This document shows, piece by piece, positions 1 through 64,000 of a DNA stretch of 64,000 nt. Source of the stretch: a virus. The stretch is taken from IMG/VR virus record IMGVR_UViG_3300023179_000054, positions 28,408 through 92,407 of that record; one strand, given 5' to 3'. Under the pieces are notes generated by a model. That model had not been told where the DNA came from. It was given only the letters and a program-made list of their open reading frames with translations, and made no database searches. How positions within the stretch are numbered: the stretch's first letter is position 1; each line of letters begins with the position of its first letter. The position numbers were made by a program, and so were the translations under genes.

Positions 1-117
1 ACATATCGGCCTCATGGATGGAATAAACCATCGAGCATCAGCAACATCTAATGCCGCATATAGGAAGAGAAACACAATACCAAAGGTAAAAGGTTTCTCC
101 TCGTGCCACTTTTTCAT
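1..117 (-). CDS. Small hydrophobic protein, 3' end outside window
   Basis: A reading frame opens with ATG at 117 and stays open to base 1, giving at least 39 residues beginning MKKWHEEKPF. Residues 11-24 are a hydrophobic run (FGIVFLFLYAALDV), so one membrane segment is likely. The start overlaps the stop of the upstream 45-residue gene in an ATGA junction, which supports translational coupling. The product is not recognised. Confidence 0.5.
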   Translation of the reverse strand, partial: MKKWHEEKPFTFGIVFLFLYAALDVADARWFIPSMRPIC

Positions 118-251
118 TTAAACATATCCGCGAGTGCTTCAAACGCGCCGTTGTGCCTTAAAATCTTTAAAGACCAATTCATCGGCACATATCCGCAGAA
201 TAGTAAAAACATAGCAAGTCTAATTAATTTTTGAATGTGAGGATCTACCAT
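114..251 (-). CDS. Small membrane protein, 45 aa
   Basis: The ATG at 251 opens a 45-codon frame (MVDPHIQKLIRL...) ending TGA at 114. A hydrophobic stretch at about residues 11-24 (LAMFLLFCGYVPMN) suggests one membrane segment, followed by a basic tail. It lies 11 bases after the preceding gene and overlaps the next small gene by ATGA. Such tiny hydrophobic proteins are common in early regions of T4-like phages. Function unknown. Confidence 0.55.
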   Translation of the reverse strand: MVDPHIQKLIRLAMFLLFCGYVPMNWSLKILRHNGAFEALADMFK

Positions 252-262
252 AGTTTTTTTAT

Positions 263-550
263 TTAGGCTTTGTGTATAAACTGCTTTTTCTGTTCAACAG
301 TCCACTCTTTGAGATAGTCGTTCTCCTTATCAAACATTTTTAGGTATTCTTCTTCGGTAATCTCACGATGAGAGAATGTATCCTCTGCGATATGATGTTG
401 TGCGAACTCTTGCAATCCATTTTCTATACCACCAGTAGCATGACAAACTATATCATCAAGGGCATACTCAATAGGATCTTCATCTCTTAACTCTATGGCA
501 TACATATGACGAAAAGTGGATACGGTTTCTACTAATACAATCTTAGGCAT
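263..550 (-). CDS. Hypothetical phage protein, 95 aa
   Basis: This 95-residue acidic protein starts at ATG 550 with a good ribosome site (GGAG, 7 bases spacing) that lies in the end of the upstream phosphoesterase gene. No catalytic motif is visible. The N-terminal half is mixed, with several His residues in the middle (QHHIAEDTFSH), and the C-terminal half looks helical. It belongs to the block of small genes at 0-4.7 kb. Function unknown. Confidence 0.7.
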   Translation of the reverse strand: MPKIVLVETVSTFRHMYAIELRDEDPIEYALDDIVCHATGGIENGLQEFAQHHIAEDTFSHREITEEEYLKMFDKENDYLKEWTVEQKKQFIHKA

Positions 551-551
551 T

Positions 552-1331
552 TTATATCTCCGCTATTAGAACAGGATCAACCAAACTTCTTTCATTAGGA
601 TATCCAAACGGATTACACACAACTCTTGTATTGAATATCTTGTAATCAAAAGCATTATGTGTATGCCCATGTATCCATAGTTTTACATTATCGGTCATCA
701 TATGCTCCAGATCAGAAGCATATAGTGTATTCAGTTCTTTATCATTCGCATACTTTTCATGAATACTTTGCCATGAGGGAGCATGATGTGTTACGACTAC
801 ACAAGGTTCAGTTATCTCCTTTTCTAGGTACATTCTAGAAAGGACGTGTTCAATATAAGCGTCCTCCGGAGTAAACTTACGATAGTTGTCTTTAGCATCA
901 CAATACTTGATGACATTAAAATCATTCATGGCAAACCTTAGTTTGTTGATCGTCAATGGATTTTCAATATCAACCTCTGTCCAAAGCGAACAACCAACAA
1001 ACTTTACACCATCAATAACGATACTTTCTTTATCAAGAAAATGTAGGTTCTTATATTCCGACAATCCTTCACGAAGAATAGAGGCAGTCTTGTTGAATGT
1101 ACCTTTATAGTGTTCATGGTTGCCCATAATATAGATTACATTCTTGAAGTTGGTACAGACCTCATCAAAGAACCTGTAATATCCAACATTGTTTATATTA
1201 CGTTCTTTATTTTTGAATGCCTTAGCAATACAAATATCACCAGCCAACACCAGCACATCTGCACCAGCATTAGGAATATGGACGTCATGACCAAACTCAA
1301 GATGAAGGTCTGATGCGATCTGTATCTTCAT
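552..1331 (-). CDS. Calcineurin-like metallophosphoesterase
   Basis: The protein has the full metallophosphoesterase signature in order: SDLHLE near the N-terminus, GDIC, GNHEHYKG, THHAPS, and GHTHN near the C-terminus. These residues bind two metal ions in the family and hydrolyse phosphoesters. The open frame extends to a TTG at 1343, but ATG 1331 (MKIQIASDLH) has a GAGG ribosome site 6 bases upstream and brings the first motif to the usual place, so it is preferred. At about 259 aa it is a single-domain enzyme. It is distinct from the gp47 nuclease and the LpxH-like enzyme in this window. Substrate unknown; such genes are common in large phages and may act on nucleotides or RNA ends. Confidence 0.85.
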   Translation of the reverse strand: MKIQIASDLHLEFGHDVHIPNAGADVLVLAGDICIAKAFKNKERNINNVGYYRFFDEVCTNFKNVIYIMGNHEHYKGTFNKTASILREGLSEYKNLHFLDKESIVIDGVKFVGCSLWTEVDIENPLTINKLRFAMNDFNVIKYCDAKDNYRKFTPEDAYIEHVLSRMYLEKEITEPCVVVTHHAPSWQSIHEKYANDKELNTLYASDLEHMMTDNVKLWIHGHTHNAFDYKIFNTRVVCNPFGYPNERSLVDPVLIAEI

Positions 1332-1698
1332 AATATTCCTCAATTAGTTTCTTACAGCGTTTCTTCCAGTCGTTTCGCTGCCATGATGCTTTGTCGTGCG
1401 ATAGTTCATGGTAATCGTTGGCGATAAACTCCACGAGTTTTTTAAACTTTTCTAACTCTGCGATGCGCTCATACGGGTCTTGCTTAAACAACTCATCAGC
1501 AGCAACGACAGCACGACCATTTTCCGACTGCCAACATCCCTCCTCTGCCATAATGCCTATAGTGCGTTGGCCGATACACAGCGGCACTTCCAACTCCGCA
1601 ATCCGTTTTGCTTGAGCCTCAATAGCGTCGGCTGCTTCTATCATAGTATGACTTTGACTAGATCGTAAAAGATCAATCAACTCTTTGTGATCAGTCAT
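1297..1698 (-). CDS. Coiled-coil paralogue family member (AADAIEAQAKRIAELE)
   Basis: The start is placed at ATG 1698 (MTDHKELIDLL), which overlaps the upstream stop (ATGACTGA); the open frame continues to an upstream GTG. The N-terminal third carries EAADAIEAQAKRIAELE, a helical heptad-like segment shared with the genes at 2303, 2915 and, in part, 2025 and 3190. A second RIAELEKFKK segment occurs in the middle. The C-terminus is basic and differs from its relatives. It overlaps the phosphoesterase gene downstream by 35 bases. No enzymatic motif is seen; function unknown. Confidence 0.75.
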   Translation of the reverse strand: MTDHKELIDLLRSSQSHTMIEAADAIEAQAKRIAELEVPLCIGQRTIGIMAEEGCWQSENGRAVVAADELFKQDPYERIAELEKFKKLVEFIANDYHELSHDKASWQRNDWKKRCKKLIEEYYEDTDRIRPSS

Positions 1699-1894
1699 TC
1701 TCTTTACCCTTTGGATCATACACACTTTTATACCAGTTTGTGTAATCTGGTTTGGTCATATAGTCTCGTAACACTATCTCAATAGCCGCACAGACACCAT
1801 CCTCTTCTGGGTTGTTTAGCATAATCTCATAATATCCTTGTAAGTCCTGAACAACTATTCCAGATAGCATAGCATCATCTAGTTCTATTTTCAT
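1691..1894 (-). CDS. Hypothetical small acidic protein, 67 aa
   Basis: This small acidic protein begins at ATG 1894, inside the AAAAAATGA end of a repeated element (1891-1920) that provides its AGGAGA ribosome site. Its layout (short strand, acidic middle, helix, then DYMTKPDYTNWYKSV) resembles the 2668-2913 gene, which ends with ...YYSTNDQFQEWIVEK; the two may be distant paralogues. Both are interleaved with the coiled-coil family. Function unknown. Confidence 0.7.
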   Translation of the reverse strand: MKIELDDAMLSGIVVQDLQGYYEIMLNNPEEDGVCAAIEIVLRDYMTKPDYTNWYKSVYDPKGKEND

Positions 1895-1920
1895 TTTTTC
1901 TCTCCTAATACCTTACGGGC
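1891..1920 (-). pseudogene. C-terminal remnant of a coiled-coil paralogue, with embedded RBS
   Basis: On the minus strand this reads NTARKVLGEKK followed by TGA, matching the ARKVLGEKK C-terminus of the intact paralogue ending at 2303. No complete gene precedes it: a stop lies about 20 codons upstream in the same frame. The remnant still supplies the AGGAGA ribosome site and the ATGA start overlap of the next gene (1691-1894), which may be why it survives. Confidence 0.6.
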
Positions 1921-1924
1921 GGTG

Positions 1925-2038
1925 TTAGCAGCCCCAAATGATAAATCGTATGGCGGCTAACCATATTGTGAAATAGAAAATTGTCGGGACTATCCCAAGA
2001 TAAAACAAAGTTTCAACTAGCCAGTTAAGCATAAACAT
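1925..2038 (-). CDS. Small membrane protein, 37 aa
   Basis: ATG 2038 opens a 37-codon frame (MFMLNWLVETLFYL...) ending TAA at 1925. GGAG stands 7 bases before this ATG, inside the conserved end of the upstream paralogue gene. Two hydrophobic runs (LVETLFYLGIVPTIFYF and IWLAAIRFIIW) suggest one long or two short membrane segments. Function unknown. Confidence 0.5.
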   Translation of the reverse strand: MFMLNWLVETLFYLGIVPTIFYFTIWLAAIRFIIWGC

Positions 2039-2306
2039 CTTTTTTCTCCAATACTTTACGGACGGAACATATAACACTGGCAATTTGTGGACTTACATAC
2101 AGCGTATTTATTGCCATTAACGGCTTTAGTGCCGCTTCTAACTCTGCGATGCGGGAGCATAGATGTAAGTTTTCTTTACCCAACTTGTCTGCTTTTATTG
2201 CTGTTTCTGCGGCAAATCTTGAAAGCCATGCAGGGTTAGACATGGCAATGGATATGGAGGATTTACTCGTAATGTCGTCAAGAAACTTTTCAATCTCATC
2301 AGTCAT
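2025..2306 (-). CDS. Coiled-coil paralogue family member, 93 aa
   Basis: Starts at ATG 2306, overlapping the upstream stop in an ATGA junction, with AGGAGA as ribosome site. The N-terminus is MTDEIEKFLDD. The middle has SRIAELEAALKPL and the C-terminus SVRKVLEKKDVYA, matching the RIAELEAAL and RKVLGEKK signatures of the family. The AADAIEAQAK block is replaced by ETAIKADKLGKENL, so this is a divergent member. Function unknown. Confidence 0.75.
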   Translation of the reverse strand: MTDEIEKFLDDITSKSSISIAMSNPAWLSRFAAETAIKADKLGKENLHLCSRIAELEAALKPLMAINTLYVSPQIASVICSVRKVLEKKDVYA

Positions 2307-2671
2307 TTCTTCTCTCCTAATACTTTACGGGCTTGATTAAAATACATTAGCTCAAACATAACAACATCATCTTCTTCTGCTCTCGGCTTACAATAAGCAT
2401 ATCTTTCTGCCACCTCAGCAAGCGGATTTAACGCTGCTTCTAGCTCTGCGATGCGGGCGTCAAGTCGTCCGGCTTCTTTGATGTATTCATCAACGAATTG
2501 GGCTGTCACTTCCAACTCCGCAATCCGCTTTGCTTGCGCCTTAATAGCATCAGCGGCTTCAAGCGCATCGTTTGGATCAACCGTGGGTGCACATTCCGCA
2601 CACTCCAGTGTATCTCGGGCGGCAATACCATCACGGCGCAATCGTTCCACAAGGTCTGTATATTCTTTCAT
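2303..2671 (-). CDS. Coiled-coil paralogue family member, reference copy
   Basis: Start placed at ATG 2671 (MKEYTDLVERLRR), which overlaps the upstream stop in ATGA and follows GAGGG. This member has every family element: DLVERLRR at the N-terminus, ALEAADAIKAQAKRIAELE in the middle, a second ARIAELEAALNPL, and ARKVLGEKK at the C-terminus. Heptad-like hydrophobic spacing suggests a coiled coil. A CAEC pair near residue 26 is the only candidate metal site. Function unknown. Confidence 0.75.
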   Translation of the reverse strand: MKEYTDLVERLRRDGIAARDTLECAECAPTVDPNDALEAADAIKAQAKRIAELEVTAQFVDEYIKEAGRLDARIAELEAALNPLAEVAERYAYCKPRAEEDDVVMFELMYFNQARKVLGEKK

Positions 2672-2913
2672 TTCTTTTCCCTCAAGTTCATCTTCTCTAC
2701 TATCCACTCTTGGAATTGGTCATTAGTAGAATAGTAGTTTATCAAAAGGTCAATAGCATTTAGCAGTTCATCATCCGGAGGAATCGTCTCATCCGAGCAA
2801 TCATACTTATCAGGCATACAGTTGAGACGATAGGCGTCTTTTAGTGACTCCAATGTGATTTCATCTTTTTGGTCGGTGTTTAGTTCAATATTCAGATCAA
2901 CGGTCACTTTCAT
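2668..2913 (-). CDS. Hypothetical small acidic protein, 81 aa
   Basis: Start chosen at ATG 2913 (MKVTVDLNIELN); in-frame ATGs at 2922 and 2928 lie further upstream, overlapping the previous gene's end. The N-terminus looks like a beta strand. It is followed by an acidic segment (DCSDETIPPDDE) and a helical C-terminus ending WIVEKMNLREKK. Its plan resembles the 1691-1894 product. It sits between coiled-coil family members. Function unknown. Confidence 0.65.
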   Translation of the reverse strand: MKVTVDLNIELNTDQKDEITLESLKDAYRLNCMPDKYDCSDETIPPDDELLNAIDLLINYYSTNDQFQEWIVEKMNLREKK

Positions 2914-2914
2914 C

Positions 2915-3193
2915 TTATTCATCCTCATCTTGGAATGGTATTGGTCTTAGAGTGTCCTGTGCCTTCATTAGTATCTCAGAAAGGGCCATACGGTATTTAA
3001 AACCATCATCCTCTAACTTAGCAATATGGTCGTTATTTTCTCTTATCGTTTTGAGTGCTTCACGCATACGGCCTTTCCAAAAATCTATTTCTGCTGCTTG
3101 TGTCTCAATAGTGTCGGCGGCTTCTCCAAGCATTTTCATTCCGCTTGTAGTATGTCCAAGGCGCAGTCGTTCAAGCAATGGTATGTCAGTCAT
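2915..3193 (-). CDS. Coiled-coil paralogue family member, 92 aa
   Basis: Starts at ATG 3193 in an ATGA overlap; GGGAGA, encoding part of the upstream VLGDKE terminus, is the ribosome site. It reads MTDIPLLERLRLG, then LGEAADTIETQAAEIDFW, aligning with AADAIEAQAKRIAELE. The second half (HIAKLEDDGFKYRMALSEILMKAQ) is helical and the C-terminus is acidic (FQDEDE), without the RKVLGEKK end. Function unknown. Confidence 0.75.
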   Translation of the reverse strand: MTDIPLLERLRLGHTTSGMKMLGEAADTIETQAAEIDFWKGRMREALKTIRENNDHIAKLEDDGFKYRMALSEILMKAQDTLRPIPFQDEDE

Positions 3194-3447
3194 TCCTTGT
3201 CTCCCAATACCTTACGGGCGGCGCGTATGTCATCGCAGTTCAACGCCCACTCATAAATAACGCCATGGTCATCCTCTTGAAGAACAGGAGTTACATTTGC
3301 AAACGGTTTCAGCGCCGCCTCTAGTTCAGCGATGCGGTTACGGCAATCAATCAGCAATTCCCGCACAGCTTCATGGTTAGCCAGTTCTGGATTGAACAGG
3401 CCGCCGCTGGAGAGATAACCCGATATGCGTTCTAGTTCGTCAGTCAT
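3190..3447 (-). CDS. Coiled-coil paralogue family member, 85 aa
   Basis: Start placed at ATG 3447 (MTDELERISGYL), in an ATGA overlap with the upstream gene. It shares CRNRIAELEAALKPF and the C-terminal AARKVLGDKE with its neighbours, while the AADAIEAQAK block is shortened. It is the first member of the tandem array in transcription order. Function unknown. Confidence 0.75.
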   Translation of the reverse strand: MTDELERISGYLSSGGLFNPELANHEAVRELLIDCRNRIAELEAALKPFANVTPVLQEDDHGVIYEWALNCDDIRAARKVLGDKE

Positions 3448-3722
3448 TTCTTTTCCCACCATGTTATCTTTGGATTATGAAACTCGTATGCCTGAACCAA
3501 CTGCTCTGTCGTCCATATTTCAGGAGTAGTGAAGTTTCCTTCAAGCCATCTTGTAAATCTAATCCAATCTTTGTTTTTCATCATACCCAGATTCAATTCG
3601 GTATATTCTGGAACATCATCACCATATACATCAATACGACCAGCACACCAGTCTTTACCATTTTCTTTGATCCATTCAGAATTGACTGGACCCATCCAGT
3701 TTGTGCTATAATGAACTTTCAT
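3444..3722 (-). CDS. Hypothetical protein, 92 aa
   Basis: A compact protein rich in aromatic residues (nine Trp), beginning MKVHYSTNWMGPVNSEW and containing WCAGRIDVYGDDVPEY. It overlaps the next gene by ATGA. The Trp and Tyr content suggests a folded single domain, but no known motif is recognised. Function unknown. Confidence 0.7.
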   Translation of the reverse strand: MKVHYSTNWMGPVNSEWIKENGKDWCAGRIDVYGDDVPEYTELNLGMMKNKDWIRFTRWLEGNFTTPEIWTTEQLVQAYEFHNPKITWWEKK

Positions 3723-3733
3723 CGTGCCACCTT

Positions 3734-4126
3734 TTACTTTTTCTTACCAACATCTTCAAGATTTGTGCCGTCGGTAATATACTGATATGGACCCTTAGAA
3801 TAAAGAGGGGCAGTCCTGGCCGCTTTGGCCAAGATCGCTTCCTGGACATGCTGAGGTTCTTTGTGTAGATTGGCCATAACACCACGTTTGGCACAGGCAT
3901 ACTTAGTACCTTTAATACCTGTGGAAACATAATCTGACCGATCTACCTTTAGAACCTCAGCACATTCTTTTATACTATTAACCGCTTTACGCTTTTTAGG
4001 CAATTGTGATATATGAAGGCCAATGGACTTTAACCACGCCTCATGTTCTCTCGCAGACTTGGAAGGCTTGCGGGCCTTCCGTTTACGCAAGTTAGTTGTG
4101 GTATAATAAACAGGCAATAAAGGCAT
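3734..4126 (-). CDS. Hypothetical basic protein, 130 aa
   Basis: Start chosen at ATG 4126 (MPLLPVYYTTTNLRKRKARK), overlapping the upstream TAA in a TAATG junction. The N-terminal 40 residues are strongly basic (LRKRKARKPSKSAREHEAW) and the rest is also Lys-rich, ending VGKKK. A short MPLLPV...RKRK protein of this form is common in phage genomes without an assigned role. Nucleic-acid binding is plausible from charge only. Confidence 0.7.
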   Translation of the reverse strand: MPLLPVYYTTTNLRKRKARKPSKSAREHEAWLKSIGLHISQLPKKRKAVNSIKECAEVLKVDRSDYVSTGIKGTKYACAKRGVMANLHKEPQHVQEAILAKAARTAPLYSKGPYQYITDGTNLEDVGKKK

Positions 4127-4671
4127 TATTGTTCCTCTGTGTTTTCTTCCTGATATTCTTTCCAAAACTCATATTCACTTTCCAATTCCTCGGCAAGGTG
4201 CTCTGGTAAATGATCTCGCCATTCATCATCGGCAAAATCATAATCATAACATTCATCAACACCGTCGGAATACTCACCGATAAAACCCATACCTTCTTCA
4301 CGGTAATCGGCAGATATAGAAAAACCCAACTCTTCCATCTTTTTATAGAAAGCAACAGGTGGGTTCCATGCGGTATCAAAACCTAGGTCAAGTTCCTTAG
4401 GAGCATCAAGGTTGATAAACCCGTTTGAAACATCCCACTTGGTACCCCAGTTTTCGAGGCAGAAGCTATACCAATCAGTATAACCGTGTTTCTTTACGTT
4501 GTCAATTTGTTCCGGCGTATCACCACCAACATCGGCATTAATACACAAATCCTTAGGAATAGGAACAAACTCGTCAAATAAACGGCCATCCTCAAATGCC
4601 TTTTTGGCACGGGAAATCATGGCCGGATCTTTATGTGATAGGGAGAGATTATTAGAACACCAATTAGGCAT
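4126..4671 (-). CDS. Api92-like/YubB ferredoxin-fold domain protein
   Basis: The N-terminus MPNWCSNNLSLS is the hallmark of a protein family widespread in phages and plasmids (DUF1281 or Api92-like, with a ferredoxin-like fold). Length is 181 aa, with a very acidic C-terminal half (DDEWRDHLPEHLAEELESEYE). It is the first gene after a clear sigma70-type promoter and operator-like palindrome (4697-4742), so early expression is likely. The molecular role of the family is not established. Confidence 0.8.
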   Translation of the reverse strand: MPNWCSNNLSLSHKDPAMISRAKKAFEDGRLFDEFVPIPKDLCINADVGGDTPEQIDNVKKHGYTDWYSFCLENWGTKWDVSNGFINLDAPKELDLGFDTAWNPPVAFYKKMEELGFSISADYREEGMGFIGEYSDGVDECYDYDFADDEWRDHLPEHLAEELESEYEFWKEYQEENTEEQ

Positions 4672-4696
4672 AGCACATTCCTTTCATTATGATTAC

Positions 4697-4725
4697 ATTA
4701 TAACACAAGGAATATGCGGTGTAAA
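4697..4725 (-). promoter_or_regulatory. Sigma70-type early promoter
   Basis: On the minus strand TTTACA (4725-4720) and TATAAT (4702-4697) are separated by exactly 17 bases. The start codon of the 4126-4671 gene follows about 25 bases after the -10 box. The match to the bacterial housekeeping consensus is 5 of 6 and 6 of 6. Confidence 0.8.
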
Positions 4726-4742
4726 TGCGACATATTGTCGCA
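4726..4742. promoter_or_regulatory. 17-bp perfect palindrome next to -35 box, operator candidate
   Basis: TGCGACA-TAT-TGTCGCA is a perfect inverted repeat with 7-base arms. It directly abuts the -35 box of the 4697-4725 promoter, where an activator or repressor dimer could bind. No repressor is identified. Confidence 0.55.
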
Positions 4743-4760
4743 CCTTGTTTACAATCAAAT

Positions 4761-4807
4761 GATCTATAAATGGGTCAGGAGACGGTCATATGATCTGTTT
4801 ATAGATC
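4761..4807. repeat. 10-bp inverted repeat with long loop
   Basis: GATCTATAAA (4761-4770) and TTTATAGATC (4798-4807) are perfect inverted repeats separated by 27 bases. The right arm merges with ATAAACAGATCATATGAC on the minus strand, a motif found again twice at 40737-40782. It begins at the stop codon of the 4806-5033 gene, so it could be a weak terminator or a protein-binding site. Confidence 0.5.
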
Positions 4808-5033
4808 AATCCATATTTCCGAAGTCATTATTCAGGCGAGAAGCAGGAACGGAACCTCCACCACCGCTTGCGGATGATGAAGGACCGGAAGTAGGAAAGT
4901 TATGATGACTGGCATTAAAGGATGTAGAACCTTCACTCCAACCAGGATTTTGCCATGAATAGGCCGGTATATCATGTACCGGTTCTCCACTTAAAGAATG
5001 AAACTGTGCCAGTATAATCAAAGTCTTTATCAT
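4806..5033 (-). CDS. Hypothetical small protein, 75 aa
   Basis: Starts in an ATGA overlap with the glycosyltransferase upstream (ATG 5033). The N-terminus MIKTLIILAQFHSLSG is weakly hydrophobic. The rest is low-complexity, rich in Ser, Gly, Pro and Asn, with SGGGGS near residue 57. Composition suggests a disordered or structural protein. It is the last gene of the glycan island. Function unknown. Confidence 0.6.
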   Translation of the reverse strand: MIKTLIILAQFHSLSGEPVHDIPAYSWQNPGWSEGSTSFNASHHNFPTSGPSSSASGGGGSVPASRLNNDFGNMD

Positions 5034-6022
5034 ACTAAATTATTCACAAATTGGTCAGTTGCGGATTCCCATGAAAATTGTTTTGCTCTTGCTACGGCAT
5101 CTTCTCTTTTTAGTTTAGATGCCTTTACAATTGCTTCTTCATAGTGATAACTATCGGTTAGAATACCAGATTTACCATCTTCAATAATATATCGGTTCAC
5201 CTCGTTGTCTAATCCAGCAACAGGTAATCCACATGCCATGGCCTCTAACACAACAAGTCCAAATGTGTCTGTTAGAGAAGGCCAAGCAAACACATCATAT
5301 GCTGGTAAAAGGTCGGCAATCTCTTGTTGTGTTTTACGACCGAGAAAATAAGCATCTGTGTATCTTGCTTTGTATTCATCTAATTGTGGGCCATCACCAA
5401 TAACATATTTACTGATGTTAGGATTGCTTATCTCAAGGTATTCAATTAGATTCTTTTCTGCTGATACCCTACCGACATAAATGGCACGGATAGTACCTGT
5501 GTTGGTCCAAGGTGATGGTTTGAATAGGTCTGTATCAACTCCACGGGACCATATCTTTACGTTCCGTATACCCATTTTAGAACAGTAATCAACCATGGCG
5601 GGGGTAGGTACCATAACACAATCGCTGTTTCTATGGAACCAACGAAAATACCTACCAGTAATTCTTGGTGGTATATAAGCGTGTTCATATAGGTATTCTG
5701 GATATCGAGTATGAAAGGATGTTGTGTAATGTCTTTTATATTTTTTACAATAATATCTTGCGGCAAGGCCTATACTTCCTTCTGTTGCTATGTGTATGTG
5801 TTCGGCATTCTTCACATATTCATCAGCAAGTCCCATAGGCATAATCGGCATATAAATGCCAGTTGATGGTTGTAATGGTACAGTTAGTTTGAAGAGGCCG
5901 GGGTGAACCACCTTGACCTCAAACCCTCGTTTCTCAAGGTGTTTAATAGTTGTCTTTAATGTCGTGACAACTCCGTTTATTTGGGGTTCCCACGCATCTG
6001 TAAAAATAGTAATGTTACTCAT
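5030..6022 (-). CDS. GT4-family glycosyltransferase (MgtA/SqdX-like)
   Basis: The N-terminus TDAWEPQINGVVTTL is typical of GT4 retaining glycosyltransferases related to alpha-mannosyltransferase MgtA and sulfolipid synthase SqdX. The C-terminal half has YVGRVSAEKNL, VIGDGPQLDEY, and DTFGLVVLEAMACGLPV with the E-x7-E nucleotide-sugar motif. The family moves a sugar from a nucleotide donor to a lipid or glycan at the inner membrane face. It overlaps the LpxH-like gene by four bases; this pair also occurs together in bacterial genomes, which suggests joint capture and a role in altering host envelope glycolipid. The acceptor is unknown. Confidence 0.85.
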   Translation of the reverse strand: MSNITIFTDAWEPQINGVVTTLKTTIKHLEKRGFEVKVVHPGLFKLTVPLQPSTGIYMPIMPMGLADEYVKNAEHIHIATEGSIGLAARYYCKKYKRHYTTSFHTRYPEYLYEHAYIPPRITGRYFRWFHRNSDCVMVPTPAMVDYCSKMGIRNVKIWSRGVDTDLFKPSPWTNTGTIRAIYVGRVSAEKNLIEYLEISNPNISKYVIGDGPQLDEYKARYTDAYFLGRKTQQEIADLLPAYDVFAWPSLTDTFGLVVLEAMACGLPVAGLDNEVNRYIIEDGKSGILTDSYHYEEAIVKASKLKREDAVARAKQFSWESATDQFVNNLV

Positions 6023-6759
6023 CGTCTTATTATCTCAAACTTTCCATTATGGTGTTCAACAATAGCGGTACAGGATTCTACCCAGTCGCCGCAGTTTAAG
6101 TATTCAATATTATCAAAAGAACATATATTAGCATGATGAATATGGCCGCAAACCACCCCATCGACGCATCTCCTTCTGGCAGCATCAGCAACTACCTTTT
6201 CGTAATCACCGATAAAGTTTACCGCTTCTTTGACACTCGATTTTGCCCATGCTGAGAGGGAAAAACCACGAATGCCTAATATATGGTATATATTCTGCAA
6301 ATACCTATTAAGGTCTATCATCCTATCATACAACCATCCACCTATTAAGGCAAGCCATTTGGCGTTCATCGTAACAAGGTCAAACTGGTCTCCATGAATA
6401 ATAAGGTATTTCTTACCGTTTTCTCCATAGTGTATAGCATCATTCACCAGTTTTATACTACCCATTTCTATTCCATTATACTCTCTAAGGAATTCATCAT
6501 GATTACCTGTAACGTATATAACCGGAATATCTTTCTTAGATTGTTTTAGGAAGAATTGAATAACGTTATTGTGCGCCTGAGGCCAATAGACTTTCTTTCT
6601 CATCATCCATCCGTCTATGATATCTCCAATCAAGTAATATCTGTCGGCTTCGGTTTCTTTGAGGAACTCTAAGAGTTTTTCTGCGTTTGAATATTTGGTG
6701 CCAAGATGAACATCGGATATAAAGATACTTCTATACTTTTTCTTATCTTTACTTTTCAA
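6019..6759 (-). CDS. LpxH-like UDP-2,3-diacylglucosamine diphosphatase family phosphoesterase
   Basis: A metallophosphoesterase with ISDVHLG, IGDIIDGW, VTGNHDEFL, IHGDQFD and CGHIHHA in order, as in the LpxH family, which cleaves UDP-2,3-diacylglucosamine in lipid A synthesis. At 246 aa it has the usual length. No ATG is available before the first motif: the start is TTG 6759 with a strong AAGGAG site 5 bases upstream. A late-type box (6787-6794) lies about 30 bases before it. Whether it acts on lipid A precursor or another nucleotide-linked lipid cannot be told from sequence; bacteria carry several paralogues of this family beside glycosyltransferases. Confidence 0.8.
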   Translation of the reverse strand: MKSKDKKKYRSIFISDVHLGTKYSNAEKLLEFLKETEADRYYLIGDIIDGWMMRKKVYWPQAHNNVIQFFLKQSKKDIPVIYVTGNHDEFLREYNGIEMGSIKLVNDAIHYGENGKKYLIIHGDQFDLVTMNAKWLALIGGWLYDRMIDLNRYLQNIYHILGIRGFSLSAWAKSSVKEAVNFIGDYEKVVADAARRRCVDGVVCGHIHHANICSFDNIEYLNCGDWVESCTAIVEHHNGKFEIIRR

Positions 6760-6786
6760 GGCCGCTCCTTTGGTTAGAAGGCCTAT

Positions 6787-6794
6787 TATTTATC
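6787..6794 (-). promoter_or_regulatory. Late-type promoter candidate GATAAATA
   Basis: The minus strand reads GATAAATA, one mismatch from the T4 late box TATAAATA. It lies 27 bases before the TTG start of the LpxH-like gene, the same distance as late boxes before capsid genes here. The region 6760-6814 otherwise holds no gene. Confidence 0.4.
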
Positions 6795-6814
6795 GCACCG
6801 CAACATTAACCGTT

Positions 6815-7762
6815 TTATGACGATTTCATACTTTCCATAATATCGTCTAACGTGTATAGAGGTGTATAATCTAATAGTTCTTTTAATTTGGTATTATCAG
6901 CGACCAGATAAGGAACGTCTCCTTTCCTTTTGCCTGTATAAACTATAGTCATTTCACCATTATGAATGATTTGATTTGCCTTGTCAACCACTTCTTTTAC
7001 GGAGTATCCGTTAGATGAACCGATATTGACGGCAAAGTTTGCTTTCTCTTGTTTTTCGAGATAACGATAGGCATGTATATGGGCACGGCAAATATCTACC
7101 ACATGGACATAATCACGAACACAAGTTCCATCATCAGTTTGGTAATCATCACCATATATTGTTGCTGTTTTATTTTTAGCAAGTATAGGAATTAAATGTG
7201 TTTCTGGGTCATGTTCTTCATATAGATTTGCTTTTACATTACGACCACAGGCATTAAAGTATCTAAGTCTTGCCACATTTATATCATCAAGGCCTTCTAA
7301 TATGGTTTCACACATAGCCTTTGATTTACCATAAACTGATGTAGGATTTACTGGTTGAGTTTCAAGTATATTACCACCAAAGATATAATCTCTACTACAA
7401 TCACCATAAACTGCGGCTGTGGAAGAAAAGATAAAGTTCTTTACTCCGTATTTCTTTGCTGCGGAGATTGCTCCAAGTGTTGCCCCGATGTTGTTTCGGT
7501 AATATGAGAATGGGTTTCGTTCACCTTCTTCCACAGAAATGTATGCGGCAAAGTGGAATATGCAGTCGATACGCCCCTTTGTGGAATAAAAGGTATCGCT
7601 GACAAGATCAGCATGGATAAAATCATCATAAAGATGCCTAAGATGCGGTTTAACATCTTTATCTACTCCTATTATATGGCAGTCAGGATAAAATGTGCCA
7701 AGTTCATGACACATATGGCTGCCGATATAACCGTTACAACCTGTGACTACGAATGTTTTCAT
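6815..7762 (-). CDS. galE: UDP-glucose 4-epimerase
   Basis: An extended short-chain dehydrogenase with the NAD-binding TGCNGYIGSHM at the N-terminus, SSTAAVYG carrying the catalytic Ser/Thr, and YGKSK carrying the catalytic Tyr and Lys. CVRDYVHVVDIC and the overall order match GalE, which interconverts UDP-glucose and UDP-galactose. Length 315 aa is slightly short of the bacterial enzyme (about 338). It overlaps the upstream oxygenase by one base. It probably supplies sugar donors to the transferases of this island. Confidence 0.88.
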   Translation of the reverse strand: MKTFVVTGCNGYIGSHMCHELGTFYPDCHIIGVDKDVKPHLRHLYDDFIHADLVSDTFYSTKGRIDCIFHFAAYISVEEGERNPFSYYRNNIGATLGAISAAKKYGVKNFIFSSTAAVYGDCSRDYIFGGNILETQPVNPTSVYGKSKAMCETILEGLDDINVARLRYFNACGRNVKANLYEEHDPETHLIPILAKNKTATIYGDDYQTDDGTCVRDYVHVVDICRAHIHAYRYLEKQEKANFAVNIGSSNGYSVKEVVDKANQIIHNGEMTIVYTGKRKGDVPYLVADNTKLKELLDYTPLYTLDDIMESMKSS

Positions 7763-8397
7763 TATGAAACCTTATATTTAATATTACCAGAAACACTTAT
7801 TCTATATTCATCACTTGTATAAAATGGACATACAGAATGATTTAAAACACTAGGAAAAAACAAACCTTTACCTTCATAACTTTTATCGGTAAATATAGGA
7901 TAATTACGAATCATACCTAAAATATTGCTATAATGAAAAACAAAAGATGATGTTAAATTTTTTTTCTCATTCATTTCATTATATACTTTTTTTTCTTCTA
8001 TTACATCATATGGAATTTTTATCCATATAACAAATGAAAAAATTCCAGAATGGTCATGTAAAGGATTAAATTCATGTTTTTTTTGAAAGTTGACCCAGCA
8101 ATTTTGTAAAATAAGAGGAACACCAGATGTCAGTATATTGTCACAATATTCTAAGGAACCAAAATTATAAAAATATTTTTCAACTAAAGGATATATAATA
8201 TTTCCAATATGTTCTCGACATTCAATTAATTTATATTCTTTATCAATATGTCCAGCTAAACTTTTATTACATTTAATAGATTTATCAAAATTATTTTGTA
8301 TTCCATTAACTTCATTTTTTATTGGTAATAACTGTTCTTCATCTAATTCAAATTGTAAAAATCCTAAATTAGGAAATGTAAAAGGAGTTATATTCAT
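7762..8397 (-). CDS. Putative 2OG-Fe(II) oxygenase (PF13759 type), copy A
   Basis: FNPLHDHSGIFSFVIW followed much later by LFFPSVLNHSV and DEYRISVSGN matches the layout of small phage 2-oxoglutarate oxygenases: His/Asp iron ligands, a distal His, then Arg for 2-oxoglutarate. The product is 211 aa. It is a paralogue of 8955-9560 and shares an exact 45-base stretch with it. The gene is more AT-rich than its neighbours. It starts in an ATGA overlap with the methyltransferase. Substrate unknown; the setting suggests sugar or lipid modification. Confidence 0.7.
   Translation of the reverse strand: MNITPFTFPNLGFLQFELDEEQLLPIKNEVNGIQNNFDKSIKCNKSLAGHIDKEYKLIECREHIGNIIYPLVEKYFYNFGSLEYCDNILTSGVPLILQNCWVNFQKKHEFNPLHDHSGIFSFVIWIKIPYDVIEEKKVYNEMNEKKNLTSSFVFHYSNILGMIRNYPIFTDKSYEGKGLFFPSVLNHSVCPFYTSDEYRISVSGNIKYKVS
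7784..7828. repeat. 45-bp exact direct repeat, copy 1
   Basis: Identical to 8965-9009 over 45 bases. It encodes the YTSDEYRISVSGN region of oxygenase copy A, including the predicted 2-oxoglutarate-binding Arg. The exact nucleotide match contrasts with the much lower similarity elsewhere in the two genes, suggesting recent conversion or recombination. Confidence 0.9.
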
Positions 8398-8945
8398 TTG
8401 GATGCCGTCATCAATAGAACCGCACCACGGGCAGGTTCAGGATTACGTAAATCAGGAACACGTTTGATATCTTTAAATCCTGCTTCACTCAAATGTTTGT
8501 GTAAGATTACCTCACAGAAACCATTAATATGTCCCATACCTGGTATTTTGTGTTCTTCTGGATGACGCCAACCACCGAACAAATAATCCATGGCATTATC
8601 CCAAGGGTTTTCATGCTGTCTTAACCAATCAACGTTGGCCTTTTCATTCCAATCCCTCTTCACAATACGTTCCATAATCCACAAAACATCAGGACAGGAA
8701 ATCTCAAAGATACCACCTGGTTTCAAAACACGATTGATTTCTTTTAATACCAAAGGAGCATCAAACTTGGTTAGGTGTTCAATAACATCACCAAGATAAA
8801 TCTTGTCAGCAAAGTTATCTTCAAATGGATATGGATAATGTGTGAGGTTGTGGACGTGTGTGACGCCGGCCCACTGGTGTAAATCCATTCTTATCGTAGC
8901 ATCGGCCTTTGGATGTGGGCCTGAACCAATATCAATAATTACCAT
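8394..8945 (-). CDS. Class I SAM-dependent methyltransferase
   Basis: VIIDIGSGPHPKADATIRMD is motif I of a class I methyltransferase. LGDVIEHLTKFD and LKEINRVLKPGGIFEISCPDV are the motif IV to VI region typical of the Methyltransf_11 type. Length is 183 aa, with little C-terminal extension. It lies between two duplicated 2OG oxygenases in the glycan island and overlaps the downstream one by ATGA. Probable substrate is a sugar, lipid or nucleotide sugar; this is inference from context. Confidence 0.8.
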   Translation of the reverse strand: MVIIDIGSGPHPKADATIRMDLHQWAGVTHVHNLTHYPYPFEDNFADKIYLGDVIEHLTKFDAPLVLKEINRVLKPGGIFEISCPDVLWIMERIVKRDWNEKANVDWLRQHENPWDNAMDYLFGGWRHPEEHKIPGMGHINGFCEVILHKHLSEAGFKDIKRVPDLRNPEPARGAVLLMTASK

Positions 8946-8954
8946 GTTATATCC

Positions 8955-9560
8955 TTATGCAAAGTTACCAGAAACACTTATTCTATATTCATCACTTGTA
9001 TAAAATGGATTCACAAAATGCCGCATTTTAGCAGGAAAGAATATAAGTTTATTTTCATATGTTTTATCAGCAGGAATAGGATGCCTTTGTATTTCACCTA
9101 AAGCATCTGTATATTGAAAGCAAAAGTTAGCAGTAATGTTTTCACCTGGATTAATGTGAGGGAATGTTTTATATTCTTCTTGTATATAGTATGGCACTCT
9201 TAACCATAAAGCAAAACTAAAAACACCTAAATGATGATGTACCGGATTAAACTCATGTTTCTTTTGATAGTTAACCCAAACATTCTCTAAAAAATATCCA
9301 TCATCTTTACAAATAAGATGTGGAAATATTTTCTTATATTCATATACTAATGGAAGTAAAAGATTTTCTATATGAGATTTACATTTAAATAAGTAATACT
9401 CATTATTGAGATGGCCAGCCAGACCTTGATTAAATCTGGCGGCCTTATCAAAATTTTTATATACTTCCTTAACCTCTTCAACAATTGGTTTAACATCATC
9501 GTCATATAAATCAACAGATAGAAAACCTAAATTGCTAAAGTGTTGACTACTTACTTCCAT
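8955..9560 (-). CDS. Putative 2OG-Fe(II) oxygenase (PF13759 type), copy B
   Basis: FNPVHHHLGVFSFALW, FFPAKMRHFVNPF and DEYRISVSGNF give the same motif order as copy A. The two proteins align over their whole length (FPNLGFL/FSNLGFL at the N-terminus, LAGHxxxEY next), so they arose by duplication. The start overlaps the end of the upstream epimerase by 14 bases. Function unknown beyond the predicted Fe(II)/2-oxoglutarate chemistry. Confidence 0.7.
   Translation of the reverse strand: MEVSSQHFSNLGFLSVDLYDDDVKPIVEEVKEVYKNFDKAARFNQGLAGHLNNEYYLFKCKSHIENLLLPLVYEYKKIFPHLICKDDGYFLENVWVNYQKKHEFNPVHHHLGVFSFALWLRVPYYIQEEYKTFPHINPGENITANFCFQYTDALGEIQRHPIPADKTYENKLIFFPAKMRHFVNPFYTSDEYRISVSGNFA
8965..9009. 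repeat. 45-bp exact direct repeat, copy 2
   Basis: Identical to 7784-7828. The repeats are in the same orientation, about 1.18 kb apart, and bracket the methyltransferase gene. Recombination between them would delete one oxygenase and the methyltransferase. Confidence 0.9.
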
Positions 9561-10530
9561 TCAAAGCATCCCTAATACAAAGACGGAGACTATCATCAAC
9601 CTTCATCTTTGCTTCCCAACCAAGGAGTTCTTTAGCCTTATCAACATTAGGAACACGATAGCGAACATCGTTCTTATATGCTGGTTTATGAGCAAAGGTC
9701 ATAGCAGCATCAAAGGTACAACCAAACTCATTAGCAGCAATCGATCTAATCTTCCTTGCTAACTCAAGCATAGTAATCGGTTCATGATTACCTAGATTAA
9801 ACGCATGACCGTTTGTCTTAGAGGAAAATGAATGTGTAGCAATTGCCTCTGCTACCTCGTCAATCCATGTGAAGCAACGGATTTGTTCACCATCACCTAA
9901 CATAGGAATAACATTAGAACGTTTAACAATAATCTCGTTCATAAAGTCAGCAAAAACATGAGAAACACCTTGTGTACCTTCTGACTTTTCATATGGAGTT
10001 AGAATGTTAAATGGACGCCAAATGGTATAAGCAACACCATATTGCTTCTCAAAAGCAATAGACATCTTTTCACCAACATACTTTGATAAACCATATTCCG
10101 TGTAAGGAGCAATTACAGTATCAACATCATCTTCCTTAACTTCACCTTGGCAGTTCTCATATACCATAGATGATGATGTATAAACAACCTTAGGTACATG
10201 GTTATCAACTGCGGCCTTGAGGACATTATTGTGTAGTGCTAAATCTTCACCAAGGATATCGGCACAATACATATTGAAACCACCAACACCATAAATACGT
10301 GCCGCAGCCTGAATGATTAGGTCTGGTTTAACATCCTTCACAAGAGCATTAACTGATGGACGATCTGTGAGGTCGGCCTTGCGAAACTCATATCCTTGTC
10401 CGGCAATACCAAGACGTTCACCATAACGGCAAAGATTATCCACACCATATACAGCATGGCCATCTCTAAGCAGTTTTGGAATAACTGCCTGCATCAAAGA
10501 ACCTTCGCTTCCGCATACTAATACTTTCAT
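9547..10530 (-). CDS. NAD-dependent sugar epimerase/dehydratase
   Basis: An extended short-chain dehydrogenase of 327 aa. VCGSEGSLMQAVIPKLL is the nucleotide-binding loop, YTSSSMVYEN holds the catalytic Ser, and YTEYGLSKYVGEK has the YxxxK pair. INAMIT-like regions of GDP-fucose synthase are not clear, so it is best called an NDP-sugar epimerase/dehydratase. It overlaps the dehydrogenase gene upstream (ATGA). It probably makes a nucleotide-sugar donor for the island's transferases. Confidence 0.82.
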   Translation of the reverse strand: MKVLVCGSEGSLMQAVIPKLLRDGHAVYGVDNLCRYGERLGIAGQGYEFRKADLTDRPSVNALVKDVKPDLIIQAAARIYGVGGFNMYCADILGEDLALHNNVLKAAVDNHVPKVVYTSSSMVYENCQGEVKEDDVDTVIAPYTEYGLSKYVGEKMSIAFEKQYGVAYTIWRPFNILTPYEKSEGTQGVSHVFADFMNEIIVKRSNVIPMLGDGEQIRCFTWIDEVAEAIATHSFSSKTNGHAFNLGNHEPITMLELARKIRSIAANEFGCTFDAAMTFAHKPAYKNDVRYRVPNVDKAKELLGWEAKMKVDDSLRLCIRDALNGSK

Positions 10531-11762
10531 TTCACATCTCCAACTTTATAAATCCCTGTATTACTTAGTTTGCTTTCTGGGAACATCTTCCAGAGGTCAG
10601 CAACAATACATCCTTCTCTAAACATATCTAATTTACAATAATCAGCAAATACTGTATGTGGTGTCATAACAATAACCGCATCATAGTCCTGAAATGCTGG
10701 TGGGGTTTCTCCAGCAATATAATAAGGGTCAACCATCCATGCTTTTACACCATGCTTCTTACAAACCTTTTTCATTTTAAAGGCGAGAGAGTTGCGAGTA
10801 TCATCACAATCCTTCTTAAATGTGGCACCAAGAATAAGGACTTTCTTTATACTTTTATTAATAACTTTAATACGATTAAAGATATAGTCAGGCATACCTT
10901 CGTTAATAAGAAAGCTAGTGTTAATAAGATCGCCAAAGGGAATGTCAGACAACAAGAAACGGCCGTCTTTGAAGAGGCAAGGACCTCCAACATTAGGTCC
11001 TGGATGAGGCACATCCATTCGTGGATAATCGTAATTACATGCATCGATAACTTTGTCAATATTAATGCCATGTTTTTCTCCAATCATCCAAAACTCATTA
11101 GCAAAGGCAAATGAAACATAACGATACATATTAGTCATTAGTTTACCAATCTCAACCTCTCTTGGTGTAAGATGAAATACTTTATTACTAATGAATGTAT
11201 TAAAGAATAGTGAGGCCTGTAAATAGGAATCATCAGAAAAGGCACCAACTAATTGTGGCAGACTGGAGATTTCTGTAATACTTTTACCTTGAACGACACG
11301 TTCTGGTGCAAATACAAGATGATAATCTTTACCTTCTATCCAACCATGATTATCTTCAATATGGTCTCTAATAACCTCTGTTGTTCCTGGTGATACTGTA
11401 GAACGAAGGACAATTAATTGTCCTTTCTTCATACGAGGAATAAGAGTATCGTCAACAAAATTAAAAAGATCATCCAATCGGGCATTACCTTCTCCATCTA
11501 CTGGCGTGCCAATCATAATGGCAATAACATCAGAGTCCTTAATAGGATCGAATCCAGTAGTGAATATAACTGATTTATTGCCAAGGCACTTATCTAATAG
11601 TCCTTTAGCATCTTCTTCAACATAAGGCACGTTGCCTTCATTTAGTTGTCTTACAATATCTTCATTAACATCAATACCATAAACTGTATGTCCGGCATTC
11701 GCAATAACTAATGAAAGAGGGAATCCAACGTGGCCGCCGGCACCAATAACAGAAACAATCAT
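10527..11762 (-). CDS. UDP-sugar dehydrogenase (UDP-Glc/UDP-ManNAc DH family)
   Basis: The protein (411 aa) begins VSVIGAGGHVGFPLSLVIANAGH, a Rossmann loop, and has STVSPGTTE and GPNVGGPCLFKD with the catalytic Cys of the family. The C-terminal domain has LGATFKKDCDDTRNS. These enzymes oxidise the C6 hydroxyl of UDP-glucose or UDP-N-acetylmannosamine to the acid. The GPNVGGPC form leans towards the WecC/UDP-ManNAc branch, but substrate cannot be fixed. It overlaps both neighbours by ATGA, so it is part of one operon. Confidence 0.87.
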   Translation of the reverse strand: MIVSVIGAGGHVGFPLSLVIANAGHTVYGIDVNEDIVRQLNEGNVPYVEEDAKGLLDKCLGNKSVIFTTGFDPIKDSDVIAIMIGTPVDGEGNARLDDLFNFVDDTLIPRMKKGQLIVLRSTVSPGTTEVIRDHIEDNHGWIEGKDYHLVFAPERVVQGKSITEISSLPQLVGAFSDDSYLQASLFFNTFISNKVFHLTPREVEIGKLMTNMYRYVSFAFANEFWMIGEKHGINIDKVIDACNYDYPRMDVPHPGPNVGGPCLFKDGRFLLSDIPFGDLINTSFLINEGMPDYIFNRIKVINKSIKKVLILGATFKKDCDDTRNSLAFKMKKVCKKHGVKAWMVDPYYIAGETPPAFQDYDAVIVMTPHTVFADYCKLDMFREGCIVADLWKMFPESKLSNTGIYKVGDVK

Positions 11763-12700
11763 CTTAAAGTCTCCAATAAAACATCTTCTATATCATTACA
11801 AGTATCTTGTATAGTATGATTACACATAACATAATTATAAGCATCATCAATCTTTTTATCATTCCGTTTATGTTTACGGAGCAATTCCATTAATTCTTCT
11901 TCGTCATTATATGTGGTGCCATAATAGCACATATCTTTCGCACCGGCAATATCTCTTGCGTACCAAGGCACTTTATTCATCATAGATTCTAAAAGGACAA
12001 GTCCGAAACCTTCCTCATAAGAGTTCATAATATAAGCATCTGCGGCACTAATAGAAAGTAATACCTCTGTCTTGTCTTTACCAAAGAAACATTTTACATT
12101 ATTTGTTTCCTTTGGCATCAAATGTTCTTCACCATATCCATATAAATGAAGTTCGGCATTAGAAATCTTTGCTTTTGTAAATGCGTCTGCTAACGGTGCC
12201 ATAGCCTTGTGCGGCCAAAATCCACCTGCGGAAACAAATATTTTTTTGCCTGTTAAGTTTGCTCTTTGATATTTGTGAGGAACAATACCATGTCGAACAC
12301 GGCGACCTTTATCAATAACATTCCATTTTTTAAGGTGTTCGATATCCATAGATGTAGAATAACCAAGATAAGGATGATACTGTAGTCCTAATTTACAAAC
12401 ATCACTATCACTTGGTTTGATTATTAGATAAAGAACAGGAGACCTAATCTTATTACCATTAAAATGAATAATGTTTTGATAATAGACATCACCACCATGG
12501 ACGATAATAAGATCCCACTTTTCATTTAGTATCTGATAATCTTTATTGACCTTTACACCATTATAATCACCTTGGTGCGTCTCTGCCAATACGGTAATGT
12601 CATGACCTCTTTTAAGCATCTCTTCGGCCATGTTCTGCACATAATACTCACTACCGCCAGGATAAGGTGCGTAGCGGTGAACCACAAACAATAATCTCAT
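11759..12700 (-). CDS. GT4-family glycosyltransferase
   Basis: MRLLFVVHRYAPYPGGSEYYVQNM is the start of a GT4/GT1 transferase. VSAGGFWPHKAM, LHLYGYGEE and EEGFGLVLLESMMNKVPW (E-x7-E) follow. At 313 aa it is compact compared with bacterial family members. It overlaps the UDP-sugar dehydrogenase downstream by ATGA and abuts the GT10 gene upstream. Likely adds a sugar to a glycan or lipid-linked acceptor. Confidence 0.85.
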   Translation of the reverse strand: MRLLFVVHRYAPYPGGSEYYVQNMAEEMLKRGHDITVLAETHQGDYNGVKVNKDYQILNEKWDLIIVHGGDVYYQNIIHFNGNKIRSPVLYLIIKPSDSDVCKLGLQYHPYLGYSTSMDIEHLKKWNVIDKGRRVRHGIVPHKYQRANLTGKKIFVSAGGFWPHKAMAPLADAFTKAKISNAELHLYGYGEEHLMPKETNNVKCFFGKDKTEVLLSISAADAYIMNSYEEGFGLVLLESMMNKVPWYARDIAGAKDMCYYGTTYNDEEELMELLRKHKRNDKKIDDAYNYVMCNHTIQDTCNDIEDVLLETLR

Positions 12701-13584
12701 TATCCCTCCATAACAAACTTATCCCACCATTCATAAAGGTTGTGTAAGTCCGTATATTCATTAGGTATATCATTTTTAAAAGCAGGACGTTCTATAATAT
12801 CCAAGTATTCCTGTTTACCAGCAGGTGAATCCAGATGTTCTACATATTTAACAACATCATTTAGTGTCTTAAAATTATGGCAATTGATGAAGGCACTTGT
12901 ATTGAAATCACGGTCAACCGTTGGTGATCCCCAATATATAGGCATCGTTTTTACTTGTAAAGCATTAAACAATTTTTCGGTTGTATAACCAGGATAAGAA
13001 CCATTCTCAAAACAAATATTAAAACGATAGTTATTAAGGAAGTCTAACTTATATTGTAGTTTATCCCTAGGAAGAACCTCACCCATATTGTTTAGATGTG
13101 GACCAGCCGAGTCAACATGTTTATATGTGTTAGTTAATCCAAACATGGCGTTTCGCATTTCTTGTCGAGGATTAGAAACAACAAAGGAACAAAACTTTCT
13201 TGTATCATAATCCTTTTCATAATCATGTTTAAGACCAACTAATTGGTAATAATTGTCCGTCCATTTTTCCACTACTGCACCATACATATCGATAACATAT
13301 AGTGGCAAACGGTAATGCTTTGGACTATTCTCATGGTCGAATGTCATGGCAGCAAAACATTCATCATAGTTTGGCCTTACATTCTCACCTGTATAGAAAA
13401 TCTTTTTAACATTACTACCATACTGGCGATGTGATTGACCGAAGTTTCCATCACCATATATAAGATACTCTGGGTTATCATTTGTTATAATGATGTCGTA
13501 ATACTTACCCAGAGTATGTGTAAAGAAATTTATTGCCGTTGTGAATGTATCGGCAAAACCAATACGAAGGTTCTTGCGGGTCAT
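12700..13584 (-). CDS. GT10-family (alpha-1,3-fucosyltransferase-like) glycosyltransferase
   Basis: The C-terminal half contains FNICFENGSYPGYTTEKL followed by MPIYWGSPTV and FINCHNF, the signature of family GT10, whose known members transfer fucose from GDP-fucose. The N-terminal half (FYTGENVRPNYDECFAAMTFDH) also fits this family. Length is 294 aa. A GDP-fucose synthase is not certain in the window, so the donor could come from the host. This is a clear sign that the phage makes or decorates a complex surface glycan. Confidence 0.85.
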   Translation of the reverse strand: MTRKNLRIGFADTFTTAINFFTHTLGKYYDIIITNDNPEYLIYGDGNFGQSHRQYGSNVKKIFYTGENVRPNYDECFAAMTFDHENSPKHYRLPLYVIDMYGAVVEKWTDNYYQLVGLKHDYEKDYDTRKFCSFVVSNPRQEMRNAMFGLTNTYKHVDSAGPHLNNMGEVLPRDKLQYKLDFLNNYRFNICFENGSYPGYTTEKLFNALQVKTMPIYWGSPTVDRDFNTSAFINCHNFKTLNDVVKYVEHLDSPAGKQEYLDIIERPAFKNDIPNEYTDLHNLYEWWDKFVMEG

Positions 13585-14180
13585 TACTTATACCAGAAGA
13601 AAGCGGAATTTGTAGATAGATTAATTGGTGCTGTGATACTATAATCATTACGAAATTCATTTACAGCCCGACTTACTGCCTCGATAGAAGAATAATCATG
13701 GCCACAGAATAGTCCACCCTTCTTCAATAAAGGATAATACTTTTCACAGTCCATATATGTTGCTCCATATGAATGGTCGCCATCAACAAAGATAAAATCA
13801 AACTCTTCTTTATCGGTAATAGACTTAATCTTATCAGCAGCATCCTCGGATGTTTCTCTAATCATCTCTACTCGATCACCATATTGTTTTAGGTTCTCTT
13901 GTGCGATCATCATAAACTTATCAATAACTTTTTGTGTAATCTCACCATTCCAATCATCATAAGCCTTGTATGGGTCAATCGTGTATAGTTTAATAATGTT
14001 AGGGCATTTATCTAATAGAAATGCGGTTGACTCGGCACGGCAAGTGCCAATCTCTAAACCTACAACATTCTCACCAAGTCTTTTAACATAAGGTGCCAGT
14101 CCTTTTACTGATACCCAATCATAAGGCCATTTATCACCAAGTTCTTTAATCGTCATAAAATCTTCATCAGTCAAAGCCAT
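13584..14180 (-). CDS. Class I SAM-dependent methyltransferase (Methyltransf_24-like)
   Basis: LEIGTCRAESTAFLL is motif I, and DFIFVDGDHSYGATYMDCEKY with LKKGGLFCGHDYSS covers the later motifs, as in the Methyltransf_24/cephalosporin-hydroxylase-like group often found in glycan clusters. Length is 198 aa. It sits between two glycosyltransferases and shares one base with the GT10 gene. Sugar O-methylation is plausible but unproven. Confidence 0.8.
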   Translation of the reverse strand: MALTDEDFMTIKELGDKWPYDWVSVKGLAPYVKRLGENVVGLEIGTCRAESTAFLLDKCPNIIKLYTIDPYKAYDDWNGEITQKVIDKFMMIAQENLKQYGDRVEMIRETSEDAADKIKSITDKEEFDFIFVDGDHSYGATYMDCEKYYPLLKKGGLFCGHDYSSIEAVSRAVNEFRNDYSITAPINLSTNSAFFWYK

Positions 14181-14182
14181 CT

Positions 14183-15082
14183 TTAATCTCCAAACTTATT
14201 TGTAAATAATTCTTTCCACTCAGGCACACGGTCCCACTGGTGTATTACCGATACTTTATTTCCGTTTGCGTAAACTTCATTATTGATTACATTATATTCT
14301 ATTTTACTCACAAATGGCAAGTCAATATTAGGATTTGCTCTATATGCTTCACCAATACCACCTGAACCGGCCTGAATAGCAGGCAGAGATGTGCCAGCAT
14401 GAACAACCCAAGCATCGGAAGGATTTGTAAATTTAGTTGATAATGAATATACTTCCGATTGTAGAAGGACATTTAGTGCGGCTTGGTCTGGACCACCGCC
14501 GCCTGGAACATGTGGATTTAGTCCACGACAAATCAACCAGACATTAAGTGCCAAGTCTTTCATAGCATTTCTTGAACCGGCAATAACACCAGCACAATAG
14601 ATTTCATTATCACCATATGTTTCAAGGAAATACTGACCGAAAGCCTGCTGTAAATTATTTCTTCCCCATGGTTCATCTTTATACTTTAGATTTTCCGAAC
14701 CAACAAGAATATTTCCAAAAAAGTTTTTGTCTAACCATTTAGATGGATCGTCCTGAAAGATAACATCTCTAACATCGGTCATAATAACATTTTTGACCGG
14801 TTCACTTAATAGATTTAGAAAACTATAAAGATGGAAGAAGCGGTCAACCATAACAGAACCACGAGAATTATCATGAGAGAATCCAGTTTTTTCATCATAT
14901 TGATTACAACCAATCAACATAAATCCTTCGGCAGTAAGTTTTCTTACCGTCTCGGCATCCATGTTATAAACAATAAGTGCCTTGTGTCCAGTAAAACCAG
15001 ACTTTTTGATAGAGTTGGCCCAGTGTTGTATCTGTTCCCATCTATATCTATCAACTACACCTACAACTATATCTTTGTCCAT
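14183..15082 (-). CDS. Putative GT-A-fold glycosyltransferase
   Basis: DIVVGVVDRYRWEQIQHW at the N-terminus and NVIMTDVRDVIFQDDPSKWL in the middle resemble nucleotide-diphospho-sugar transferases of the GT-A fold, with DVRD in the place of the DxD metal motif. IYCAGVIAGSRNAM and GGGPDQAALNVLL fit the family of TOD1/MUCI70-like and GT8-like enzymes. Length is 299 aa. Its overlap with the GT2 gene upstream supports operon membership. Donor and acceptor unknown. Confidence 0.65.
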   Translation of the reverse strand: MDKDIVVGVVDRYRWEQIQHWANSIKKSGFTGHKALIVYNMDAETVRKLTAEGFMLIGCNQYDEKTGFSHDNSRGSVMVDRFFHLYSFLNLLSEPVKNVIMTDVRDVIFQDDPSKWLDKNFFGNILVGSENLKYKDEPWGRNNLQQAFGQYFLETYGDNEIYCAGVIAGSRNAMKDLALNVWLICRGLNPHVPGGGGPDQAALNVLLQSEVYSLSTKFTNPSDAWVVHAGTSLPAIQAGSGGIGEAYRANPNIDLPFVSKIEYNVINNEVYANGNKVSVIHQWDRVPEWKELFTNKFGD

Positions 15083-15834
15083 GGATATTTCCCTTCATAA
15101 TATTGTTCTTGTGTTCTATTACCTGCCTCGAAAAACTCTTTTGTTACTGAATTAGGATTACCATCTAAACGGTAGCAAAGTGTATGCTTACCATTTGTAT
15201 CATACTTAGCATATTGTTTAACAGAATAAAAATACTGGCGATCACCACCCCAACCGGCGTGCCAGAAATGGCATGTCTTTTGTATGAACTCTCTCTTCCA
15301 ACAAAATGATGATGTGTCAATTAAGAACTGTTCACCATGAGGAGAGCGGCGTGACATGAATATTGGCCATTTGCCGAGGCTTTCACAATTATCATCGGTA
15401 ATATACTTTCCTTCTGGCGAGTATATCTTACGGAGTGAGAAAGAGAAATCCAAGTTTTTACTCTCGGCAGTCTGCACAAGGGTCTCAACGTGATCACTTT
15501 CATACCAATTGTCCTCATCAAGAAACATAATATAATCGGAATTTAATAGATGTGGCATAGCAGCATAGATACGATGACCATAAAAATCACCGCCTGTTTT
15601 GCCTGTATTTTCTGGAAGAATAAGAACTTTTACTTTATCTTTTGGTGGTAAACCAACTTGTTCAAATACACCGTTGACAAATTCTTTACCATCAACTACA
15701 ATAAGGTGTTTAATGTGTTTATAGGTTTGTTTCTCAACACTATCTAAGGCATCTTTTAGTTTTGGTGAACCAATAGTGGGGGTTATGACCGTGACGGTCT
15801 TAGGTTTGGAAGTATCTTCAATCACAAGTTTCAT
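15067..15834 (-). CDS. GT2-family glycosyltransferase
   Basis: TVITPTIGSPKLKDALDSV, HLIVVDGKE and YIMFLDEDNWYESDHVETLV match family GT2; LDEDN is the metal-binding DxD variant. The C-terminal part (SPHGEQFLIDTSSFCWKR) also fits. Length is 255 aa. It is the first gene of the glycan operon, downstream of a hairpin and a late-type box at 15892-15898. Confidence 0.83.
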   Translation of the reverse strand: MKLVIEDTSKPKTVTVITPTIGSPKLKDALDSVEKQTYKHIKHLIVVDGKEFVNGVFEQVGLPPKDKVKVLILPENTGKTGGDFYGHRIYAAMPHLLNSDYIMFLDEDNWYESDHVETLVQTAESKNLDFSFSLRKIYSPEGKYITDDNCESLGKWPIFMSRRSPHGEQFLIDTSSFCWKREFIQKTCHFWHAGWGGDRQYFYSVKQYAKYDTNGKHTLCYRLDGNPNSVTKEFFEAGNRTQEQYYEGKYPWTKI

Positions 15835-15853
15835 GATATAATCCTAAAGAGGA

Positions 15854-15879
15854 GCGGGGCTTGATATCAGAGGCCCCGC
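15854..15879. terminator. GC-rich hairpin between Hsp20 and glycan operon
   Basis: GCGGGGC (15854-15860) and GCCCCGC (15873-15879) form a perfect 7-bp GC-rich stem with a 12-base loop. No long U-tract follows on the minus strand, so it may be a weak terminator of the Hsp20 transcript or a leader hairpin of the glycan operon; it begins about 13 bases after the late-type box. Confidence 0.55.
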
Positions 15880-15890
15880 CCATGTTATGT

Positions 15891-16430
15891 TTATTTAGGT
15901 GTCATAGTATCAGCGATTTTCTGTAGTCCCTGAGTCCACGCTTTTGTGCCCTCCGTGAGGAGTTGCTTGGTCGTTTCCTGAACACCGAACGGATCCAAGA
16001 TGTCGATTTTCTTGGCCTTCTTTTCTTCCGGAATAAAACGTTCAAGAGCGATTTTAAGTAGACCATTTGCCAACTCCGCGTTCTTTACAACTACAGTATC
16101 CGCAAGGGTAAACTTTCGTGTAAAGGCACGGTTAGCAATACCTTGATAGAGATAATCTTTCTCATCGGCATCTAAACTACCAGAAATTGAAAGAGTATCG
16201 TCCTTTATTTCAATATCAAGATTATGCTTGCCGAAACCAGCAACAGCCATCTCAATAACGAAATGCTCATCGTCAATCTTTTTAATATTATATGGAGGAT
16301 AAGATGGAATCTTTGGCATGGTCTCTGCTGCTTCACGGATTCTCTCCAGAACGGTGTCGAATCCAATTAGTTGTTTAGCAAGACCTGTAGGAATACCAAA
16401 GTTATCTGTGTTAAATTTATAGCTTGTCAT
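15891..16430 (-). CDS. Hsp20 / alpha-crystallin small heat shock protein
   Basis: The protein (179 aa) has the alpha-crystallin domain: YNIKKIDDEHFVIEMAVAGFGKHNLDIEI, then ISGSLDADEKDYLYQGIANRAFTRKF, and NAELANGLLKIALER, which fits the A-x-x-x-N-G-x-L end motif. Small heat shock proteins hold unfolded proteins in soluble form. T4-like marine phages commonly carry one. Strong GGAG ribosome site. It has its own promoter (16487-16516) and a leader hairpin (16456-16480). It may aid capsid or tail assembly; this is inference. Confidence 0.9.
   Translation of the reverse strand: MTSYKFNTDNFGIPTGLAKQLIGFDTVLERIREAAETMPKIPSYPPYNIKKIDDEHFVIEMAVAGFGKHNLDIEIKDDTLSISGSLDADEKDYLYQGIANRAFTRKFTLADTVVVKNAELANGLLKIALERFIPEEKKAKKIDILDPFGVQETTKQLLTEGTKAWTQGLQKIADTMTPK
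15892..15898 (-). promoter_or_regulatory. Late-type promoter box CTAAATA before the glycan operon
   Basis: The minus strand reads CTAAATA, overlapping the TAA stop of the Hsp20 gene. This is the box found before most virion genes here. The GT2 start codon is 58 bases downstream. If active, the glycan island is expressed late. Confidence 0.45.
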
Positions 16431-16455
16431 GTTTGTCTCCTTTTAAGCGAGATAT

Positions 16456-16480
16456 AAAAACGATACCTTTCGGCTATCGT
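16456..16480 (-). terminator. Hairpin with U-tract in the Hsp20 leader
   Basis: The minus strand reads ACGATAGCC-GAAA-GGTATCGT followed by five T. It has an 8-bp stem with one bulged G and a GAAA tetraloop. The form is that of a Rho-independent terminator, yet it begins at about +1 of the predicted Hsp20 promoter. It may stop transcripts arriving from the dUTPase operon, attenuate Hsp20, or protect the 5' end. Confidence 0.6.
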
Positions 16481-16486
16481 CATAAC

Positions 16487-16516
16487 ATTATATAGTAATT
16501 GTCATACGTTTGTCAA
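16487..16516 (-). promoter_or_regulatory. Sigma70-type promoter for Hsp20
   Basis: The minus strand has TTGACA (16516-16511) and TATAAT (16492-16487), both perfect, with 18-base spacing. The -35 box overlaps the stop codon of the upstream gene. Confidence 0.75.
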
Positions 16517-16917
16517 CCTATTCTCCAGTTTGTACCATCAGAATATACAGGTGTTGAACCACCTCCACCACCGGATACGATACCTCCGTAATTACTGGAA
16601 ATATTTCCATTAGCATCCGCTACAGTCATGTTAGAACAATCTACAATAAATGCCCTTGTTCCTCGACCAACGCCAGATGCGGAAGGTAATCCTGATGCCA
16701 AATAATTATTGGTATAAAGTGTATTAGTATTTAATGAAACACAATAAACTTTACCATTAGCATCAACACTAAATTCGGAAGTTCCATTTACACTAAGATT
16801 AATAAGTCTTGAATTTGTATTAGCACCAAAAGGAGCAGCCACATTCATTCCAATACCTGTATAGGCATTACCTGTGTCAACCCATGATGCTGTTAGATTT
16901 GCTATTGATACTGTCAT
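16513..16917 (-). CDS. Probable virion structural protein, 134 aa
   Basis: The N-terminal part is rich in short beta-strand patterns (SRLINLSVNGTSEFSVDANGKV), as in phage tail and fibre proteins. A SGGGGGS linker near residue 118 precedes the C-terminal STPVYSDGTNWRIG, a phrase recurrent at the ends of phage structural proteins. It overlaps the PAAR-like gene upstream by ATGA, suggesting the two form part of one tail structure. Function otherwise unknown. Confidence 0.6.
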   Translation of the reverse strand: MTVSIANLTASWVDTGNAYTGIGMNVAAPFGANTNSRLINLSVNGTSEFSVDANGKVYCVSLNTNTLYTNNYLASGLPSASGVGRGTRAFIVDCSNMTVADANGNISSNYGGIVSGGGGGSTPVYSDGTNWRIG

Positions 16918-17609
16918 AATGTCACCACTGATGCTGTTAGGTTCATAGTTGGATAATAATCTTCGTATGTTTGTAAAGTAATATAATCACCTGTATCCGT
17001 TACAATAGCATTAGTAACATCGGATAATGCTGGATAAGCATCCAATCGGCTATCAACATACACAACGGTTGTATATGTATATCCTGATGTTTGTCCTACT
17101 AATGTTTGACCCGGTGATACAGAAACTCCTGATGTTAGATTGCCGATAGTTGCTACTGCGGCACCTCCACCAACTTGAGTGAAACTCATTACGGTGCCCA
17201 TAATCTGTTGTCCTATGGCAACCAACTCACCAACTTGTAAAGCACCAAATCCACCACCCATTAAGTTTTGCATGATACCAAGTCCGGCAGCCATACTACC
17301 TTGACCTATTCTAACATTAGGTGAACCACCAATTGGAATAGGAAACCCTTGAACATGAGGTATAATACCTAAAACGTCAGGTGCTGCTTGACTTATAATA
17401 GCAGGAATGGCAGGTATGCCACCAATCATTACATTATGAGATAAAACATTAATAAGCATACCCAAAAGATTATGGGTATCTCTATCACCTTCTAATGCTG
17501 GTACCAGATTATTGATAAGAACTTTTGTCGGTACACCTAATCCAGGCACGGTGATACCACCACACATTCTTAATCCAAATTGTGCTACAAGGTGAATTGG
17601 AAAAGTCAT
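16914..17609 (-). CDS. PAAR-like tail spike tip protein (tentative)
   Basis: The sequence is rich in Gly, Pro and Val, with spaced elements GGITVPGLGVPTKVLINN, LEGDRDTHN and GGSPNVRIGQGSMAAGLG. These resemble the repeating Gly/Pro strand-turn pattern of PAAR-repeat proteins, which cap the membrane-piercing spike of contractile tails (gp5.4 in T4). After about residue 120 follows a separate region with a beta-rich C-terminus. At 231 aa it is much longer than gp5.4 (97 aa). The call rests on pattern only; metal-ligand His/Cys residues of PAAR are not all evident. Confidence 0.5.
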   Translation of the reverse strand: MTFPIHLVAQFGLRMCGGITVPGLGVPTKVLINNLVPALEGDRDTHNLLGMLINVLSHNVMIGGIPAIPAIISQAAPDVLGIIPHVQGFPIPIGGSPNVRIGQGSMAAGLGIMQNLMGGGFGALQVGELVAIGQQIMGTVMSFTQVGGGAAVATIGNLTSGVSVSPGQTLVGQTSGYTYTTVVYVDSRLDAYPALSDVTNAIVTDTGDYITLQTYEDYYPTMNLTASVVTL

Positions 17610-18268
17610 GCTTTACTTTTTCCTGTTTTCTTAGTTGGCACCTTAGGCGGCGCCTTTGGTGGAAGTTTAGGTGGCAATTTAGCAGAAGGTTTAGTCTTAC
17701 GATATGAAACCATCTCTTTCATATCTTTATTCTCTGGTACATTAATAATAATGGTTGAACCTTCGGAAGAAACACCTGTTGAACCCATACCACCTGTGCG
17801 GTTAGTCTTTACACCAGGTCTTGCTGCGGATTCTACGATAGAATACTTAACGTACTCGACCAATTCGGCCTGTGCGATACGGTCACCACTACTGATAACA
17901 ATCTGGTTCTGTGAGATGTTATGAACCAGAACCATTACCTCTTGAACGTAATCGGAATCAATAACACCTTCAGCATTAGCAAGAACGAGGCCTTGCTTTA
18001 AAGACATGCCTGAGCGGGCGTGGAGGCGCACGGAGTATCCCTCCGGAATATCCATGATGATACCAGTAGGAACAGCAATACGGTCTCCAGGTTGAATAAC
18101 AATCTGGTTATTCATAGGTCTTTTAAAGGGCTTATTAGTTGCTGTAAAACCTTCGTATGTGTTATTATTATAACCTTGGAAGGACAAGTCGAAGCAAGCC
18201 GATTGTGCGGTTTGTTTTACAGGAAGTTTAACCTGAGGATGTAATCTAAAAAGTTTCAACGTAGTCAT
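17606..18268 (-). CDS. dut: dUTPase
   Basis: All trimeric dUTPase motifs are present: ACFDLSF, PTGIIMDIPEGYSVRLHARSG, GVIDSDYVQEV, ISSGDRIAQAEL and, near the C-terminus, RTGGMGSTG, the loop that closes on the nucleotide. The enzyme converts dUTP to dUMP, keeping uracil out of DNA and feeding dTMP synthesis. Length is 220 aa against about 150 for the core: an insert follows the first motif (QGYNNNTYEGFTATN) and the tail after GSTG is long and basic, ending PKVPTKKTGKSKA. Confidence 0.92.
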   Translation of the reverse strand: MTTLKLFRLHPQVKLPVKQTAQSACFDLSFQGYNNNTYEGFTATNKPFKRPMNNQIVIQPGDRIAVPTGIIMDIPEGYSVRLHARSGMSLKQGLVLANAEGVIDSDYVQEVMVLVHNISQNQIVISSGDRIAQAELVEYVKYSIVESAARPGVKTNRTGGMGSTGVSSEGSTIIINVPENKDMKEMVSYRKTKPSAKLPPKLPPKAPPKVPTKKTGKSKA

Positions 18269-18282
18269 AATATACTCACTTT

Positions 18283-18693
18283 CTATTCTTCTGGATATCT
18301 CTTCTTACCTAATGAATACTTGGCAACCAAGTTCCATTCATTCTTTTCGGAATAAGAAATAATTTTAATCCTATTTAGAGGTGTAAGTGGTTCAGCACTC
18401 TTGTTCTTATCAACAAGATTAACTAATCCCCACTCCGCTAATAGATTGGCAATAGTATTTCGACGGCCCCTATCTTCCTCCGAGAAGTCAGTAGGTTTAC
18501 CGTCGAGCATAAACATTTCTTTGAAATGTACCAAATAATAATGACCTTGTTTGTGTAGAATGTGACATGACTGATAGAGTGTTTTATCCTTTTTGGATGC
18601 CACACCTATTCGCGTCAGTGTCTCTTTTACCTTTAAGAAGGCCTGTGGATCAGGTAATTTTACCTCCACGAAGTCGTCTAGGTTTACTGTCAT
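18283..18693 (-). CDS. regA: RegA translational repressor
   Basis: AFLKVKETLTRIGVASKKDKTLYQSCHIL, VHFKEMFMLDG and EEWNLVAKYSLGKK-like regions align closely with T4 RegA, which binds mRNA near start codons and represses early phage genes. Start chosen at ATG 18693, which has AGGTGG 7 bases upstream; a GTG three codons earlier is unlikely. It overlaps the end of gene 62 by 44 bases in another frame, an economy not present in T4. Length is about 136 aa against 122 in T4. Confidence 0.92.
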   Translation of the reverse strand: MTVNLDDFVEVKLPDPQAFLKVKETLTRIGVASKKDKTLYQSCHILHKQGHYYLVHFKEMFMLDGKPTDFSEEDRGRRNTIANLLAEWGLVNLVDKNKSAEPLTPLNRIKIISYSEKNEWNLVAKYSLGKKRYPEE

Positions 18694-19066
18694 TTGTCCC
18701 ACCTTTATGAATTCGTTTTTTTATTTCTTCTAATTGGGCATCGTTCAGTAAAACCAGTACCTGTTTCGCTTTATCATAAGAATAACCATAATATTCCTTG
18801 ACGGCCTCCAAGTTATCTGAGGTTTCACGTTTTACCCATTTACTATATGGTCTTTTATACCCACGGATAGTATTTAGGAGATATTGATATTGAAGAGTTC
18901 CAGGAAGATTGGGATACAAATTCATCTGGTTGGCTTGTAAAGCACAATCGTAATGGAACGACAACGCTTTATTTATGATATATCCCTGGTAGTCCTTTTC
19001 ATCCTCCAGAACGTATTGCTTGTTCTGGAGGATTGAAGGTATAATATCTTTGAATAGGTCAGCCAT
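18650..19066 (-). CDS. 62: Clamp loader small subunit gp62
   Basis: YIINKALSFHYDCALQANQMN and the DAQLEEIKKRIHKGG end match T4 gp62, the small subunit that joins gp44 to load the gp45 clamp. At 138 aa it is shorter than T4 gp62 (187 aa). In T4, genes 44 and 62 are adjacent; here two foreign genes (19066-20497) separate them. Its final codons overlap the regA start. Confidence 0.88.
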   Translation of the reverse strand: MADLFKDIIPSILQNKQYVLEDEKDYQGYIINKALSFHYDCALQANQMNLYPNLPGTLQYQYLLNTIRGYKRPYSKWVKRETSDNLEAVKEYYGYSYDKAKQVLVLLNDAQLEEIKKRIHKGGTNDSKPRRLRGGKIT

Positions 19067-19872
19067 TAGAATAATGTTCCTGAGTTTTCTGTTTTAGCGT
19101 TAGCACTATCAATACGCTCTTTGGCAATTTTGAAATATTGTTCTTCAAACTCAATACCGATAAAATTTCTATTACAGTTAACCGCAGCAACACCTGTGGT
19201 ACCTGAACCCATGGTATTATCTAGAACCGTTTCACCTTCATTAGAAAAAGTTCGGATAAGATATTCACAAAGAGCAACAGGTTTCTGAGTGGGATGTATG
19301 GTGTTATTCTCACCTTTAAATTCCAATATCTCATTAGGATAGTTGGTATATTCCTGTGTATAGGACGCATCCGTTAAAAGTTTGTTATTCTCTCCTAGAT
19401 TGTGTCTTTGTCCTATAATTTTACCTAGACGTTTCTCATTATTCTTTTTTTCTACACGTTTTGGAATTAGACCTTGAGGATTGTAAGTTATATTTCCTTT
19501 ATTTCTACTGGCCGCCGCAGCACCACCAGGAGAAAACACCAAAATATCTTCGGTGCATTTCATAGGTCTATAGTTGGCAAGGAGAAATCCTGTTGTCTTA
19601 TCTTTCTTCCATATAAATTCAAACTTGAACCATTCAACGTTTGAAGCAACAAGTAAAGAAGAAAAAGGTTGGTCGGCAAACAATACAATTGCACCGGTTT
19701 TTGTGATAATTCTTTTATATTGTTCCCATAAAGGAGCAAATGGGATAACTGAATCCCATTTGCATCTTGTAGTGCCGTAAGGTAAGTCACATAAAATGAG
19801 TTCTACCGAATTGTCCGGTATCTTCTCCATTTCATGCAAACAATCTCCGTGGTACAGCATCACTTGTTTCAT
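19066..19872 (-). CDS. DNA (adenine-N6 or cytosine-N4) methyltransferase, beta class
   Basis: CDLPYGTTRCKWD is the catalytic motif IV (DPPY variant with Leu), occurring before DNTMGSGTTGVAAVN, the SAM-binding motif I. This order is that of beta-class amino-methyltransferases. HPTQKPVALCEYLI is motif X. Start chosen at ATG 19872 (MKQVMLYHGDCL) with AAGGTG 6 bases upstream. Length is 268 aa. It overlaps the upstream unknown gene by 41 bases. It may protect phage DNA from host restriction, or pair with that gene as a restriction-modification system. Confidence 0.87.
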   Translation of the reverse strand: MKQVMLYHGDCLHEMEKIPDNSVELILCDLPYGTTRCKWDSVIPFAPLWEQYKRIITKTGAIVLFADQPFSSLLVASNVEWFKFEFIWKKDKTTGFLLANYRPMKCTEDILVFSPGGAAAASRNKGNITYNPQGLIPKRVEKKNNEKRLGKIIGQRHNLGENNKLLTDASYTQEYTNYPNEILEFKGENNTIHPTQKPVALCEYLIRTFSNEGETVLDNTMGSGTTGVAAVNCNRNFIGIEFEEQYFKIAKERIDSANAKTENSGTLF

Positions 19873-20497
19873 TAATAGCACCTTCTAGTGTTTTATATAC
19901 ATAGTTCACATAGTTGGCAATCATATCTTTATCATATCCTGTTTCATACCAATTCACAGATTTTCCGTTAACTTTTTTACCTCGACGGCGACCTGTGATG
20001 GAAAACATATTGATACGATCTCCATACCCTTGCGTATAGTCACAAGTATTAACAATTTCTGGTTTGATATCGATACAGTAACCTACAAGACAAAATTGCA
20101 CGTTTTTAGACAACTTGGATGGGCAAGACAACATAATGTTACGAATAACTGCCCTCTTTAAAGTATAAAAAGGTTTGTCTACCCAAGCACGATCTTCTTG
20201 AAGAAAGGCTAACTTTCCGTTTACGCAAATGTGTTGATCTAATCTCTCATCACTAAAACCAATATGGTCAGACTTAATATAAGATTTACTCCAAACGATA
20301 TTTGAGTCTGGATATTTTTCTTCAAGGAGTTTTATAACAGATTTAAGAATATATTCGGAGGTGTGTTCGAGAGATGGCCCCGAAAAACCTTTAAGTTCAG
20401 TTTTAGTAAGTCCCTTACCTTTGGTAAATTCATTAGAAAGGAACTTTTCACTCTCAGTTACGATCTTGGAAAGATCATTTTGGAATGTATTTGTCAT
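19832..20497 (-). CDS. Unknown protein, possible restriction endonuclease partner of the methyltransferase
   Basis: The 221-aa protein is not recognised with certainty. It has SDERLDQHICVNGKLAFLQEDRAWVDK in the middle (acidic residues at about 82-87 and 101-102), compatible with a PD-(D/E)xK-type core, and FSITGRRRGKK further on. Length fits a small Type II endonuclease. It is translationally overlapped with a DNA methyltransferase, a common restriction-modification layout. It is wedged between genes 44 and 62. The nuclease call is inference from context and weak motif likeness. Confidence 0.45.
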   Translation of the reverse strand: MTNTFQNDLSKIVTESEKFLSNEFTKGKGLTKTELKGFSGPSLEHTSEYILKSVIKLLEEKYPDSNIVWSKSYIKSDHIGFSDERLDQHICVNGKLAFLQEDRAWVDKPFYTLKRAVIRNIMLSCPSKLSKNVQFCLVGYCIDIKPEIVNTCDYTQGYGDRINMFSITGRRRGKKVNGKSVNWYETGYDKDMIANYVNYVYKTLEGAINETSDAVPRRLFA

Positions 20498-20498
20498 T

Positions 20499-21434
20499 TT
20501 ACTTTACCTCACATTCAACCATCATTTCAGTTAGACAGGCCACTAGGTTGATTTCTTGGTCTGCCACAAATGCCGCTTGATACTGATATTTTCCTATAAT
20601 CACAACAGCATATGGTATAGTATCAGGTTTTAGATACTCTGTCAACCCATCATATACATCTCGGAAGATTTTTGCTGGATCAACATCGGAATTATTAACA
20701 ACCCACTTACGCATAGCACCAAAGTCTTTTTCCTTTAATGCCTTGATAAGTTCTTCGAGTTTTCTTACATTGTCAACCTGAGCAAGAACGCCAGCATCAA
20801 TAGTTCCGCCAGAAGAATAACGTTGTATCTCGTTGAGAGTTCTTCGGTAATCTGGGAAATACCTCGAAACAATCTTTCCCAATACGTTAGCATCGTATTC
20901 AATTCCCTCTGTTACTAATATTGTTTTTAGTCTTTTAAACATCTCCATTGCCATCTTGGCCTTCTCATCACCTTTAAGTGAGAAGTCAACAACGGCACAA
21001 CGAGAATGTAGAGCATCAATCAATCTTGCCTTAAAATTACAAGTGAAGATAAAGGAGCAGTTCTCACTAAACTCCTCGATTGCTCCACGCAGGCCCGCCT
21101 GTGCCTCTGGTGTAAGATAGTCGGCCTCATCAAGTATGATAACCTTACGACCACCTGTAAGGGAGATAGTTGAGGCATATCCTTTGATCTTGGTTCGCAA
21201 CATATCAATACCACGTTCATCAGAACTATTGATAAAGAGATGATTCAAACCAAGTTCTTCACACATAGCCTTGGCAATTGTAGTCTTGCCGCAACCGGCA
21301 GGACCAGTTAGCATTAGGTTGGGTATATTACCCTCTTTCACATAATCCTGAAATACCTTTTTGATACGATACGGCAGGATGGTGTCCTCGACCTTATGAG
21401 GACGGTATTTCTCACATAATAAAAATTCACTCAT
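20499..21434 (-). CDS. 44: Clamp loader large subunit gp44
   Basis: An AAA+ ATPase of 311 aa (T4: 319) with MLTGPAGCGKTTIAKA (Walker A), VIILDEADYL (Walker B), FIFTCNF (sensor 1) and LHSRC (the SRC arginine-finger motif). With gp62 it opens and loads the gp45 sliding clamp. The starting EKYRPHKVEDTIL is typical of clamp loaders. It overlaps the dsbA-like gene upstream by one base. Confidence 0.95.
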   Translation of the reverse strand: MSEFLLCEKYRPHKVEDTILPYRIKKVFQDYVKEGNIPNLMLTGPAGCGKTTIAKAMCEELGLNHLFINSSDERGIDMLRTKIKGYASTISLTGGRKVIILDEADYLTPEAQAGLRGAIEEFSENCSFIFTCNFKARLIDALHSRCAVVDFSLKGDEKAKMAMEMFKRLKTILVTEGIEYDANVLGKIVSRYFPDYRRTLNEIQRYSSGGTIDAGVLAQVDNVRKLEELIKALKEKDFGAMRKWVVNNSDVDPAKIFRDVYDGLTEYLKPDTIPYAVVIIGKYQYQAAFVADQEINLVACLTEMMVECEVK

Positions 21435-21730
21435 TAAGATGCCGTCTTTTCCATAATAGTGGTGTAAAACTCTTCAAAGTCCGTATTCTCTTGGACTTCT
21501 TCTTTAAAGTTAGCCTTGAAATAGGCCCGCGACATACGGCGGAATAATTTCTTATCAATACCGAGTTTGTCGGCAACCTCATTCGTGGTTTCTTTTTGTA
21601 GTTCTCTCTCAGCACCAACACGGGTCATGGAGTCATTCATTTCCAATACTGCCTTACGGAGGATTTTGCGGTCTTCATCTGTAAGACCTTGTACCGACCT
21701 TTGCTGCTGATTATGTCCCATCATACTCAT
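21434..21730 (-). CDS. dsbA: DsbA-like double-strand DNA binding protein
   Basis: The C-terminal half, TNEVADKLGIDKKLFRRMSRAYFKANF followed by an acidic tail, resembles T4 DsbA (KDELGVDGKMFNRLLALYHKDN), an 89-aa protein that binds double-stranded DNA and assists late transcription. Here it is 98 aa. Its place between genes 45 and 44 fits a replication-transcription link. GAGGTGG provides the ribosome site. Confidence 0.72.
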   Translation of the reverse strand: MSMMGHNQQQRSVQGLTDEDRKILRKAVLEMNDSMTRVGAERELQKETTNEVADKLGIDKKLFRRMSRAYFKANFKEEVQENTDFEEFYTTIMEKTAS

Positions 21731-21912
21731 TAGTCCACCTCAATAATCATACCGGGGTTAATACATTCATACTTTAAGACACCTCTAACGGATACGCCGC
21801 CGGCGTCTTTACATTTACTTTGATGGTCTGTAGCAGAGAATATCATAAAGACAAACAAAGATACAGAACAACCAACAAAAAACATAACAACCAAATCGGT
21901 TATTCTACTCAT
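21730..21912 (-). CDS. Small membrane protein, 60 aa
   Basis: A single membrane segment (LVVMFFVGCSVSLFVFMIF) follows a short N-terminus, then a soluble part with two Cys (KCKDAGGVSVRGVLKYECI). Small proteins with one membrane helix and a CxxxGG...C domain recur in phages without known role. Start placed at ATG 21912, in a TGATG junction with the gp45 stop. Confidence 0.65.
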   Translation of the reverse strand: MSRITDLVVMFFVGCSVSLFVFMIFSATDHQSKCKDAGGVSVRGVLKYECINPGMIIEVD

Positions 21913-22568
21913 CACTTTGTTTCCTGAGCGATGAAATACTTTAGATTGCCGGCCTTATTAACAAACTTGGCAAAGGCACCAATCTGTAGTTCAACATCAT
22001 AATCATCAGGAATAAGTTTAAGGTTCTCGCTCTTGAATGTAGCAATAAAGTCCTTACCAGCATAATCACCGATCTTTGTAGAACCATGGTTGGACGTGTC
22101 ATTTGCTTTCTCATGGATCTGAAGCAATAGGGCACCATCCTTACCAACTACAGATAGATGTGGAAGGTTATTCATTCTCGCCAAAGTTAATAGACGGGAA
22201 AGAGAAGCATTAGCCAAGGTAAATGAAACATCAACATTCTTGATTGTTAGTTCCTTATCGGCAGGCGGTGTGATAATAAGGTTAGGTGAACAAGCAAGGT
22301 AAGTCAATGTGAAATCACCCTCGGTCATAGATACAGAATCCTTACCGAATGAGATTTCAGGATTCTTTAGTGTAGTAATATTACCGAGAAACTGGTTCAG
22401 GTCATAGATACCGAACTGTTGTGGAATATCATCTTCAAGAGTTGCCTCAAGTAGAATGGAACGTTCCGATGACATGGTCTTTTGAACTTTGCCAGCATTA
22501 AGAACAACGCCACTATTAATGTTAGAAAAGTTTTTAAGAACCGTTAAGGTATTTTCACTAAATTTCAT
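21912..22568 (-). CDS. 45: Sliding clamp gp45
   Basis: The 218-aa product (T4: 228) begins MKFSENTLTVLKNFSNIN, and GIYDLNQFLG, SPNLIITPP and the C-terminal FKSENLKLIPDDYDVELQ match T4-type clamps. The trimeric ring tethers DNA polymerase and is also the mobile enhancer for gp55-dependent late transcription. A sigma70-type promoter lies within the end of the upstream dNMP kinase gene (22601-22629). The start region is a likely RegA target by analogy with T4. Confidence 0.94.
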   Translation of the reverse strand: MKFSENTLTVLKNFSNINSGVVLNAGKVQKTMSSERSILLEATLEDDIPQQFGIYDLNQFLGNITTLKNPEISFGKDSVSMTEGDFTLTYLACSPNLIITPPADKELTIKNVDVSFTLANASLSRLLTLARMNNLPHLSVVGKDGALLLQIHEKANDTSNHGSTKIGDYAGKDFIATFKSENLKLIPDDYDVELQIGAFAKFVNKAGNLKYFIAQETK

Positions 22569-22584
22569 ATTATACTCCTTATAT

Positions 22585-23178
22585 TCACAGTGTATGCATT
22601 ATTTTATATTGTTTTTCATGTTGTGTCAAGATGATTTTTACATTCTCTTTTAGATCGTCTTTTGTTCCTTCGTTATGAATAACAAAATCTGGATCATAAT
22701 TGTTCCAAGCTGTCTCTGATATATGCATCTTAGAAATTTCTTCTGGAGAAGGATCATCACCTCGTTTTACACGAATGAGTATGCCGCCGGCACTCCGAAT
22801 AAAATCAATTTCATTAGGAAAACGGCAGTCGGTGATAACCACATCTTCATATCCGTGAATACGTTTTTCTAATGCCGCAATCCAGATGTTATCTGCGATT
22901 CCATGCCGACATGCTTCTGTGCCAAATTTTTGTAGGATTAATCTTGGTGTTACTTCATAACCGAGTTTATGTGACCACCAAACATCAACTCTCTCACGGA
23001 AGGCCCGTGAGGCATTCGTGTCACCTTCTAAAAGGCCTCGCGGCCACAGGAAGATACCTGCAACCGCGTCCTTTAGAGCATCAGCAAAGGCAAACTTTTT
23101 ATAACCATGTTCTCTTTCGAGAATATCACCTACTGTGCCTTTGCCGGATCCTATGAAACCGACAACGCCGATTATCAC
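22585..23178 (-). CDS. 1: Deoxynucleoside monophosphate kinase (gp1-like)
   Basis: VGFIGSGKGTVGDILE is a P-loop, and FADALKDAVAGIF, FGTEACRHGIADNIWI and VITDCRFPNEIDFI follow in the order seen in T4 gp1, which phosphorylates dNMPs to dNDPs. Length is 197 aa against 241 in T4. The start is GTG 23178, overlapping the upstream stop (GTGA). The gp45 promoter lies inside its 3' end. Confidence 0.88.
   Translation of the reverse strand: MIIGVVGFIGSGKGTVGDILEREHGYKKFAFADALKDAVAGIFLWPRGLLEGDTNASRAFRERVDVWWSHKLGYEVTPRLILQKFGTEACRHGIADNIWIAALEKRIHGYEDVVITDCRFPNEIDFIRSAGGILIRVKRGDDPSPEEISKMHISETAWNNYDPDFVIHNEGTKDDLKENVKIILTQHEKQYKIMHTL
22601..22629 (-). promoter_or_regulatory. Sigma70-type promoter for gp45, inside the dNMP kinase gene
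   Basis: The minus strand has TTGACA (22629-22624), 17 bases, then TAAAAT (22606-22601), a 6/6 and 5/6 match. The gp45 start codon is about 33 bases after the -10 box. This would boost the clamp independently of the upstream kinase. Confidence 0.65.
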
Positions 23179-23981
23179 CGCAAATTACCGCTCAATGCTG
23201 CTACTGCGGGAAGATCGCCTTGGAATCCATATGTACCAACGTGGGTCGTCTTCATCCATGGGCACAACCAAACTTTCATACCAATTGCTCTGGCATTTTG
23301 ACAGAACATATAATCTTCTGAAAGATAACGATGTGAGGCAGGATCAATTACCGTATCAAAGTAAGCATGAATATAACGTGTGCCATCAAAGTTGGCCTGA
23401 CCAACGTGGTCTGGCTTATAATGAAGGTGTGGATATTCTTCAGCATATTTCTCGAATACTTCACGTTTTACCATCATGAAACCTGTGCCAATTTCCATAA
23501 CCTCAACTGGTTCGGTTACCTTGAATGACTTTGTACCAGGAACAGGATTAAAAACGAAGTCGCCTGTAACACCATCAAGCATACCAGGATTAAATTCAGG
23601 ATTTTCAGCATTACGCTTAACGGCATTAACAATATTATTCCAGTTAATTGATTTCTTAGGATAAGGGCCGCCGATGATATCACGGTCAAGTGCCAATAAT
23701 GCTAAAACATCTTGTGGATTAAATTGAATGTCGGCATCGATGAATAGTAGATGGGTACAACCAGAACGGAGGAACTCATCAACAAGATAATTTCGGGCGC
23801 GGGTAATTAGGGACTCATTAAAGATAAATGAGAAACGGCATTCCATGCCATATTGGATACATGTTGCTTGAAGGTCGAGGCAGGCTTTAGAATACAAACC
23901 GAAACACTGGCCTCCATAACAAGGTGTTGCTACAAATAATTTTTTTGTTCGCAATTCTTCGGTTGAAATTTTAATTTCCAT
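23175..23981 (-). CDS. Putative GT-A glycosyltransferase of the phage type
   Basis: KLFVATPCYGGQCFGLYSKAC at the N-terminus, FNESLITRARNYLVDEFL, and HLLFIDADIQF with a DAD metal motif point to a GT-A fold; SEDYMFCQNARAIGMKVWLCP is the acceptor-end motif. The same protein type occurs in many T4-like and other phages near replication genes. Start chosen at ATG 23981, with GGAG 6 bases upstream; the longer frame starts with an unlikely GTG. It may modify host glycans or DNA; no direct evidence for either. Confidence 0.75.
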   Translation of the reverse strand: MEIKISTEELRTKKLFVATPCYGGQCFGLYSKACLDLQATCIQYGMECRFSFIFNESLITRARNYLVDEFLRSGCTHLLFIDADIQFNPQDVLALLALDRDIIGGPYPKKSINWNNIVNAVKRNAENPEFNPGMLDGVTGDFVFNPVPGTKSFKVTEPVEVMEIGTGFMMVKREVFEKYAEEYPHLHYKPDHVGQANFDGTRYIHAYFDTVIDPASHRYLSEDYMFCQNARAIGMKVWLCPWMKTTHVGTYGFQGDLPAVAALSGNLR

Positions 23982-23997
23982 AATGTTCTCCATAAAC

Positions 23998-24027
23998 AAA
24001 AAGGGACGTGGCGAGAGCCACATCCCT
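23998..24027 (-). terminator. Rho-independent terminator after the wHTH gene
   Basis: The minus strand forms AGGGATGTGGC-TCTC-GCCACGTCCCT (11 pairs with one G-U), followed by five T. It starts 25 bases after the wHTH stop codon and ends shortly before the ribosome site of the next gene, so the wHTH gene is probably a single-gene transcription unit. Confidence 0.85.
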
Positions 24028-24051
24028 ATATAGCATACTTTTTAGAAAGTA

Positions 24052-24273
24052 TTAGTTAGCAAGGCGGTAGAAAGCCGTGCGCTTACCATCAACCATGCGG
24101 TAGTTGGTGTAGATGTTGTAATACTCACGGAGATCCGCAACACGCTTAGAAACGGACTCACGAGGAACGCGGGCAATACGAGCAACGGAATCAGCGGTGA
24201 TACCAGCGCCTGTGTTATGCTTTAGAAGGACGTTCTCGATCTTTTCAATTTGTGTCTTACGAGCTGTAGCCAT
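24052..24273 (-). CDS. Winged helix-turn-helix DNA-binding protein
   Basis: The 73-aa protein begins MATARKTQIEKIENVLL. ITADSVARIARVPRESVSKRVADLRE is a helix-turn-helix with the recognition helix at RESVSKRVADLR, followed by a beta wing (IYTNYRMVDGKRTAFYRL). Start chosen at ATG 24273, with GGAG 7 bases upstream. Similar small wHTH proteins are widespread in T4-like marine phages. It has a perfect promoter carrying a 16-bp palindrome and its own terminator, which suggests an autoregulated transcription factor. Confidence 0.8.
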   Translation of the reverse strand: MATARKTQIEKIENVLLKHNTGAGITADSVARIARVPRESVSKRVADLREYYNIYTNYRMVDGKRTAFYRLAN

Positions 24274-24319
24274 TATATATTTCTCCATACATAGTTTAAT
24301 TTCGTCGTTTAGTGGGATG

Positions 24320-24364
24320 ATACCCTGCTATAATGCCGACGATTTATACATTATAGCAGGGTAT
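24320..24364. promoter_or_regulatory. 16-bp perfect inverted repeat overlapping the wHTH promoter
   Basis: ATACCCTGCTATAATG (24320-24335) and CATTATAGCAGGGTAT (24349-24364) are perfect inverted repeats 13 bases apart. The right arm covers the -10 box and part of the spacer; the left arm lies in the leader and shows TATAAT on the other strand. A dimeric repressor bound here would block transcription. As RNA, only the left arm would be transcribed. Confidence 0.8.
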
Positions 24365-24378
24365 TGGTGTAATGTCAA
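24350..24378 (-). promoter_or_regulatory. Perfect sigma70 promoter for the wHTH gene
   Basis: The minus strand has TTGACA (24378-24373), 17 bases, then TATAAT (24355-24350), matching the consensus at all 12 positions. Confidence 0.88.
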
Positions 24379-24386
24379 GCTCTATT

Positions 24387-24785
24387 TTAATCTATCCAAA
24401 CATCAGTGACACCTTTATATTCATCATCAGGAGCCCTTTGATGTCCGAACAATCCGGTTTTTTCAGATTTCTTTTTTCTTGGTAAGATAAACTCAATAGT
24501 ATAAGTTTCCTCAAAATCAATAGCATATTCAGGAATAGGATCTTGTCCTGAATATGTTTCCATATCTTTGGCAATCCACTTCCTTGCTTCTTCGTAGCAA
24601 GTAAAATATGCTTTATTATCTCCATATCCATACCGAACAATATACTTATCTTTTTTACCGGTACAATACCTGTTTCGACGTTTTAGGTACCATTCATCTT
24701 CTTGTTCGGTATTATTTTCATTTACCTGAGATTGGAGAGTTTCTACAACTTCTTCCAATTTAGAAATGATTTCACTTGTTTTCAT
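24387..24785 (-). CDS. Hypothetical protein, 132 aa
   Basis: The N-terminus (SEIISKLEEVVETLQSQVNEN) is a likely coiled coil. It is followed by a charged region with CTGKKDKYIVRYGYGDNKAYFTCYEEARKW, a small beta-alpha unit. The C-terminus is basic then acidic (RKKKSEKTGLFG...DDEYKG). It overlaps the GIY-YIG-like gene upstream by 14 bases. No known family recognised. Confidence 0.65.
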   Translation of the reverse strand: MKTSEIISKLEEVVETLQSQVNENNTEQEDEWYLKRRNRYCTGKKDKYIVRYGYGDNKAYFTCYEEARKWIAKDMETYSGQDPIPEYAIDFEETYTIEFILPRKKKSEKTGLFGHQRAPDDEYKGVTDVWID

Positions 24786-25338
24786 TACAACTTTCTCCGT
24801 GTTTCCATTTTACATAATTTGATACATCAATCATTCTATTACATACAGGACATAACTTTTTTTCTCTTTGTTTCAGTTTTCTTCCTTTTATTGGAGAAGG
24901 GCGACCTTTTAGGGCCGTTGTTCTGGCCGGTACTCGGTTAGCAAATCTATTTTTCACCCATTCTTCATTTTGAGGTCCTCTCGGTCCTCGCATTTTATCT
25001 TTTGACTTTTCGGAATGTCCTTCACAAATAAACTTATAAGAACTTCCTTGTCTCTTATTTAACCAACGGTCTGACCTTATAACATCTAATTTGGTTAAGA
25101 CTTTATCTTCCCATTCCCGACATTCTTTTTCTGTTAAGAATGTCTTTCGGATTTTTATAACATCAGGTTCGCCGTATTCTTGTCTAAACTTTTTTACCTC
25201 TGCGGAAGAAGTGAAGTAGGTATTCCAAAGATTGGAAGGGTTGGCAACTTTTACAACACTCCCGTATTCTGCTCCGTAATACCATTTATTGTGGATGGAC
25301 CAACCGATAAGGTAGGTGTAAGGGGTATAAATAGACAT
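24772..25338 (-). CDS. GIY-YIG-like (homing) endonuclease
   Basis: The N-terminus YLIGWSIHNKWYYGAEYG corresponds to the GIY-x10-YIG motif in variant form. SNLWNTYFTSSAEVKKF and DVIKIRKTFLTEKECREWEDKVL follow as in phage GIY-YIG-like nucleases, with Glu/Arg candidates for the active site. The C-terminal part has repeated basic NUMOD3-like pieces (DKMRGPRGP, GRPSPIKGRK) and a zinc-finger-like CPVCNRMIDVSNYVKWKHGESC. Such genes are selfish elements that cut DNA lacking them. AGGAG stands 6 bases before ATG 25338. A free-standing nuclease in this spot may mobilise nearby genes. Confidence 0.7.
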   Translation of the reverse strand: MSIYTPYTYLIGWSIHNKWYYGAEYGSVVKVANPSNLWNTYFTSSAEVKKFRQEYGEPDVIKIRKTFLTEKECREWEDKVLTKLDVIRSDRWLNKRQGSSYKFICEGHSEKSKDKMRGPRGPQNEEWVKNRFANRVPARTTALKGRPSPIKGRKLKQREKKLCPVCNRMIDVSNYVKWKHGESCNENK

Positions 25339-25395
25339 GCTGGTCTCCTAGCCGAGATTAGAGTAGGTGGGATTGCCGTCCGTGACCTACATGTC

Positions 25396-25402
25396 TATTT
25401 AG
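25396..25402 (-). promoter_or_regulatory. Late-type box CTAAATA before the endonuclease gene
   Basis: The minus strand reads CTAAATA in the 77-base gap between the AAA+ gene and the GIY-YIG-like gene, 58 bases before its start. T4 homing endonuclease genes are often under late promoters, so this is plausible. Confidence 0.4.
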
Positions 25403-25415
25403 TATTCCTCATTTT

Positions 25416-26606
25416 TTAGAACGAAACTTCTGTTTCAGGAGTAGCAATAGGTGATGCCTCTGTCACAGGATCCACGGTCTCATCCACTTTACGGTACAAC
25501 TCTAAAAAGGCATTCTTTGTATCAATATCAAAACGATTAAGGCACAACTCAATAGCCTTTACTTTATTTTGATTAAAGATAGCATATGCCTCGCAGATAT
25601 GGACAAGACGGCGAGTTGAAATAATTTCACTCAAAGCACCTTCATAGAAGGATTTACGGATAACATCTGCCCAAGTAACCAACTTATCAACAAACTCCGT
25701 GTTTTCAATACCAGATGCACCAAGGACATTATTAAGGATTTTAGACTCGATTTTAGCAGCAGGATATTCCTGTTCCATTGTAATAGAGAAACGCTCAAGG
25801 AACGCTTCATTCATAACGTTGGTGCCAATAAAGCGACCATCATCAGAACCTTTGCCTTTAGTATTAGCGGTGGCAACGATATTGAAACCTGCGGTTGGAT
25901 GAACCACACGATTAGTCTTTTTTAGGTAAACTGCTTTACCTTCGAGGACTGGTTGAAGGCACATAAGTTTATTTGAACCGAGGTCAACTTCGTCCAAGAG
26001 TAGTAAGGCACCGCGTGACATAGCAGTAATAACAGGGCCATCCTGCCATACTGTTTCACCGTTGACAAGGCGGAAACCACCGATAAGATCATCTTCATCC
26101 GTCTCAATTGTAATATTAACACGAACCATTTCACGCTTTTCAGCGGCGCAGATTTGTTCAACCATCATAGTCTTACCATTACCAGAAAGTCCAGTAATAT
26201 ATGTTGGATAAAACTTTTTAGATTTAACAATAGAACGGACATCGGCAAAGTGTCCGAATGGAACATAACCAGTGGCCTTTTCAGGAACAAGTGAAAGTTC
26301 CGCATTTGTTGCAACAACTGAAGGCGCAACCATAGCAACGGCAGTTTCAGGAATTACAGGTGCAGGTGCAGCAACTTTTACCTTAGTTGTTTTAGTTGCA
26401 ACTTTTGGAAGGTCGGCGCCATGCTCAGGAAGAGAATAGATACCACGGCCAAGTTTACGGGCAACATCATTTAGGATCCAGTTAGGTTTATCTAGACCAT
26501 ACTTGTCGCAGATTTGAAGAACCTGCGGACGGGTGATTGAGCGAATAGCACCGAACTCAAAACGAATTTTTTCGAGGAATTCGGTACGATCAATCTTCTT
26601 AGCCAT
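25416..26606 (-). CDS. cobS: MoxR/CobS-type AAA+ ATPase
   Basis: The AAA+ core has ITGLSGNGKTMMVEQI (Walker A), ALLLLDEVDLG (Walker B) and VATANTKGKGSDDGRF (sensor 1 region), with the DEDDLIGGFRL loop typical of the CobS/NorQ/CbbQ branch of MoxR ATPases. The first 60 residues look like a separate small helical domain, and an Ala/Pro/Val-rich linker follows. CobS is the ATPase of aerobic cobaltochelatase and is frequent in marine T4-like phages. Start chosen at ATG 26606; the longer frame starts TTG. It has a perfect promoter and is followed upstream by a small gene and its VWA partner. True cobalt chelation is unproven, as no CobN is seen. Confidence 0.87.
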   Translation of the reverse strand: MAKKIDRTEFLEKIRFEFGAIRSITRPQVLQICDKYGLDKPNWILNDVARKLGRGIYSLPEHGADLPKVATKTTKVKVAAPAPVIPETAVAMVAPSVVATNAELSLVPEKATGYVPFGHFADVRSIVKSKKFYPTYITGLSGNGKTMMVEQICAAEKREMVRVNITIETDEDDLIGGFRLVNGETVWQDGPVITAMSRGALLLLDEVDLGSNKLMCLQPVLEGKAVYLKKTNRVVHPTAGFNIVATANTKGKGSDDGRFIGTNVMNEAFLERFSITMEQEYPAAKIESKILNNVLGASGIENTEFVDKLVTWADVIRKSFYEGALSEIISTRRLVHICEAYAIFNQNKVKAIELCLNRFDIDTKNAFLELYRKVDETVDPVTEASPIATPETEVSF

Positions 26607-26643
26607 TACATCTTTTCCTTTCAAGATTTCTCATTATATATGG

Positions 26644-26672
26644 ATTATAGCACAAGGAACCGTCGGTGTCAA
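26644..26672 (-). promoter_or_regulatory. Perfect sigma70 promoter for the CobS-like gene
   Basis: The minus strand has TTGACA (26672-26667), 17 bases, then TATAAT (26649-26644), all 12 consensus positions. The TTGA of the -35 box includes the stop codon of the 26669 gene. The start codon follows 37 bases later. Confidence 0.85.
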
Positions 26673-26980
26673 CCTCTAAATGGTTTGTAAACAGACTTGT
26701 TTTCCTTCTTCTTCTTTTTATTGTAAGCCTTTTTGATTTCCTCAGGGTATGTAAACAAGCACAGGTCGGCACTCGTACCTTCCCAAGGTTCCCACCGTTT
26801 TACAAGTGATCGACTAACCTGCCTATCATATGCGTCAGTACCATACGTTAGATAAAATAAACCAAACTTATTCATAGGATACCATATACGGCGAAAGCGC
26901 CAATAGTTGGTTTCATAGTTATCATCCAACCATCTGGCATACCGGCCATGGTCTCGATCAGGAGATTTATATTGTTTCAT
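26669..26980 (-). CDS. Unknown protein between the AAA+ and VWA genes
   Basis: A 103-aa protein rich in Tyr, Trp and Arg (YWRFRRIWYPMNKFGLFYLTYG), with a very basic C-terminus (KKAYNKKKKKENK). It shares one base with the VWA gene upstream, so it is coupled to it. No known motif. Its place between the two partners makes it a candidate third component of that system. Confidence 0.65.
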   Translation of the reverse strand: MKQYKSPDRDHGRYARWLDDNYETNYWRFRRIWYPMNKFGLFYLTYGTDAYDRQVSRSLVKRWEPWEGTSADLCLFTYPEEIKKAYNKKKKKENKSVYKPFRG

Positions 26981-29178
26981 TATCCAACCTTCTTTGCTTG
27001 GCCTGCTACACGATCAACAAACTGGCGGAGCAGGACACGATTTACAGTTTTCTTTTGTGCGAATTTAGAGAATGCCTTAGCCATTTGTCGAGCGGTATTC
27101 TTTTTAGTATTATCAATAGCCAATTCATTCTTGGTATCTTTTAGTGCCTTAGAGTCAATAACATAATATTCATCATACCCGGCACTCTTGACAGGATAGA
27201 ACTTGTTATCGTTCCAGAACTTTTGGATTTGTTTCAACTTGTCCCAATTATCTCTAAGATTAAATTGGGTAGCAAACTTATTGAAAGAATTTCCAAAGAG
27301 GAAGAAACCAACAAGATTACAACCGGTGCGATCTTTTAGGATACGCAATAGAGTGTTGGTGTTATCAGCATAATTACCATAACCCCAAGGATACCAATCA
27401 TATGTTTTACGTGTTACTTTATCAACATAGAAATAACGACGGTTTTCACGGAACTGGCGTGGTGTTGTTTCATTCTTTATACCTTCACTTGGATTGGAGT
27501 CACCATCTGTAAGGAAGATAGTGTTCACGATTTCAAGTTTATTCTTAGCACGGAAGTCATCAACCAGTTTTGGCGCAATCATAATCGCATGATTAAGTGG
27601 CGTGCCACCCATACCATCAGTTGCCAACCAGTTGCGATTAGCGGCACACCAAAGCATAGTCATAGCAAAGTTCAATTCCTGAATATTCATTCGTGAAGAA
27701 AGGAAGTTGCGTAGAACGAGGTTTGAAGCACCAATTACATTTTCTTGACCGATATATGTAAATGGATTATCACAACCGTTATCTTTGAAGGCATACACCT
27801 CGAAAGGCACTCCGATTTGTTTACAGAACAAGCAAAGCGAAAACAGTTGCTTCATGGTATCTTTCAAGTTCCATTGCATAGAACCAGACCAATCAAGGAA
27901 CATAATAAAACCGTGGTTCTTACCTTTTGGAATATTAGTAAGACGACGGAAGATATCATCATTATACTTGTAAGAGTGGAGTTTATTTGTATCAATAACA
28001 CCAGTCTTGGAGATATTGATACGGGCATATGTTTCAGCAGCCTTCTTAGCCTCAAACTCTTTTACAAGGAAAGAGATTGTTTCTTTCTCTTTCATTTTCC
28101 ATTCGGTCATTTGTTTACGGCAAAACTCAAAAACATCTTTTGTAATATAACCACGGCCAACCTCATGGTTGTGCCAATCTTCAAGGACTTTCTTATAGTC
28201 GTGAACAGCCTTGTCCCAGTTTACCTGAGGCATATTTACATAGACGTAGGTTGAATTTTCGTCTTTAACAATATCTTGGGATTTTTTCTGCCATGTTTCA
28301 TCAGTTTCAGAAACAGGAGCATTTTCAGGCATAAAGTCACCGGCACCAGCACCAACATCTGCCTGGTTGGATTGAATATCACCTTCGCCGTTTAGTGCGT
28401 CGGATTTTTCTTCACCTTCACCGGAATCGGTTTCATTTTCATCTGACGGTTCTTCGCTTTCACCGTCATCATTATTAAAATTACCGTCGTAATTATCATC
28501 AACGTCGGAATCATTTTCTTCTCCTTCTTCGGACTCGATTAGATCAAGTTCCATTGTTTGTTGGTTTTCTAGTTTTTCTTTACAGTAGATATAGATTTCT
28601 TCTGTAAGACCAACAACTTCCTCAAATGTCTCAAGACCTTCAGCCCGTTTTAGGAACACTCGTTCTTCGGGTGAAAACTCCATTTTATAGTTAATACTAC
28701 CACCTTTGAAATAAATATTTAGGCGGTCAATAAAGTTCATGGTATTGATATCACGCTTGGCCGTGCCAAAGAAATCACGTTCTACTAATTCACGGTATCC
28801 GATAAGATAGTTTTTACGTGAACCAGGATAGCGGCGCTTTTGGCGCTTATCGATACGGGCATCCTCGACACAGTTGAGAAAACCTTTAATTGTTGAAGCA
28901 AGTTGTTCGGAAATCTTTTCGTTAGGGAAAACACGGGCAGCAATACCTTCATATGCTTTTTTATATGTGTCGGCATCAGGAGTATCCAGAGCATGGCCCG
29001 TCTCATGGACAATAAGGAGGTCTTGGAGATCATTTGAGATGCCTTGCCAAATAGGCAACATCAATACACGGCCTTTAAGGTCAAACATGGCGGTCTTAAT
29101 GCCTGGTGTTTGCTGAACCGTAATATTTTCCGTAGCAAGTAGTTTTGCTAGGAGAGACGTTTGATTTCCGTTAGACAT
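26980..29178 (-). CDS. cobT: CobT-like protein: HExxH zincin plus von Willebrand A domain
   Basis: The 732-aa product has three parts. At residues about 58-62 is HETGH, a zinc-peptidase HExxH motif, with NCVEDARIDK some 40 residues later as a possible third ligand. Residues about 220-280 form a very acidic linker (EEGEENDSDVDDNYDG...). The C-terminal third is a VWA domain with a full MIDAS: DWSGS at about residue 429, then GMGGTPL and LTDGDS. This domain order is that of CobT and related MoxR partners. Start chosen at ATG 29178 (AAGGA, 5 bases spacing) after a perfect promoter. The pair may remodel a metal cofactor or protein complex; the peptidase motif suggests a proteolytic role worth testing. 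Confidence 0.85.
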   Translation of the reverse strand: MSNGNQTSLLAKLLATENITVQQTPGIKTAMFDLKGRVLMLPIWQGISNDLQDLLIVHETGHALDTPDADTYKKAYEGIAARVFPNEKISEQLASTIKGFLNCVEDARIDKRQKRRYPGSRKNYLIGYRELVERDFFGTAKRDINTMNFIDRLNIYFKGGSINYKMEFSPEERVFLKRAEGLETFEEVVGLTEEIYIYCKEKLENQQTMELDLIESEEGEENDSDVDDNYDGNFNNDDGESEEPSDENETDSGEGEEKSDALNGEGDIQSNQADVGAGAGDFMPENAPVSETDETWQKKSQDIVKDENSTYVYVNMPQVNWDKAVHDYKKVLEDWHNHEVGRGYITKDVFEFCRKQMTEWKMKEKETISFLVKEFEAKKAAETYARINISKTGVIDTNKLHSYKYNDDIFRRLTNIPKGKNHGFIMFLDWSGSMQWNLKDTMKQLFSLCLFCKQIGVPFEVYAFKDNGCDNPFTYIGQENVIGASNLVLRNFLSSRMNIQELNFAMTMLWCAANRNWLATDGMGGTPLNHAIMIAPKLVDDFRAKNKLEIVNTIFLTDGDSNPSEGIKNETTPRQFRENRRYFYVDKVTRKTYDWYPWGYGNYADNTNTLLRILKDRTGCNLVGFFLFGNSFNKFATQFNLRDNWDKLKQIQKFWNDNKFYPVKSAGYDEYYVIDSKALKDTKNELAIDNTKKNTARQMAKAFSKFAQKKTVNRVLLRQFVDRVAGQAKKVG

Positions 29179-29202
29179 CTGATTCCTTTCTCGATTTTCA
29201 GT

Positions 29203-29231
29203 ATTATAGCAAATCAAGGTGCATTTGTCAA
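29203..29231 (-). promoter_or_regulatory. Perfect sigma70 promoter for the CobT-like gene
   Basis: The minus strand has TTGACA (29231-29226), 17 bases, then TATAAT (29208-29203), all 12 consensus positions. ATG 29178 follows 24 bases later. Confidence 0.87.
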
Positions 29232-29251
29232 GTTATAAGGGAATCAATAAG

Positions 29252-29377
29252 TTAGCGTGATAGTCGATTGTAAACCCACGCGGAAGTGAAGATTATTGCA
29301 TAGATTGTAAACACGATAAGGAATGGTTCAAGTAGATCCCAACGGTGTTCAAGTTTATGGAAATCAAAGTAATGCAT
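29252..29377 (-). CDS. Small membrane protein, 41 aa
   Basis: ATG 29377 opens a 41-codon frame (MHYFDFHKLEHRW...) in a TAATG junction with the gene upstream. A hydrophobic run (LLEPFLIVFTIYAIIFTSAW) predicts one membrane helix, ending in a basic NRLSR tail. Function unknown. Confidence 0.55.
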   Translation of the reverse strand: MHYFDFHKLEHRWDLLEPFLIVFTIYAIIFTSAWVYNRLSR

Positions 29378-30636
29378 TATCTTCCTACCTGTGTTAGATA
29401 CTTGGCCTTTGTTTCTTCCCAATCCATATAGATTAGGTCATCATAGAAAAGAGTTTCCTTAGAAACACGGTCTTGTTCAATTAAAGACTTAATCCGTTTT
29501 CCTGCATACTTATCTTTCCATAGATTTACCAGAGAATCATAACTGGAATCAAACGCCTTGGCAAGTTCTTTCTCGGAAATTTCCTTACGCAAGAATTCGT
29601 TGGTGTTGGTATACAAAGGACTAAAATAGATACCACGGGCATGTTCCGATCTAATCAATTCTTTAGGAACATTTAGTTGAGAATACATGAATGTATAAGA
29701 ACGGTTCTTGTGGTCTCTCTTATAAGGCATACCATCAAGGTTCTTGGCGACATACCACTCAAAGTATTTTCTTGTATGGTTCTTTTTCAACCAATCAAGC
29801 ATAAGTTTTACAGTAGGTTTTCTTGCTTCATAAGAGACAGAGCCTGATGTGAAGCCCATTTTCTTCCAATGTTGTAGGCGATCATATTGCGATAACTGGT
29901 TAGTTTTAGACTTACCGTATAATGATGTAGTAGTAACGCCAATGAGTGTATCACCATATTGTTTTTTCCAATCTTGTTGTACCTTATCACAGAGACAAAG
30001 TAATGCTAAAAGTTTACCGCCTGTATAGTTATAACCAAGTGGTTGTAATGGCACAATAGTAGAACCAATGGCCGTGTGATTGATCATACCTTGATTAGTC
30101 TTTACCTCACGGGACCATCCAATATGGTTATCTCGTGGAGTCAAGTCTAGGAAGTCAGAAGAAATACAAATTACCCCTAGGTACTTTCCGGTAACATCAT
30201 CTTGCACAATATAAGATAGATTACGACCAATATTGGAGTTATTCTTCATAGTGGACGTAAAGTTGCGAATAGTATTCCAAGTGTCCTGCATATCAAACTC
30301 AGGAGTATAAACAAGGACTGGTTTCAATTTCGCATAGTCCATTGGATCATTAGGAATCCAGATGTTATCTTTAATCTTATTGATAGCAAGTTCCTGTTCA
30401 CCATCTTCAAGGCATGTACCAAAAAGTCCTTGGTGTGTAGGATACTTAATATGAATTTCTAACCACTTTTGATATAAAGTATATTCTTCAACCGACATCG
30501 CGGATACATTTGTGAGATCCTCAACGACGGCCTCTTTTAGTTGCTCATCGTTAAGGGCCTCAGGTGCGGTAAATGTTGATTGAAATTCATCCCACTGGCG
30601 TTCAACATCCTTTAGTTCATCTTCACTTTTTGCCAA
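29377..30636 (-). CDS. DUF4338/DruA- and Mom-like protein
   Basis: Residues about 150-290 contain GKYLGVICISSDFLDLTPRD, NHIGWS, GSTIVPLQPLGYNYTGGKLLALL and a later GDTLIGVTTTSLYG, resembling the DUF4338 family. This family includes DruA of the Druantia anti-phage system and is thought to be related to Mom-type acyl-group DNA modifiers. A helical N-terminal 90 residues and a charged C-terminus flank this core. Length is 419 aa. The start is TTG 30636, with GGAG 7 bases upstream. Family assignment rests on motif likeness. A DNA-modifying or anti-restriction role is possible. Confidence 0.5.
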   Translation of the reverse strand: MAKSEDELKDVERQWDEFQSTFTAPEALNDEQLKEAVVEDLTNVSAMSVEEYTLYQKWLEIHIKYPTHQGLFGTCLEDGEQELAINKIKDNIWIPNDPMDYAKLKPVLVYTPEFDMQDTWNTIRNFTSTMKNNSNIGRNLSYIVQDDVTGKYLGVICISSDFLDLTPRDNHIGWSREVKTNQGMINHTAIGSTIVPLQPLGYNYTGGKLLALLCLCDKVQQDWKKQYGDTLIGVTTTSLYGKSKTNQLSQYDRLQHWKKMGFTSGSVSYEARKPTVKLMLDWLKKNHTRKYFEWYVAKNLDGMPYKRDHKNRSYTFMYSQLNVPKELIRSEHARGIYFSPLYTNTNEFLRKEISEKELAKAFDSSYDSLVNLWKDKYAGKRIKSLIEQDRVSKETLFYDDLIYMDWEETKAKYLTQVGR

Positions 30637-30651
30637 TTAATATCTCCATAA

Positions 30652-31209
30652 TTATTTAACATGTATTAATTCATTCGGTATTATATCTATAATCAAATGA
30701 ACCCTACCTTCATTTCCCAAATTGTTAACGCTATGTAGTTTGGAATTATCGATTTGATAACATTCACCTTCTTTCATATTGATAGTTTCATTACCTACAG
30801 AAAATGAACATTCATAATTAGTTTTTATAGGTATATGATTTCTATAACAACTTTCTAAATAAAATCCTGTATCACCGTGAGGTGGTATTAATCCTTTAGG
30901 TTTAAGATAGGCTAACATAGAACGTCCTACTTTTCCATTTTGTATAATTTCCAACTCTATGATGATATTATAAATATTTTCTTTTATGATAAGAGGTAAA
31001 TCATCACTATGTTCGATTTCATACTTTTTTGAACTGTTCCATTCTAATGGAATTAATGTGTTGAAAATGGATAAAGTATGTTTATGTGTACCAAAATCAT
31101 TTCTTAAAACACCATTATAATTCCATTTTGATTCCTCTATTAAATGTAAGTTTTTTTTTATTTCACTAACATCAAAAGTTTTATAATAAATAAAATTAAA
31201 ATTTTTCAT
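30652..31209 (-). CDS. Aspartyl/asparaginyl beta-hydroxylase-like 2OG oxygenase
   Basis: PHGDTGFYLESCYRNHIPIKTN contains the HxD iron ligands and the RxHIPI segment, and LHSVNN followed by RVHLIIDI gives the distal His and the 2-oxoglutarate Arg. This order is typical of Asp/Asn beta-hydroxylases. KEGECYQIDNSKLHSV is the usual end of the jelly-roll. Length is 185 aa. The gene is AT-rich. ATG 31209 overlaps the upstream stop (ATGA). The substrate could be a host or virion protein, or a small molecule. Confidence 0.8.
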   Translation of the reverse strand: MKNFNFIYYKTFDVSEIKKNLHLIEESKWNYNGVLRNDFGTHKHTLSIFNTLIPLEWNSSKKYEIEHSDDLPLIIKENIYNIIIELEIIQNGKVGRSMLAYLKPKGLIPPHGDTGFYLESCYRNHIPIKTNYECSFSVGNETINMKEGECYQIDNSKLHSVNNLGNEGRVHLIIDIIPNELIHVK

Positions 31210-31382
31210 TTCCATCTATCTTTAATTTCTTTAACACGATTTCTTAAATATTCTTCAACTACAGGTGTTATATTATCATTATTTTTGCGAACTGTCAATC
31301 TATTAATTTCATGTTGAAATGCGATCATGGTATTATAATCTTGGGAATAACTGTAGTTTTTATGAGGATCAGTTTTTGCCAT
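31206..31382 (-). CDS. Small hydrophilic protein, 58 aa
   Basis: ATG 31382 (MAKTDPHKNYSYSQDY) has GGAG 8 bases upstream and runs 58 codons to TGA at 31206. The C-terminal half is charged and helical (VVEEYLRNRVKEIKDRWK). It overlaps both neighbours slightly, in keeping with phage packing. Function unknown. Confidence 0.55.
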   Translation of the reverse strand: MAKTDPHKNYSYSQDYNTMIAFQHEINRLTVRKNNDNITPVVEEYLRNRVKEIKDRWK

Positions 31383-31479
31383 ATTGTTTGCTCCATAGGT
31401 AATTATTCACATTTACCATAAGTTTCGCAAAACAATTCATAATATGACTATTCCAGAACCAGTGATTATATCTTTTCAT
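31369..31479 (-). CDS. Very small protein, 36 aa
   Basis: ATG 31479 (MKRYNHWFWNSHIM) has a strong AGGAG site 7 bases upstream and ends TGA at 31369, overlapping the next gene by 14 bases. It is rich in Asn, Trp and Tyr. With so short a frame the evidence is mainly the ribosome site and the packing. Confidence 0.4.
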   Translation of the reverse strand: MKRYNHWFWNSHIMNCFAKLMVNVNNYLWSKQYGKN

Positions 31480-31489
31480 TTTGGTGCTC

Positions 31490-31717
31490 CTAAGTTAGTT
31501 CTTTCACCACACCAGCAATATAAATTAATATTATAACAAACTGAATTGTTATAAGCGACCACTTTCTCCATAACAAAGCGACCAATAACCATGCGAAATT
31601 ACCGGCCAAAGAAACATAGATGTTTAATGGATATATGTTCCATGATGTAAGTGCTACACCAATAATAAGCAGTATGGTAGCGAACCACTCAATAACAAAT
31701 TCAACTCTCTTATTCAT
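31490..31717 (-). CDS. Small integral membrane protein, 75 aa
   Basis: Three hydrophobic segments are visible: WFATILLIIGVALTSW, YVSLAGNFAWLLVALLW and ITIQFVIILIYIAGVV. This form (MNKRVEFVIEWFAT...) resembles small inner-membrane proteins found in marine T4-like phages and in bacteria. Function unknown; a role at the host inner membrane is likely. Confidence 0.7.
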   Translation of the reverse strand: MNKRVEFVIEWFATILLIIGVALTSWNIYPLNIYVSLAGNFAWLLVALLWRKWSLITIQFVIILIYIAGVVKELT

Positions 31718-31799
31718 TTATCCATCCCATTTGAGATAATCCCCATAACGCATCTACATTAACACGGACAAAATCTCCATCGGGTGTTTGAATTATCAT
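31710..31799 (-). CDS. Possible tiny protein, 29 aa
   Basis: ATG 31799 opens MIIQTPDGDFVRVNVDALWG, 29 codons to TAA at 31710, filling the gap between two genes and overlapping the next start by 8 bases. The ribosome site (AGGAG) is rather far, about 14 bases. The composition looks protein-like. Low certainty. Confidence 0.35.
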   Translation of the reverse strand: MIIQTPDGDFVRVNVDALWGLSQMGWINE

Positions 31800-31801
31800 A
31801 A

Positions 31802-32098
31802 TCACTTATTCATCTCCTTACGAAAGTCAAAGTCATCTGTTAGGAACTGATCCTCAATACCTTGACGAATTTCATCTAATCTATCGGCAAGTATCTTTAT
31901 TGACCTTTCCGATATAGCATCTACAAGGATAGAATTAACTTTTTGGCCTTGTTTAAGACCAAACTCTTCCATAATAGTAGGTGCCACCGCAAGGCGTTCA
32001 TAGACACCGTTGCGAGACGCCAATACAAATGGAATCTTACCTTCGTCCATTAATCGTTCGGACTCGGCAATATATCGTAATGTTTCCTTATCAAGCAT
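31802..32098 (-). CDS. Hypothetical protein, 98 aa
   Basis: A 98-aa mostly helical protein: MLDKETLRYIAESERLMDEG, then a short strand region (FVLASRNGVYERLAVAPTIM) and a charged helical end. It follows gene 46 closely. No known motif is recognised. Confidence 0.65.
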   Translation of the reverse strand: MLDKETLRYIAESERLMDEGKIPFVLASRNGVYERLAVAPTIMEEFGLKQGQKVNSILVDAISERSIKILADRLDEIRQGIEDQFLTDDFDFRKEMNK

Positions 32099-32115
32099 GG
32101 GTATATCTTACAAGG

Positions 32116-33837
32116 TTATTGGTCTTTTGTCAAGACAGAAAAGTTCTTTACCTTTTCAAATCTAATATTTCTTTGGAACCTATCAACCATGGCATCCTTA
32201 TGTGATATAACAAAGATGTTTGTTCCTTTATCGCCCATTTCCCACATAATCTTAATAAACTCATCCGTTCCTGTAGAATCCATAGCACGATCAAGGATTT
32301 CATCAAACACCAGAATGTTGACGTTGACCGAGTTCTTCATCTTGGCAATCTGTCTCCATGTAAGGAGGATGGCCAAATCAATTCTTAACTTTTCTCCTTC
32401 TGAGAAGTTGTGATATGAAAACTCGTCCCTATAGCGTGACTTAATGGATTCCTCGAATGATTCGTTGATGTTAAAGTTGACGAAAAACCCAAGCTTGGCA
32501 AGGTACTTGTTGATCTGTTTATTGATGATTGGTAGATATTGTTTGATAATCTTGGTCTTAATACCACCGTCTTTAAGCAAGGTTGTGGCCAGGTCAATAT
32601 ATTGTCTCTCATCTAAAAGGGCCTTCTTTTCTTCTTCGAGGGTGGAAATGTCATGTTGGACTTGGGTGAGTTGTCGTTCGCTATCTTGCGTAGTTTTGTC
32701 CGATGTAGCAAACGATTCAATCTGTTCAGCAATTTGTGAAAGATTATTAGAGATAGAGTTATAGGAAGTTTTAGAAGATGAAATAGATACTCTAAGGTCA
32801 TTTATTTTCTTTAAAACCTCATCCACCTTTTCAATTTCACCTAAGCATTGGTCAATCTGTTCGGAAACCTTATTTAGTCCTTCGTTGATTTCACCAATCT
32901 TGGAATTATTATCTTGTATTGCTTTTTCTTTATGGTCGGAAGCAATATCTTGTTTACATGTAGGACAACTATCATTATCGTGATAAAAGGCCACCTCCTT
33001 CTGTAGCCTCTCTTGGTTGTTCTCCATCTTAGCACGGAAACCGACCAACTTACTATGCTTTGATTTGAGTGCTGAGGTATCTGCACCTTCTTCAATCAAG
33101 GCATCTCTTTTTGCTTCTAAGTCGGAAATAGTCGTTTGTTCGGAAACTAAACTATCTTTTAGTTCCTGTTCTTTCTCTCGTAAAAGTGAAAGTTTAGTTT
33201 CATTATTCGACTTTAAGGACTCTAAAGTCTGCTCAATATAAGTTTTATTTTCTTCTTTGCTGGTGAGTGTAATTCTATTCTTCTCAAGTCCTTCACGATT
33301 AATTTGTAATCGGTTCTTAACCACACCTGACATAGCAGAGAAAATTTGAATGTCTAATAAGTCCTCAATAACAGACCGACGGTCGCCAGGTGATAGTTGC
33401 ATAAAAGGAACAAACGATGCTGAACCAAGAATAACAACCTGTGTAAAGGACTTAAAGTTCATTTTTATAATATGCTTTTCAAGATATTCTTGGTAGTCTT
33501 TGACCGCTGCGTCTTGATTGACCATTTTACCTTCACAATATATTTCGAAGATATTTGGCTTTGCACCACGAATAACCTTGTATCGTCTATTCGAAATAGT
33601 GAACTCAATTTCCACCTCACAGTTCTTGCCGTTAATAGAGTTTACGACATTACCTTTGTTGACCTTACGAAAAGGTTTACCAAACAATACAAACACAATA
33701 GCATCCAGAAAGGTTGACTTTCCAGCACCATTATGGCCCATGATAAGGGTATTCTTATGTTTGTCTAATTCTATTTCAGTCCAGGCATTACCGGACGAAA
33801 GAAAATTTTTATAGCGAATCGTATGGAATGTTATCAT
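32116..33837 (-). CDS. 46: Recombination nuclease subunit gp46 (Rad50-like)
   Basis: An SMC/Rad50-type ATPase of 573 aa (T4: 560). GHNGAGKSTFLDAI (Walker A) near the N-terminus and NILVFDEILD (Walker B) near the C-terminus are joined by a long coiled coil with a CPTCK zinc hook in the middle. NFSEGEKLRIDLAI is the ABC signature. With gp47 it resects DNA ends for phage recombination and host DNA degradation. It overlaps the end of the upstream oxygenase gene by 29 bases. Confidence 0.95.
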   Translation of the reverse strand: MITFHTIRYKNFLSSGNAWTEIELDKHKNTLIMGHNGAGKSTFLDAIVFVLFGKPFRKVNKGNVVNSINGKNCEVEIEFTISNRRYKVIRGAKPNIFEIYCEGKMVNQDAAVKDYQEYLEKHIIKMNFKSFTQVVILGSASFVPFMQLSPGDRRSVIEDLLDIQIFSAMSGVVKNRLQINREGLEKNRITLTSKEENKTYIEQTLESLKSNNETKLSLLREKEQELKDSLVSEQTTISDLEAKRDALIEEGADTSALKSKHSKLVGFRAKMENNQERLQKEVAFYHDNDSCPTCKQDIASDHKEKAIQDNNSKIGEINEGLNKVSEQIDQCLGEIEKVDEVLKKINDLRVSISSSKTSYNSISNNLSQIAEQIESFATSDKTTQDSERQLTQVQHDISTLEEEKKALLDERQYIDLATTLLKDGGIKTKIIKQYLPIINKQINKYLAKLGFFVNFNINESFEESIKSRYRDEFSYHNFSEGEKLRIDLAILLTWRQIAKMKNSVNVNILVFDEILDRAMDSTGTDEFIKIMWEMGDKGTNIFVISHKDAMVDRFQRNIRFEKVKNFSVLTKDQ

Positions 33838-34480
33838 AATCTCTTATTCTTTGTAAAGGACTTGGTGTTGATGATTCTATGTTATGAACAAAAAAGACTT
33901 GTACCAATCTTGTTTCATTACCCATATAGTAATGACTTGGTGAATGAGGAATTTTACCGTCAAAACATATCAGTCGATTATATTGATTACTAATTTTAGT
34001 AGTTTCTTCGAAAGAAGAATTATTCTTAGTTATATTATTATCAAAATTATCATCTATACCAGATGCATAAAATTTATGCATAGATTTACCATCAAAAGGT
34101 TCTTTATCTTTAATTTTTTTATATACTGTTGTTCCTAACTTATCATTAAAACCTGGCGTAAGATATACAACACCGGCCGCTAAACAACCATCTTCATGTA
34201 TCCAACCCATATTTTTAGGAGATAATGGATTAGGATCAAGTGTTGAAACTTTCCAAAAAGAAGTTAACACATTCCATTTCATATCAGGAGAATAATAAAT
34301 TGAAAAGAGTTTAGAACAAAATCCAGTAAATAAATCTCTGTTCAATTCATATAAATGTTTTGTTCTTTTACCAGGATAATTACCTGGAGAATCCAAGTAT
34401 TCTTGCTTTAAAGCGAACTCACGGATTTTATCCGGTTCTTTATAAAAATTATCAACAATAAGTGTAGGAAAGTTAATCAT
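33809..34480 (-). CDS. DUF6445-like 2OG-type oxygenase, inserted between genes 47 and 46
   Basis: MINFPTLIVDNFYKEPDKIREFAL is the usual start of DUF6445-type proteins. GWIHEDGCLAAGVVYLTP has the HxD pair, and YNRLICFDGKIPHSPSHYY with ETRLVQVFFV gives the distal His and Arg. The sheet pattern is the 2-oxoglutarate oxygenase jelly-roll. Length is 223 aa. It overlaps gene 47 by ATGA and gene 46 by 29 bases, so it is co-translated with the recombination nuclease. Chemistry predicted, substrate unknown. Confidence 0.72.
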   Translation of the reverse strand: MINFPTLIVDNFYKEPDKIREFALKQEYLDSPGNYPGKRTKHLYELNRDLFTGFCSKLFSIYYSPDMKWNVLTSFWKVSTLDPNPLSPKNMGWIHEDGCLAAGVVYLTPGFNDKLGTTVYKKIKDKEPFDGKSMHKFYASGIDDNFDNNITKNNSSFEETTKISNQYNRLICFDGKIPHSPSHYYMGNETRLVQVFFVHNIESSTPSPLQRIRDYDNIPYDSL

Positions 34481-35553
34481 ACTGTTTCTACCTGTAGTGC
34501 CTCTTGATAAACATCTAACATGAATGATTTCATTCTAGCAGATTCAATAGGTAATGTCAAGCTATCAATATACTTAGAAAGGATTGTGGATGTATCTTCA
34601 GCCTCATCAACGGAATCGGAGTCTTCACCTTCTATTAGAACGGAAGCATCTTCAATTACGGTTATGTCTAATGGGCCTACCTTATATATGGAATCAAATA
34701 AAAGGTCAAATGCGTAAGGATTGGATTTGTTTATAACAACCATTTTAACAAACGTATTTTTATACTTACTAAAATCCGTTTTTTGAATTTTTTCTACTAT
34801 ATTAGGATTAGCAACATCATCATACTTTGCTAGTCTAAACATCTTATAAGGGTTTTCTAAAAATTCAATTTGTCTGGTCTCCGTATCGAAAACAGAAAAT
34901 CCCCGAGGGTCGGAATAGTCATGCCAAGTATATTCAGCAAAGGCACCAATATAAGAAACATTACCAATAGTAGAGCGATGATGATAATGTCCTGAATAGA
35001 CTTTATCAAACTTGTCGAAAACTTTACGATCCAATCCATGGTCTGATATCAATCCTTTATGCATAGTAAAACCGTTTAGTTCAAGGTGTCCCATAAGAAC
35101 TTCGGCTCGTGGGTGTTCTATAACATCCATAGCCACCTCTCTATTAGAGTTGGTGATCCATGGCATTATTTGAATATCGAGGCCATCAATATTGATAATA
35201 TCAGGTAGGCCATAAGTAGAAATAAACCTATATCTTCCAGCGACAAGTTCATCTAACGCATTAACCTCATGTGTATCTTTATAATAAGAGTCATGATTAC
35301 CTTGAATGATATGTGTTTCTATACCACGATCTTCTAAAGGATCGAGGAGGTCTTCTCTACAACGTTTTGCGGATAAGAAGTTGATATATTTACGTCGGTC
35401 GAATATGTCTCCCAAGTGTACCACATGCCTAATATTATTAGCATCAATGTAATTGAAAAACCAGTCATAACAACGTTTTTGATAATCGTGAAACGCCGGG
35501 TTATCATTCCGGATCCCCGCATGGGTGTCCGTGATGAGTGCAATCTTTGCCAT
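34477..35553 (-). CDS. 47: Recombination nuclease subunit gp47 (Mre11-like)
   Basis: A calcineurin-type nuclease of 358 aa (T4: 339). ITDTHAGIRN, HLGDIFDRRKY, IIQGNHDSYYKD, GHLELNGF and YSGHYHHRS occur in order. With gp46 it forms the Mre11/Rad50-type complex. In T4 the two genes sit close together; here an oxygenase lies between them. Confidence 0.94.
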   Translation of the reverse strand: MAKIALITDTHAGIRNDNPAFHDYQKRCYDWFFNYIDANNIRHVVHLGDIFDRRKYINFLSAKRCREDLLDPLEDRGIETHIIQGNHDSYYKDTHEVNALDELVAGRYRFISTYGLPDIINIDGLDIQIMPWITNSNREVAMDVIEHPRAEVLMGHLELNGFTMHKGLISDHGLDRKVFDKFDKVYSGHYHHRSTIGNVSYIGAFAEYTWHDYSDPRGFSVFDTETRQIEFLENPYKMFRLAKYDDVANPNIVEKIQKTDFSKYKNTFVKMVVINKSNPYAFDLLFDSIYKVGPLDITVIEDASVLIEGEDSDSVDEAEDTSTILSKYIDSLTLPIESARMKSFMLDVYQEALQVETV

Positions 35554-35562
35554 AATTTATCC

Positions 35563-36180
35563 TTACATAATAAAAAAGGTAGAAAAAGCAAATCTACCTT
35601 TTCCAGAACAAACTTCATTTTTTTCATCCATTATTACCTCTGAAACACTATGTCTTGCCCAAGAAGGAAACAAAACGGACATGTTATTTTTTATATCTAT
35701 TTTATAATTAACATCATCAAAAATTAAATCACCACCTTTAAATTTTTTCGGATCTTCAAATAACCAAAAAATATAAGTATAACAAGAACTATCATGATGT
35801 GAAAGATAATAATCTCCATTTTCATAGTAACTGAATAAAGTATAATCATAATTAGTATTAAAAAATAAATTTATATTATAATCTTTATGAATTAATTTTT
35901 CTTTATCTTTAGTTATTGAGGTTAAAAATTTTTTATAAATTGTTAAATAATTTGATAGATTAGAATTATAACATTCATTTATAAAAATACCTCTATTACT
36001 TTTCAAAAATGACAATTTGTCCGAAGATTTAGATGAAGATGTTTCATCAGGTGTTTTTAGTTTATTTTCATCACATAAAAAAATGGCCTCTTTCCATATA
36101 TAAGATAATTCTTTTTCATCAAAAACATTTTCAAATGTTAAAAATGAAAACTTATCCGTAGTTATATGTTTAATTTCCAT
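35563..36180 (-). CDS. 2OG-Fe(II) oxygenase, prolyl-hydroxylase-like
   Basis: YENGDYYLSHHDSSCYTYIFWLFE holds the HxD iron ligands. KFKGGDLIFDD, SVLFPSWARHSVSEV and GRFAFSTFFI give the sheet with distal His and the 2-oxoglutarate Arg, as in prolyl-4-hydroxylase-like enzymes. Length is 205 aa. The gene is strikingly AT-rich compared with gene 47 next to it, which suggests recent gain. It has its own promoter (36212-36240). Confidence 0.8.
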   Translation of the reverse strand: MEIKHITTDKFSFLTFENVFDEKELSYIWKEAIFLCDENKLKTPDETSSSKSSDKLSFLKSNRGIFINECYNSNLSNYLTIYKKFLTSITKDKEKLIHKDYNINLFFNTNYDYTLFSYYENGDYYLSHHDSSCYTYIFWLFEDPKKFKGGDLIFDDVNYKIDIKNNMSVLFPSWARHSVSEVIMDEKNEVCSGKGRFAFSTFFIM

Positions 36181-36211
36181 AAAACAATTCCAATAGCAAA
36201 TTCTTAGATAC

Positions 36212-36240
36212 AGTATATACTAAAAATCGAACCTCGTCAA
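36212..36240 (-). promoter_or_regulatory. Sigma70-type promoter for the prolyl-hydroxylase-like gene
   Basis: The minus strand has TTGACG (36240-36235), 17 bases, then TATACT (36217-36212), 5/6 at each box. The start codon is 32 bases further. Confidence 0.65.
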
Positions 36241-36422
36241 TCTTCTTTAGTAAGTTCTTTATACGTCTCAACTTCGCTTTGCCTTAACCAACCGAGAGTA
36301 ACCATTCTATCAAAAATCTTTTCTTTATCTTTATTGTTCGTAGGAATAGGTTCTACTACTTTGTCACAAAACCATTCAACGGATTGGTCGATTTCTTTGA
36401 TTAGGTCATCGATATCGGTCAT
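36237..36422 (-). CDS. Hypothetical small protein, 61 aa
   Basis: A 61-aa acidic helical protein (MTDIDDLIKEIDQSVEWFCDKV...). It overlaps the upstream gene by ATGA and its stop overlaps the downstream promoter. No motif recognised. Confidence 0.65.
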   Translation of the reverse strand: MTDIDDLIKEIDQSVEWFCDKVVEPIPTNNKDKEKIFDRMVTLGWLRQSEVETYKELTKED

Positions 36423-36622
36423 GATGATTTACGGCGCTTAAAGGTATTTGCCGTTCCCATTTCTGTGTCATAATCATTAATGGCATTATCAATAGCCCGC
36501 TTAATAGCATCTAATCTCATACGATAGTTGCCACGAACGTGGACTCTTTCTTTTTTGTCCTTCAAGGCCGACAATAACTGCTGGACTTGGAAAGGTACCT
36601 CAAACTGGTTCTCTTCTTTCAT
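36419..36622 (-). CDS. Conserved small T4-like phage protein next to gp55
   Basis: Start chosen at ATG 36622 (MKEENQFEVPFQVQQLL), with GGAG 6 bases upstream; the longer frame begins TTG. The phrase PFQVQQLLSALKDKKERVHVRGNYRMRLDAI resembles a small protein that in marine T4-like phages lies beside gene 55. It overlaps gene 55 by 23 bases. Function unknown; a link to late transcription is possible from position only. Confidence 0.7.
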   Translation of the reverse strand: MKEENQFEVPFQVQQLLSALKDKKERVHVRGNYRMRLDAIKRAIDNAINDYDTEMGTANTFKRRKSS

Positions 36623-37181
36623 CTTCTTCTCCAAAAAACTTATCAAGTCCTTCTTTGGCCGCTTTACGTTTCTCTTTCTTTTCCGCTTCGCGTCCTTCGA
36701 ACTTCTTAATGAACTCGTTTAGGTTATCATACATCGTGGAGGAAATCAAGTGGTTGTCGTCACTATCTATCATTAATGCCGCGTCCGATGTATCTAAGAC
36801 ACTTTCTTGGAACTTTTTATATATGATATATCTATTTTTTTCTTCTTTACTTATCCTTCTATGGAAAGCATAATAGATAATTTGTGTGAAATAGGCAAAA
36901 GGATTAGATCCTTTGTCAGGATTAAAGTTATCAAAGTAAAGAAAACAATTTTCAATAGCATCAGAAACCAACTCATCACGGAATGAGTAGTTCATAAATC
37001 GTGGCTTATGAGAAAGATTCTCGGCAATCAAGTAGATACATTTACCGATATACTCAGATACACGAGGTTTTTCAAGGCCTTGTTCTTTGGCCTCGGCAAT
37101 TCTTTTCTTATATTCTACAATCTCATTCAAGAACCTCTCGTTATCAACATAGTGGTTCTTTTTCTTTTTCACATTACTCAT
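36600..37181 (-). CDS. 55: Late promoter recognition sigma factor gp55
   Basis: The protein has VSEYIGKCIYLIAENLSHKP, FRDELVSDAIENCFLYFDNFNPDKGSNPFAYFTQIIYYAFHRRI, the region-2 core of the small sigma gp55. Length is about 193 aa (T4: 185). Start chosen at ATG 37181 with GGAG 6 bases upstream. gp55 directs host RNA polymerase to late promoters, so the CTAAATA/TATAAATA-type boxes here are its expected targets. The C-terminus is charged and carries the clamp-binding region in T4. Confidence 0.93.
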   Translation of the reverse strand: MSNVKKKKNHYVDNERFLNEIVEYKKRIAEAKEQGLEKPRVSEYIGKCIYLIAENLSHKPRFMNYSFRDELVSDAIENCFLYFDNFNPDKGSNPFAYFTQIIYYAFHRRISKEEKNRYIIYKKFQESVLDTSDAALMIDSDDNHLISSTMYDNLNEFIKKFEGREAEKKEKRKAAKEGLDKFFGEEDERREPV

Positions 37182-37950
37182 CGTTATCTCCAAATCCAAA
37201 AGGACAAGTTCCTCGTTTTTTATTTCGTTCTCTTAATTGTAATATTTTTCGCCATCCGTAAAAAGACGTTTCGGCTGAATTAATATTTTTCATTCTATAT
37301 TCTTCTATTGTTATTAAATGATTTTTAATCTTTATTTTGTTTTCACTTAAAGGTATAATATGAACTAAAGGAGTACCTATAAGAATAGTAAATTCTTTAG
37401 TGTCATATGGATACATAATATTTACATTTGTTCCCATATTAGTATCAAATGAGATCACTCCAGGTAAAATTTTAAAATTAAATTTATCTAAAGCCCATTC
37501 CGCAGCAACCCAAATAAATTTAATTCCTTTTTTCTCTTGTAAAGACCAGGGAGAATTCAATTTCATATGATGTTGATTTGGAAACCCATTTCCTATTTGT
37601 TCTCTCGAATGAAATCCGACTGCTTGTTCTTTACCAGACCACCAATAGTGAGGTGTTGTGTTTTCTATATCCATTTCCATATGAATATCACACCAACTTT
37701 CTAAAACAATTCCCCTTTTATAAAATTCTAATATAGCCTGACAATTTTTTAAATTTAAATTATCATGTTTAAATAAATGATTTCCTGTTTTATTATCTAC
37801 TAAAAATTTATTTTTTGCTATAGGTAGTTCTTTATACCAATCAGGAAATGTTTTGCTTGCTTTTACTATAGGTGTATTTAAATACACATTATTATCATAA
37901 GTAAAGCAATCTACATGTATTTCTGGTGTCCTATGAAAAAAACTAAACAT
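37174..37950 (-). CDS. Hypothetical protein, 258 aa, AT-rich
   Basis: Begins MFSFFHRTPEIHVDCFTYDNN (ATG 37950; the longer frame starts GTG). TFPDWYKELP and LKNCQAILEFYKRGIVLESW are recognisable phrases of an unassigned family in marine phages. HMEMDIENTTPHYWW and FHSREQIG have His/Glu residues that might bind metal. The C-terminus has REIRNKKRGTCPFGFG-like Cys-containing end. The gene is AT-rich like the nearby oxygenases. Function unknown. Confidence 0.7.
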   Translation of the reverse strand: MFSFFHRTPEIHVDCFTYDNNVYLNTPIVKASKTFPDWYKELPIAKNKFLVDNKTGNHLFKHDNLNLKNCQAILEFYKRGIVLESWCDIHMEMDIENTTPHYWWSGKEQAVGFHSREQIGNGFPNQHHMKLNSPWSLQEKKGIKFIWVAAEWALDKFNFKILPGVISFDTNMGTNVNIMYPYDTKEFTILIGTPLVHIIPLSENKIKIKNHLITIEEYRMKNINSAETSFYGWRKILQLRERNKKRGTCPFGFGDNDE

Positions 37951-37977
37951 TTTTATCACTTTCTTTCATTTTGGGGC

Positions 37978-38007
37978 TTGACAAGGTTCCTAATTTGTGT
38001 GTATAAT
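37978..38007 (+). promoter_or_regulatory. Consensus sigma70 promoter on the plus strand
   Basis: TTGACA (37978-37983) and TATAAT (38002-38007) are both perfect, with 18 bases between. It faces opposite to every gene in the window. RNA from it would pass through the hairpin region 38037-38079 and run antisense to the 38078-38784 genes and UvsW. No plus-strand gene or clear terminator follows. Confidence 0.6.
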
Positions 38008-38036
38008 ATACTCCGTATCCACCACCAAAAATAACC

Positions 38037-38079
38037 AAACGCTCACCGTCGAGCGAAGCGAGACAAACGCGAAGCGTTT
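38037..38079. repeat. Nested inverted repeats (GCGAAGCG elements)
   Basis: AAACGC-GAA-GCGTTT (38065-38079) is a perfect small hairpin. AAACGCT at 38037-38043 can also pair with AGCGTTT at 38073-38079, enclosing the whole element. GCGAAGCG occurs twice (38053-38060 and 38069-38076). The element starts at the stop codon of the 38078 gene, so it may be its terminator, though it lacks a U-tract. Confidence 0.55.
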
Positions 38080-38371
38080 ACTTAAAGGCCGGCTCCGTAA
38101 GCATAGTCAACTTAGCAATCTGTTTCTGTAGGATTGGTCCTCTGTCCGGCCATTTAATGATAGGTTGGTCGGAATTCTTTGCTAAGTTTTGTAATAGAGG
38201 TAGATAAATCTTTCTAATGGCCTCCAATCTCTTTTTGAGATCCGTGATTTCGTCCGATACTGGTGCAATTGCCTCGGCAACTATATCATCTTCGTTTCCG
38301 AATGTGAAACCGAAATCCTCAACAAGGTCGGCATCATCGAAACTTAGGTATTCGTTTGTTTCTTTTGCCAT
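38078..38371 (-). CDS. Hypothetical protein, 97 aa
   Basis: An acidic N-terminus (YLSFDDADLVEDFGFTFGNEDD) is followed by a helical region (ITDLKKRLEAIRKIYLPLLQNL) and IIKWPDRGPILQKQIAKLTML. The gene order UvsW, two small genes, then gp55 resembles marine T4-like phages. Shares one base with the next upstream gene. Function unknown. Confidence 0.7.
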   Translation of the reverse strand: MAKETNEYLSFDDADLVEDFGFTFGNEDDIVAEAIAPVSDEITDLKKRLEAIRKIYLPLLQNLAKNSDQPIIKWPDRGPILQKQIAKLTMLTEPAFK

Positions 38372-38784
38372 TAGTGTAGTGTCCTTTTTCCTGATAGTGC
38401 TTCTAATGCTTCTTTTAGTGCTTCGTAATCTTCTTCCGGTTCAGGTTCTTCCTCAACCGGTTCTTCTCTCTTGGTATTTAAATAATGGTCTAAACTTTCC
38501 CAATAATATTCATTCATATTTTCACTAACATCATGATATAACAAAACTTCTGATTTGGCAATATTAAACTCCTGAACATCACAAATACGAGGATAAACCC
38601 AAGGCATAAATGCTATTTGTAAATATCCTGTTGTTGTAGCAGGTACATACATAGCCTTTAAAGGATTAATAATTGTATAATATTCTCCAGTATCATCACT
38701 ATACTCATAGGCTTCGGCAACTATATCATCTCCGTTTTTCAACCTAATGAACTTAGCTATAGTAAGTTCTTCACTATCAGTCAT
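38371..38784 (-). CDS. Conserved T4-like phage protein with Sm-like N-terminal strands
   Basis: The N-terminus AKFIRLKNGDDIVAEAYEY, then YYTIINPLKAMYV, resembles the short five-strand pattern of Sm-like folds seen in proteins near uvsW in marine T4-like phages. A very acidic segment (REEPVEEEPEPEEDYE) precedes the C-terminus. RNA binding is possible but is not shown by a definite motif. Function unknown. Confidence 0.65.
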   Translation of the reverse strand: MTDSEELTIAKFIRLKNGDDIVAEAYEYSDDTGEYYTIINPLKAMYVPATTTGYLQIAFMPWVYPRICDVQEFNIAKSEVLLYHDVSENMNEYYWESLDHYLNTKREEPVEEEPEPEEDYEALKEALEALSGKRTLH

Positions 38785-38787
38785 AAT

Positions 38788-40275
38788 TTATCCTTTTAGT
38801 TGGATTTTATAAATCTTAAACTTAAACTTTTCTTCTGAGTATGTTTTAATTCTCTCAAAGAAATGTTTTAACGTATAGTTTTCCCGCTTTTTGTGCGAAA
38901 AGTCATCGGCAATATCAAATAAGGTGGCGGATTTTTTCGTGTCAGAAAGACGGAGCCCACGACCAACGGACTGAAGGTTACGGATTTTTGATTTGGAAGG
39001 AGATGCAAATATGATGTTATCGAGGGCCACGATGTTAGTACCAGTGCTAAGAACACCAACGGACCCAACAATAATAGCATTACGCTCGTTCTCGACGATC
39101 CTACGTATTTCTTCTCGTTCACCGACATCTGTTCCTCCATGTATGTAAAAGACTTTACGCCCTTCTTTAACTTTCTTATTTAGCATAGTCTGGAGGACCT
39201 CACCATGTTTCTCTACAAAGTTAAAAAAGATAAGAGTATTACCCTCCAAAGATAATGCCAAATTAACTATGAATTGATTTCTGGCATTATTACCAACAAT
39301 ATAATTAATTTCTGTTTTATAATCGGCATTCTTCATATACATACATTCTTCTTCTGTATATTTTAACAATAGGCATTTAATACTCAACTCAGCCAATTGT
39401 TTTCTTTCCATCAATTCTGCCGATGAAATAACTTTATATGTATCACCAAACAATCCTGTTAGAGATAAATCTACACCTGGTCCATCAGGTAATGTTCCTG
39501 TAACACCGATACGATATTCAGCATTAACACAGTTGGCAACAATAGAGGACATCACCTTCATAGTTTGTGATTTCTCTACGGCACCATGTACCTCATCCAC
39601 GATAAGGTAATCAAATTGCTCAAAATACTTCTTTGGCATATTCTGCATAGACTGCCAAGTGGAAATAATTAAAGGACAATCAACATTCTTTTCTTTACCA
39701 GAATAGATACGATGACAATACTTAGACATATCTTTTCCATTTTTGGAAGAATAGTCCTCGAAATCTGAATACATTTGTTCTACAAGGGCCGCTCTTGGTA
39801 CAATCAATAGTCCTCTTTTACCTTGTTTCATTAGATACATAAAGAGCATATATTGTAATAGAGATTTACCTGAACCTGTAGGAGAAAGAATAATCTTTCT
39901 TTTAGAACGAATAGCATGGACGAATCCGTCCATTTGATAGTCTCTTGGTGCGTGTTTTGGGTTTAGGTTTTCCACAAAAGACTGAGCTTGACTTAGTGAA
40001 AAGTCAGTATCATAAACCTCATCCGGATACTCATACGAATAACCTCTATCTTCGGCCCATTTGATAATCTTGTTGACAAGGCCTCGATATACTGTTTTAG
40101 TATTAGGATTATACATACGAATATAACCATCCCATAACTTTTGTTTATAGGAAGGTATAAACTGAAACCCTTGTGGACGGAATGAAAAAGCATCACGGAG
40201 TTCCCATCCGATGCTTTGATCACAATCAATCTTTACATAAGACTGATTAACATTCCTGATATACATATCGGTCAT
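38788..40275 (-). CDS. uvsW: Recombination helicase UvsW
   Basis: An SF2 helicase of 495 aa (T4: 503). LSPTGSGKSLLQYM is motif I, LIVDEVHGA the DExH motif II, GVTGTL motif III and QSVGRGLRLSD motif VI. UvsW unwinds R-loops and branch-migrates recombination intermediates, which turns off origin replication late in infection. The N-terminal region (ELRDAFSFRPQGFQF) matches the T4 UvsW start domain. It overlaps uvsY by a TAATG junction. Confidence 0.94.
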   Translation of the reverse strand: MTDMYIRNVNQSYVKIDCDQSIGWELRDAFSFRPQGFQFIPSYKQKLWDGYIRMYNPNTKTVYRGLVNKIIKWAEDRGYSYEYPDEVYDTDFSLSQAQSFVENLNPKHAPRDYQMDGFVHAIRSKRKIILSPTGSGKSLLQYMLFMYLMKQGKRGLLIVPRAALVEQMYSDFEDYSSKNGKDMSKYCHRIYSGKEKNVDCPLIISTWQSMQNMPKKYFEQFDYLIVDEVHGAVEKSQTMKVMSSIVANCVNAEYRIGVTGTLPDGPGVDLSLTGLFGDTYKVISSAELMERKQLAELSIKCLLLKYTEEECMYMKNADYKTEINYIVGNNARNQFIVNLALSLEGNTLIFFNFVEKHGEVLQTMLNKKVKEGRKVFYIHGGTDVGEREEIRRIVENERNAIIVGSVGVLSTGTNIVALDNIIFASPSKSKIRNLQSVGRGLRLSDTKKSATLFDIADDFSHKKRENYTLKHFFERIKTYSEEKFKFKIYKIQLKG

Positions 40276-40721
40276 TAATTACCTTTACAGAACCTTACAT
40301 AATCCACCACGGACTTTAATTCGTAAGACCTGTTATTTAGAGACTTTAAAATCATAGAGCAATACTCTACAATCTCATCCTGTAATTGTTTCTTTAAAAG
40401 GAGTTTGGTTAGAATAGGGTCGGTTTCCATTCTTTGAGGGAGTTTTGGTAATGATACCTGTCCTTGAAACTGGTCCCATCCTTCTTTATCTAAATCTTCC
40501 TTATCCATTTCACCCATATAATAAGCCCGTCTTTTCTCTTTCATGTCCTTATATTTAAGGTCAAGACTTAGGGAAACGTGTCTGTGGTGAGACCAAATGG
40601 AAAGGTATTTTGCGTGTAGATTAGGAATCTTCATTAGTTCCAAATCTACATTATCTCTATCAATAATACAATCCTTTGACCATTCTTTATCAAGGTCTTC
40701 AGTTGTCACTGGTGCTTTCAT
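40275..40721 (-). CDS. uvsY: Recombination mediator UvsY
   Basis: A 148-aa protein (T4: 137). LHAKYLSIWSHHRHVSLSLDLKYKDMKEKRRAYYMGE aligns with the T4 UvsY region (LYSKWLNKHSSIKKEMLRIE...KARLDYYSG). UvsY loads UvsX recombinase on single-stranded DNA covered by gp32. Gene order uvsY-uvsW is as expected for the group. A weak promoter and repeats lie just upstream. Confidence 0.85.
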   Translation of the reverse strand: MKAPVTTEDLDKEWSKDCIIDRDNVDLELMKIPNLHAKYLSIWSHHRHVSLSLDLKYKDMKEKRRAYYMGEMDKEDLDKEGWDQFQGQVSLPKLPQRMETDPILTKLLLKKQLQDEIVEYCSMILKSLNNRSYELKSVVDYVRFCKGN

Positions 40722-40736
40722 AATGTTCCTTTTGAT

Positions 40737-40782
40737 TCATAAACAGATCATATGACGCTATAATGTATCATAAACAGATCAT
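40737..40782. repeat. Direct repeats TCATAAACAGATCAT
   Basis: Two exact 15-base copies (40737-40751 and 40768-40782) lie 16 bases apart between gp3 and uvsY. The second copy fills the spacer of a predicted promoter. A third partial copy (ATAAACAGATCATATGAC) lies on the opposite strand at 4785-4802. Possible phage regulator binding site. Confidence 0.65.
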
Positions 40783-40790
40783 TAAGTCAA
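40762..40790 (-). promoter_or_regulatory. Possible promoter for uvsY
   Basis: The minus strand has TTGACT (40790-40785), 17 bases, then TACATT (40767-40762), 5/6 and 4/6 matches. Its spacer contains one TCATAAACAGATCAT repeat. The uvsY start is about 40 bases downstream. Confidence 0.45.
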
Positions 40791-41309
40791 GCGTTCAATT
40801 TCAAATAGGTCGTATCGGAAGGTAAAATCTGCGGTAGGAATAACATCAGCATCGACCTTGGTATCAAAAGAAACCAGGCCAATAGATGTTGGATGGCAGT
40901 TATGAAACTTGACACGAATATTAGGATTATTCGCATTAGTATTAACGGTGAGGTATCCGTCAAAGTAAAGAGGAGTCATAACATCTCTAACAGTTTTTCT
41001 GGCATACTCATCATAACTCTGTGGTCTTGTTAATGACTTTAACCAGTTATAGGTCTCTTCCCAGACACGGAGGTCTTCATCCATGATAGCGGTGATAGTA
41101 AACGCATCAAATACTAATTTATCACCATGCCTATAGGTATTTGAGAAAGGAGTTGGTATTACAACCTCAGTTGTAGATACGGAAGGTAATGAAACCGTCT
41201 GACAGAAATACTTTAAGAATGGTTTATCTGGAATGATAAACGTGAACTTAGTGGACTGGAGAATAGAAGTATTCTGTGGTGTATTAGCGGTTAAACTTTC
41301 TATTGACAT
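40782..41309 (-). CDS. 3: Tail completion and sheath stabiliser protein gp3
   Basis: The 175-aa protein (T4 gp3: 176) shares the pattern KFTFIIPDKPFLKYFCQTVSLPSVSTTEV with an early hydrophobic strand, and KLVFDAFTITAIMDEDLRVWEETYNWL, which aligns with LIVRFIVDEELKSWIGMYEWM of T4 gp3. gp3 caps the tail tube. The fold is that of tail tube proteins (gp19 class), so another tube-like terminator is the alternative. It has a late box at 41326-41332. Confidence 0.8.
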   Translation of the reverse strand: MSIESLTANTPQNTSILQSTKFTFIIPDKPFLKYFCQTVSLPSVSTTEVVIPTPFSNTYRHGDKLVFDAFTITAIMDEDLRVWEETYNWLKSLTRPQSYDEYARKTVRDVMTPLYFDGYLTVNTNANNPNIRVKFHNCHPTSIGLVSFDTKVDADVIPTADFTFRYDLFEIERLT

Positions 41310-41325
41310 TTGTTCCTCCGTCCAT

Positions 41326-41332
41326 TATTTAG
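41326..41332 (-). promoter_or_regulatory. Late-type promoter box CTAAATA (gene 3)
   Basis: CTAAATA on the minus strand, 17 bases before the gene 3 start codon and immediately after the terminator of gene 23. Confidence 0.65.
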
Positions 41333-41336
41333 GCAT

Positions 41337-41364
41337 AAAAAAAGAGAGGGCCGAAGCCCTCTCT
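41337..41364 (-). terminator. Strong Rho-independent terminator after gene 23
   Basis: On the minus strand AGAGAGGGC-TTCG-GCCCTCTCT makes a perfect 9-bp stem with a UUCG-type tetraloop, followed by seven T. It lies 27 bases after the gp23 stop, ending the capsid transcript. Confidence 0.93.
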
Positions 41365-41390
41365 CTTGGTCGATTACTCGACTCTTATTA

Positions 41391-42734
41391 TTAGGTAAGA
41401 TTACGAACGCGGAAGATGCGGTAGTAAATGTTAGCATTACCAGCTGTGTCGCGGTCGCCAACAACGCCGTCGCCAGCAGAGGTAGCAAATGGGTTTGCAA
41501 CCATGCCGTAACGGGTCTTAAAGCCAATCTTTGGCTGGAATGTGTCTTGGCCGATTGCACGAACCATCTGTAGTGGAACGTATGGGCAATAGAACAAGCC
41601 AGCATCGAATGGTGACTGACCACGGTAACCAACGGTTACAAGCTCGTCGCCGTTTGCTGAACCACCGAAGTAAGGATCGATATAAACCTTAATGCGGCCG
41701 TGAAGCATACCAACGAAGGTGTTGCCTGTATCGTCAACTGTTAGATCAGCAGAAAGAGCAGGTGTGTAAGAAAGAACACCGGCCATAGCCATAGCGGATG
41801 CAACGTCTGAAGAAACGATCAGAACGTTACCTTTGCCGCGACGGGTTGCCTTAGCAATAGCGTTTGCTTCTCTTTCGATGTGGAAGATAAGACCTTTGAA
41901 CTTCTCAACTGACCAACGGCCGTTTGAGTCTGTGTCAAGATCGAATGTACCAGCGGTTGTAACACCATACTGAGCACCGACTGTAGCAGAACGATAGATT
42001 GTTCTGATGACTTCGCGGTTGATTTCAGCCAAGATTTCTGTTGAAAGAATGTTGGCCAATTCTGTCTCAGCATCAAGGCCGTGAATGGCTTTAAGATCCT
42101 GAGCAAGCTCTGTGGTGTATTCTGCTTTTAGTGCACGGCTACGAGCGGTAACAGTTACCTTGTCGATAGCGAATGCCATTTCAGCAAAGTGATTGCCAGC
42201 AGCATCGCCGAGTGCTTCAGCTTGTGCTGTTGTCATGCCTTTACCAACGCCATATGCAGTATTAGCACCGAGAAGGTCGGCAACTGGATTGGTGTTAGCA
42301 AAGTCACCCATAACTGCGCCAGCGAGGCCGCCAGCTGAGTTCTGTGATGAGAAGGCAGTGTTTGCTTCATAGAAGAGAGCTTCGTTGCCGTTCATGACTT
42401 TATACTTAGAACGCATAGCGAAGATGAGGCCGGTAGGACCGGTCATTGGCTGAACGCCGCAAACGTCATAAGCGATTAGGTTAGGAAGCGCACGACGAAC
42501 GAGTGAAATCAAGATTGGATCGTATGAACCAATGTTTGTACCAGCACCGAGGCCGCCACCTGAGTTGGTAGGAGCGGATTCGTTAAGAGTGCGGGACTCT
42601 TCTGCCATTGCTTTTTCTTGGTTCTCAAGAATTACGGCTGTAACCGCACGGCGGTATGGGTCCTTAATTGCTGAGAGACCATCATGGTCCAATACTGGGG
42701 ACCACTTTGACTCTAGATTTTCTGTAAGATACAT
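41391..42734 (-). CDS. 23: Major capsid protein gp23
   Basis: MYLTENLESKWSPVLDHDGL and the following DPYRRAVTAVILENQE are typical gp23 starts. The body has GVQPMTGPTGLIFAMRSKY and RGKGNVLIVSSDVASAMAMAG, conserved in the family. Length is 447 aa (T4: 521). TLNE at residues 49-52, followed by SAPTNSGGG, fits the (L/I)xE cleavage site of the gp21 protease, so about 52 residues would be removed. GC content is higher than in neighbouring genes. It is followed by a strong terminator. Confidence 0.96.
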   Translation of the reverse strand: MYLTENLESKWSPVLDHDGLSAIKDPYRRAVTAVILENQEKAMAEESRTLNESAPTNSGGGLGAGTNIGSYDPILISLVRRALPNLIAYDVCGVQPMTGPTGLIFAMRSKYKVMNGNEALFYEANTAFSSQNSAGGLAGAVMGDFANTNPVADLLGANTAYGVGKGMTTAQAEALGDAAGNHFAEMAFAIDKVTVTARSRALKAEYTTELAQDLKAIHGLDAETELANILSTEILAEINREVIRTIYRSATVGAQYGVTTAGTFDLDTDSNGRWSVEKFKGLIFHIEREANAIAKATRRGKGNVLIVSSDVASAMAMAGVLSYTPALSADLTVDDTGNTFVGMLHGRIKVYIDPYFGGSANGDELVTVGYRGQSPFDAGLFYCPYVPLQMVRAIGQDTFQPKIGFKTRYGMVANPFATSAGDGVVGDRDTAGNANIYYRIFRVRNLT

Positions 42735-42775
42735 TTTAGTTTCCTTCTTTCTATGTTAACTAAAGTTAGTTTAAA

Positions 42776-44233
42776 TTACTTTGGAAGATTTCTGCCAAGT
42801 GCTTGGACATATTTAGCCATTGGACCTTCAAGAGTTGATTCGTTAATCATCTTTGGATCTGCTGACTCAACACGGTCAAGAACAGCATCGCTCTTAACAG
42901 CAGTTGGGAAATAGTTCTCCCTTAGTGTTGAAATTTTTTCGATAAATTGGTCATCGTCTGTATAAACAACACTTTCGACAAGACCTTTTAGTTTCTCAGC
43001 TTGGGTGTTGGTTAGACCTTCACAAACGTAAGCAACCAATTCATTCTTACGGGACTCGTTAAGTTGTGCTGTTAGAGCAACACCTCTTTCGATTTCCTCG
43101 TTAAGTCTTGATTCAAGTTCTTCAACTGTTTGTGATAGTTCTTCTACAACGGCAACTTCCTCTTCAGGAATGTCGATGTAGTGTTCGGCGAATAGTGAAC
43201 GTAGGCCACTAATGAAATCTTCAGTAAGTTCGCTACGGAGAGCGGACTCAACGGCAACCTCATTCTCTTCGATCCATTGTTCAACTACGTAATTGAGGTA
43301 GTTATCAACGTCTGTTGATAGTTGCTCCATGATTTCAGCAACTCTTTCCTCAAGAGTCTCGGCATAAGCCTGCTCAAGTAGGGCAACTTCTTCTTCGAGT
43401 TTTGCTTTTACAGCAGCTTCAAAGATTGTTGTAGCCTTGGCATGGAAATCTTCTGAAAGGTTTTCACCTTCGAGGAGGGCATTAACATGCTCTGACATAT
43501 CAACTTGGTAATCTTCAAGAGCGGACTCTTCTTCGTTGATAAATTCAAAGTTTTCTTCGATAGCAGCAAGGAGTTCTTCTTCTGAAAGACCTGCTTCGAT
43601 GCCTTCGTTGATGAAATCTTCGAGTTCTTCGGAGAGTTCAAATTCTTCCTCTTCCTTCATGCACTCTTTATCTTCATCTTCTTCATCTTCTTCGTCTTTT
43701 TCTTTTTTAGCCTCTTCGATAGCCTTAACGCCAGCTACCTTAACATTGGACTTAATTCTTTTGATACGTGCAGCAACGTTTTCAGCCTTAGCCTCTTCTG
43801 CTTCCGCAACGACTTCACCTTCAACCTCTTCGTCCTCAGCAAGTGAAGAACCTGATGGTTGTGGTGCAATTTTCTTCATAGCCTCACCCTTAACGGATGA
43901 TGTAGATGACTTTGATGTGTCTTTGCCAACTTTCTTAGCGGCTTCTGCACCAAGATTTTCATCGGCAACTTTTGTTGGTGTAGCACCGTCCAAATCTTCT
44001 ACGCCATCGAAAGATGATGGAGCAGGAGCATTTGGATTAGCATGACGTCCTTCAACGGCCTTTGAACCTGGACGTAATGTTTTAGCATTACCTGTTGATG
44101 CTGTTGAAGGGTCAACTGGATTAGGATTAGAAACAGAACCATTACCCACTGATGGATAGTTGATGCCATAACCTTCTTCTAATTTCTTACCTTCAAGCAC
44201 AGCTTTCGCTGCTTCTGTTAGTGATTTACCCAT
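42776..44233 (-). CDS. 22: Prohead scaffold protein gp22
   Basis: A 485-aa, very acidic, helical protein (EEAKKEKDEEDEEDEDKE, EEEEFELSEELEDFI...). Its position between gp21 and gp23 is as in T4, and the end (STLEGPMAKYVQALGRNLPK) is like T4-type gp22. At 485 aa it is much larger than T4 gp22 (269); the N-terminal 200 residues are low complexity. The scaffold shapes the prohead and is degraded by gp21. Several LxE-type sites can be read (for example STLE). Confidence 0.85.
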   Translation of the reverse strand: MGKSLTEAAKAVLEGKKLEEGYGINYPSVGNGSVSNPNPVDPSTASTGNAKTLRPGSKAVEGRHANPNAPAPSSFDGVEDLDGATPTKVADENLGAEAAKKVGKDTSKSSTSSVKGEAMKKIAPQPSGSSLAEDEEVEGEVVAEAEEAKAENVAARIKRIKSNVKVAGVKAIEEAKKEKDEEDEEDEDKECMKEEEEFELSEELEDFINEGIEAGLSEEELLAAIEENFEFINEEESALEDYQVDMSEHVNALLEGENLSEDFHAKATTIFEAAVKAKLEEEVALLEQAYAETLEERVAEIMEQLSTDVDNYLNYVVEQWIEENEVAVESALRSELTEDFISGLRSLFAEHYIDIPEEEVAVVEELSQTVEELESRLNEEIERGVALTAQLNESRKNELVAYVCEGLTNTQAEKLKGLVESVVYTDDDQFIEKISTLRENYFPTAVKSDAVLDRVESADPKMINESTLEGPMAKYVQALGRNLPK

Positions 44234-44263
44234 TTTTAGGATACTCCTTTTTTATTCCTATGT

Positions 44264-44270
44264 TATTTAG
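44264..44270 (-). promoter_or_regulatory. Late-type promoter box CTAAATA (gene 22)
   Basis: CTAAATA on the minus strand, 31 bases before the gp22 start codon. No comparable box is found directly before gene 23, which may be read from here. Confidence 0.65.
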
Positions 44271-44275
44271 TATTT

Positions 44276-44923
44276 TCAAAGTTTTGAAATATAATTTTCA
44301 AAAATCTTTAAGGCTACTGATTCCAATTCATGTCTGGAAGACTCTTTAATAAGTTTTCTCGCACGGTCATTATGCATTTCTGTCCACTGACCATTTAAGA
44401 ATACCCACTCTCTACCTTCCATAATACCACGAACGAATGCCTCTGGTGCTGATGGGTCGGCCACAACATCTGCTGCTGTTGCTAACTTGTAATCATCTTG
44501 GACTTGTTGAAAACCGTTGTGTGCTTTTAGAGACCCTACGCCTCTTGTTGACACACCAAGGCTTGCACCACCATCTAGTAAACTCTTAACGATTTTTCCG
44601 TTTGGAGTATCTAAAATCTTTGCTTTACCAATAAAGTTTGTCCCGTCAGGATGTAATGATGTAATCATGTGAGACACACGGTCTAGGTTGATTTGTGGAT
44701 TTTCTGGATGACCTAGCTCACCAAATGCTCTGTTCTTTTGAACGTATTCGCGGTTATATCTGTCCGCTTCTTTTGAGAGGACACTCATAGGATATACACG
44801 ACCGTTTCTATTGACTTTTTCAGCCTGCATGAAAATGCCGGTGATGAAGTGGTTCTTTCCACCTTTACCATTATCCTCAACAAGATACTGAATGTCTAAT
44901 ATTTCTTCGGTTATAAGTTTCAT
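44276..44923 (-). CDS. 21: Prohead core protease gp21
   Basis: The 215-aa protein (T4: 212) has FGELGHPENPQINLDRVSHMI with the catalytic His and GASLGVSTRGVGSL with the catalytic Ser, as in herpesvirus-like phage proteases (U9/U35 type). KSLLDGG and AVKVNRNGRVYP-like start also fit. It matures the prohead by cutting scaffold, core and capsid proteins at (L/I)xE sites. Confidence 0.93.
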   Translation of the reverse strand: MKLITEEILDIQYLVEDNGKGGKNHFITGIFMQAEKVNRNGRVYPMSVLSKEADRYNREYVQKNRAFGELGHPENPQINLDRVSHMITSLHPDGTNFIGKAKILDTPNGKIVKSLLDGGASLGVSTRGVGSLKAHNGFQQVQDDYKLATAADVVADPSAPEAFVRGIMEGREWVFLNGQWTEMHNDRARKLIKESSRHELESVALKIFENYISKL

Positions 44924-44946
44924 TTGTTTCCTCTACCTTATAGGTA

Positions 44947-44953
44947 TATTTAG
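44947..44953 (-). promoter_or_regulatory. Late-type promoter box CTAAATA (gene 21)
   Basis: CTAAATA on the minus strand, 24 bases before the gp21 start codon. Confidence 0.65.
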
Positions 44954-44958
44954 TTAAT

Positions 44959-45549
44959 TTATTCCTCGGCGAGGTCAGCAAGACCTCTTACAATATTTTT
45001 ACCAACAGTTCCTATTCCATAACCTACAGCACCTGCTACTTTTCCTGCTCTCGCAACTTTACCAGCTGGTGAATTTGCCACTCTACTTACAACGGTTCTA
45101 TGGCCTCTTGCTTGTAATTTTTTTGCTCTATCCATTATTCTATTATATTTTTCGGATGGATCTTGAGTAGCACTCTTTGCCATCAATCTTGGTAATCCAC
45201 CTTCAGGAACTTTAGAAAGCAAAGATGCTTGTCTTTTTCTATCCGCTTCATCATCTTCTGTTGATTCATCAACTTTTATATCTTTTAATCTCTTTTTCCT
45301 CTTTTTTTGTGCAATATCATATGAACTTAAACCTAAACCACCTTTTTCTGGTGGCGCAGATGCTTTAACATATCCTGCTTTTTTACGTGCTTCAATATCC
45401 GCTTTAGTCATACCACCCAAGGCCTCGGCCTGAATTTGCTTTTTAGCTTCCAATAGTTTTTGTTCTACGATTTCTTCAATACGAGATTCAAAAATCTTTG
45501 TAGCAGATACATAATCTTCGGAGATGATGCTTTCTAATAGATTAGACAT
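44959..45549 (-). CDS. Prohead core protein, gp67-like N-terminus
   Basis: The first 40 residues, NLLESIISEDYVSATKIFESRIEEIVEQKL, resemble T4 gp67 (LIEAIKSNDLVAARKLFAEAM). The rest is basic and carries a Gly/Ala-rich end (VARAGKVAGAVGYGIGTVGKN). In T4, gp67 is an 80-aa internal core protein processed by gp21. At 196 aa this is longer; the C-terminus could be cut off or be packaged. Position next to gene 21 supports the call. Confidence 0.65.
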   Translation of the reverse strand: MSNLLESIISEDYVSATKIFESRIEEIVEQKLLEAKKQIQAEALGGMTKADIEARKKAGYVKASAPPEKGGLGLSSYDIAQKKRKKRLKDIKVDESTEDDEADRKRQASLLSKVPEGGLPRLMAKSATQDPSEKYNRIMDRAKKLQARGHRTVVSRVANSPAGKVARAGKVAGAVGYGIGTVGKNIVRGLADLAEE

Positions 45550-46037
45550 TAAACAACTCCAGTTTTGTTAAATGCGATTGGATCGGCAGTCTGGCCTTGG
45601 TCATAATCTCTCGCATCTTTCTTGAGATCGATGAAAAGAGTCCAAGAATCCGTTGTAGCAGCGGTACTTGTATATACTATATCACCGCTTGTATTCCCTG
45701 ATAGAGGAATAGAAGCAGTTAGTCCTTCAGCATCAAAGTTATAATCAAACTGTCCATCACCAAATGATACAATATAATCGTTATTGCCGCCCCATTTTAG
45801 AATAACATTTTTACCTTGGGTCATCTGTCCTTGACCCCAAATTCTTTTAATTGTATGGCGATAAACATTTTTTTTATCAACACCACCAGTCATAATTTGG
45901 CCACTTGTATTGAGAGCATATGACAAATTAGATACAAGTAGTAATGTATTAGAATCACCACCGCCAGTACCAACAAATTTGATAACGGATCTTCTATTGC
46001 TATCGACTAATGTTTGTGTTGTTATAACTGTTGCCAT
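45549..46037 (-). CDS. Hypothetical virion protein, 162 aa
   Basis: A Ser/Thr/Gly-rich beta-type protein: TTQTLVDSNRRSVIKFVGTG, IKRIWGQGQMTQGKNVILKWGG. The same protein form lies between genes 20 and 21 in marine T4-like phages. It shares a base with the core protein gene. Likely structural, role unknown. Confidence 0.65.
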   Translation of the reverse strand: MATVITTQTLVDSNRRSVIKFVGTGGGDSNTLLLVSNLSYALNTSGQIMTGGVDKKNVYRHTIKRIWGQGQMTQGKNVILKWGGNNDYIVSFGDGQFDYNFDAEGLTASIPLSGNTSGDIVYTSTAATTDSWTLFIDLKKDARDYDQGQTADPIAFNKTGVV

Positions 46038-46039
46038 TT

Positions 46040-46963
46040 TTAATTCCTAATTGAAAAATTTAATAGTTTTTTGAAGGACTCAAGGTCTTCATTTAACATA
46101 CCTTCAACAATCTTTTTGTTCTTGGTATTAACCGAGTCATATACTTCAAGAATTCTTTTAGCCATACTGGTATTTAGTGTAATTGACCGTCCGTTTATAA
46201 GAAGGTCTTTTGTTTCAATACCTTCGTTAACCATTTTACGTATATCGACAATTTTATTTTCTGCTACAGTTTTAGATGCCTGAGCATCTTTTCTAACCAT
46301 CTCTCTTTGTCTTACCTGGTCAATAGGTCTGGCAGACGGTGAATTTTCCCATGAACTATGAGTCTTTGCTGTTGGTTTATCTCTTAATAATTCACCACTC
46401 GGTCTTTCAGCAGGAGTTGAATCATCTGCTTTATTACCATCATCTTTTTTAGGTGTTAAAGCAGATTTAAATGCCTGTCTTGCGGCACTTTTTGCCATAC
46501 TTTTAGCAAATCTTCCTACTGATGATCTTCCTAATTTAGATATACCCGATCTTGCTGCACCAAGAGCGGCTCTGGCACCACCTGTTAAGGCGGCCCTGGC
46601 GCCCGCACCGGCAAGCATTTCAGCACCAGCTGCTAATGCTGGTATTGCTGCTTGTATAAACTCATCTAATTGTTCCTCATCCAACACAACTGCTTCACTC
46701 AAATTGAGATTGCCAGTTGGACCAAAAGGAATAGAAAGATACTTATCAACCAACTTAGAATAGTATAGTGCCACAACTTGTTTATTTGGATATAGTCTAA
46801 ATGACACTCTTCTAAAGATAAGCAAAGAAGGCATATCTTTTGTTGCTGGCACGGTTAACATGGATGATTTGTTAGATTTATCCTCAAGCATAAACTCCTC
46901 AGGAAGTTCCTGAGTCATATATTTACTATTATATTCTTCTCTAATCTGCTTGAGGGTTTTCAT
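46040..46963 (-). CDS. Hypothetical prohead or virion protein, 307 aa
   Basis: The N-terminus (MKTLKQIREEYNSKY) is polar. The centre is an Ala/Gly-rich stretch of about 80 residues (AAIPALAAGAEMLAGAGARAAL...), probably helical and amphipathic. A Pro/Ser-rich linker and a C-terminal helical domain (DLLINGRSITLNTSMAKRILEVYDSV) follow. Location between portal and protease suggests a core or packaged protein. Function unknown. Confidence 0.6.
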   Translation of the reverse strand: MKTLKQIREEYNSKYMTQELPEEFMLEDKSNKSSMLTVPATKDMPSLLIFRRVSFRLYPNKQVVALYYSKLVDKYLSIPFGPTGNLNLSEAVVLDEEQLDEFIQAAIPALAAGAEMLAGAGARAALTGGARAALGAARSGISKLGRSSVGRFAKSMAKSAARQAFKSALTPKKDDGNKADDSTPAERPSGELLRDKPTAKTHSSWENSPSARPIDQVRQREMVRKDAQASKTVAENKIVDIRKMVNEGIETKDLLINGRSITLNTSMAKRILEVYDSVNTKNKKIVEGMLNEDLESFKKLLNFSIRN

Positions 46964-46974
46964 ATTATAATCCT

Positions 46975-49131
46975 TTACTGAGCAAAATAATCGGCAGCAA
47001 TTGCCTTCTTACGCTCTTCCAATTTCTCCATGGCCTTCTCGTTGATTGCGGCAAGGAGGTTTTCTTTCATATCGTTGAGATTATTTTCTAAAATGTTCTC
47101 AAGCGCCTCATTAATAAGGTTTTGATTATCCATTGTAGTTTCCTTTGTTTGTTCTGTATGCATATGTGGTGTTACATGACCTTTAACACCACCTGGTTCA
47201 ATAATGTTATCAGGTTTCATAGCCTTTTCTTTACTCAATCTTGCTGTATGCTTATGTGTTGGATGGAAGTATGTTTGTTCCGCAAACTTACTCATAGGTC
47301 CAACAGCATCATCCCAATCTTTTTGTCCGCTATTTTCTTTTGTTAGTTGTTTGATAGCGGTTGTAATACCTTTTTGTCTTTTACCCCAGGTCTTAATATC
47401 TGCCTTAGGACCTTCTAAAGACTTTTTACGTGAAGCGGAAGCCTTCTTTACATATGAACCGATTGTTTCTGCCTTTAGTTCATCAATCTGTTCTTCGGCA
47501 ACCTGCTTTGCTCTCTTTGTTGCTGTGGCATACAATACTTCTTTAGCACGTTCACCATAACGCTTTTTCATTCCAGGAAGACCTTTCTTCATGGACATTA
47601 CAATTTCTTCTTTCTTTTTGCTCTCGGCAGGAGTCAAATGCTTCTCATCAATATGTTCTTCTCTTAGTTTTTTCTTTTTTCCATCATTTTCTAAGTGTGC
47701 GATTGCCGCTTCTTTCGAACTATGTGTTCTTCCTCGCCAAAACATTCCTACTTTTCTGCGAGATGAAATTGTTCCATCACTATGCTGTGTGACGGTGCCG
47801 TATAGAGGACCTTTTTTGTGTGTATATACTACTTCTCTATCATCACCTTCATAGATACCACGTTCTGCTGTCTGTGGATATTTGTTTTCTTCTTCGCAGT
47901 TCCATTTACGTAATGCTAATGCCTTACGAGTTGGTCTGCCTTTTTCGTCCTTCATAGGACCTTTCATACCACCCATACGGGCACAGAATGACTTACGACG
48001 CTTTGCTGGTTTGCTATCTGGGTCCAACTTTGATGGTTCAGTTGTAACGGCCATAGAAAGTTTAGAACCAGGATGTTCTCTACGATATGAAGCAATACCT
48101 TTACGGTTCAATCCACCTTCTGGGTCTTTACCGGCCTTGCGCTGCCATGCTGCGGACTCATATGTTGGTCTTTCGGTATAAGGAGTTGCGCTGCTACCTT
48201 GTTCTTCAACAGGTACACAATTAGGAACTTCTTTACCATCTTTTTTCTTCATACCATAGGCCTTATAACCCTTCCAGCAAGGATTGCCCATTTTCTTTTC
48301 TTCTTCCATGTGCGCCTTCTTTTTTAATGCTGTTTTTGCTAAATCGTATCCTTTTTTACCATAATGAACCGCGCTGGCACCCCAACCTGCGGCACCTGGT
48401 AATGCTGTTGCTGCTCTTACCATATCAGTTTGATGTCTCGGTTTATGCTGACTAATAGCATCACCCATGGTATACATATTAGCAGCAGTCATTCCTGTTA
48501 CGGCAACTGTTTTAGCAATCTTTTTGGCCTTGTCTAACTTTGGACCTTCTTCTAACTGATTAATCTTTTTAGGCGGAGCATCAGTTAGTCCTTCATATCC
48601 TATATTACCACCAAGTTCGTTTAGTTTACCTTTTCTATACTTATCAAAGTTAACCTGTAAAGGATGTTTTGCTTCTTTTAATGTTTTATTAGAAGCATTT
48701 CCATCAGTAGGGTCGAAAAAGTTAAAACCTAATTTACTATTATGGTACTCAAGATGTTTCTTTTTAATTAAATCTAACTTATTGCCATTCTCATCTTGAT
48801 AAGACATAGAATTGGTATCAATATAACTTTGTACCGGGTCAACACCAGGGTCTCCCGTTACGTATCCTAAACCTCTAACACCAGAAATACCAGTTTCTTC
48901 TTTAACAGAAATTGGAGTTTTTTCCATTTTCTTTAATTTTTTATAGTAATCTGGTCTCTCGTTAATATGGTCTCTGGCAACTTGTCTGGCCTTGACTATA
49001 CTTTTATTATGCTCTTTCTCAACCTCTGCACCCTGGTTTACAAGTTCCATAACCTTTGCGACAGGAAGTTTCCACTTCTTGGCAATTGCTACTATACCTG
49101 GTGTTCTAACATCGGTTGATTTGTGGGACAT
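46975..49131 (-). CDS. Large basic virion/core protein with DUF5661-like N-terminus
   Basis: The 718-aa protein starts with GIVAIAKKWKLPVAKVMELVNQGAEVEKEHN, a helical domain like DUF5661 found in phage structural genes. The following parts are Lys-rich and of low complexity, with repeated short phrases on ALRKWNCEEENKYPQ and MKKGLPGMKKRYGERAKEVLYATA (typical of hypothetical T4-like proteins). The C-terminus (INEALENILENNLNDMKENLLAAINEKAMEKLEERKKAIAADYF) is a coiled coil like core proteins. It follows the portal gene directly. A packaged internal protein is likely; this is inference. Confidence 0.65.
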   Translation of the reverse strand: MSHKSTDVRTPGIVAIAKKWKLPVAKVMELVNQGAEVEKEHNKSIVKARQVARDHINERPDYYKKLKKMEKTPISVKEETGISGVRGLGYVTGDPGVDPVQSYIDTNSMSYQDENGNKLDLIKKKHLEYHNSKLGFNFFDPTDGNASNKTLKEAKHPLQVNFDKYRKGKLNELGGNIGYEGLTDAPPKKINQLEEGPKLDKAKKIAKTVAVTGMTAANMYTMGDAISQHKPRHQTDMVRAATALPGAAGWGASAVHYGKKGYDLAKTALKKKAHMEEEKKMGNPCWKGYKAYGMKKKDGKEVPNCVPVEEQGSSATPYTERPTYESAAWQRKAGKDPEGGLNRKGIASYRREHPGSKLSMAVTTEPSKLDPDSKPAKRRKSFCARMGGMKGPMKDEKGRPTRKALALRKWNCEEENKYPQTAERGIYEGDDREVVYTHKKGPLYGTVTQHSDGTISSRRKVGMFWRGRTHSSKEAAIAHLENDGKKKKLREEHIDEKHLTPAESKKKEEIVMSMKKGLPGMKKRYGERAKEVLYATATKRAKQVAEEQIDELKAETIGSYVKKASASRKKSLEGPKADIKTWGKRQKGITTAIKQLTKENSGQKDWDDAVGPMSKFAEQTYFHPTHKHTARLSKEKAMKPDNIIEPGGVKGHVTPHMHTEQTKETTMDNQNLINEALENILENNLNDMKENLLAAINEKAMEKLEERKKAIAADYFAQ

Positions 49132-49132
49132 G

Positions 49133-50998
49133 TTAATCCTTGAACGTTAATACGGTATTTAGTTTAACTAAGATGCCATTTTCATTTAGGTGTGTAACAC
49201 GACCTTCTGAATCAGCATATTGTCCTGAACCAACATATATAAGTCCTAAGTCCTTTGCTTCTTTAACAACGGACTTTTTAGCAGGTGATGCCTTTTTACT
49301 TTTCATTCTTTCGAGTTCAATCTTTTTATCCATCATCTTGGATTCATGATCTTTATTGATTAATTCATTTTTACTAACAGGTTGTTCTTCGGTATTTTTA
49401 TCAATTTCTTGTTGAACGGCAGCCTGTGTTATTTGTTGTTGAGCCTGAAACTGCAATTGGTTTTGTTGATCCTGCATCATTTGGTCTTGTTGAGCCTGCA
49501 TTTGCTGTTGCTGTTGCTGTGCTATAATAGCATTTTCTTTTTCCATCTCACCATTAATTTCTTCAATATCTTCATCGGTCTGTTGAAGAATATTCTTACG
49601 GACCCATAATTGACTAAAATACTTACCGACATATGGATCGGCCGCAGCAAGAACCTGTAATCTATTTGTTAATAGTTCAGCCTCTTTAAGTTCGTCAAAG
49701 TTATTATCTTTTTTATAGTCGTACCAAATGTCTTCCTTAAATTCTCTCCACTCTTCTTCGGTACAGACCTTTTTAAGAACCAACTGGACTCTTAGTAGGT
49801 CATCAAATAGAATAGAGAATTTATTACGGAGTCTTTGAACGAACTTATTAAACTTTAACTCATCTCTGGTGATTTCTGTTGTTCTTCCTAATGAAAAACC
49901 TTGTGTTGGTTCTAAACGAGAAATAGGAACACCAAGTGATTTGTATAGTTTGGTTTGGAAATACTTAACGTCTTCCAATTCACCAAGATTTCTCGCACCT
50001 TCTAATGTGGAGATTTCGGTGCCTTTAGAACCTTCACGGCGAGGCAACCAAAAATCTTCAAGCATGGAAAGATGTTTACGGTCGTCTTTGATTTCACCGG
50101 TTGAGGAATCATAAACTAACTTATTACGATACTTAACCATGATATCACGGACATATTGGTCTGCCTTAATGGTAGGCATATTACCAACATCGATATAAAA
50201 AACTCTTCTTTCTGGCGCGCGGGAGAGACGATAGATAACGGTAGCGTCCTCAACCATACGCAAGTTATTAAATGGTTTAATGGCCTTATGAAGATAAGAA
50301 AGAACCATCGTTTGTTTTGGATCCATTAAACCTGAATTGATGTTAATAATGGAGTCTGGTGCGATCTTAGCACCTAAATTAGTACCTGAACCAATCATAC
50401 CTCTTTCGTTATAGAGATAATACTCAATCTGTCTTTTGATTAGTTCTACACCGGTTTGTGGGTCTCGCATTTTTTGAATTTCACGGATTTTACGAATACG
50501 GCGAGGGTCAATATATTTGATTTCTTCGATGCCAACCGCAGGATTAGTTTCATCGATTATAAGGTGATAAAACAATCTACCATCGATATACCATCTACGG
50601 AAGATATCGTGGCCCATATTACCAAAGTTAAGCAATTTTAGAATGTAGTTGAACTCATCCTCAATACGCTTTTTAATTTGAGGAGGAACTTTTAATTCAT
50701 CTGTATTGATTTCTACTGATGTACCGGAATCTTCAATAACAATAGCCTCATTAACGATTTCGTCAATAGCGGTTTCCGCTTCTGGTTGAATAGCAAGTTC
50801 ACGATACTTTGTGATTAACTGTGTTTCGTTTCTGAATGTACCATCAAGGTCTACATATGTACCATAATAACCGGCACCAGCAACCGTTACCGCCCCATCA
50901 TCGTTCTGAGGTAGTGTGAAGGTTTTATTCTTAGGATCAATTATATTTTGATCCTCTTGTTTTTTAGGGGTACCTATTTCAAATCCGAAGAACTTCAC
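49133..50998 (-). CDS. 20: Portal vertex protein gp20
   Basis: FGFEIGTPKKQEDQN, DIFRRWYIDGRLFYHLIID, IKYIDPRRIRKIREI, LSRAPERRVFYIDVGNMPTIKADQYVRDIM and GRTTEITRDELKFNKFVQRLR are strongly conserved in T4-type portals. Length is 621 aa (T4: 524). A Gln-rich stretch (AQQQQQQMQAQQDQMMQDQQNQ region) follows the core and is unusual. The start is GTG 50998 (AAGGA 7 bases upstream), which sits in an ATGTGA overlap where the ATG is immediately followed by a stop. Confidence 0.95.
   Translation of the reverse strand: MKFFGFEIGTPKKQEDQNIIDPKNKTFTLPQNDDGAVTVAGAGYYGTYVDLDGTFRNETQLITKYRELAIQPEAETAIDEIVNEAIVIEDSGTSVEINTDELKVPPQIKKRIEDEFNYILKLLNFGNMGHDIFRRWYIDGRLFYHLIIDETNPAVGIEEIKYIDPRRIRKIREIQKMRDPQTGVELIKRQIEYYLYNERGMIGSGTNLGAKIAPDSIININSGLMDPKQTMVLSYLHKAIKPFNNLRMVEDATVIYRLSRAPERRVFYIDVGNMPTIKADQYVRDIMVKYRNKLVYDSSTGEIKDDRKHLSMLEDFWLPRREGSKGTEISTLEGARNLGELEDVKYFQTKLYKSLGVPISRLEPTQGFSLGRTTEITRDELKFNKFVQRLRNKFSILFDDLLRVQLVLKKVCTEEEWREFKEDIWYDYKKDNNFDELKEAELLTNRLQVLAAADPYVGKYFSQLWVRKNILQQTDEDIEEINGEMEKENAIIAQQQQQQMQAQQDQMMQDQQNQLQFQAQQQITQAAVQQEIDKNTEEQPVSKNELINKDHESKMMDKKIELERMKSKKASPAKKSVVKEAKDLGLIYVGSGQYADSEGRVTHLNENGILVKLNTVLTFKD
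49156..49162 (-). promoter_or_regulatory. Late-type box CTAAATA inside the end of gene 20
   Basis: CTAAATA on the minus strand within the last codons of gp20, 25 bases before the start of the 718-aa protein gene. Confidence 0.5.
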
Positions 50999-51024
50999 AT
51001 TATAATCCTTTTAATAGATTGAAT

Positions 51025-51050
51025 TCCCATGGAGATTTCTCTCCATGGGA
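51025..51050. promoter_or_regulatory. 11-bp hairpin at the predicted 5' end of the gene 20 transcript
   Basis: TCCCATGGAGA and TCTCCATGGGA form a perfect 11-bp stem with a 4-base loop (GAAA on the minus strand). It begins about two bases after the expected start point of the late box at 51058-51064. There is no U-tract, so a 5' mRNA-protecting hairpin or a processing site is as likely as a terminator for gene 19. Confidence 0.7.
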
Positions 51051-51057
51051 TTAGTAG

Positions 51058-51064
51058 TATTTAG
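51058..51064 (-). promoter_or_regulatory. Late-type promoter box CTAAATA (gene 20)
   Basis: CTAAATA on the minus strand directly after the gp19 stop codon, 60 bases before the GTG start of gp20, with the 51025-51050 hairpin in the leader. Confidence 0.65.
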
Positions 51065-51631
51065 TTATGCGCCACCAACATAATCAGTTGTTTGTATTGG
51101 GAAGACCGATTCCCACCACTGATATGCTAATGCAACACTAAACTCTTCAATCTGGTCGCCTAAACTCCAGTCAAGGTCGATTGGAGCAACATCTGTTGGA
51201 AAAGCACCAACAATCTTATACTGCTTAATCATTTCACCAGTCTTTGCGAACTGGGTGACCCAAGCATCTGCCTGATATAGGTTAGATGTTGCGAGAGCAG
51301 GACTACGAAGGTTGCCAACGTGTGAGTTAAGACCACTCATCCACAACTCAAGGTTGTTTCTGATACGGAAGTTCTCATCGTTAATGACGGTAAAAGACCA
51401 ATCTGTGAATGATCTTGTACCGGCAACTTTGATTTCACGACCAAAGTATGGAACGCTAATCTGTGAAACGCTGTCGCCTGGTAATGATGTTGCTCTGGCC
51501 TTGAAACGAATTTCTTGGTCAAGAGCAGTAAAACCTGCTGCCGGAGGTAGGTTCATAACAACTTCAAAAAGACTGGCGCGGGCACCGTCTAATTGAAGGC
51601 TTGCTCTGAATTCTTGAACATTAAATGCCAT
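51065..51631 (-). CDS. 19: Tail tube protein gp19
   Basis: The 188-aa protein (T4: 163) has RASLFEVVMNLPPAAG, FKARATSLPGDSVSQISVPYFGREIKVAGTRSFTDWSFTVINDENF, conserved in gp19 tube proteins, and ends IEEFSVALAYQWWES. Subunits stack into the hollow tube inside the sheath. Gene order sheath then tube then portal is as in T4. Confidence 0.93.
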   Translation of the reverse strand: MAFNVQEFRASLQLDGARASLFEVVMNLPPAAGFTALDQEIRFKARATSLPGDSVSQISVPYFGREIKVAGTRSFTDWSFTVINDENFRIRNNLELWMSGLNSHVGNLRSPALATSNLYQADAWVTQFAKTGEMIKQYKIVGAFPTDVAPIDLDWSLGDQIEEFSVALAYQWWESVFPIQTTDYVGGA

Positions 51632-51653
51632 TTGTTTTTTCTCCTATTCTTTC

Positions 51654-51661
51654 TATTTATT
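51654..51661 (-). promoter_or_regulatory. Late-type promoter candidate AATAAATA (gene 19)
   Basis: AATAAATA on the minus strand, one base from T4 TATAAATA, 22 bases before the gp19 start, and overlapping the gp18 stop. Confidence 0.5.
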
Positions 51662-53336
51662 AGAATTTGCCGACGATTTCGGAGAAGGCAACTCCGGTGC
51701 GTACCGCAACGAAGTTCAACTGGATAAAGTTGATTGCGCGGGCAGGCTTAATGTAAATGTCTCCGACGAAACGATTTCCGTCGATGACCTCTGGTGTATT
51801 GTTTGTTTCGTCACAGACAACTTTGTATTCATAGATACCACGGCGACCTTTAACGTCACGTAGGAATGGTTCTACGAGGGCAACGAACTGGGCTCTTGTG
51901 AACTCATCGTTGAACTCGAATAGTGAATACTTGGCTGCTCTTGAGATTGACTTCTCAAGGACGATAAACAATCTACGAACGTTAATACGGTCGAAAGCTG
52001 ATGGCTTAGCAGTCATGGTCTTATCACCATAAAGAACTGTGCCTGTACCCATCATGGTTACAACTGGGTTGATTGAGTTCTTATAAAGTGTGTCTCTATC
52101 AGCCTGATTAGGAGACCAAGCAAGTTGAACAACGTTCTTAACAAGACCTCGGTTTAGACCAGCTGGTGACCACCATGGATCACGATTAAGATCGGTTGCC
52201 GCACAGAGACCAGCAATATCACCGTTGAGAGGAACCCAACGATAAAGGTTGTTATACTTGTCGAATTGCTTTTTCCAACCTGAGTCGAGAACAGCATATG
52301 AAGATGAGTTGAAATCATTTCTGTAAGAAACAATATCACCTGCTTCGCTTCCTGAGTTATTAACAACATCGGCCATTAGAGGAGAAATGAATGTAACCAA
52401 ATCTTTTCTATGTTCTGCGATGTTATCAACGATGTATTCGGAAACTGTCTGAGAAGCAGCACCGGTCATCAATAGGGAAACATCAACTGAATCGATATTG
52501 TTAAATAAATCATAAGCAGTTGTTAGATTTCCGTCGGTTGGTGTACCAAACGCACCGTTGGCAAGTGTTAATGTTGAAACGTTTGCTGTAAATGTTGTAT
52601 TCGCAGCGATGCTTCCCCAGTTAGCCTCAAGTTCATTAATGATATAAATGTATTCTGATTTATCTTTAATGACGTTTACGTAGTAGTTTGAAGAACCGTC
52701 ATCGTTCTTAGCGTCAATCGCTTTAGAAACATATGAATATCTTTCAAGAACGGTATTAGGAACGCCAGAAAACTTACCTAAGGTATCAACAACGATAATG
52801 TGCATTTCGTCGTTAGCACCACCTCTTGATGATGTCCAGTTAGATGTGCCTGGAGTACCATTAAAGTTTGGAGCGTATGTCCAAGAAGCAAACGCTACTG
52901 AGTTTGCTGAACCAAAGATGGAAACTTTTAGGCCGTTTCCAAGTTCTGATGGATAACGAGCAGCAACAACACCGTATTCAGAGTTTGCTGAAAGATCGAG
53001 ATATGTATTTTCGTAGTGATTTTCATTTTGAATAACAAGAGGACGGATGCCTGATGTTGCGTTGTTAGCCTTTGTTGTATCACAAGCACGAACTAACTGA
53101 AGGTTCTGTGCGTATGAAAGGAAGTTTGCTGCGGTGAAGAATGATGTAAATGTGTTTTGGCTTGGTTTTCCAAACCAACGAACAAGGTCTACTTCATTTG
53201 AAATTGTCATAATGTGATTAACTGGACCCCAATCAAAGTTGCCGGCAAAACCTCCTGCTGTGGTGGATAGTGATGGTACAATGGTCGTAAGATCGATTTC
53301 AGACCAAGTCACACCAGGGGAAATTTGATATGCCAT
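51660..53336 (-). CDS. 18: Tail sheath protein gp18
   Basis: Start MAYQISPGVTWSEIDLTTIVPSLSTTAGGFAGNFDWGPVN is characteristic of T4-type sheaths. The C-terminus (IKPARAINFIQLNFVAVRTGVAFSEIVGKF) holds the conserved domain that interlocks subunits. Length is 558 aa (T4: 659); the difference lies in the variable outer domains. It contracts to drive the tube through the host envelope. Confidence 0.95.
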   Translation of the reverse strand: MAYQISPGVTWSEIDLTTIVPSLSTTAGGFAGNFDWGPVNHIMTISNEVDLVRWFGKPSQNTFTSFFTAANFLSYAQNLQLVRACDTTKANNATSGIRPLVIQNENHYENTYLDLSANSEYGVVAARYPSELGNGLKVSIFGSANSVAFASWTYAPNFNGTPGTSNWTSSRGGANDEMHIIVVDTLGKFSGVPNTVLERYSYVSKAIDAKNDDGSSNYYVNVIKDKSEYIYIINELEANWGSIAANTTFTANVSTLTLANGAFGTPTDGNLTTAYDLFNNIDSVDVSLLMTGAASQTVSEYIVDNIAEHRKDLVTFISPLMADVVNNSGSEAGDIVSYRNDFNSSSYAVLDSGWKKQFDKYNNLYRWVPLNGDIAGLCAATDLNRDPWWSPAGLNRGLVKNVVQLAWSPNQADRDTLYKNSINPVVTMMGTGTVLYGDKTMTAKPSAFDRINVRRLFIVLEKSISRAAKYSLFEFNDEFTRAQFVALVEPFLRDVKGRRGIYEYKVVCDETNNTPEVIDGNRFVGDIYIKPARAINFIQLNFVAVRTGVAFSEIVGKF

Positions 53337-53395
53337 TTTTTACTCCTTTTATAGGTTGGAATGGTGTATAATATCCATTTCAATATATTTAGCAT

Positions 53396-53402
53396 TTTGA
53401 TG
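53396..53402 (-). promoter_or_regulatory. Late-type promoter box CTAAATA (gene 18)
   Basis: CTAAATA on the minus strand, 60 bases before the gp18 start codon, in the 78-base gap after gene 17. Confidence 0.65.
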
Positions 53403-53414
53403 TTTTCCAAAAGT

Positions 53415-55085
53415 TTACAGTCTTGGATCCCATCTTTCGTCTATAAAGGATAAACCATTCTTATCGGCATTAGACCATAAATCACCATTATCATCTTTTT
53501 CCACTATATCATTAAGACCATTATCAATAAACCCAAAGGGTGTGTGGTCGACGTCCAGAATATCCATTTGCTCTTTCGATAGAACAAAACGGATGTCATT
53601 AGAAACCGTCTCTTTAAATAATCTTTGAGAGGTTAACCACCCAAAATGAACCAAGGTCATAGCAAGGTCGTCATTACTACCTTCTTCGGCCATAAATGTT
53701 TTCTTGGTAGCCGAGAATGATGATAGTTCCATGATAGTATCAGCATCATTTATAATCAGTTTGTCATTTTCTACAAGTGCCTTCAAATTAGCACAACCAA
53801 TCATTTTAGTCTGCGCGGACATTTTAAGACCGAAAGCTAACTTATTCTTACCTGCCGCAAAACCACCGGAAGCCTGTGTTCCTTGTTTACCTTTTTGTTG
53901 AAACTTTAAAAGGTTATCGTAGTTCAATTCAAAATGAAGAATATCCGCAACCTGTAGACCGATAGAGTTGATTTCTACAAGGACAAAAGCATCATTAAAA
54001 CGTTTTGCTACGGAGTATATAACAGTAGGTAATAACAGAGGTGCTATTTCGTTGTTTCTATATTTAGCAACCTGCCTATATGGTATTTCTGAAACATCAA
54101 ACACCGAGAATGTGGAGTAATCAAGTCCCTGGCCTTCTGCCACATCTACGCAAATGACATAGGTTCTTTTTGGTTCTGGTAGTTCATAGACATCCAAATT
54201 GTTTTGAGATTCAATAGGCGATTTAAAAGATAAAGTCCTGAGTTTAGCGCCAGAGATAAGAGTATTGGTAGAACCAAGGAATTCACAACCAAACTCTTGG
54301 TCGAACTGACGTTGGCTGGTGTTTCTAATAGTTTGCTCAGCCCACTTTTGGTCTCTGCCTGGCACCATCGACCAGTGGATTTCAATAGGTTTGTAATCTG
54401 ACCTACCCTCGGTCGCATCCATCCACATCTTATAGAAAAGATTCATTCCATTTGGTGTAGAAACGATAACAACCTTAGAACTTTTACCAGAAGAAATGGT
54501 GGGATAGGTAGAAGCAAAGAATTCTTCAGCTATGTTATTGGGAACGAACGCAAACTCGTCCAAGAAAATAATGTTGAACGACATACCACGAACGGAACTA
54601 CCTGAGGTAGAGTCGGCAAGGACTCTCGAACCATTAGCAAGGTGAATAGAACCTTTGTTCCATTCTTTGATACCTTGCTTGAGAAACATAGGTAGATACT
54701 CAAATGCCAGTTTCAATCTCTGTAGGATTTCACGGGCGGTAGGCGCACGGTTTGCCAAGATGGCAATCATCATGTTCTCTGAAAATAGCACCTGGTGTAG
54801 CAAATATGCCACACTTGTAGTCGTTTTTCCAACCTGTCGTGGGAGTTTACAGATAGCAAAGCGGTTGTGATAGAAGGTGTTTAACATCTCTTCTTGAAAG
54901 TCCCACATCTCAAATGGCATAAGGCCTTTATCGATGTTGACGATTTTCATATATTTCTTGGCAAAGTATACCGGGTCATCCGCACATTTTAGATATTCAT
55001 CTAATTCTTTTTGTGTGAATGAATGGCGGTACTGTTCGCTTGGTAGATTAGGATTGTTCTGGTAGCTGAACGGTAATCGCGCCAT
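53415..55085 (-). CDS. 17: Terminase large subunit gp17
   Basis: The 556-aa protein (T4: 610) has CKLPRQVGKTTT (Walker A, about residues 80-90), NIIFLDEFAF (Walker B, about 171-180) and VSTPNG (motif III). The nuclease domain begins with VICVDVAEGQGLDYSTFSVF, Asp at about residue 314 being the first metal ligand. It translocates DNA into the prohead and cuts it. It overlaps gene 16 by 38 bases, as in related phages. Confidence 0.95.
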   Translation of the reverse strand: MARLPFSYQNNPNLPSEQYRHSFTQKELDEYLKCADDPVYFAKKYMKIVNIDKGLMPFEMWDFQEEMLNTFYHNRFAICKLPRQVGKTTTSVAYLLHQVLFSENMMIAILANRAPTAREILQRLKLAFEYLPMFLKQGIKEWNKGSIHLANGSRVLADSTSGSSVRGMSFNIIFLDEFAFVPNNIAEEFFASTYPTISSGKSSKVVIVSTPNGMNLFYKMWMDATEGRSDYKPIEIHWSMVPGRDQKWAEQTIRNTSQRQFDQEFGCEFLGSTNTLISGAKLRTLSFKSPIESQNNLDVYELPEPKRTYVICVDVAEGQGLDYSTFSVFDVSEIPYRQVAKYRNNEIAPLLLPTVIYSVAKRFNDAFVLVEINSIGLQVADILHFELNYDNLLKFQQKGKQGTQASGGFAAGKNKLAFGLKMSAQTKMIGCANLKALVENDKLIINDADTIMELSSFSATKKTFMAEEGSNDDLAMTLVHFGWLTSQRLFKETVSNDIRFVLSKEQMDILDVDHTPFGFIDNGLNDIVEKDDNGDLWSNADKNGLSFIDERWDPRL

Positions 55086-55524
55086 CTTCTTCTTTCTTTT
55101 TCTTTATGGCCGACAATAACTCGGCTGCCGAACCAACAAAGACTGCTTGTTCTACATTAATGTTGCCGGCATCTGGATTCTTGACACGAGGATCCGAATC
55201 CTTGGCAGGTTCTTTTAAATCCTTAGTCATCTTCTGAAGATTATATAGGTCTTTAGTCGTGTCTCCAACGGTCTTAATTAGTGTGGAAACGACCTCGAAT
55301 CCTCTTGCTGATTCGTTTTGTCTTGCTATCGTTGATATTTCTTCAATAGCATCATTACCTTTTTCGATAAGATTGCGAAGAACCTTACGAGCAAGGATAT
55401 AATCTTCCTCTTGGTCCGTTAGACCACTTGGAGGAGGTTCATAAGAAACTACCTCCTTCTTTGGTTCAGGAGGTGTTTCATGGTCGATGCCTAAAGCATC
55501 TGAAAGATTTTTATCAAGTCCCAT
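55048..55524 (-). CDS. 16: Terminase small subunit gp16
   Basis: The 158-aa protein (T4: 164) begins GLDKNLSDALGIDHETPPEPK and has a central helical region (LVLRNLIEKGNDAIEEISTIARQNESARGFEVVSTLIKT-like), as in T4 gp16, ending with a short tail. Position directly before gene 17 supports it. It recognises and regulates DNA packaging initiation. Confidence 0.85.
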   Translation of the reverse strand: MGLDKNLSDALGIDHETPPEPKKEVVSYEPPPSGLTDQEEDYILARKVLRNLIEKGNDAIEEISTIARQNESARGFEVVSTLIKTVGDTTKDLYNLQKMTKDLKEPAKDSDPRVKNPDAGNINVEQAVFVGSAAELLSAIKKKKEEDGAITVQLPEQS

Positions 55525-55546
55525 AATAAACCTATATGTTATTAAC

Positions 55547-55553
55547 TATTTAG
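55547..55553 (-). promoter_or_regulatory. Late-type promoter box CTAAATA (genes 16/17)
   Basis: CTAAATA on the minus strand overlapping the last codon and stop of the P450 gene, 23 bases before the gp16 start codon. The terminase pair thus has its own late start. Confidence 0.65.
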
Positions 55554-56725
55554 CATTTTTTTAATATGATGTTGGAAATGATATCGGCATTTCCAGAACC
55601 AGAAACTTTATATTTTAATTCTTCATTCTTTGTTAGTATTTGGTATTTACCAATTTTATCTAACAATATCTCCAAATAAACGGTAAGTAGTTCTTTGGAT
55701 ATAGCAAGAGCAATACAGGCATGGACTCCATGACCCCATGCGAGATGTGCCGCATTATCTCTATATATATCAAATTCATCTGGATTTTTAAATTTATTAG
55801 GGTCTCTATTGGCCGACTCAAGACATGCTGCTACTCTATCACCAGGTTTTAAATTGATATTATGTAAAGTAATTTCTTTTAAAACGGTTCTGGAAAATCT
55901 TCCTGTTGATGTATTAAACCTTAGCGACTCGTTTACTGCTAATGGAATAAGTGATTTATCTTTCAATAAAATATCAAGTTGATTTTCCCTGTATAAATCA
56001 AGGGTTAAAAACTGTAATGCGGATATTAATGAACCAGCACCAGATACCATAGGCCCACCAATCATCAAAGAAAACTCATCCATTTTCTTTGGATTATTAT
56101 TCAAGTATTCGTTATAGATTCCAGGGCCAGTAGAAGGTATTTTCTTTCTTGTGGTATCTACTATTTTTTTGTAATTTTGTAATACCTTTTCAAATTTATC
56201 TGTAAAATTCTCAATAGTATCCTTAGATGTGGAAAAAGGATTATACTTTTGTGATTGTATAACAACATCTTTCACAAAAGGTTTATAGAGAGGAAGGTTT
56301 ATAATTTCTGCTGAGGCCCATGCCGCCAATTCTTCGGTCAATTCCGATATATTTAATTCGATTTTACCATCAAAATGTTCTATAGCCTTTTCAGCAAATA
56401 GTTTAGATATCCTTTTTATATTGTCTTTGCTATAGGCATTTTTAACAACATTCTTTAAATCGTTATGAATAGGATTATCACTCGCACCTAACGTAGTGCC
56501 AAATCTACGTGGGTCTTCTATAAGTAAATTACCTTTTGCTGATGAGAAAATATCTGGGTTATTAAGAATAAGATAAACATCTTCATATCGGGTCATAACA
56601 TATAGATTATACTTTTCACTCCAATATGCCGTTTCAGCATTTCGGAGTTCTTCGTATATTTTATGTTTATTTAATAACCATTCATTAGATTGAGGTTCAA
56701 ATTTTTCCATTAACAATATTTTCAT
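55550..56725 (-). CDS. Cytochrome P450
   Basis: The 391-aa protein matches a bacterial soluble P450 in length and layout. VNESLRF contains the ExxR pair (E266, R269), and AWGHGVHACIAL (about 329-340) is the heme loop, with C337 as the axial ligand and W in place of the usual Phe. The I-helix (MIGGPMVSGAGSLISAL, about 221-237) lacks the acid-Thr pair (Gly-Ser instead), so oxygen activation may differ. The C-terminal GSGNADIIS region is also typical. No redox partner is seen nearby. It overlaps the upstream virion gene by 29 bases, or 14 if ATG 56710 is used. P450 genes are rare in phages. Confidence 0.9.
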   Translation of the reverse strand: MKILLMEKFEPQSNEWLLNKHKIYEELRNAETAYWSEKYNLYVMTRYEDVYLILNNPDIFSSAKGNLLIEDPRRFGTTLGASDNPIHNDLKNVVKNAYSKDNIKRISKLFAEKAIEHFDGKIELNISELTEELAAWASAEIINLPLYKPFVKDVVIQSQKYNPFSTSKDTIENFTDKFEKVLQNYKKIVDTTRKKIPSTGPGIYNEYLNNNPKKMDEFSLMIGGPMVSGAGSLISALQFLTLDLYRENQLDILLKDKSLIPLAVNESLRFNTSTGRFSRTVLKEITLHNINLKPGDRVAACLESANRDPNKFKNPDEFDIYRDNAAHLAWGHGVHACIALAISKELLTVYLEILLDKIGKYQILTKNEELKYKVSGSGNADIISNIILKKC

Positions 56726-57206
56726 ACTCTTGTATTAGTTCACGAAATCTCTTTTTTTGAGCGGCGGTTAGACCGTCAAATGTATTAAAATTTATATCTT
56801 CATAATTTATATTATTGTTTCTTATAAAATCACCAAATACTCTTTCAAAGACTTGATAATTAATCCATTTTCCTACACTATCGGCCCAAAAATAATCTTT
56901 TCCATCATCAGGTTTAGGAGTAAAATTGTTTTCTTTATCGTATACCGTATCTATCTCTGCGATTGGCACCTCATCTATAACATACTTATCGGTCCAACCA
57001 TAGTTTGTTTTTACATATTCGGTATGAACGTGCTTTTGAAATATACTTGGTTCTGGTCTTGGTGAACGAGTAAATCTTTCAAAACCTTTTGGTGGATTTT
57101 CTGGGTCAAAGTTAGGATAAAACATACGAAGGTTCAATCCCATAATAGGATGACCTACTGCTTTACCTCTTTCTACTTTAATATATAATTCTTCTGAATC
57201 TTCCAT
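56697..57206 (-). CDS. Hypothetical phage protein, 169 aa
   Basis: HPIMGLNLRMFYPNFDPENPPKGFERFTRSPRP at the N-terminus and KDYFWADSVGKWINYQVFERVFGDFIRNNN later are recognisable phrases of an unassigned family in marine T4-like phages. It lies between the glycine-rich fibre protein and P450. Function unknown; a virion or packaging role is likely from place. Confidence 0.65.
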   Translation of the reverse strand: MEDSEELYIKVERGKAVGHPIMGLNLRMFYPNFDPENPPKGFERFTRSPRPEPSIFQKHVHTEYVKTNYGWTDKYVIDEVPIAEIDTVYDKENNFTPKPDDGKDYFWADSVGKWINYQVFERVFGDFIRNNNINYEDINFNTFDGLTAAQKKRFRELIQEYENIVNGKI

Positions 57207-57215
57207 TATTATTCC

Positions 57216-57875
57216 CTATGACCACGAAATGTTTACGTAACCGTTTTGACCGGCAGTAGCATTTTGAGGTGCGGCTGCTCCGCCAGCACCAACAACTACA
57301 GTAATATAAGTATTCCACACAGGATAACCAGATGTTGATAGAAAAGTCCATGACTTTAGTGTTTTTCCACCGGCGCCGCCTGGATATCCATTACCTGAAC
57401 CTTGTTGAGGCCAACCACCGTTTCCACCAGCACCGCCTCCACCTACTGTTACCGTCCCACCTGAACCGCCGCCGTTTGTGCCTGTATGACCGCTACAGTT
57501 GCCGCCGCCATATCCACCACCATCAGCAATAACAGAACCGAATTGACTATAACCTCCATTACCACCATCATAACCGCAGTTTCCATATCCGTAAATGTTG
57601 TGATTATCACCACCACCGCCACCACCTCCGGCAGCAACTACTTCTACTGAAAAAGATTGATAGGCAGGAACTAAAAATGAATATGTGCCTGGTGTAGTTA
57701 ATGATATAGAACCTGGTAGAGGTTTACCATAGGCATCGGAAATTTTAACAGCACCTTTTAAATCACCTAACAAATAACGAGTATCGGCATCACCGAGTCC
57801 AATTAGTGTATTAGAACCTTTAGTTATTTGTGCTATATCACCAAGTGATATTATTCCAGAATTAGCTAATGGCAT
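57216..57875 (-). CDS. Glycine-rich tail fibre/adhesin-like protein
   Basis: Residues 1-80 are beta-rich (LTTPGTYSFLVPAYQSFSVEVVAAGG). Then about 110 residues are built of Gly-rich runs (GGGGGGGD, GGGYGGGNCSG, GGGSGGTVTVGGGGAGGNGG). This resembles the polyglycine-II sandwich of T4-like adhesins such as S16 gp38, where loops between glycine helices bind the receptor. The C-terminus (GAGGAAAPQNATAGQNGYVNISW) closes the fold. It overlaps the S74 fibre gene by 14 bases. Confidence 0.7.
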   Translation of the reverse strand: MPLANSGIISLGDIAQITKGSNTLIGLGDADTRYLLGDLKGAVKISDAYGKPLPGSISLTTPGTYSFLVPAYQSFSVEVVAAGGGGGGGDNHNIYGYGNCGYDGGNGGYSQFGSVIADGGGYGGGNCSGHTGTNGGGSGGTVTVGGGGAGGNGGWPQQGSGNGYPGGAGGKTLKSWTFLSTSGYPVWNTYITVVVGAGGAAAPQNATAGQNGYVNISWS

Positions 57876-59247
57876 TTTTTAATCTATCAACTTCATCTGA
57901 CAAATGCTTTATTGTCTCAATTAAGAGTGGAATAACTTTTTCATAGTTTACGGCCAAACTGCCATCTTTTCTTACAACTACTGCTTCTGGTAGAACCTCT
58001 TTAATTTCTTGTGCTATCAAACCAACGTCGTGTTTACGGATAAAATATCCATCTTCACCACCTTGAGATTGTATCCATTCATCTGACCAATCAAAGAAAA
58101 CACCATTAAGAGATTTTAATTTTTGTAAAGCATCAGGAATATTCACCACATTTTCTTTAAATTTTATATCTGATGAATAATATGCGTATATGTTATAATT
58201 AGAATAAATGTTTCCATCTACATACAATCCACTTGGAGATGTGACTGAAACAAAACCACTTATTGATTTGATGTCAATATAACTACCGTTTGCGGTTATG
58301 CGGCCATTTTCATTAATTCCAGAATCATCATAGAAAAATAAACTTCCAGAATTTGTAGTAGTATTGATATGAACAGGTTTGTTTAAACTAACAAGGCTAT
58401 TGCCAAAAGTGTAATTTCCGGAATTGAGGAATGTAGTACCATATACGTAAACATTACCTTCAGCAGTAAATAGACCTGTCGCAGTACCATTATTAATAGG
58501 AAGTTTTGTATTTGCTAAAGCAAAAGCGGAATTAACGGCTGCGTATGCCGAATTTGTTTTGTAGTAAACTGAATTGGTAATACCAAAAGAAGCATTTGTG
58601 ACGTTGTATGCCGAATTGGCAACTCTGTAAGAAGATGCTGTATTTACAGAAACGCCGTTGGCAAAATCAAAAGCAGCTGCCGCATTTACTATCGCACTTG
58701 TAGAATAGACATAATCAACATTTGCCAAATCATATGCCTGGCCCGCAAGTTGGAATGCCAAGTTTGCTTGTTCGAAAGCAGCGGTACCATTCGCAATTAT
58801 AGCCAAAGCAGTAGGATTAAGTGTATTTGCTAAGTTAAATGCCGCATTAGCAACTGTATATCCAGAATTGGTCAGAGTATAGACAGCATTTGTTCTAACG
58901 ACCGTGGAATTTGCCATAGCAAATGCTGCGGCTGAATTTACTACCGCACCATAGTATAAACTATTGACGGTATTTGCCATCGTGAAAGCGGCATTCATAG
59001 CAGTATATTGAGCATTAGAAAAATCGTATGCTTGATTAGCGGTATCAAATGCCATAGAACTTAACGCAAGTAGTTCACCGTCGGCGGTGTCAACAGTAAT
59101 AACAAGGCTTGCTATATTTGCTTCATTATTGGAAACACCACTAAAAAGTTCTGCGATGTCTTCATTAATCTTAATAAACGCCGATCTAAGAGTATCGCCT
59201 GTGCCGTCGTTTGCTACTGTACCTGTGTTTACTGTGTTCTGTGTCAT
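57862..59247 (-). CDS. Tail fibre protein with C-terminal S74 intramolecular chaperone
   Basis: The C-terminal 110 residues, from SSDIKFKENVVNI to LIETIKHLSDEVDRLKNAIS, form the endosialidase-type intramolecular chaperone (peptidase S74). It includes DVGLIAQEIKEVLPEAVV and normally cleaves itself off after trimer folding, near the SD of SSDIK. The N-terminal 220 residues are repeats like AFxxANxAYxxxN (for example AFDTANQAYDFSN), a trimeric helical stalk. Length is 461 aa. A T4-type late box lies 30 bases before the start. The tail binds host surface glycan or protein. Confidence 0.85.
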   Translation of the reverse strand: MTQNTVNTGTVANDGTGDTLRSAFIKINEDIAELFSGVSNNEANIASLVITVDTADGELLALSSMAFDTANQAYDFSNAQYTAMNAAFTMANTVNSLYYGAVVNSAAAFAMANSTVVRTNAVYTLTNSGYTVANAAFNLANTLNPTALAIIANGTAAFEQANLAFQLAGQAYDLANVDYVYSTSAIVNAAAAFDFANGVSVNTASSYRVANSAYNVTNASFGITNSVYYKTNSAYAAVNSAFALANTKLPINNGTATGLFTAEGNVYVYGTTFLNSGNYTFGNSLVSLNKPVHINTTTNSGSLFFYDDSGINENGRITANGSYIDIKSISGFVSVTSPSGLYVDGNIYSNYNIYAYYSSDIKFKENVVNIPDALQKLKSLNGVFFDWSDEWIQSQGGEDGYFIRKHDVGLIAQEIKEVLPEAVVVRKDGSLAVNYEKVIPLLIETIKHLSDEVDRLKNAIS

Positions 59248-59251
59248 CGTC

Positions 59252-60256
59252 CTACTCTGTTTCTGGCCATTCCGTTATATTTATATCATAGCCATAATCA
59301 TCTGTCGGTTCTGCCGTTATTGGGTCTGGTGTAATCTGAATTGATGCTAACTTTAATGGTGATACATTAAATGAATGTATCTGACAAGTACCATTGGTTG
59401 ATACTGCGTGAACGTAGTTATTAACTTTAAATTGACCTTGAACTGCACCTAATGTTAATCTATCCAAATCAGAATTATAATCGATAATAACACCATATGC
59501 GGTTGCTGTCTTATAACTATCACCTTGATAAACCATGTCGTTTGACTTGAACACACCATTAGCATTTGCCGTATTTATCTTGGTGATGTATGCGGAACTT
59601 AAATGAAGGTCGTTATATACATTTGCGTAAACGGTACGAATAATCTTTGGATAAGAAATCGGGCCATAGTAATACATCTTCATGGTAAAGTTTAGAGTCC
59701 AATTAACATATCTTACCGTATCAAAATCACCCTCATACTGGATATCATTTGACACGTTATTAAGAATGACTGGAACATCTTTAATGAATCCAAGGTCAGG
59801 AATCATATTCGTTGCTACCGTGAAATCTGGATTAAAGAATGGTAAAATCTGTTCCACAATCTGCGTACCGTCATCGATATTTCGAGCATAGATGTTTAAT
59901 GAAAAAGTTATATCGTAAGGAACACCCATATAGCAAGATGAAACATGAGTTGTAGTGTTTGCCTTAGCAGCCTTTAATAATGAGTTTTGTTTTCTTGTAG
60001 CATCATAAGAAACGCCTGTAATCTCAAAACTCATTCTTGGTAAAACTGTCTGTAATTGACGTAGTAAATCCGGGTCGGAGAAAATACGAGTAATCATTTT
60101 CTCTTTTGGAGCATAGATGATAGGCACCAGAAAACGGTTAGTTTCTTTACCAGTCTGGTCGTTCTTTCTAACAATTTTTATATCATCAAAAAGACGTCCA
60201 AAAAGGACAACTGCTTTACGGGTTAGTTGATGATAAAAATGTGAATTACCTAACAT
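59252..60256 (-). CDS. 15: Tail sheath stabiliser and completion protein gp15
   Basis: RKAVVLFGRLFDDIKIVRK, NRFLVPIIYAPKEKMITRI, VLPRMSFEITGVSYDATRKQN and TQIVEQILPFFNPDF match T4 gp15 in order. Length is 334 aa (T4: 272), with a longer C-terminal part. It forms the ring ending the tail where the neck joins. Gene order 13-14-15 is conserved. Confidence 0.88.
   Translation of the reverse strand: MLGNSHFYHQLTRKAVVLFGRLFDDIKIVRKNDQTGKETNRFLVPIIYAPKEKMITRIFSDPDLLRQLQTVLPRMSFEITGVSYDATRKQNSLLKAAKANTTTHVSSCYMGVPYDITFSLNIYARNIDDGTQIVEQILPFFNPDFTVATNMIPDLGFIKDVPVILNNVSNDIQYEGDFDTVRYVNWTLNFTMKMYYYGPISYPKIIRTVYANVYNDLHLSSAYITKINTANANGVFKSNDMVYQGDSYKTATAYGVIIDYNSDLDRLTLGAVQGQFKVNNYVHAVSTNGTCQIHSFNVSPLKLASIQITPDPITAEPTDDYGYDINITEWPETE
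59278..59285 (-). promoter_or_regulatory. T4-type late promoter TATAAATA
   Basis: TATAAATA on the minus strand, a perfect T4 late box, within the end of gene 15 and 30 bases before the S74 fibre gene. Confidence 0.6.
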
Positions 60257-61149
60257 TATGGTGTTCCAAAAGGATTTGTTTCAGTCAAATCCAAATATGG
60301 ATCGGCTGCGACTTTTAATGGTTCATTATCAATTAAATCATAACTTGAGAAATTGGTTCTATCGTCAAATGAGACTAAGGTACGCATCGTTGTAGAGGTA
60401 TTACCAATGACGTTGGCACTTGCTACAAATTGACCGACGATGTTATTAATTAGTATTGTATTGCTACTGGACGTCCAGGACTCAACGGTACCATAAGCAT
60501 AAGCACCATTCCACCTATTATTGCTAGATTGAAATACAATTTCACCAATAGAGTAATTTGTCGCGGATGATCTTGCGGTACCAACAATAAGTTGGACATT
60601 ATAACCGTTATCAGTTCCAACCGCATCGACCTCTTCAACACCTGTATTGATAGGTTCTTGAGATGAACGGAAGGCCTCACATCTCATTTCATATACGTAT
60701 GGTAATCTTTTACCGATGGAATGGAACATAAGTTCCTGTTCGATAAACTTAATCTCAAACATCTTGTGAAGGACAGGAATATACACAAGGTCGCCTTCTT
60801 GAGGTCTTTGTCGTATGGAACCTGGTAGCAACTGTCTAAAAGACCTACGTGAAAGGACGAAGTTGGACGTGTCCCTGATCTCTAATCCGAACTTGGAGAA
60901 GAAATCACCTTGCCCCTCGAAACCTTCTACATTTGAGAGATAGGCCTCAATAAGGTATGCTTTGTTAAAGGCACTTTTGGAATACTCACCGTAAATCATA
61001 TCACCTTCGTCAAAAGATTCCCTAGGAATATAATAGATGTTATGACCCATAATTTGGATGCTCTCAACAATAAGGTCTTCCATTAACAAATGTTCGTTGT
61101 TAATTCTTTCTTGCGATGGAAAATTGTTAAAGTATCCGTTGACTGCCAT
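60256..61149 (-). CDS. 14: Neck protein gp14
   Basis: GYFNNFPSQERINNEHLLMEDLIVESIQIMGHNIYYIPRE is the conserved gp14 start, and FKFGLEIRDTSNFVLSRRSF-like regions follow. Length is 297 aa (T4: 256). gp14 with gp13 closes the head and joins it to the tail. Shares one base with gene 15. Confidence 0.92.
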   Translation of the reverse strand: MAVNGYFNNFPSQERINNEHLLMEDLIVESIQIMGHNIYYIPRESFDEGDMIYGEYSKSAFNKAYLIEAYLSNVEGFEGQGDFFSKFGLEIRDTSNFVLSRRSFRQLLPGSIRQRPQEGDLVYIPVLHKMFEIKFIEQELMFHSIGKRLPYVYEMRCEAFRSSQEPINTGVEEVDAVGTDNGYNVQLIVGTARSSATNYSIGEIVFQSSNNRWNGAYAYGTVESWTSSSNTILINNIVGQFVASANVIGNTSTTMRTLVSFDDRTNFSSYDLIDNEPLKVAADPYLDLTETNPFGTP

Positions 61150-61150
61150 T

Positions 61151-61900
61151 TTATCCTACAAGGAATCCAGGAGGTGCTTGGTATGTATTCTTAATCTCGT
61201 CCATGACTTCTTTAATTTCACCAACTGCTTCATCAAAGAGTTGCTGACCGTTCATGGTGATGCCGCCTGGTAGTTGCATACCACCATACTTTTTAAGGTT
61301 GGCACCCCATTGCTTCTTAATAAGAGCAGTTCCAAGGGCCTTCAGCATACGGTCATTCCAGAATAGTGTGAACTGGCTTGGATCGGTTACGATGGTACCT
61401 TCTGTAATAATCCACTCACCCTCTTGAATATCGGTATTCCAATCCCAATCGATATATAAACGTTTGTTAATCTTATTAAATCTTACTGGTGTTTCACCAG
61501 AGAATAACATGTCAAGGGTTCTTAGATGCTGCATGGTTAGAGCATAATTGACATAAGAGGTCGATGAAAGATCCCAAAGGTCGTTAAGACGCAATTGGTA
61601 GCGAAGGTCAAAAAAGGTCATGGCCTGATTGTTGCCACCTACAGGAAAAATGCGAGTGGCACCATTTACACCATCACCTAACTGGACGTATCCGTTGGCG
61701 ATGTCTGTGGAGGTTATTTGATGTTTTAGGTAAGTTCTTTCGGTGCCGTCATAATGGAATTCTTGGAAAAACTGGACGGCTATGGTGATGCAATCTTCGG
61801 CCTGCACATCATCTACGTTAACCTTGATGACGGGTTCACCAAGTTGACGAAAACATAATGATTTGAATTCTTCTCTGGTCTCGGGTGCTGATTGTGCCAT
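61151..61900 (-). CDS. 13: Neck protein gp13
   Basis: TREEFKSLCFRQLGEPVIKVNVDDVQAEDCI and FFQEFHYDGTER at the N-terminus, LYIDWDW and WGANLKKYGGMQLPGGITMNGQQLFDEA at the C-terminus are conserved gp13 elements. Length is 249 aa (T4: 309). It has a late box at 61929-61935 and starts the neck operon 13-14-15. Confidence 0.92.
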   Translation of the reverse strand: MAQSAPETREEFKSLCFRQLGEPVIKVNVDDVQAEDCITIAVQFFQEFHYDGTERTYLKHQITSTDIANGYVQLGDGVNGATRIFPVGGNNQAMTFFDLRYQLRLNDLWDLSSTSYVNYALTMQHLRTLDMLFSGETPVRFNKINKRLYIDWDWNTDIQEGEWIITEGTIVTDPSQFTLFWNDRMLKALGTALIKKQWGANLKKYGGMQLPGGITMNGQQLFDEAVGEIKEVMDEIKNTYQAPPGFLVG

Positions 61901-61928
61901 TTCATTCCCTTTTGGTAGTATTTCATAC

Positions 61929-61935
61929 TATTTAG
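61929..61935 (-). promoter_or_regulatory. Late-type promoter box CTAAATA (genes 13-15)
   Basis: CTAAATA on the minus strand, 29 bases before the gp13 start codon. Confidence 0.65.
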
Positions 61936-61940
61936 GAACT

Positions 61941-62546
61941 TTATCGGAACTTAGGCCCTTCCACCCATATCACAATAGACTTACGAATACCTGTGAGAAC
62001 TGGTTTGACCCTATGTATAATAAAAGAAGGAAAGGCAATAATTTTACCTTTATGTATATCAATTGTTTGTGGATTACTTCCTATATCAATTTGGAATTCT
62101 CCGCCTGTAAAATCTTTTCTCGGTTCGGATAAAAGCATTACTAAAGATAACTTTCTGGTCGATCTTTCCGGACCCTCAGTTATGGTATTTAAAATACTGT
62201 CCATATGCCAGTCATATTTTCCTTCATTTTCAGAATTATAAACTGTATATTGAAAACTATCATAACCGTATAAGTCAAAATTATAATAATCATTATTTAA
62301 GGATTCTATCACATAATTAAATTTATCAAATATCCATGAATTCGATTTATTTTTATAATAAAAATTTAATTTTGATTTTCTAATATATTCACAATTTTCA
62401 CCATCACCAACAGTTGTAGATGGTTTTAATTCATCTTGGGAACAATAATCTTCAAGTTCCATTAATTCTTTTTCTGTAAAAGCACCATCCCACCAGACAC
62501 TACTATAAATTATTCTTCTTTTTTCAAAAGGATCATTTGAAAGCAT
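61941..62546 (-). CDS. 2OG-Fe(II) oxygenase (PKHD/prolyl-hydroxylase-like)
   Basis: YDWHMDSILN has the HxD pair, and TGGEFQID, IIAFPSFIIHRVKPV and GIRKSIVIWVEGP give the rest of the jelly-roll with distal His and the 2-oxoglutarate Arg. This order is typical of PKHD-type hydroxylases. Length is 201 aa. The gene is AT-rich relative to gene 13. It sits among virion genes. A role in hydroxylating virion proteins is possible; phages with collagen-like proteins, as here, are of interest for this. Confidence 0.8.
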   Translation of the reverse strand: MLSNDPFEKRRIIYSSVWWDGAFTEKELMELEDYCSQDELKPSTTVGDGENCEYIRKSKLNFYYKNKSNSWIFDKFNYVIESLNNDYYNFDLYGYDSFQYTVYNSENEGKYDWHMDSILNTITEGPERSTRKLSLVMLLSEPRKDFTGGEFQIDIGSNPQTIDIHKGKIIAFPSFIIHRVKPVLTGIRKSIVIWVEGPKFR

Positions 62547-62569
62547 AATATAAAACCTTTAATATTCAA

Positions 62570-62938
62570 TTAATACATATTTGATACTGTATTTGATATT
62601 TCAAAACTATTTGTAATATTTACTAAATTATATACGTTAGACATATTATATTGTGTATTTGATAATTGAAGTTGTTCTTTTACATATAATAATTTTACCG
62701 GAGCAGATGATTTTATAATAGTAATTACATCATTAGTAGAAGGATTGCTGTTATTGTAAAAATTTAAATTATAATCGGTTCTACATCTTTCGGGATATCC
62801 ATTTGGTGTCATAACAATATCACCACTGAAAGTAAAGTGTGTCGCAAGACTTTCTTCGGTTATAATATCTGTCCAATATCTAACGACAAATGTATGTTCC
62901 GATTCATCAACAGAAAGAATTCTATAATTAATTTTCAT
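62570..62938 (-). CDS. Small conserved phage protein beside fibre genes
   Basis: Start chosen at ATG 62938 (MKINYRILSVDESEHTFVVRYWTDIITEESLATHF). The frame extends further but into the previous gene. RCRTDYNLNFYN is a conserved phrase of small phage proteins near tail fibre genes. The C-terminus has repeats (NTQYNMSNVYNLVNITN). Function unknown. Confidence 0.65.
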   Translation of the reverse strand: MKINYRILSVDESEHTFVVRYWTDIITEESLATHFTFSGDIVMTPNGYPERCRTDYNLNFYNNSNPSTNDVITIIKSSAPVKLLYVKEQLQLSNTQYNMSNVYNLVNITNSFEISNTVSNMY

Positions 62939-62952
62939 ATTATATTTACCTT

Positions 62953-64000
62953 TAGATTTTAGGCCCGTTAATTGTGCCTGCATTTATATATGTGATATTT
63001 CCTGTACCACTAACACCAGAACCTTGTGGTCCTGCCGCACCTGTAGCACCAGTTGTTCCTGCTGAACCTGCTGCACCAGGAGCACCTGTAGCACCTTTGG
63101 TTCCTGTTCCTCCAGCTGGTCCTGAAGTGCCAGTAGCACCTTTGGTTCCTGCTGGACCGGTTGAACCTGTTGCTCCGGCGCCGCCGCCGCCGTGGCCTGA
63201 TTCACCAGGCTGGCCAGAAATACCTACGTTTCCTCCATGTCCCCCGTGACCGCCGTGAACATCACATCCTGGGTAATGTCCGTGAATATGACAACCGGTA
63301 TAACCTGGTTCCTGACAATATTCATGTCCTGCATGACCGCCCCAGTCGCCGCCTCCGCCGCCGCCGCCGTAAATACCATGTCCTGGTTGTGCGCCAGATC
63401 CTGCAGGAGATCCTCCACCGCCACCGCCGTGTCCGCCGTGAACATGCGATCCACAAGCTTGAGCAAAGTATCCTTGGCCTCCGGCGCCGCCGCCGCCTGT
63501 TCCGCCTGGGCCACCTGGACCTGCTGTTCCGCCAGGTCCACCAGGTCCTGCTGGGCCTGCGGCGCCGGCCGGCCCGCCTGATCCACCTGGTCCTGCTGGG
63601 CCTGCTGCGCCACCAGGGCCGCCTGTACCTCCAGGTCCGCTGGCGCCGCCTGTTATTGTTGTAGTATTGTTTAATAAAATTTTAATACCTGAAACTGCGT
63701 CTGCTTGGAAAGAAATACCGCCCGTTTGTCCTGTTCCACCTGTGCCACCTGGTTGTCCGCTACTTCCTGCACCACCAGTACCGCCTGTGCCACCTGGTTG
63801 CGATGTACCGCCTGTGCCACCAGGACCGCCTGTTCCTCCTGTGCCACCAGGGCCGCCTTTGCCGCCTGTGCCACCTGAACCGCCGTTAGCATTACCTCCT
63901 GCCCCATATACTCCTGTAGTTCCAGTAGCACCTGTGGTTCCTGTGGTTCCTGTAGTTCCGATTGTTCCCGCAGCACCAGTTGTTCCAGTAGTGCCTGTAG
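62953..64000 (-). CDS. Collagen-like glycine-rich fibre/adhesin protein, 5' end outside window
   Basis: The minus strand is open from 64000 to TAA at 62953, at least 348 codons with no start inside the window. The protein is Gly-X-Y-like (TGTTGATGTTG, GPAGPGG, GATGAPGAAG) and Gly-rich overall, with polyglycine stretches. A central segment is rich in His and Cys: HVHGGHGGGG, then GHEYCQEPGYTGCHIHGH and CDVHGGHGGHGG, a probable metal-binding or receptor loop. The end (NITYINAGTINGPKI) is typical of phage fibres. Long competing frames with Gln-, Arg- or Ala-rich translations are out-of-frame shadows. Confidence 0.8.

Follow-up and report, generated by a model that had tools for sequence, protein, structure and literature searches.

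A cytochrome P450 encoded between the tail-fibre and terminase genes of a T4-like phage, and its relatives in other phage contigs

The question raised by this locus is what a phage would do with a cytochrome P450 encoded between its tail-fibre and terminase genes, and whether such an enzyme has been borrowed from a host or belongs to phages. The gene lies in a stretch of 64,000 nucleotides, referred to below as the window, from the IMG/VR virus record IMGVR_UViG_3300023179_000054 (positions 28,408 to 92,407). In the open-licence literature, the P450 of mycobacteriophage Adler, which is said to derive from its host (PMC9405906, PMC11814380), was the only phage one found; the other viruses for which P450s are on record are giant viruses and a frog herpesvirus. 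What appears to be new is a P450 family, found here in phages only, whose membership of the P450s is itself certain.

The P450 gene and its place in the window

The features on which the argument draws are as follows, with residues numbered from the methionine at 56710.

53415–55085, minus strand: terminase large subunit gp17 (terL), downstream of the P450 gene
55048–55524, minus strand: terminase small subunit gp16 (terS), downstream of the P450 gene
55547–55553, minus strand: CTAAATA late-promoter-like motif upstream of terS, containing the P450 stop codon TAA (55550–55552)
55550–56725, minus strand: cytochrome P450 coding sequence, 391 aa (386 aa from the likely start at 56710), identified by Pfam, PDB match, model and fold search
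55709–55738, minus strand: heme loop WGHGVHACIA with the proximal cysteine C332 (codon 55715–55717)
55919–55930, minus strand: K-helix ExxR motif (ESLR), E261..R264
56030–56044, minus strand: I-helix SGAGS, with Gly where P450-T2 has its acid (E238) and Ser as the alcohol residue
56465–56533, minus strand: B-C loop GNLLIEDPRRFGTTLGASDNPIH, with G, N, L, R, T, G and D positions common to bacterial CYP203A-type P450s
56697–57206, minus strand: orf169, directly upstream of the P450 gene and overlapping it
57216–57875, minus strand: glycine-rich tail/adhesin-type protein, part of the module carrying the P450
57862–59247, minus strand: tail fibre whose C-terminal part is a Peptidase_S74 chaperone domain; upstream of it, at 59278–59285, stands a perfect TATAAATA

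The open reading frame is intact and encodes a soluble P450 consisting of the P450 domain alone, with no fused C-terminal reductase domain in its 391 residues, which sets it apart from the CYP102-type phage P450. It matches the Pfam p450 family (E 1.6e-12) and hundreds of solved P450s in the PDB, P450-T2 (8fbc) being the best of them (1.4e-39), while no PHROGs model matched it. An AlphaFold2 model built from 20 phage homologues (pLDDT 87, pTM 0.89) returned 1653 PDB matches at E≤0.001 in Foldseek; all 50 of the matches listed are P450s, the best being again 8FBC with a TM score of 0.83, followed by CYP109, CYP199A, CYP153 and CYP134 enzymes. These Pfam, PDB and fold-search matches rule out a chance resemblance, and with both the ExxR motif and the heme cysteine in place the gene certainly encodes a heme-thiolate P450. 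The description of the gene in the preliminary account, as a full-length soluble P450 with these two motifs, is thereby borne out in sequence and in predicted fold. Because the orthologues begin with MxxFxPxS, the true start is probably at 56710, from which the overlap with the upstream reading frame is 14 nt, as against 29 nt from the annotated start.

The phage is T4-like, the closest named relatives of its terminase being those of T4-like cyanophages and pelagiphages at ~55% identity, and the P450 gene sits between a tail-fibre/adhesin-type module (S74 fibre, glycine-rich protein, orf169) and terS/terL. The preliminary description had placed it between a virion gene and the terminase genes and had its stop codon overlap the terminase late promoter; both points agree with this arrangement, in which the TAA lies inside the late-promoter-like CTAAATA, a motif with 20 copies on the coding strand against a single copy on the opposite one. 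No motif of this type lies within the 45 bases upstream of the P450 gene, for which reason the gene is probably read through from the tail-fibre genes; its position and the promoter motifs suggest that the enzyme would be made late in infection together with them. It has to be noted that the overlap with the upstream neighbour, which had been taken to exclude an assembly error, is real but makes a weak argument by itself; an artefact is instead rejected because independent contigs from other metagenomes share the gene order and the junction.

A parallel in position is offered by pelagiphage HTVC008M (L162:7620-9014), whose terminase genes flank an annotated tryptophan halogenase (PrnA) and a phytanoyl-CoA dioxygenase, so that there, too, a T4-like phage has an oxidative enzyme inserted in its neck and terminase region. 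PrnA is, however, flavin-dependent and belongs to another enzyme family, and the parallel is one of position only, which does not speak for a shared function.

Viral relatives in three genomic contexts

Relatives of the P450 were absent from the results of a single-protein pattern search of viral contigs but were recovered by alignment-based searches, an alignment based on contigs L004 and L047 yielding 23 viral loci and a wider one 40 contigs. The relatives encoded by these 40 further IMG/VR contigs are 40–75% identical, and the viral family comprises 25 clusters at 95% identity; the source metagenomes are, we take it, mostly freshwater. The earlier statement that P450s are rare in phages agrees with the lack of any relative among the cultured phages of INPHARED, yet it has to be set beside these 40 other viral contigs. 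The search for the same gene at this position in related phages, which had been proposed, succeeded: among the best 80 terminase relatives, the P450 is present in two contigs, L004 (70% identical) and L047 (63%), where it occupies the position that it has in the window, and in the window lineage it directly follows orf169 in 12 of 13 contigs and lies one gene later in the 13th. The orf169/P450 module itself varies in location, standing before gp16 or before another structural gene, and three contigs (L019, L020, L060) have the adhesin module without the P450, from which it follows that the P450 is an accessory gene.

Its near-constant association with orf169 in this lineage brings up the possibility that the P450 modifies a structural protein of the phage, e.g. 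the glycine-rich adhesin or orf169, within the tail-fibre module with which it travels, and a 2OG-Fe(II) oxygenase gene adjoining a collagen-like gene in the same window would fit such a role. This is nevertheless improbable, considering that the adhesin module occurs without the P450 in the three contigs just named and that the P450 occurs away from tail-fibre genes elsewhere in the family. At least two of the family's contexts are T4-like, the P450 of the second of these lying near a T4-type RNase H gene; jumbo-type contigs, one of them of 348.7 kb with a terminase gene, make up the third. Around the P450 of the jumbo-type contigs are found genes for fatty acid desaturase, Rieske, QueC-like PP-loop, cupin-like (with weak cupin matches) and 2OG oxygenase proteins, as well as TctC or AhpC/AhpD.

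These neighbours could be taken to mean that the P450 performs one step of a phage-carried biosynthetic pathway leading to a new or altered small molecule, for instance a signal, an antibiotic or a lipid, and so could an AMP-binding enzyme gene which overlaps that of the P450 in L047. We hold this to be quite unlikely, given that the neighbours vary between lineages and that the AMP-binding enzyme is present in L047 alone and in none of the nine phage records searched, for which reason a biosynthetic cluster built around it was rejected. No neighbour gene is common to all three contexts; a pathway therefore cannot be read off from them, and a widely available small substrate is favoured over a dedicated protein partner.

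Several observations on these contigs may be recorded in their own right. The AMP-binding (adenylate-forming) enzyme of L047 (L047:2955-4406), directly upstream of the P450, is complete and very distant from its solved relatives. In seven jumbo-type contigs (L141, L143, L145, L149, L154, L156, L157) the P450 lies in an island with repeated QueC-like PP-loop proteins, cupin-like proteins, unannotated proteins of ~100 aa, desaturases and P-loop proteins. Genes of tripartite tricarboxylate transporters, unusual for phages, encode a TctC receptor (L143:13679-14626) and a TctA membrane protein (L158:55-1488), and in L101 the P450 is preceded, at a distance of a few genes, by AhpC/TSA peroxiredoxin and AhpD/CMD-family genes (L101:3655-4700). 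Two further contigs have a putative GIY-YIG homing endonuclease reading frame interrupting the gene of the large terminase subunit (L085:2123-4867, L086:2929-5673).

Active site and origin of the viral clade

Active-site positions were compared between 32 viral and 32 bacterial sequences in P450-T2 numbering. The Glu and Arg of the ExxR motif are present in 32/32 viral sequences and the heme cysteine in all 31 that are readable there. N65, L66, R73, S239 and F285 are identical across all readable viral and bacterial sequences, T77 is kept in 31/32 viral ones, and the G, N, L, R, T and G of the B-C loop signature GNLxxExxxRxxxTLG are found in at least 31/32 viral and 32/32 bacterial sequences; the pocket residues K176, T231 and P71 are not conserved in this comparison. 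The I-helix acid (Glu238), by contrast, is kept in every bacterial sequence and replaced in the viral ones, by Gly in 19, Ser in 11 and Tyr in 2; a Ser occupies the alcohol position in bacterial and viral sequences alike. The preliminary description, which had found the I-helix to lack the usual acid–Thr pair, was thus right as regards the acid, missing from all 32 viral sequences, but not as regards the alcohol, since a Ser remains, as is the rule in the CYP203A relatives too. In most P450s the acid–alcohol pair protonates the peroxo intermediates (PMC5377825, PMC5818669), and with half of the pair lost an altered oxygen activation is predicted.

The best sequence and fold match of the phage P450 is to CYP203A enzymes (P450-T2, 8FBC; CYP203A1 of Rhodopseudomonas palustris), with which it has in common the B-C loop residues (GNL, R73, T77) and the alcohol-position Ser. 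It differs from them in lacking Glu238, in the heme loop, where Cys-Leu-Gly of CYP203A stands against Cys-Ile-Ala in 29/31 viral sequences (the second residue after the cysteine being Gly in the bacterial group), and in being at most about 32–34% identical. Members of a P450 family are by the nomenclature rule about 40% identical, and the viral proteins, at 21–32% identity to bacterial ones in the full alignment (34% in the best local one) and without the A-G-x-E-S of the I-helix, fall outside CYP203 even though they carry its B-C loop signature.

Other P450s lie further off. The CypX P450 of an uncultured Caudovirales phage (A0A6J5NCR8, from a structure library) has the same overall fold (TM 0.83) but is 22% identical in the structural alignment and belongs to another P450 group. 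As a rule, CYP102 enzymes carry a fused reductase, whereas the P450s described here stand alone and group together as a viral clade. Although it is likewise phage-encoded, CYP102L1 of Mycobacterium phage Adler was reported to have been taken from the mycobacterial host (PMC11814380).

For the present family, a recent transfer from a host bacterium is not supported. The relatives found in a GTDB scan, 27–34% identical, resemble CYP203A and come from Pseudomonadota and, in a few cases, Bacteroidota; plasmid matches reach at most about 32%. The bacterial sample rests on two peptide patterns and about 800 sampled genomes, so that a closer bacterial group may lie outside it; 399 genomes of one proteobacterial order gave one further match, 28% identical and with the bacterial-type I-helix AGVES, and a phylum-wide sample of 398 genomes gave none at E≤1e-50, an empty answer obtained without a positive control. 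In the tree all 29 viral rows fall on one side of a branch with support 100/100 and a length of 1.94 changes per column. What was found in phage contigs only thus appears to be a previously unrecognised P450 family, which, as part of the joint reading given below, would have descended long ago from bacterial CYP203A-type P450s or be sister to them. The viral P450 is under purifying selection, with dN/dS of 0.05–0.17 between close pairs (informative pairs only, those with too few changes being left aside), and, as an enzyme gene flanked by phage genes and so constrained, it may be regarded as a putative auxiliary metabolic gene. The existence of 25 diverged clusters, phage-only as found here, under such selection suggests that some phages have P450 chemistry as a permanent element of their infection programmes, and the clade-wide change of the acid to Gly or Ser beside an intact substrate loop provides a clean natural test of the role of the acid–alcohol pair.

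P450-derived glycosyltransferase activators (TIGR04515) have lost the heme-ligand cysteine, and the viral protein could by analogy be a catalytically dead scaffold, which the missing I-helix acid and a weak NCBIfam match to TIGR04515 might seem to favour. That match scores 48 bits against a cut-off of 343, however, and the heme cysteine and ExxR, which a heme-free scaffold would not need, are invariant; identity with these activators was rejected, and a scaffold role of any kind is extremely improbable.

Proposed reaction and substrate

The timing, electron source, substrate class and chemistry of the phage P450 we infer from the comparisons above. The reading that on the whole appears somewhat the more probable is that of a phage-only P450 family whose members would act late as auxiliary enzymes, oxidising a small polar metabolite of the host with an altered activation of dioxygen. 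The substrate would probably be an aromatic acid or an aromatic amino acid, which may be regarded as the leading class because the B-C loop residues of CYP203A are kept, an extrapolation across about 30% identity; CYP203A1 binds 4-hydroxybenzoate and other substituted aromatics, and P450-T2 binds L-mimosine and emodin and receives its electrons from ferredoxin systems (PMC7780096). No ferredoxin (Fer2) was found in the nine phage records searched and no flavodoxin in that of the window, all of these records being incomplete, so that electron donors of the host, or peroxide, would be needed; a host ferredoxin is the candidate electron source. Without the I-helix acid, the activation of dioxygen would be slow or rerouted: a serine/water relay may take over, the reaction may be of a peroxo type or driven by peroxide, or its outcome may be other than a hydroxylation.

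Peroxide use, or another unusual reaction, is among the possible properties of the phage P450. In its strict form, this would make the enzyme a peroxygenase in which the loss of the acid reflects the use of H2O2 in place of O2 and a redox partner, with no electron supply required. The acid is missing in CYP152 peroxygenases (OleT, BSbeta) as it is from 32/32 viral sequences, the phage records searched yielded no ferredoxin, and in L101 and L152 the P450 has peroxidase genes of the AhpC/TSA type and the AhpD/CMD family at a few genes' distance. Yet the Arg-Pro that is the hallmark of CYP152 (as defined in PMC5377825) is absent from all viral sequences, which have G/S/Y and S at the acid and alcohol positions, so that a CYP152-type identity is not supported; with the alcohol-position Ser kept, and unlinked redox partners being common for bacterial P450s too, a peroxide-driven peroxygenase seems unlikely. 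A broader variant, which we consider conceivable but doubtful, is that of a virus-specific P450 family in several phage lineages that has given up ordinary O2-driven hydroxylation and carries out some other heme-thiolate reaction on a small host metabolite late in infection; after the fixed loss of the proton-relay acid, this may be peroxide- or peroxo-driven or an O2-independent rearrangement.

Elsewhere in the window, Pfam matches between about 5000 and 16000 include sugar epimerases, GDP-mannose dehydratase and glycosyltransferases, with an alpha-1,3-fucosyltransferase at 12700–13584, and a homologue of the Druantia defence protein DruA is encoded at 29377–30636 (matched part 29587–30291). 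A collagen-like Gly-X-Y gene with a 9-nt repeat register occupies 62984–64000, near the 2OG-Fe(II) oxygenase gene at 61941–62546, a proximity which suggests a possible hydroxylation of the phage collagen-like protein.
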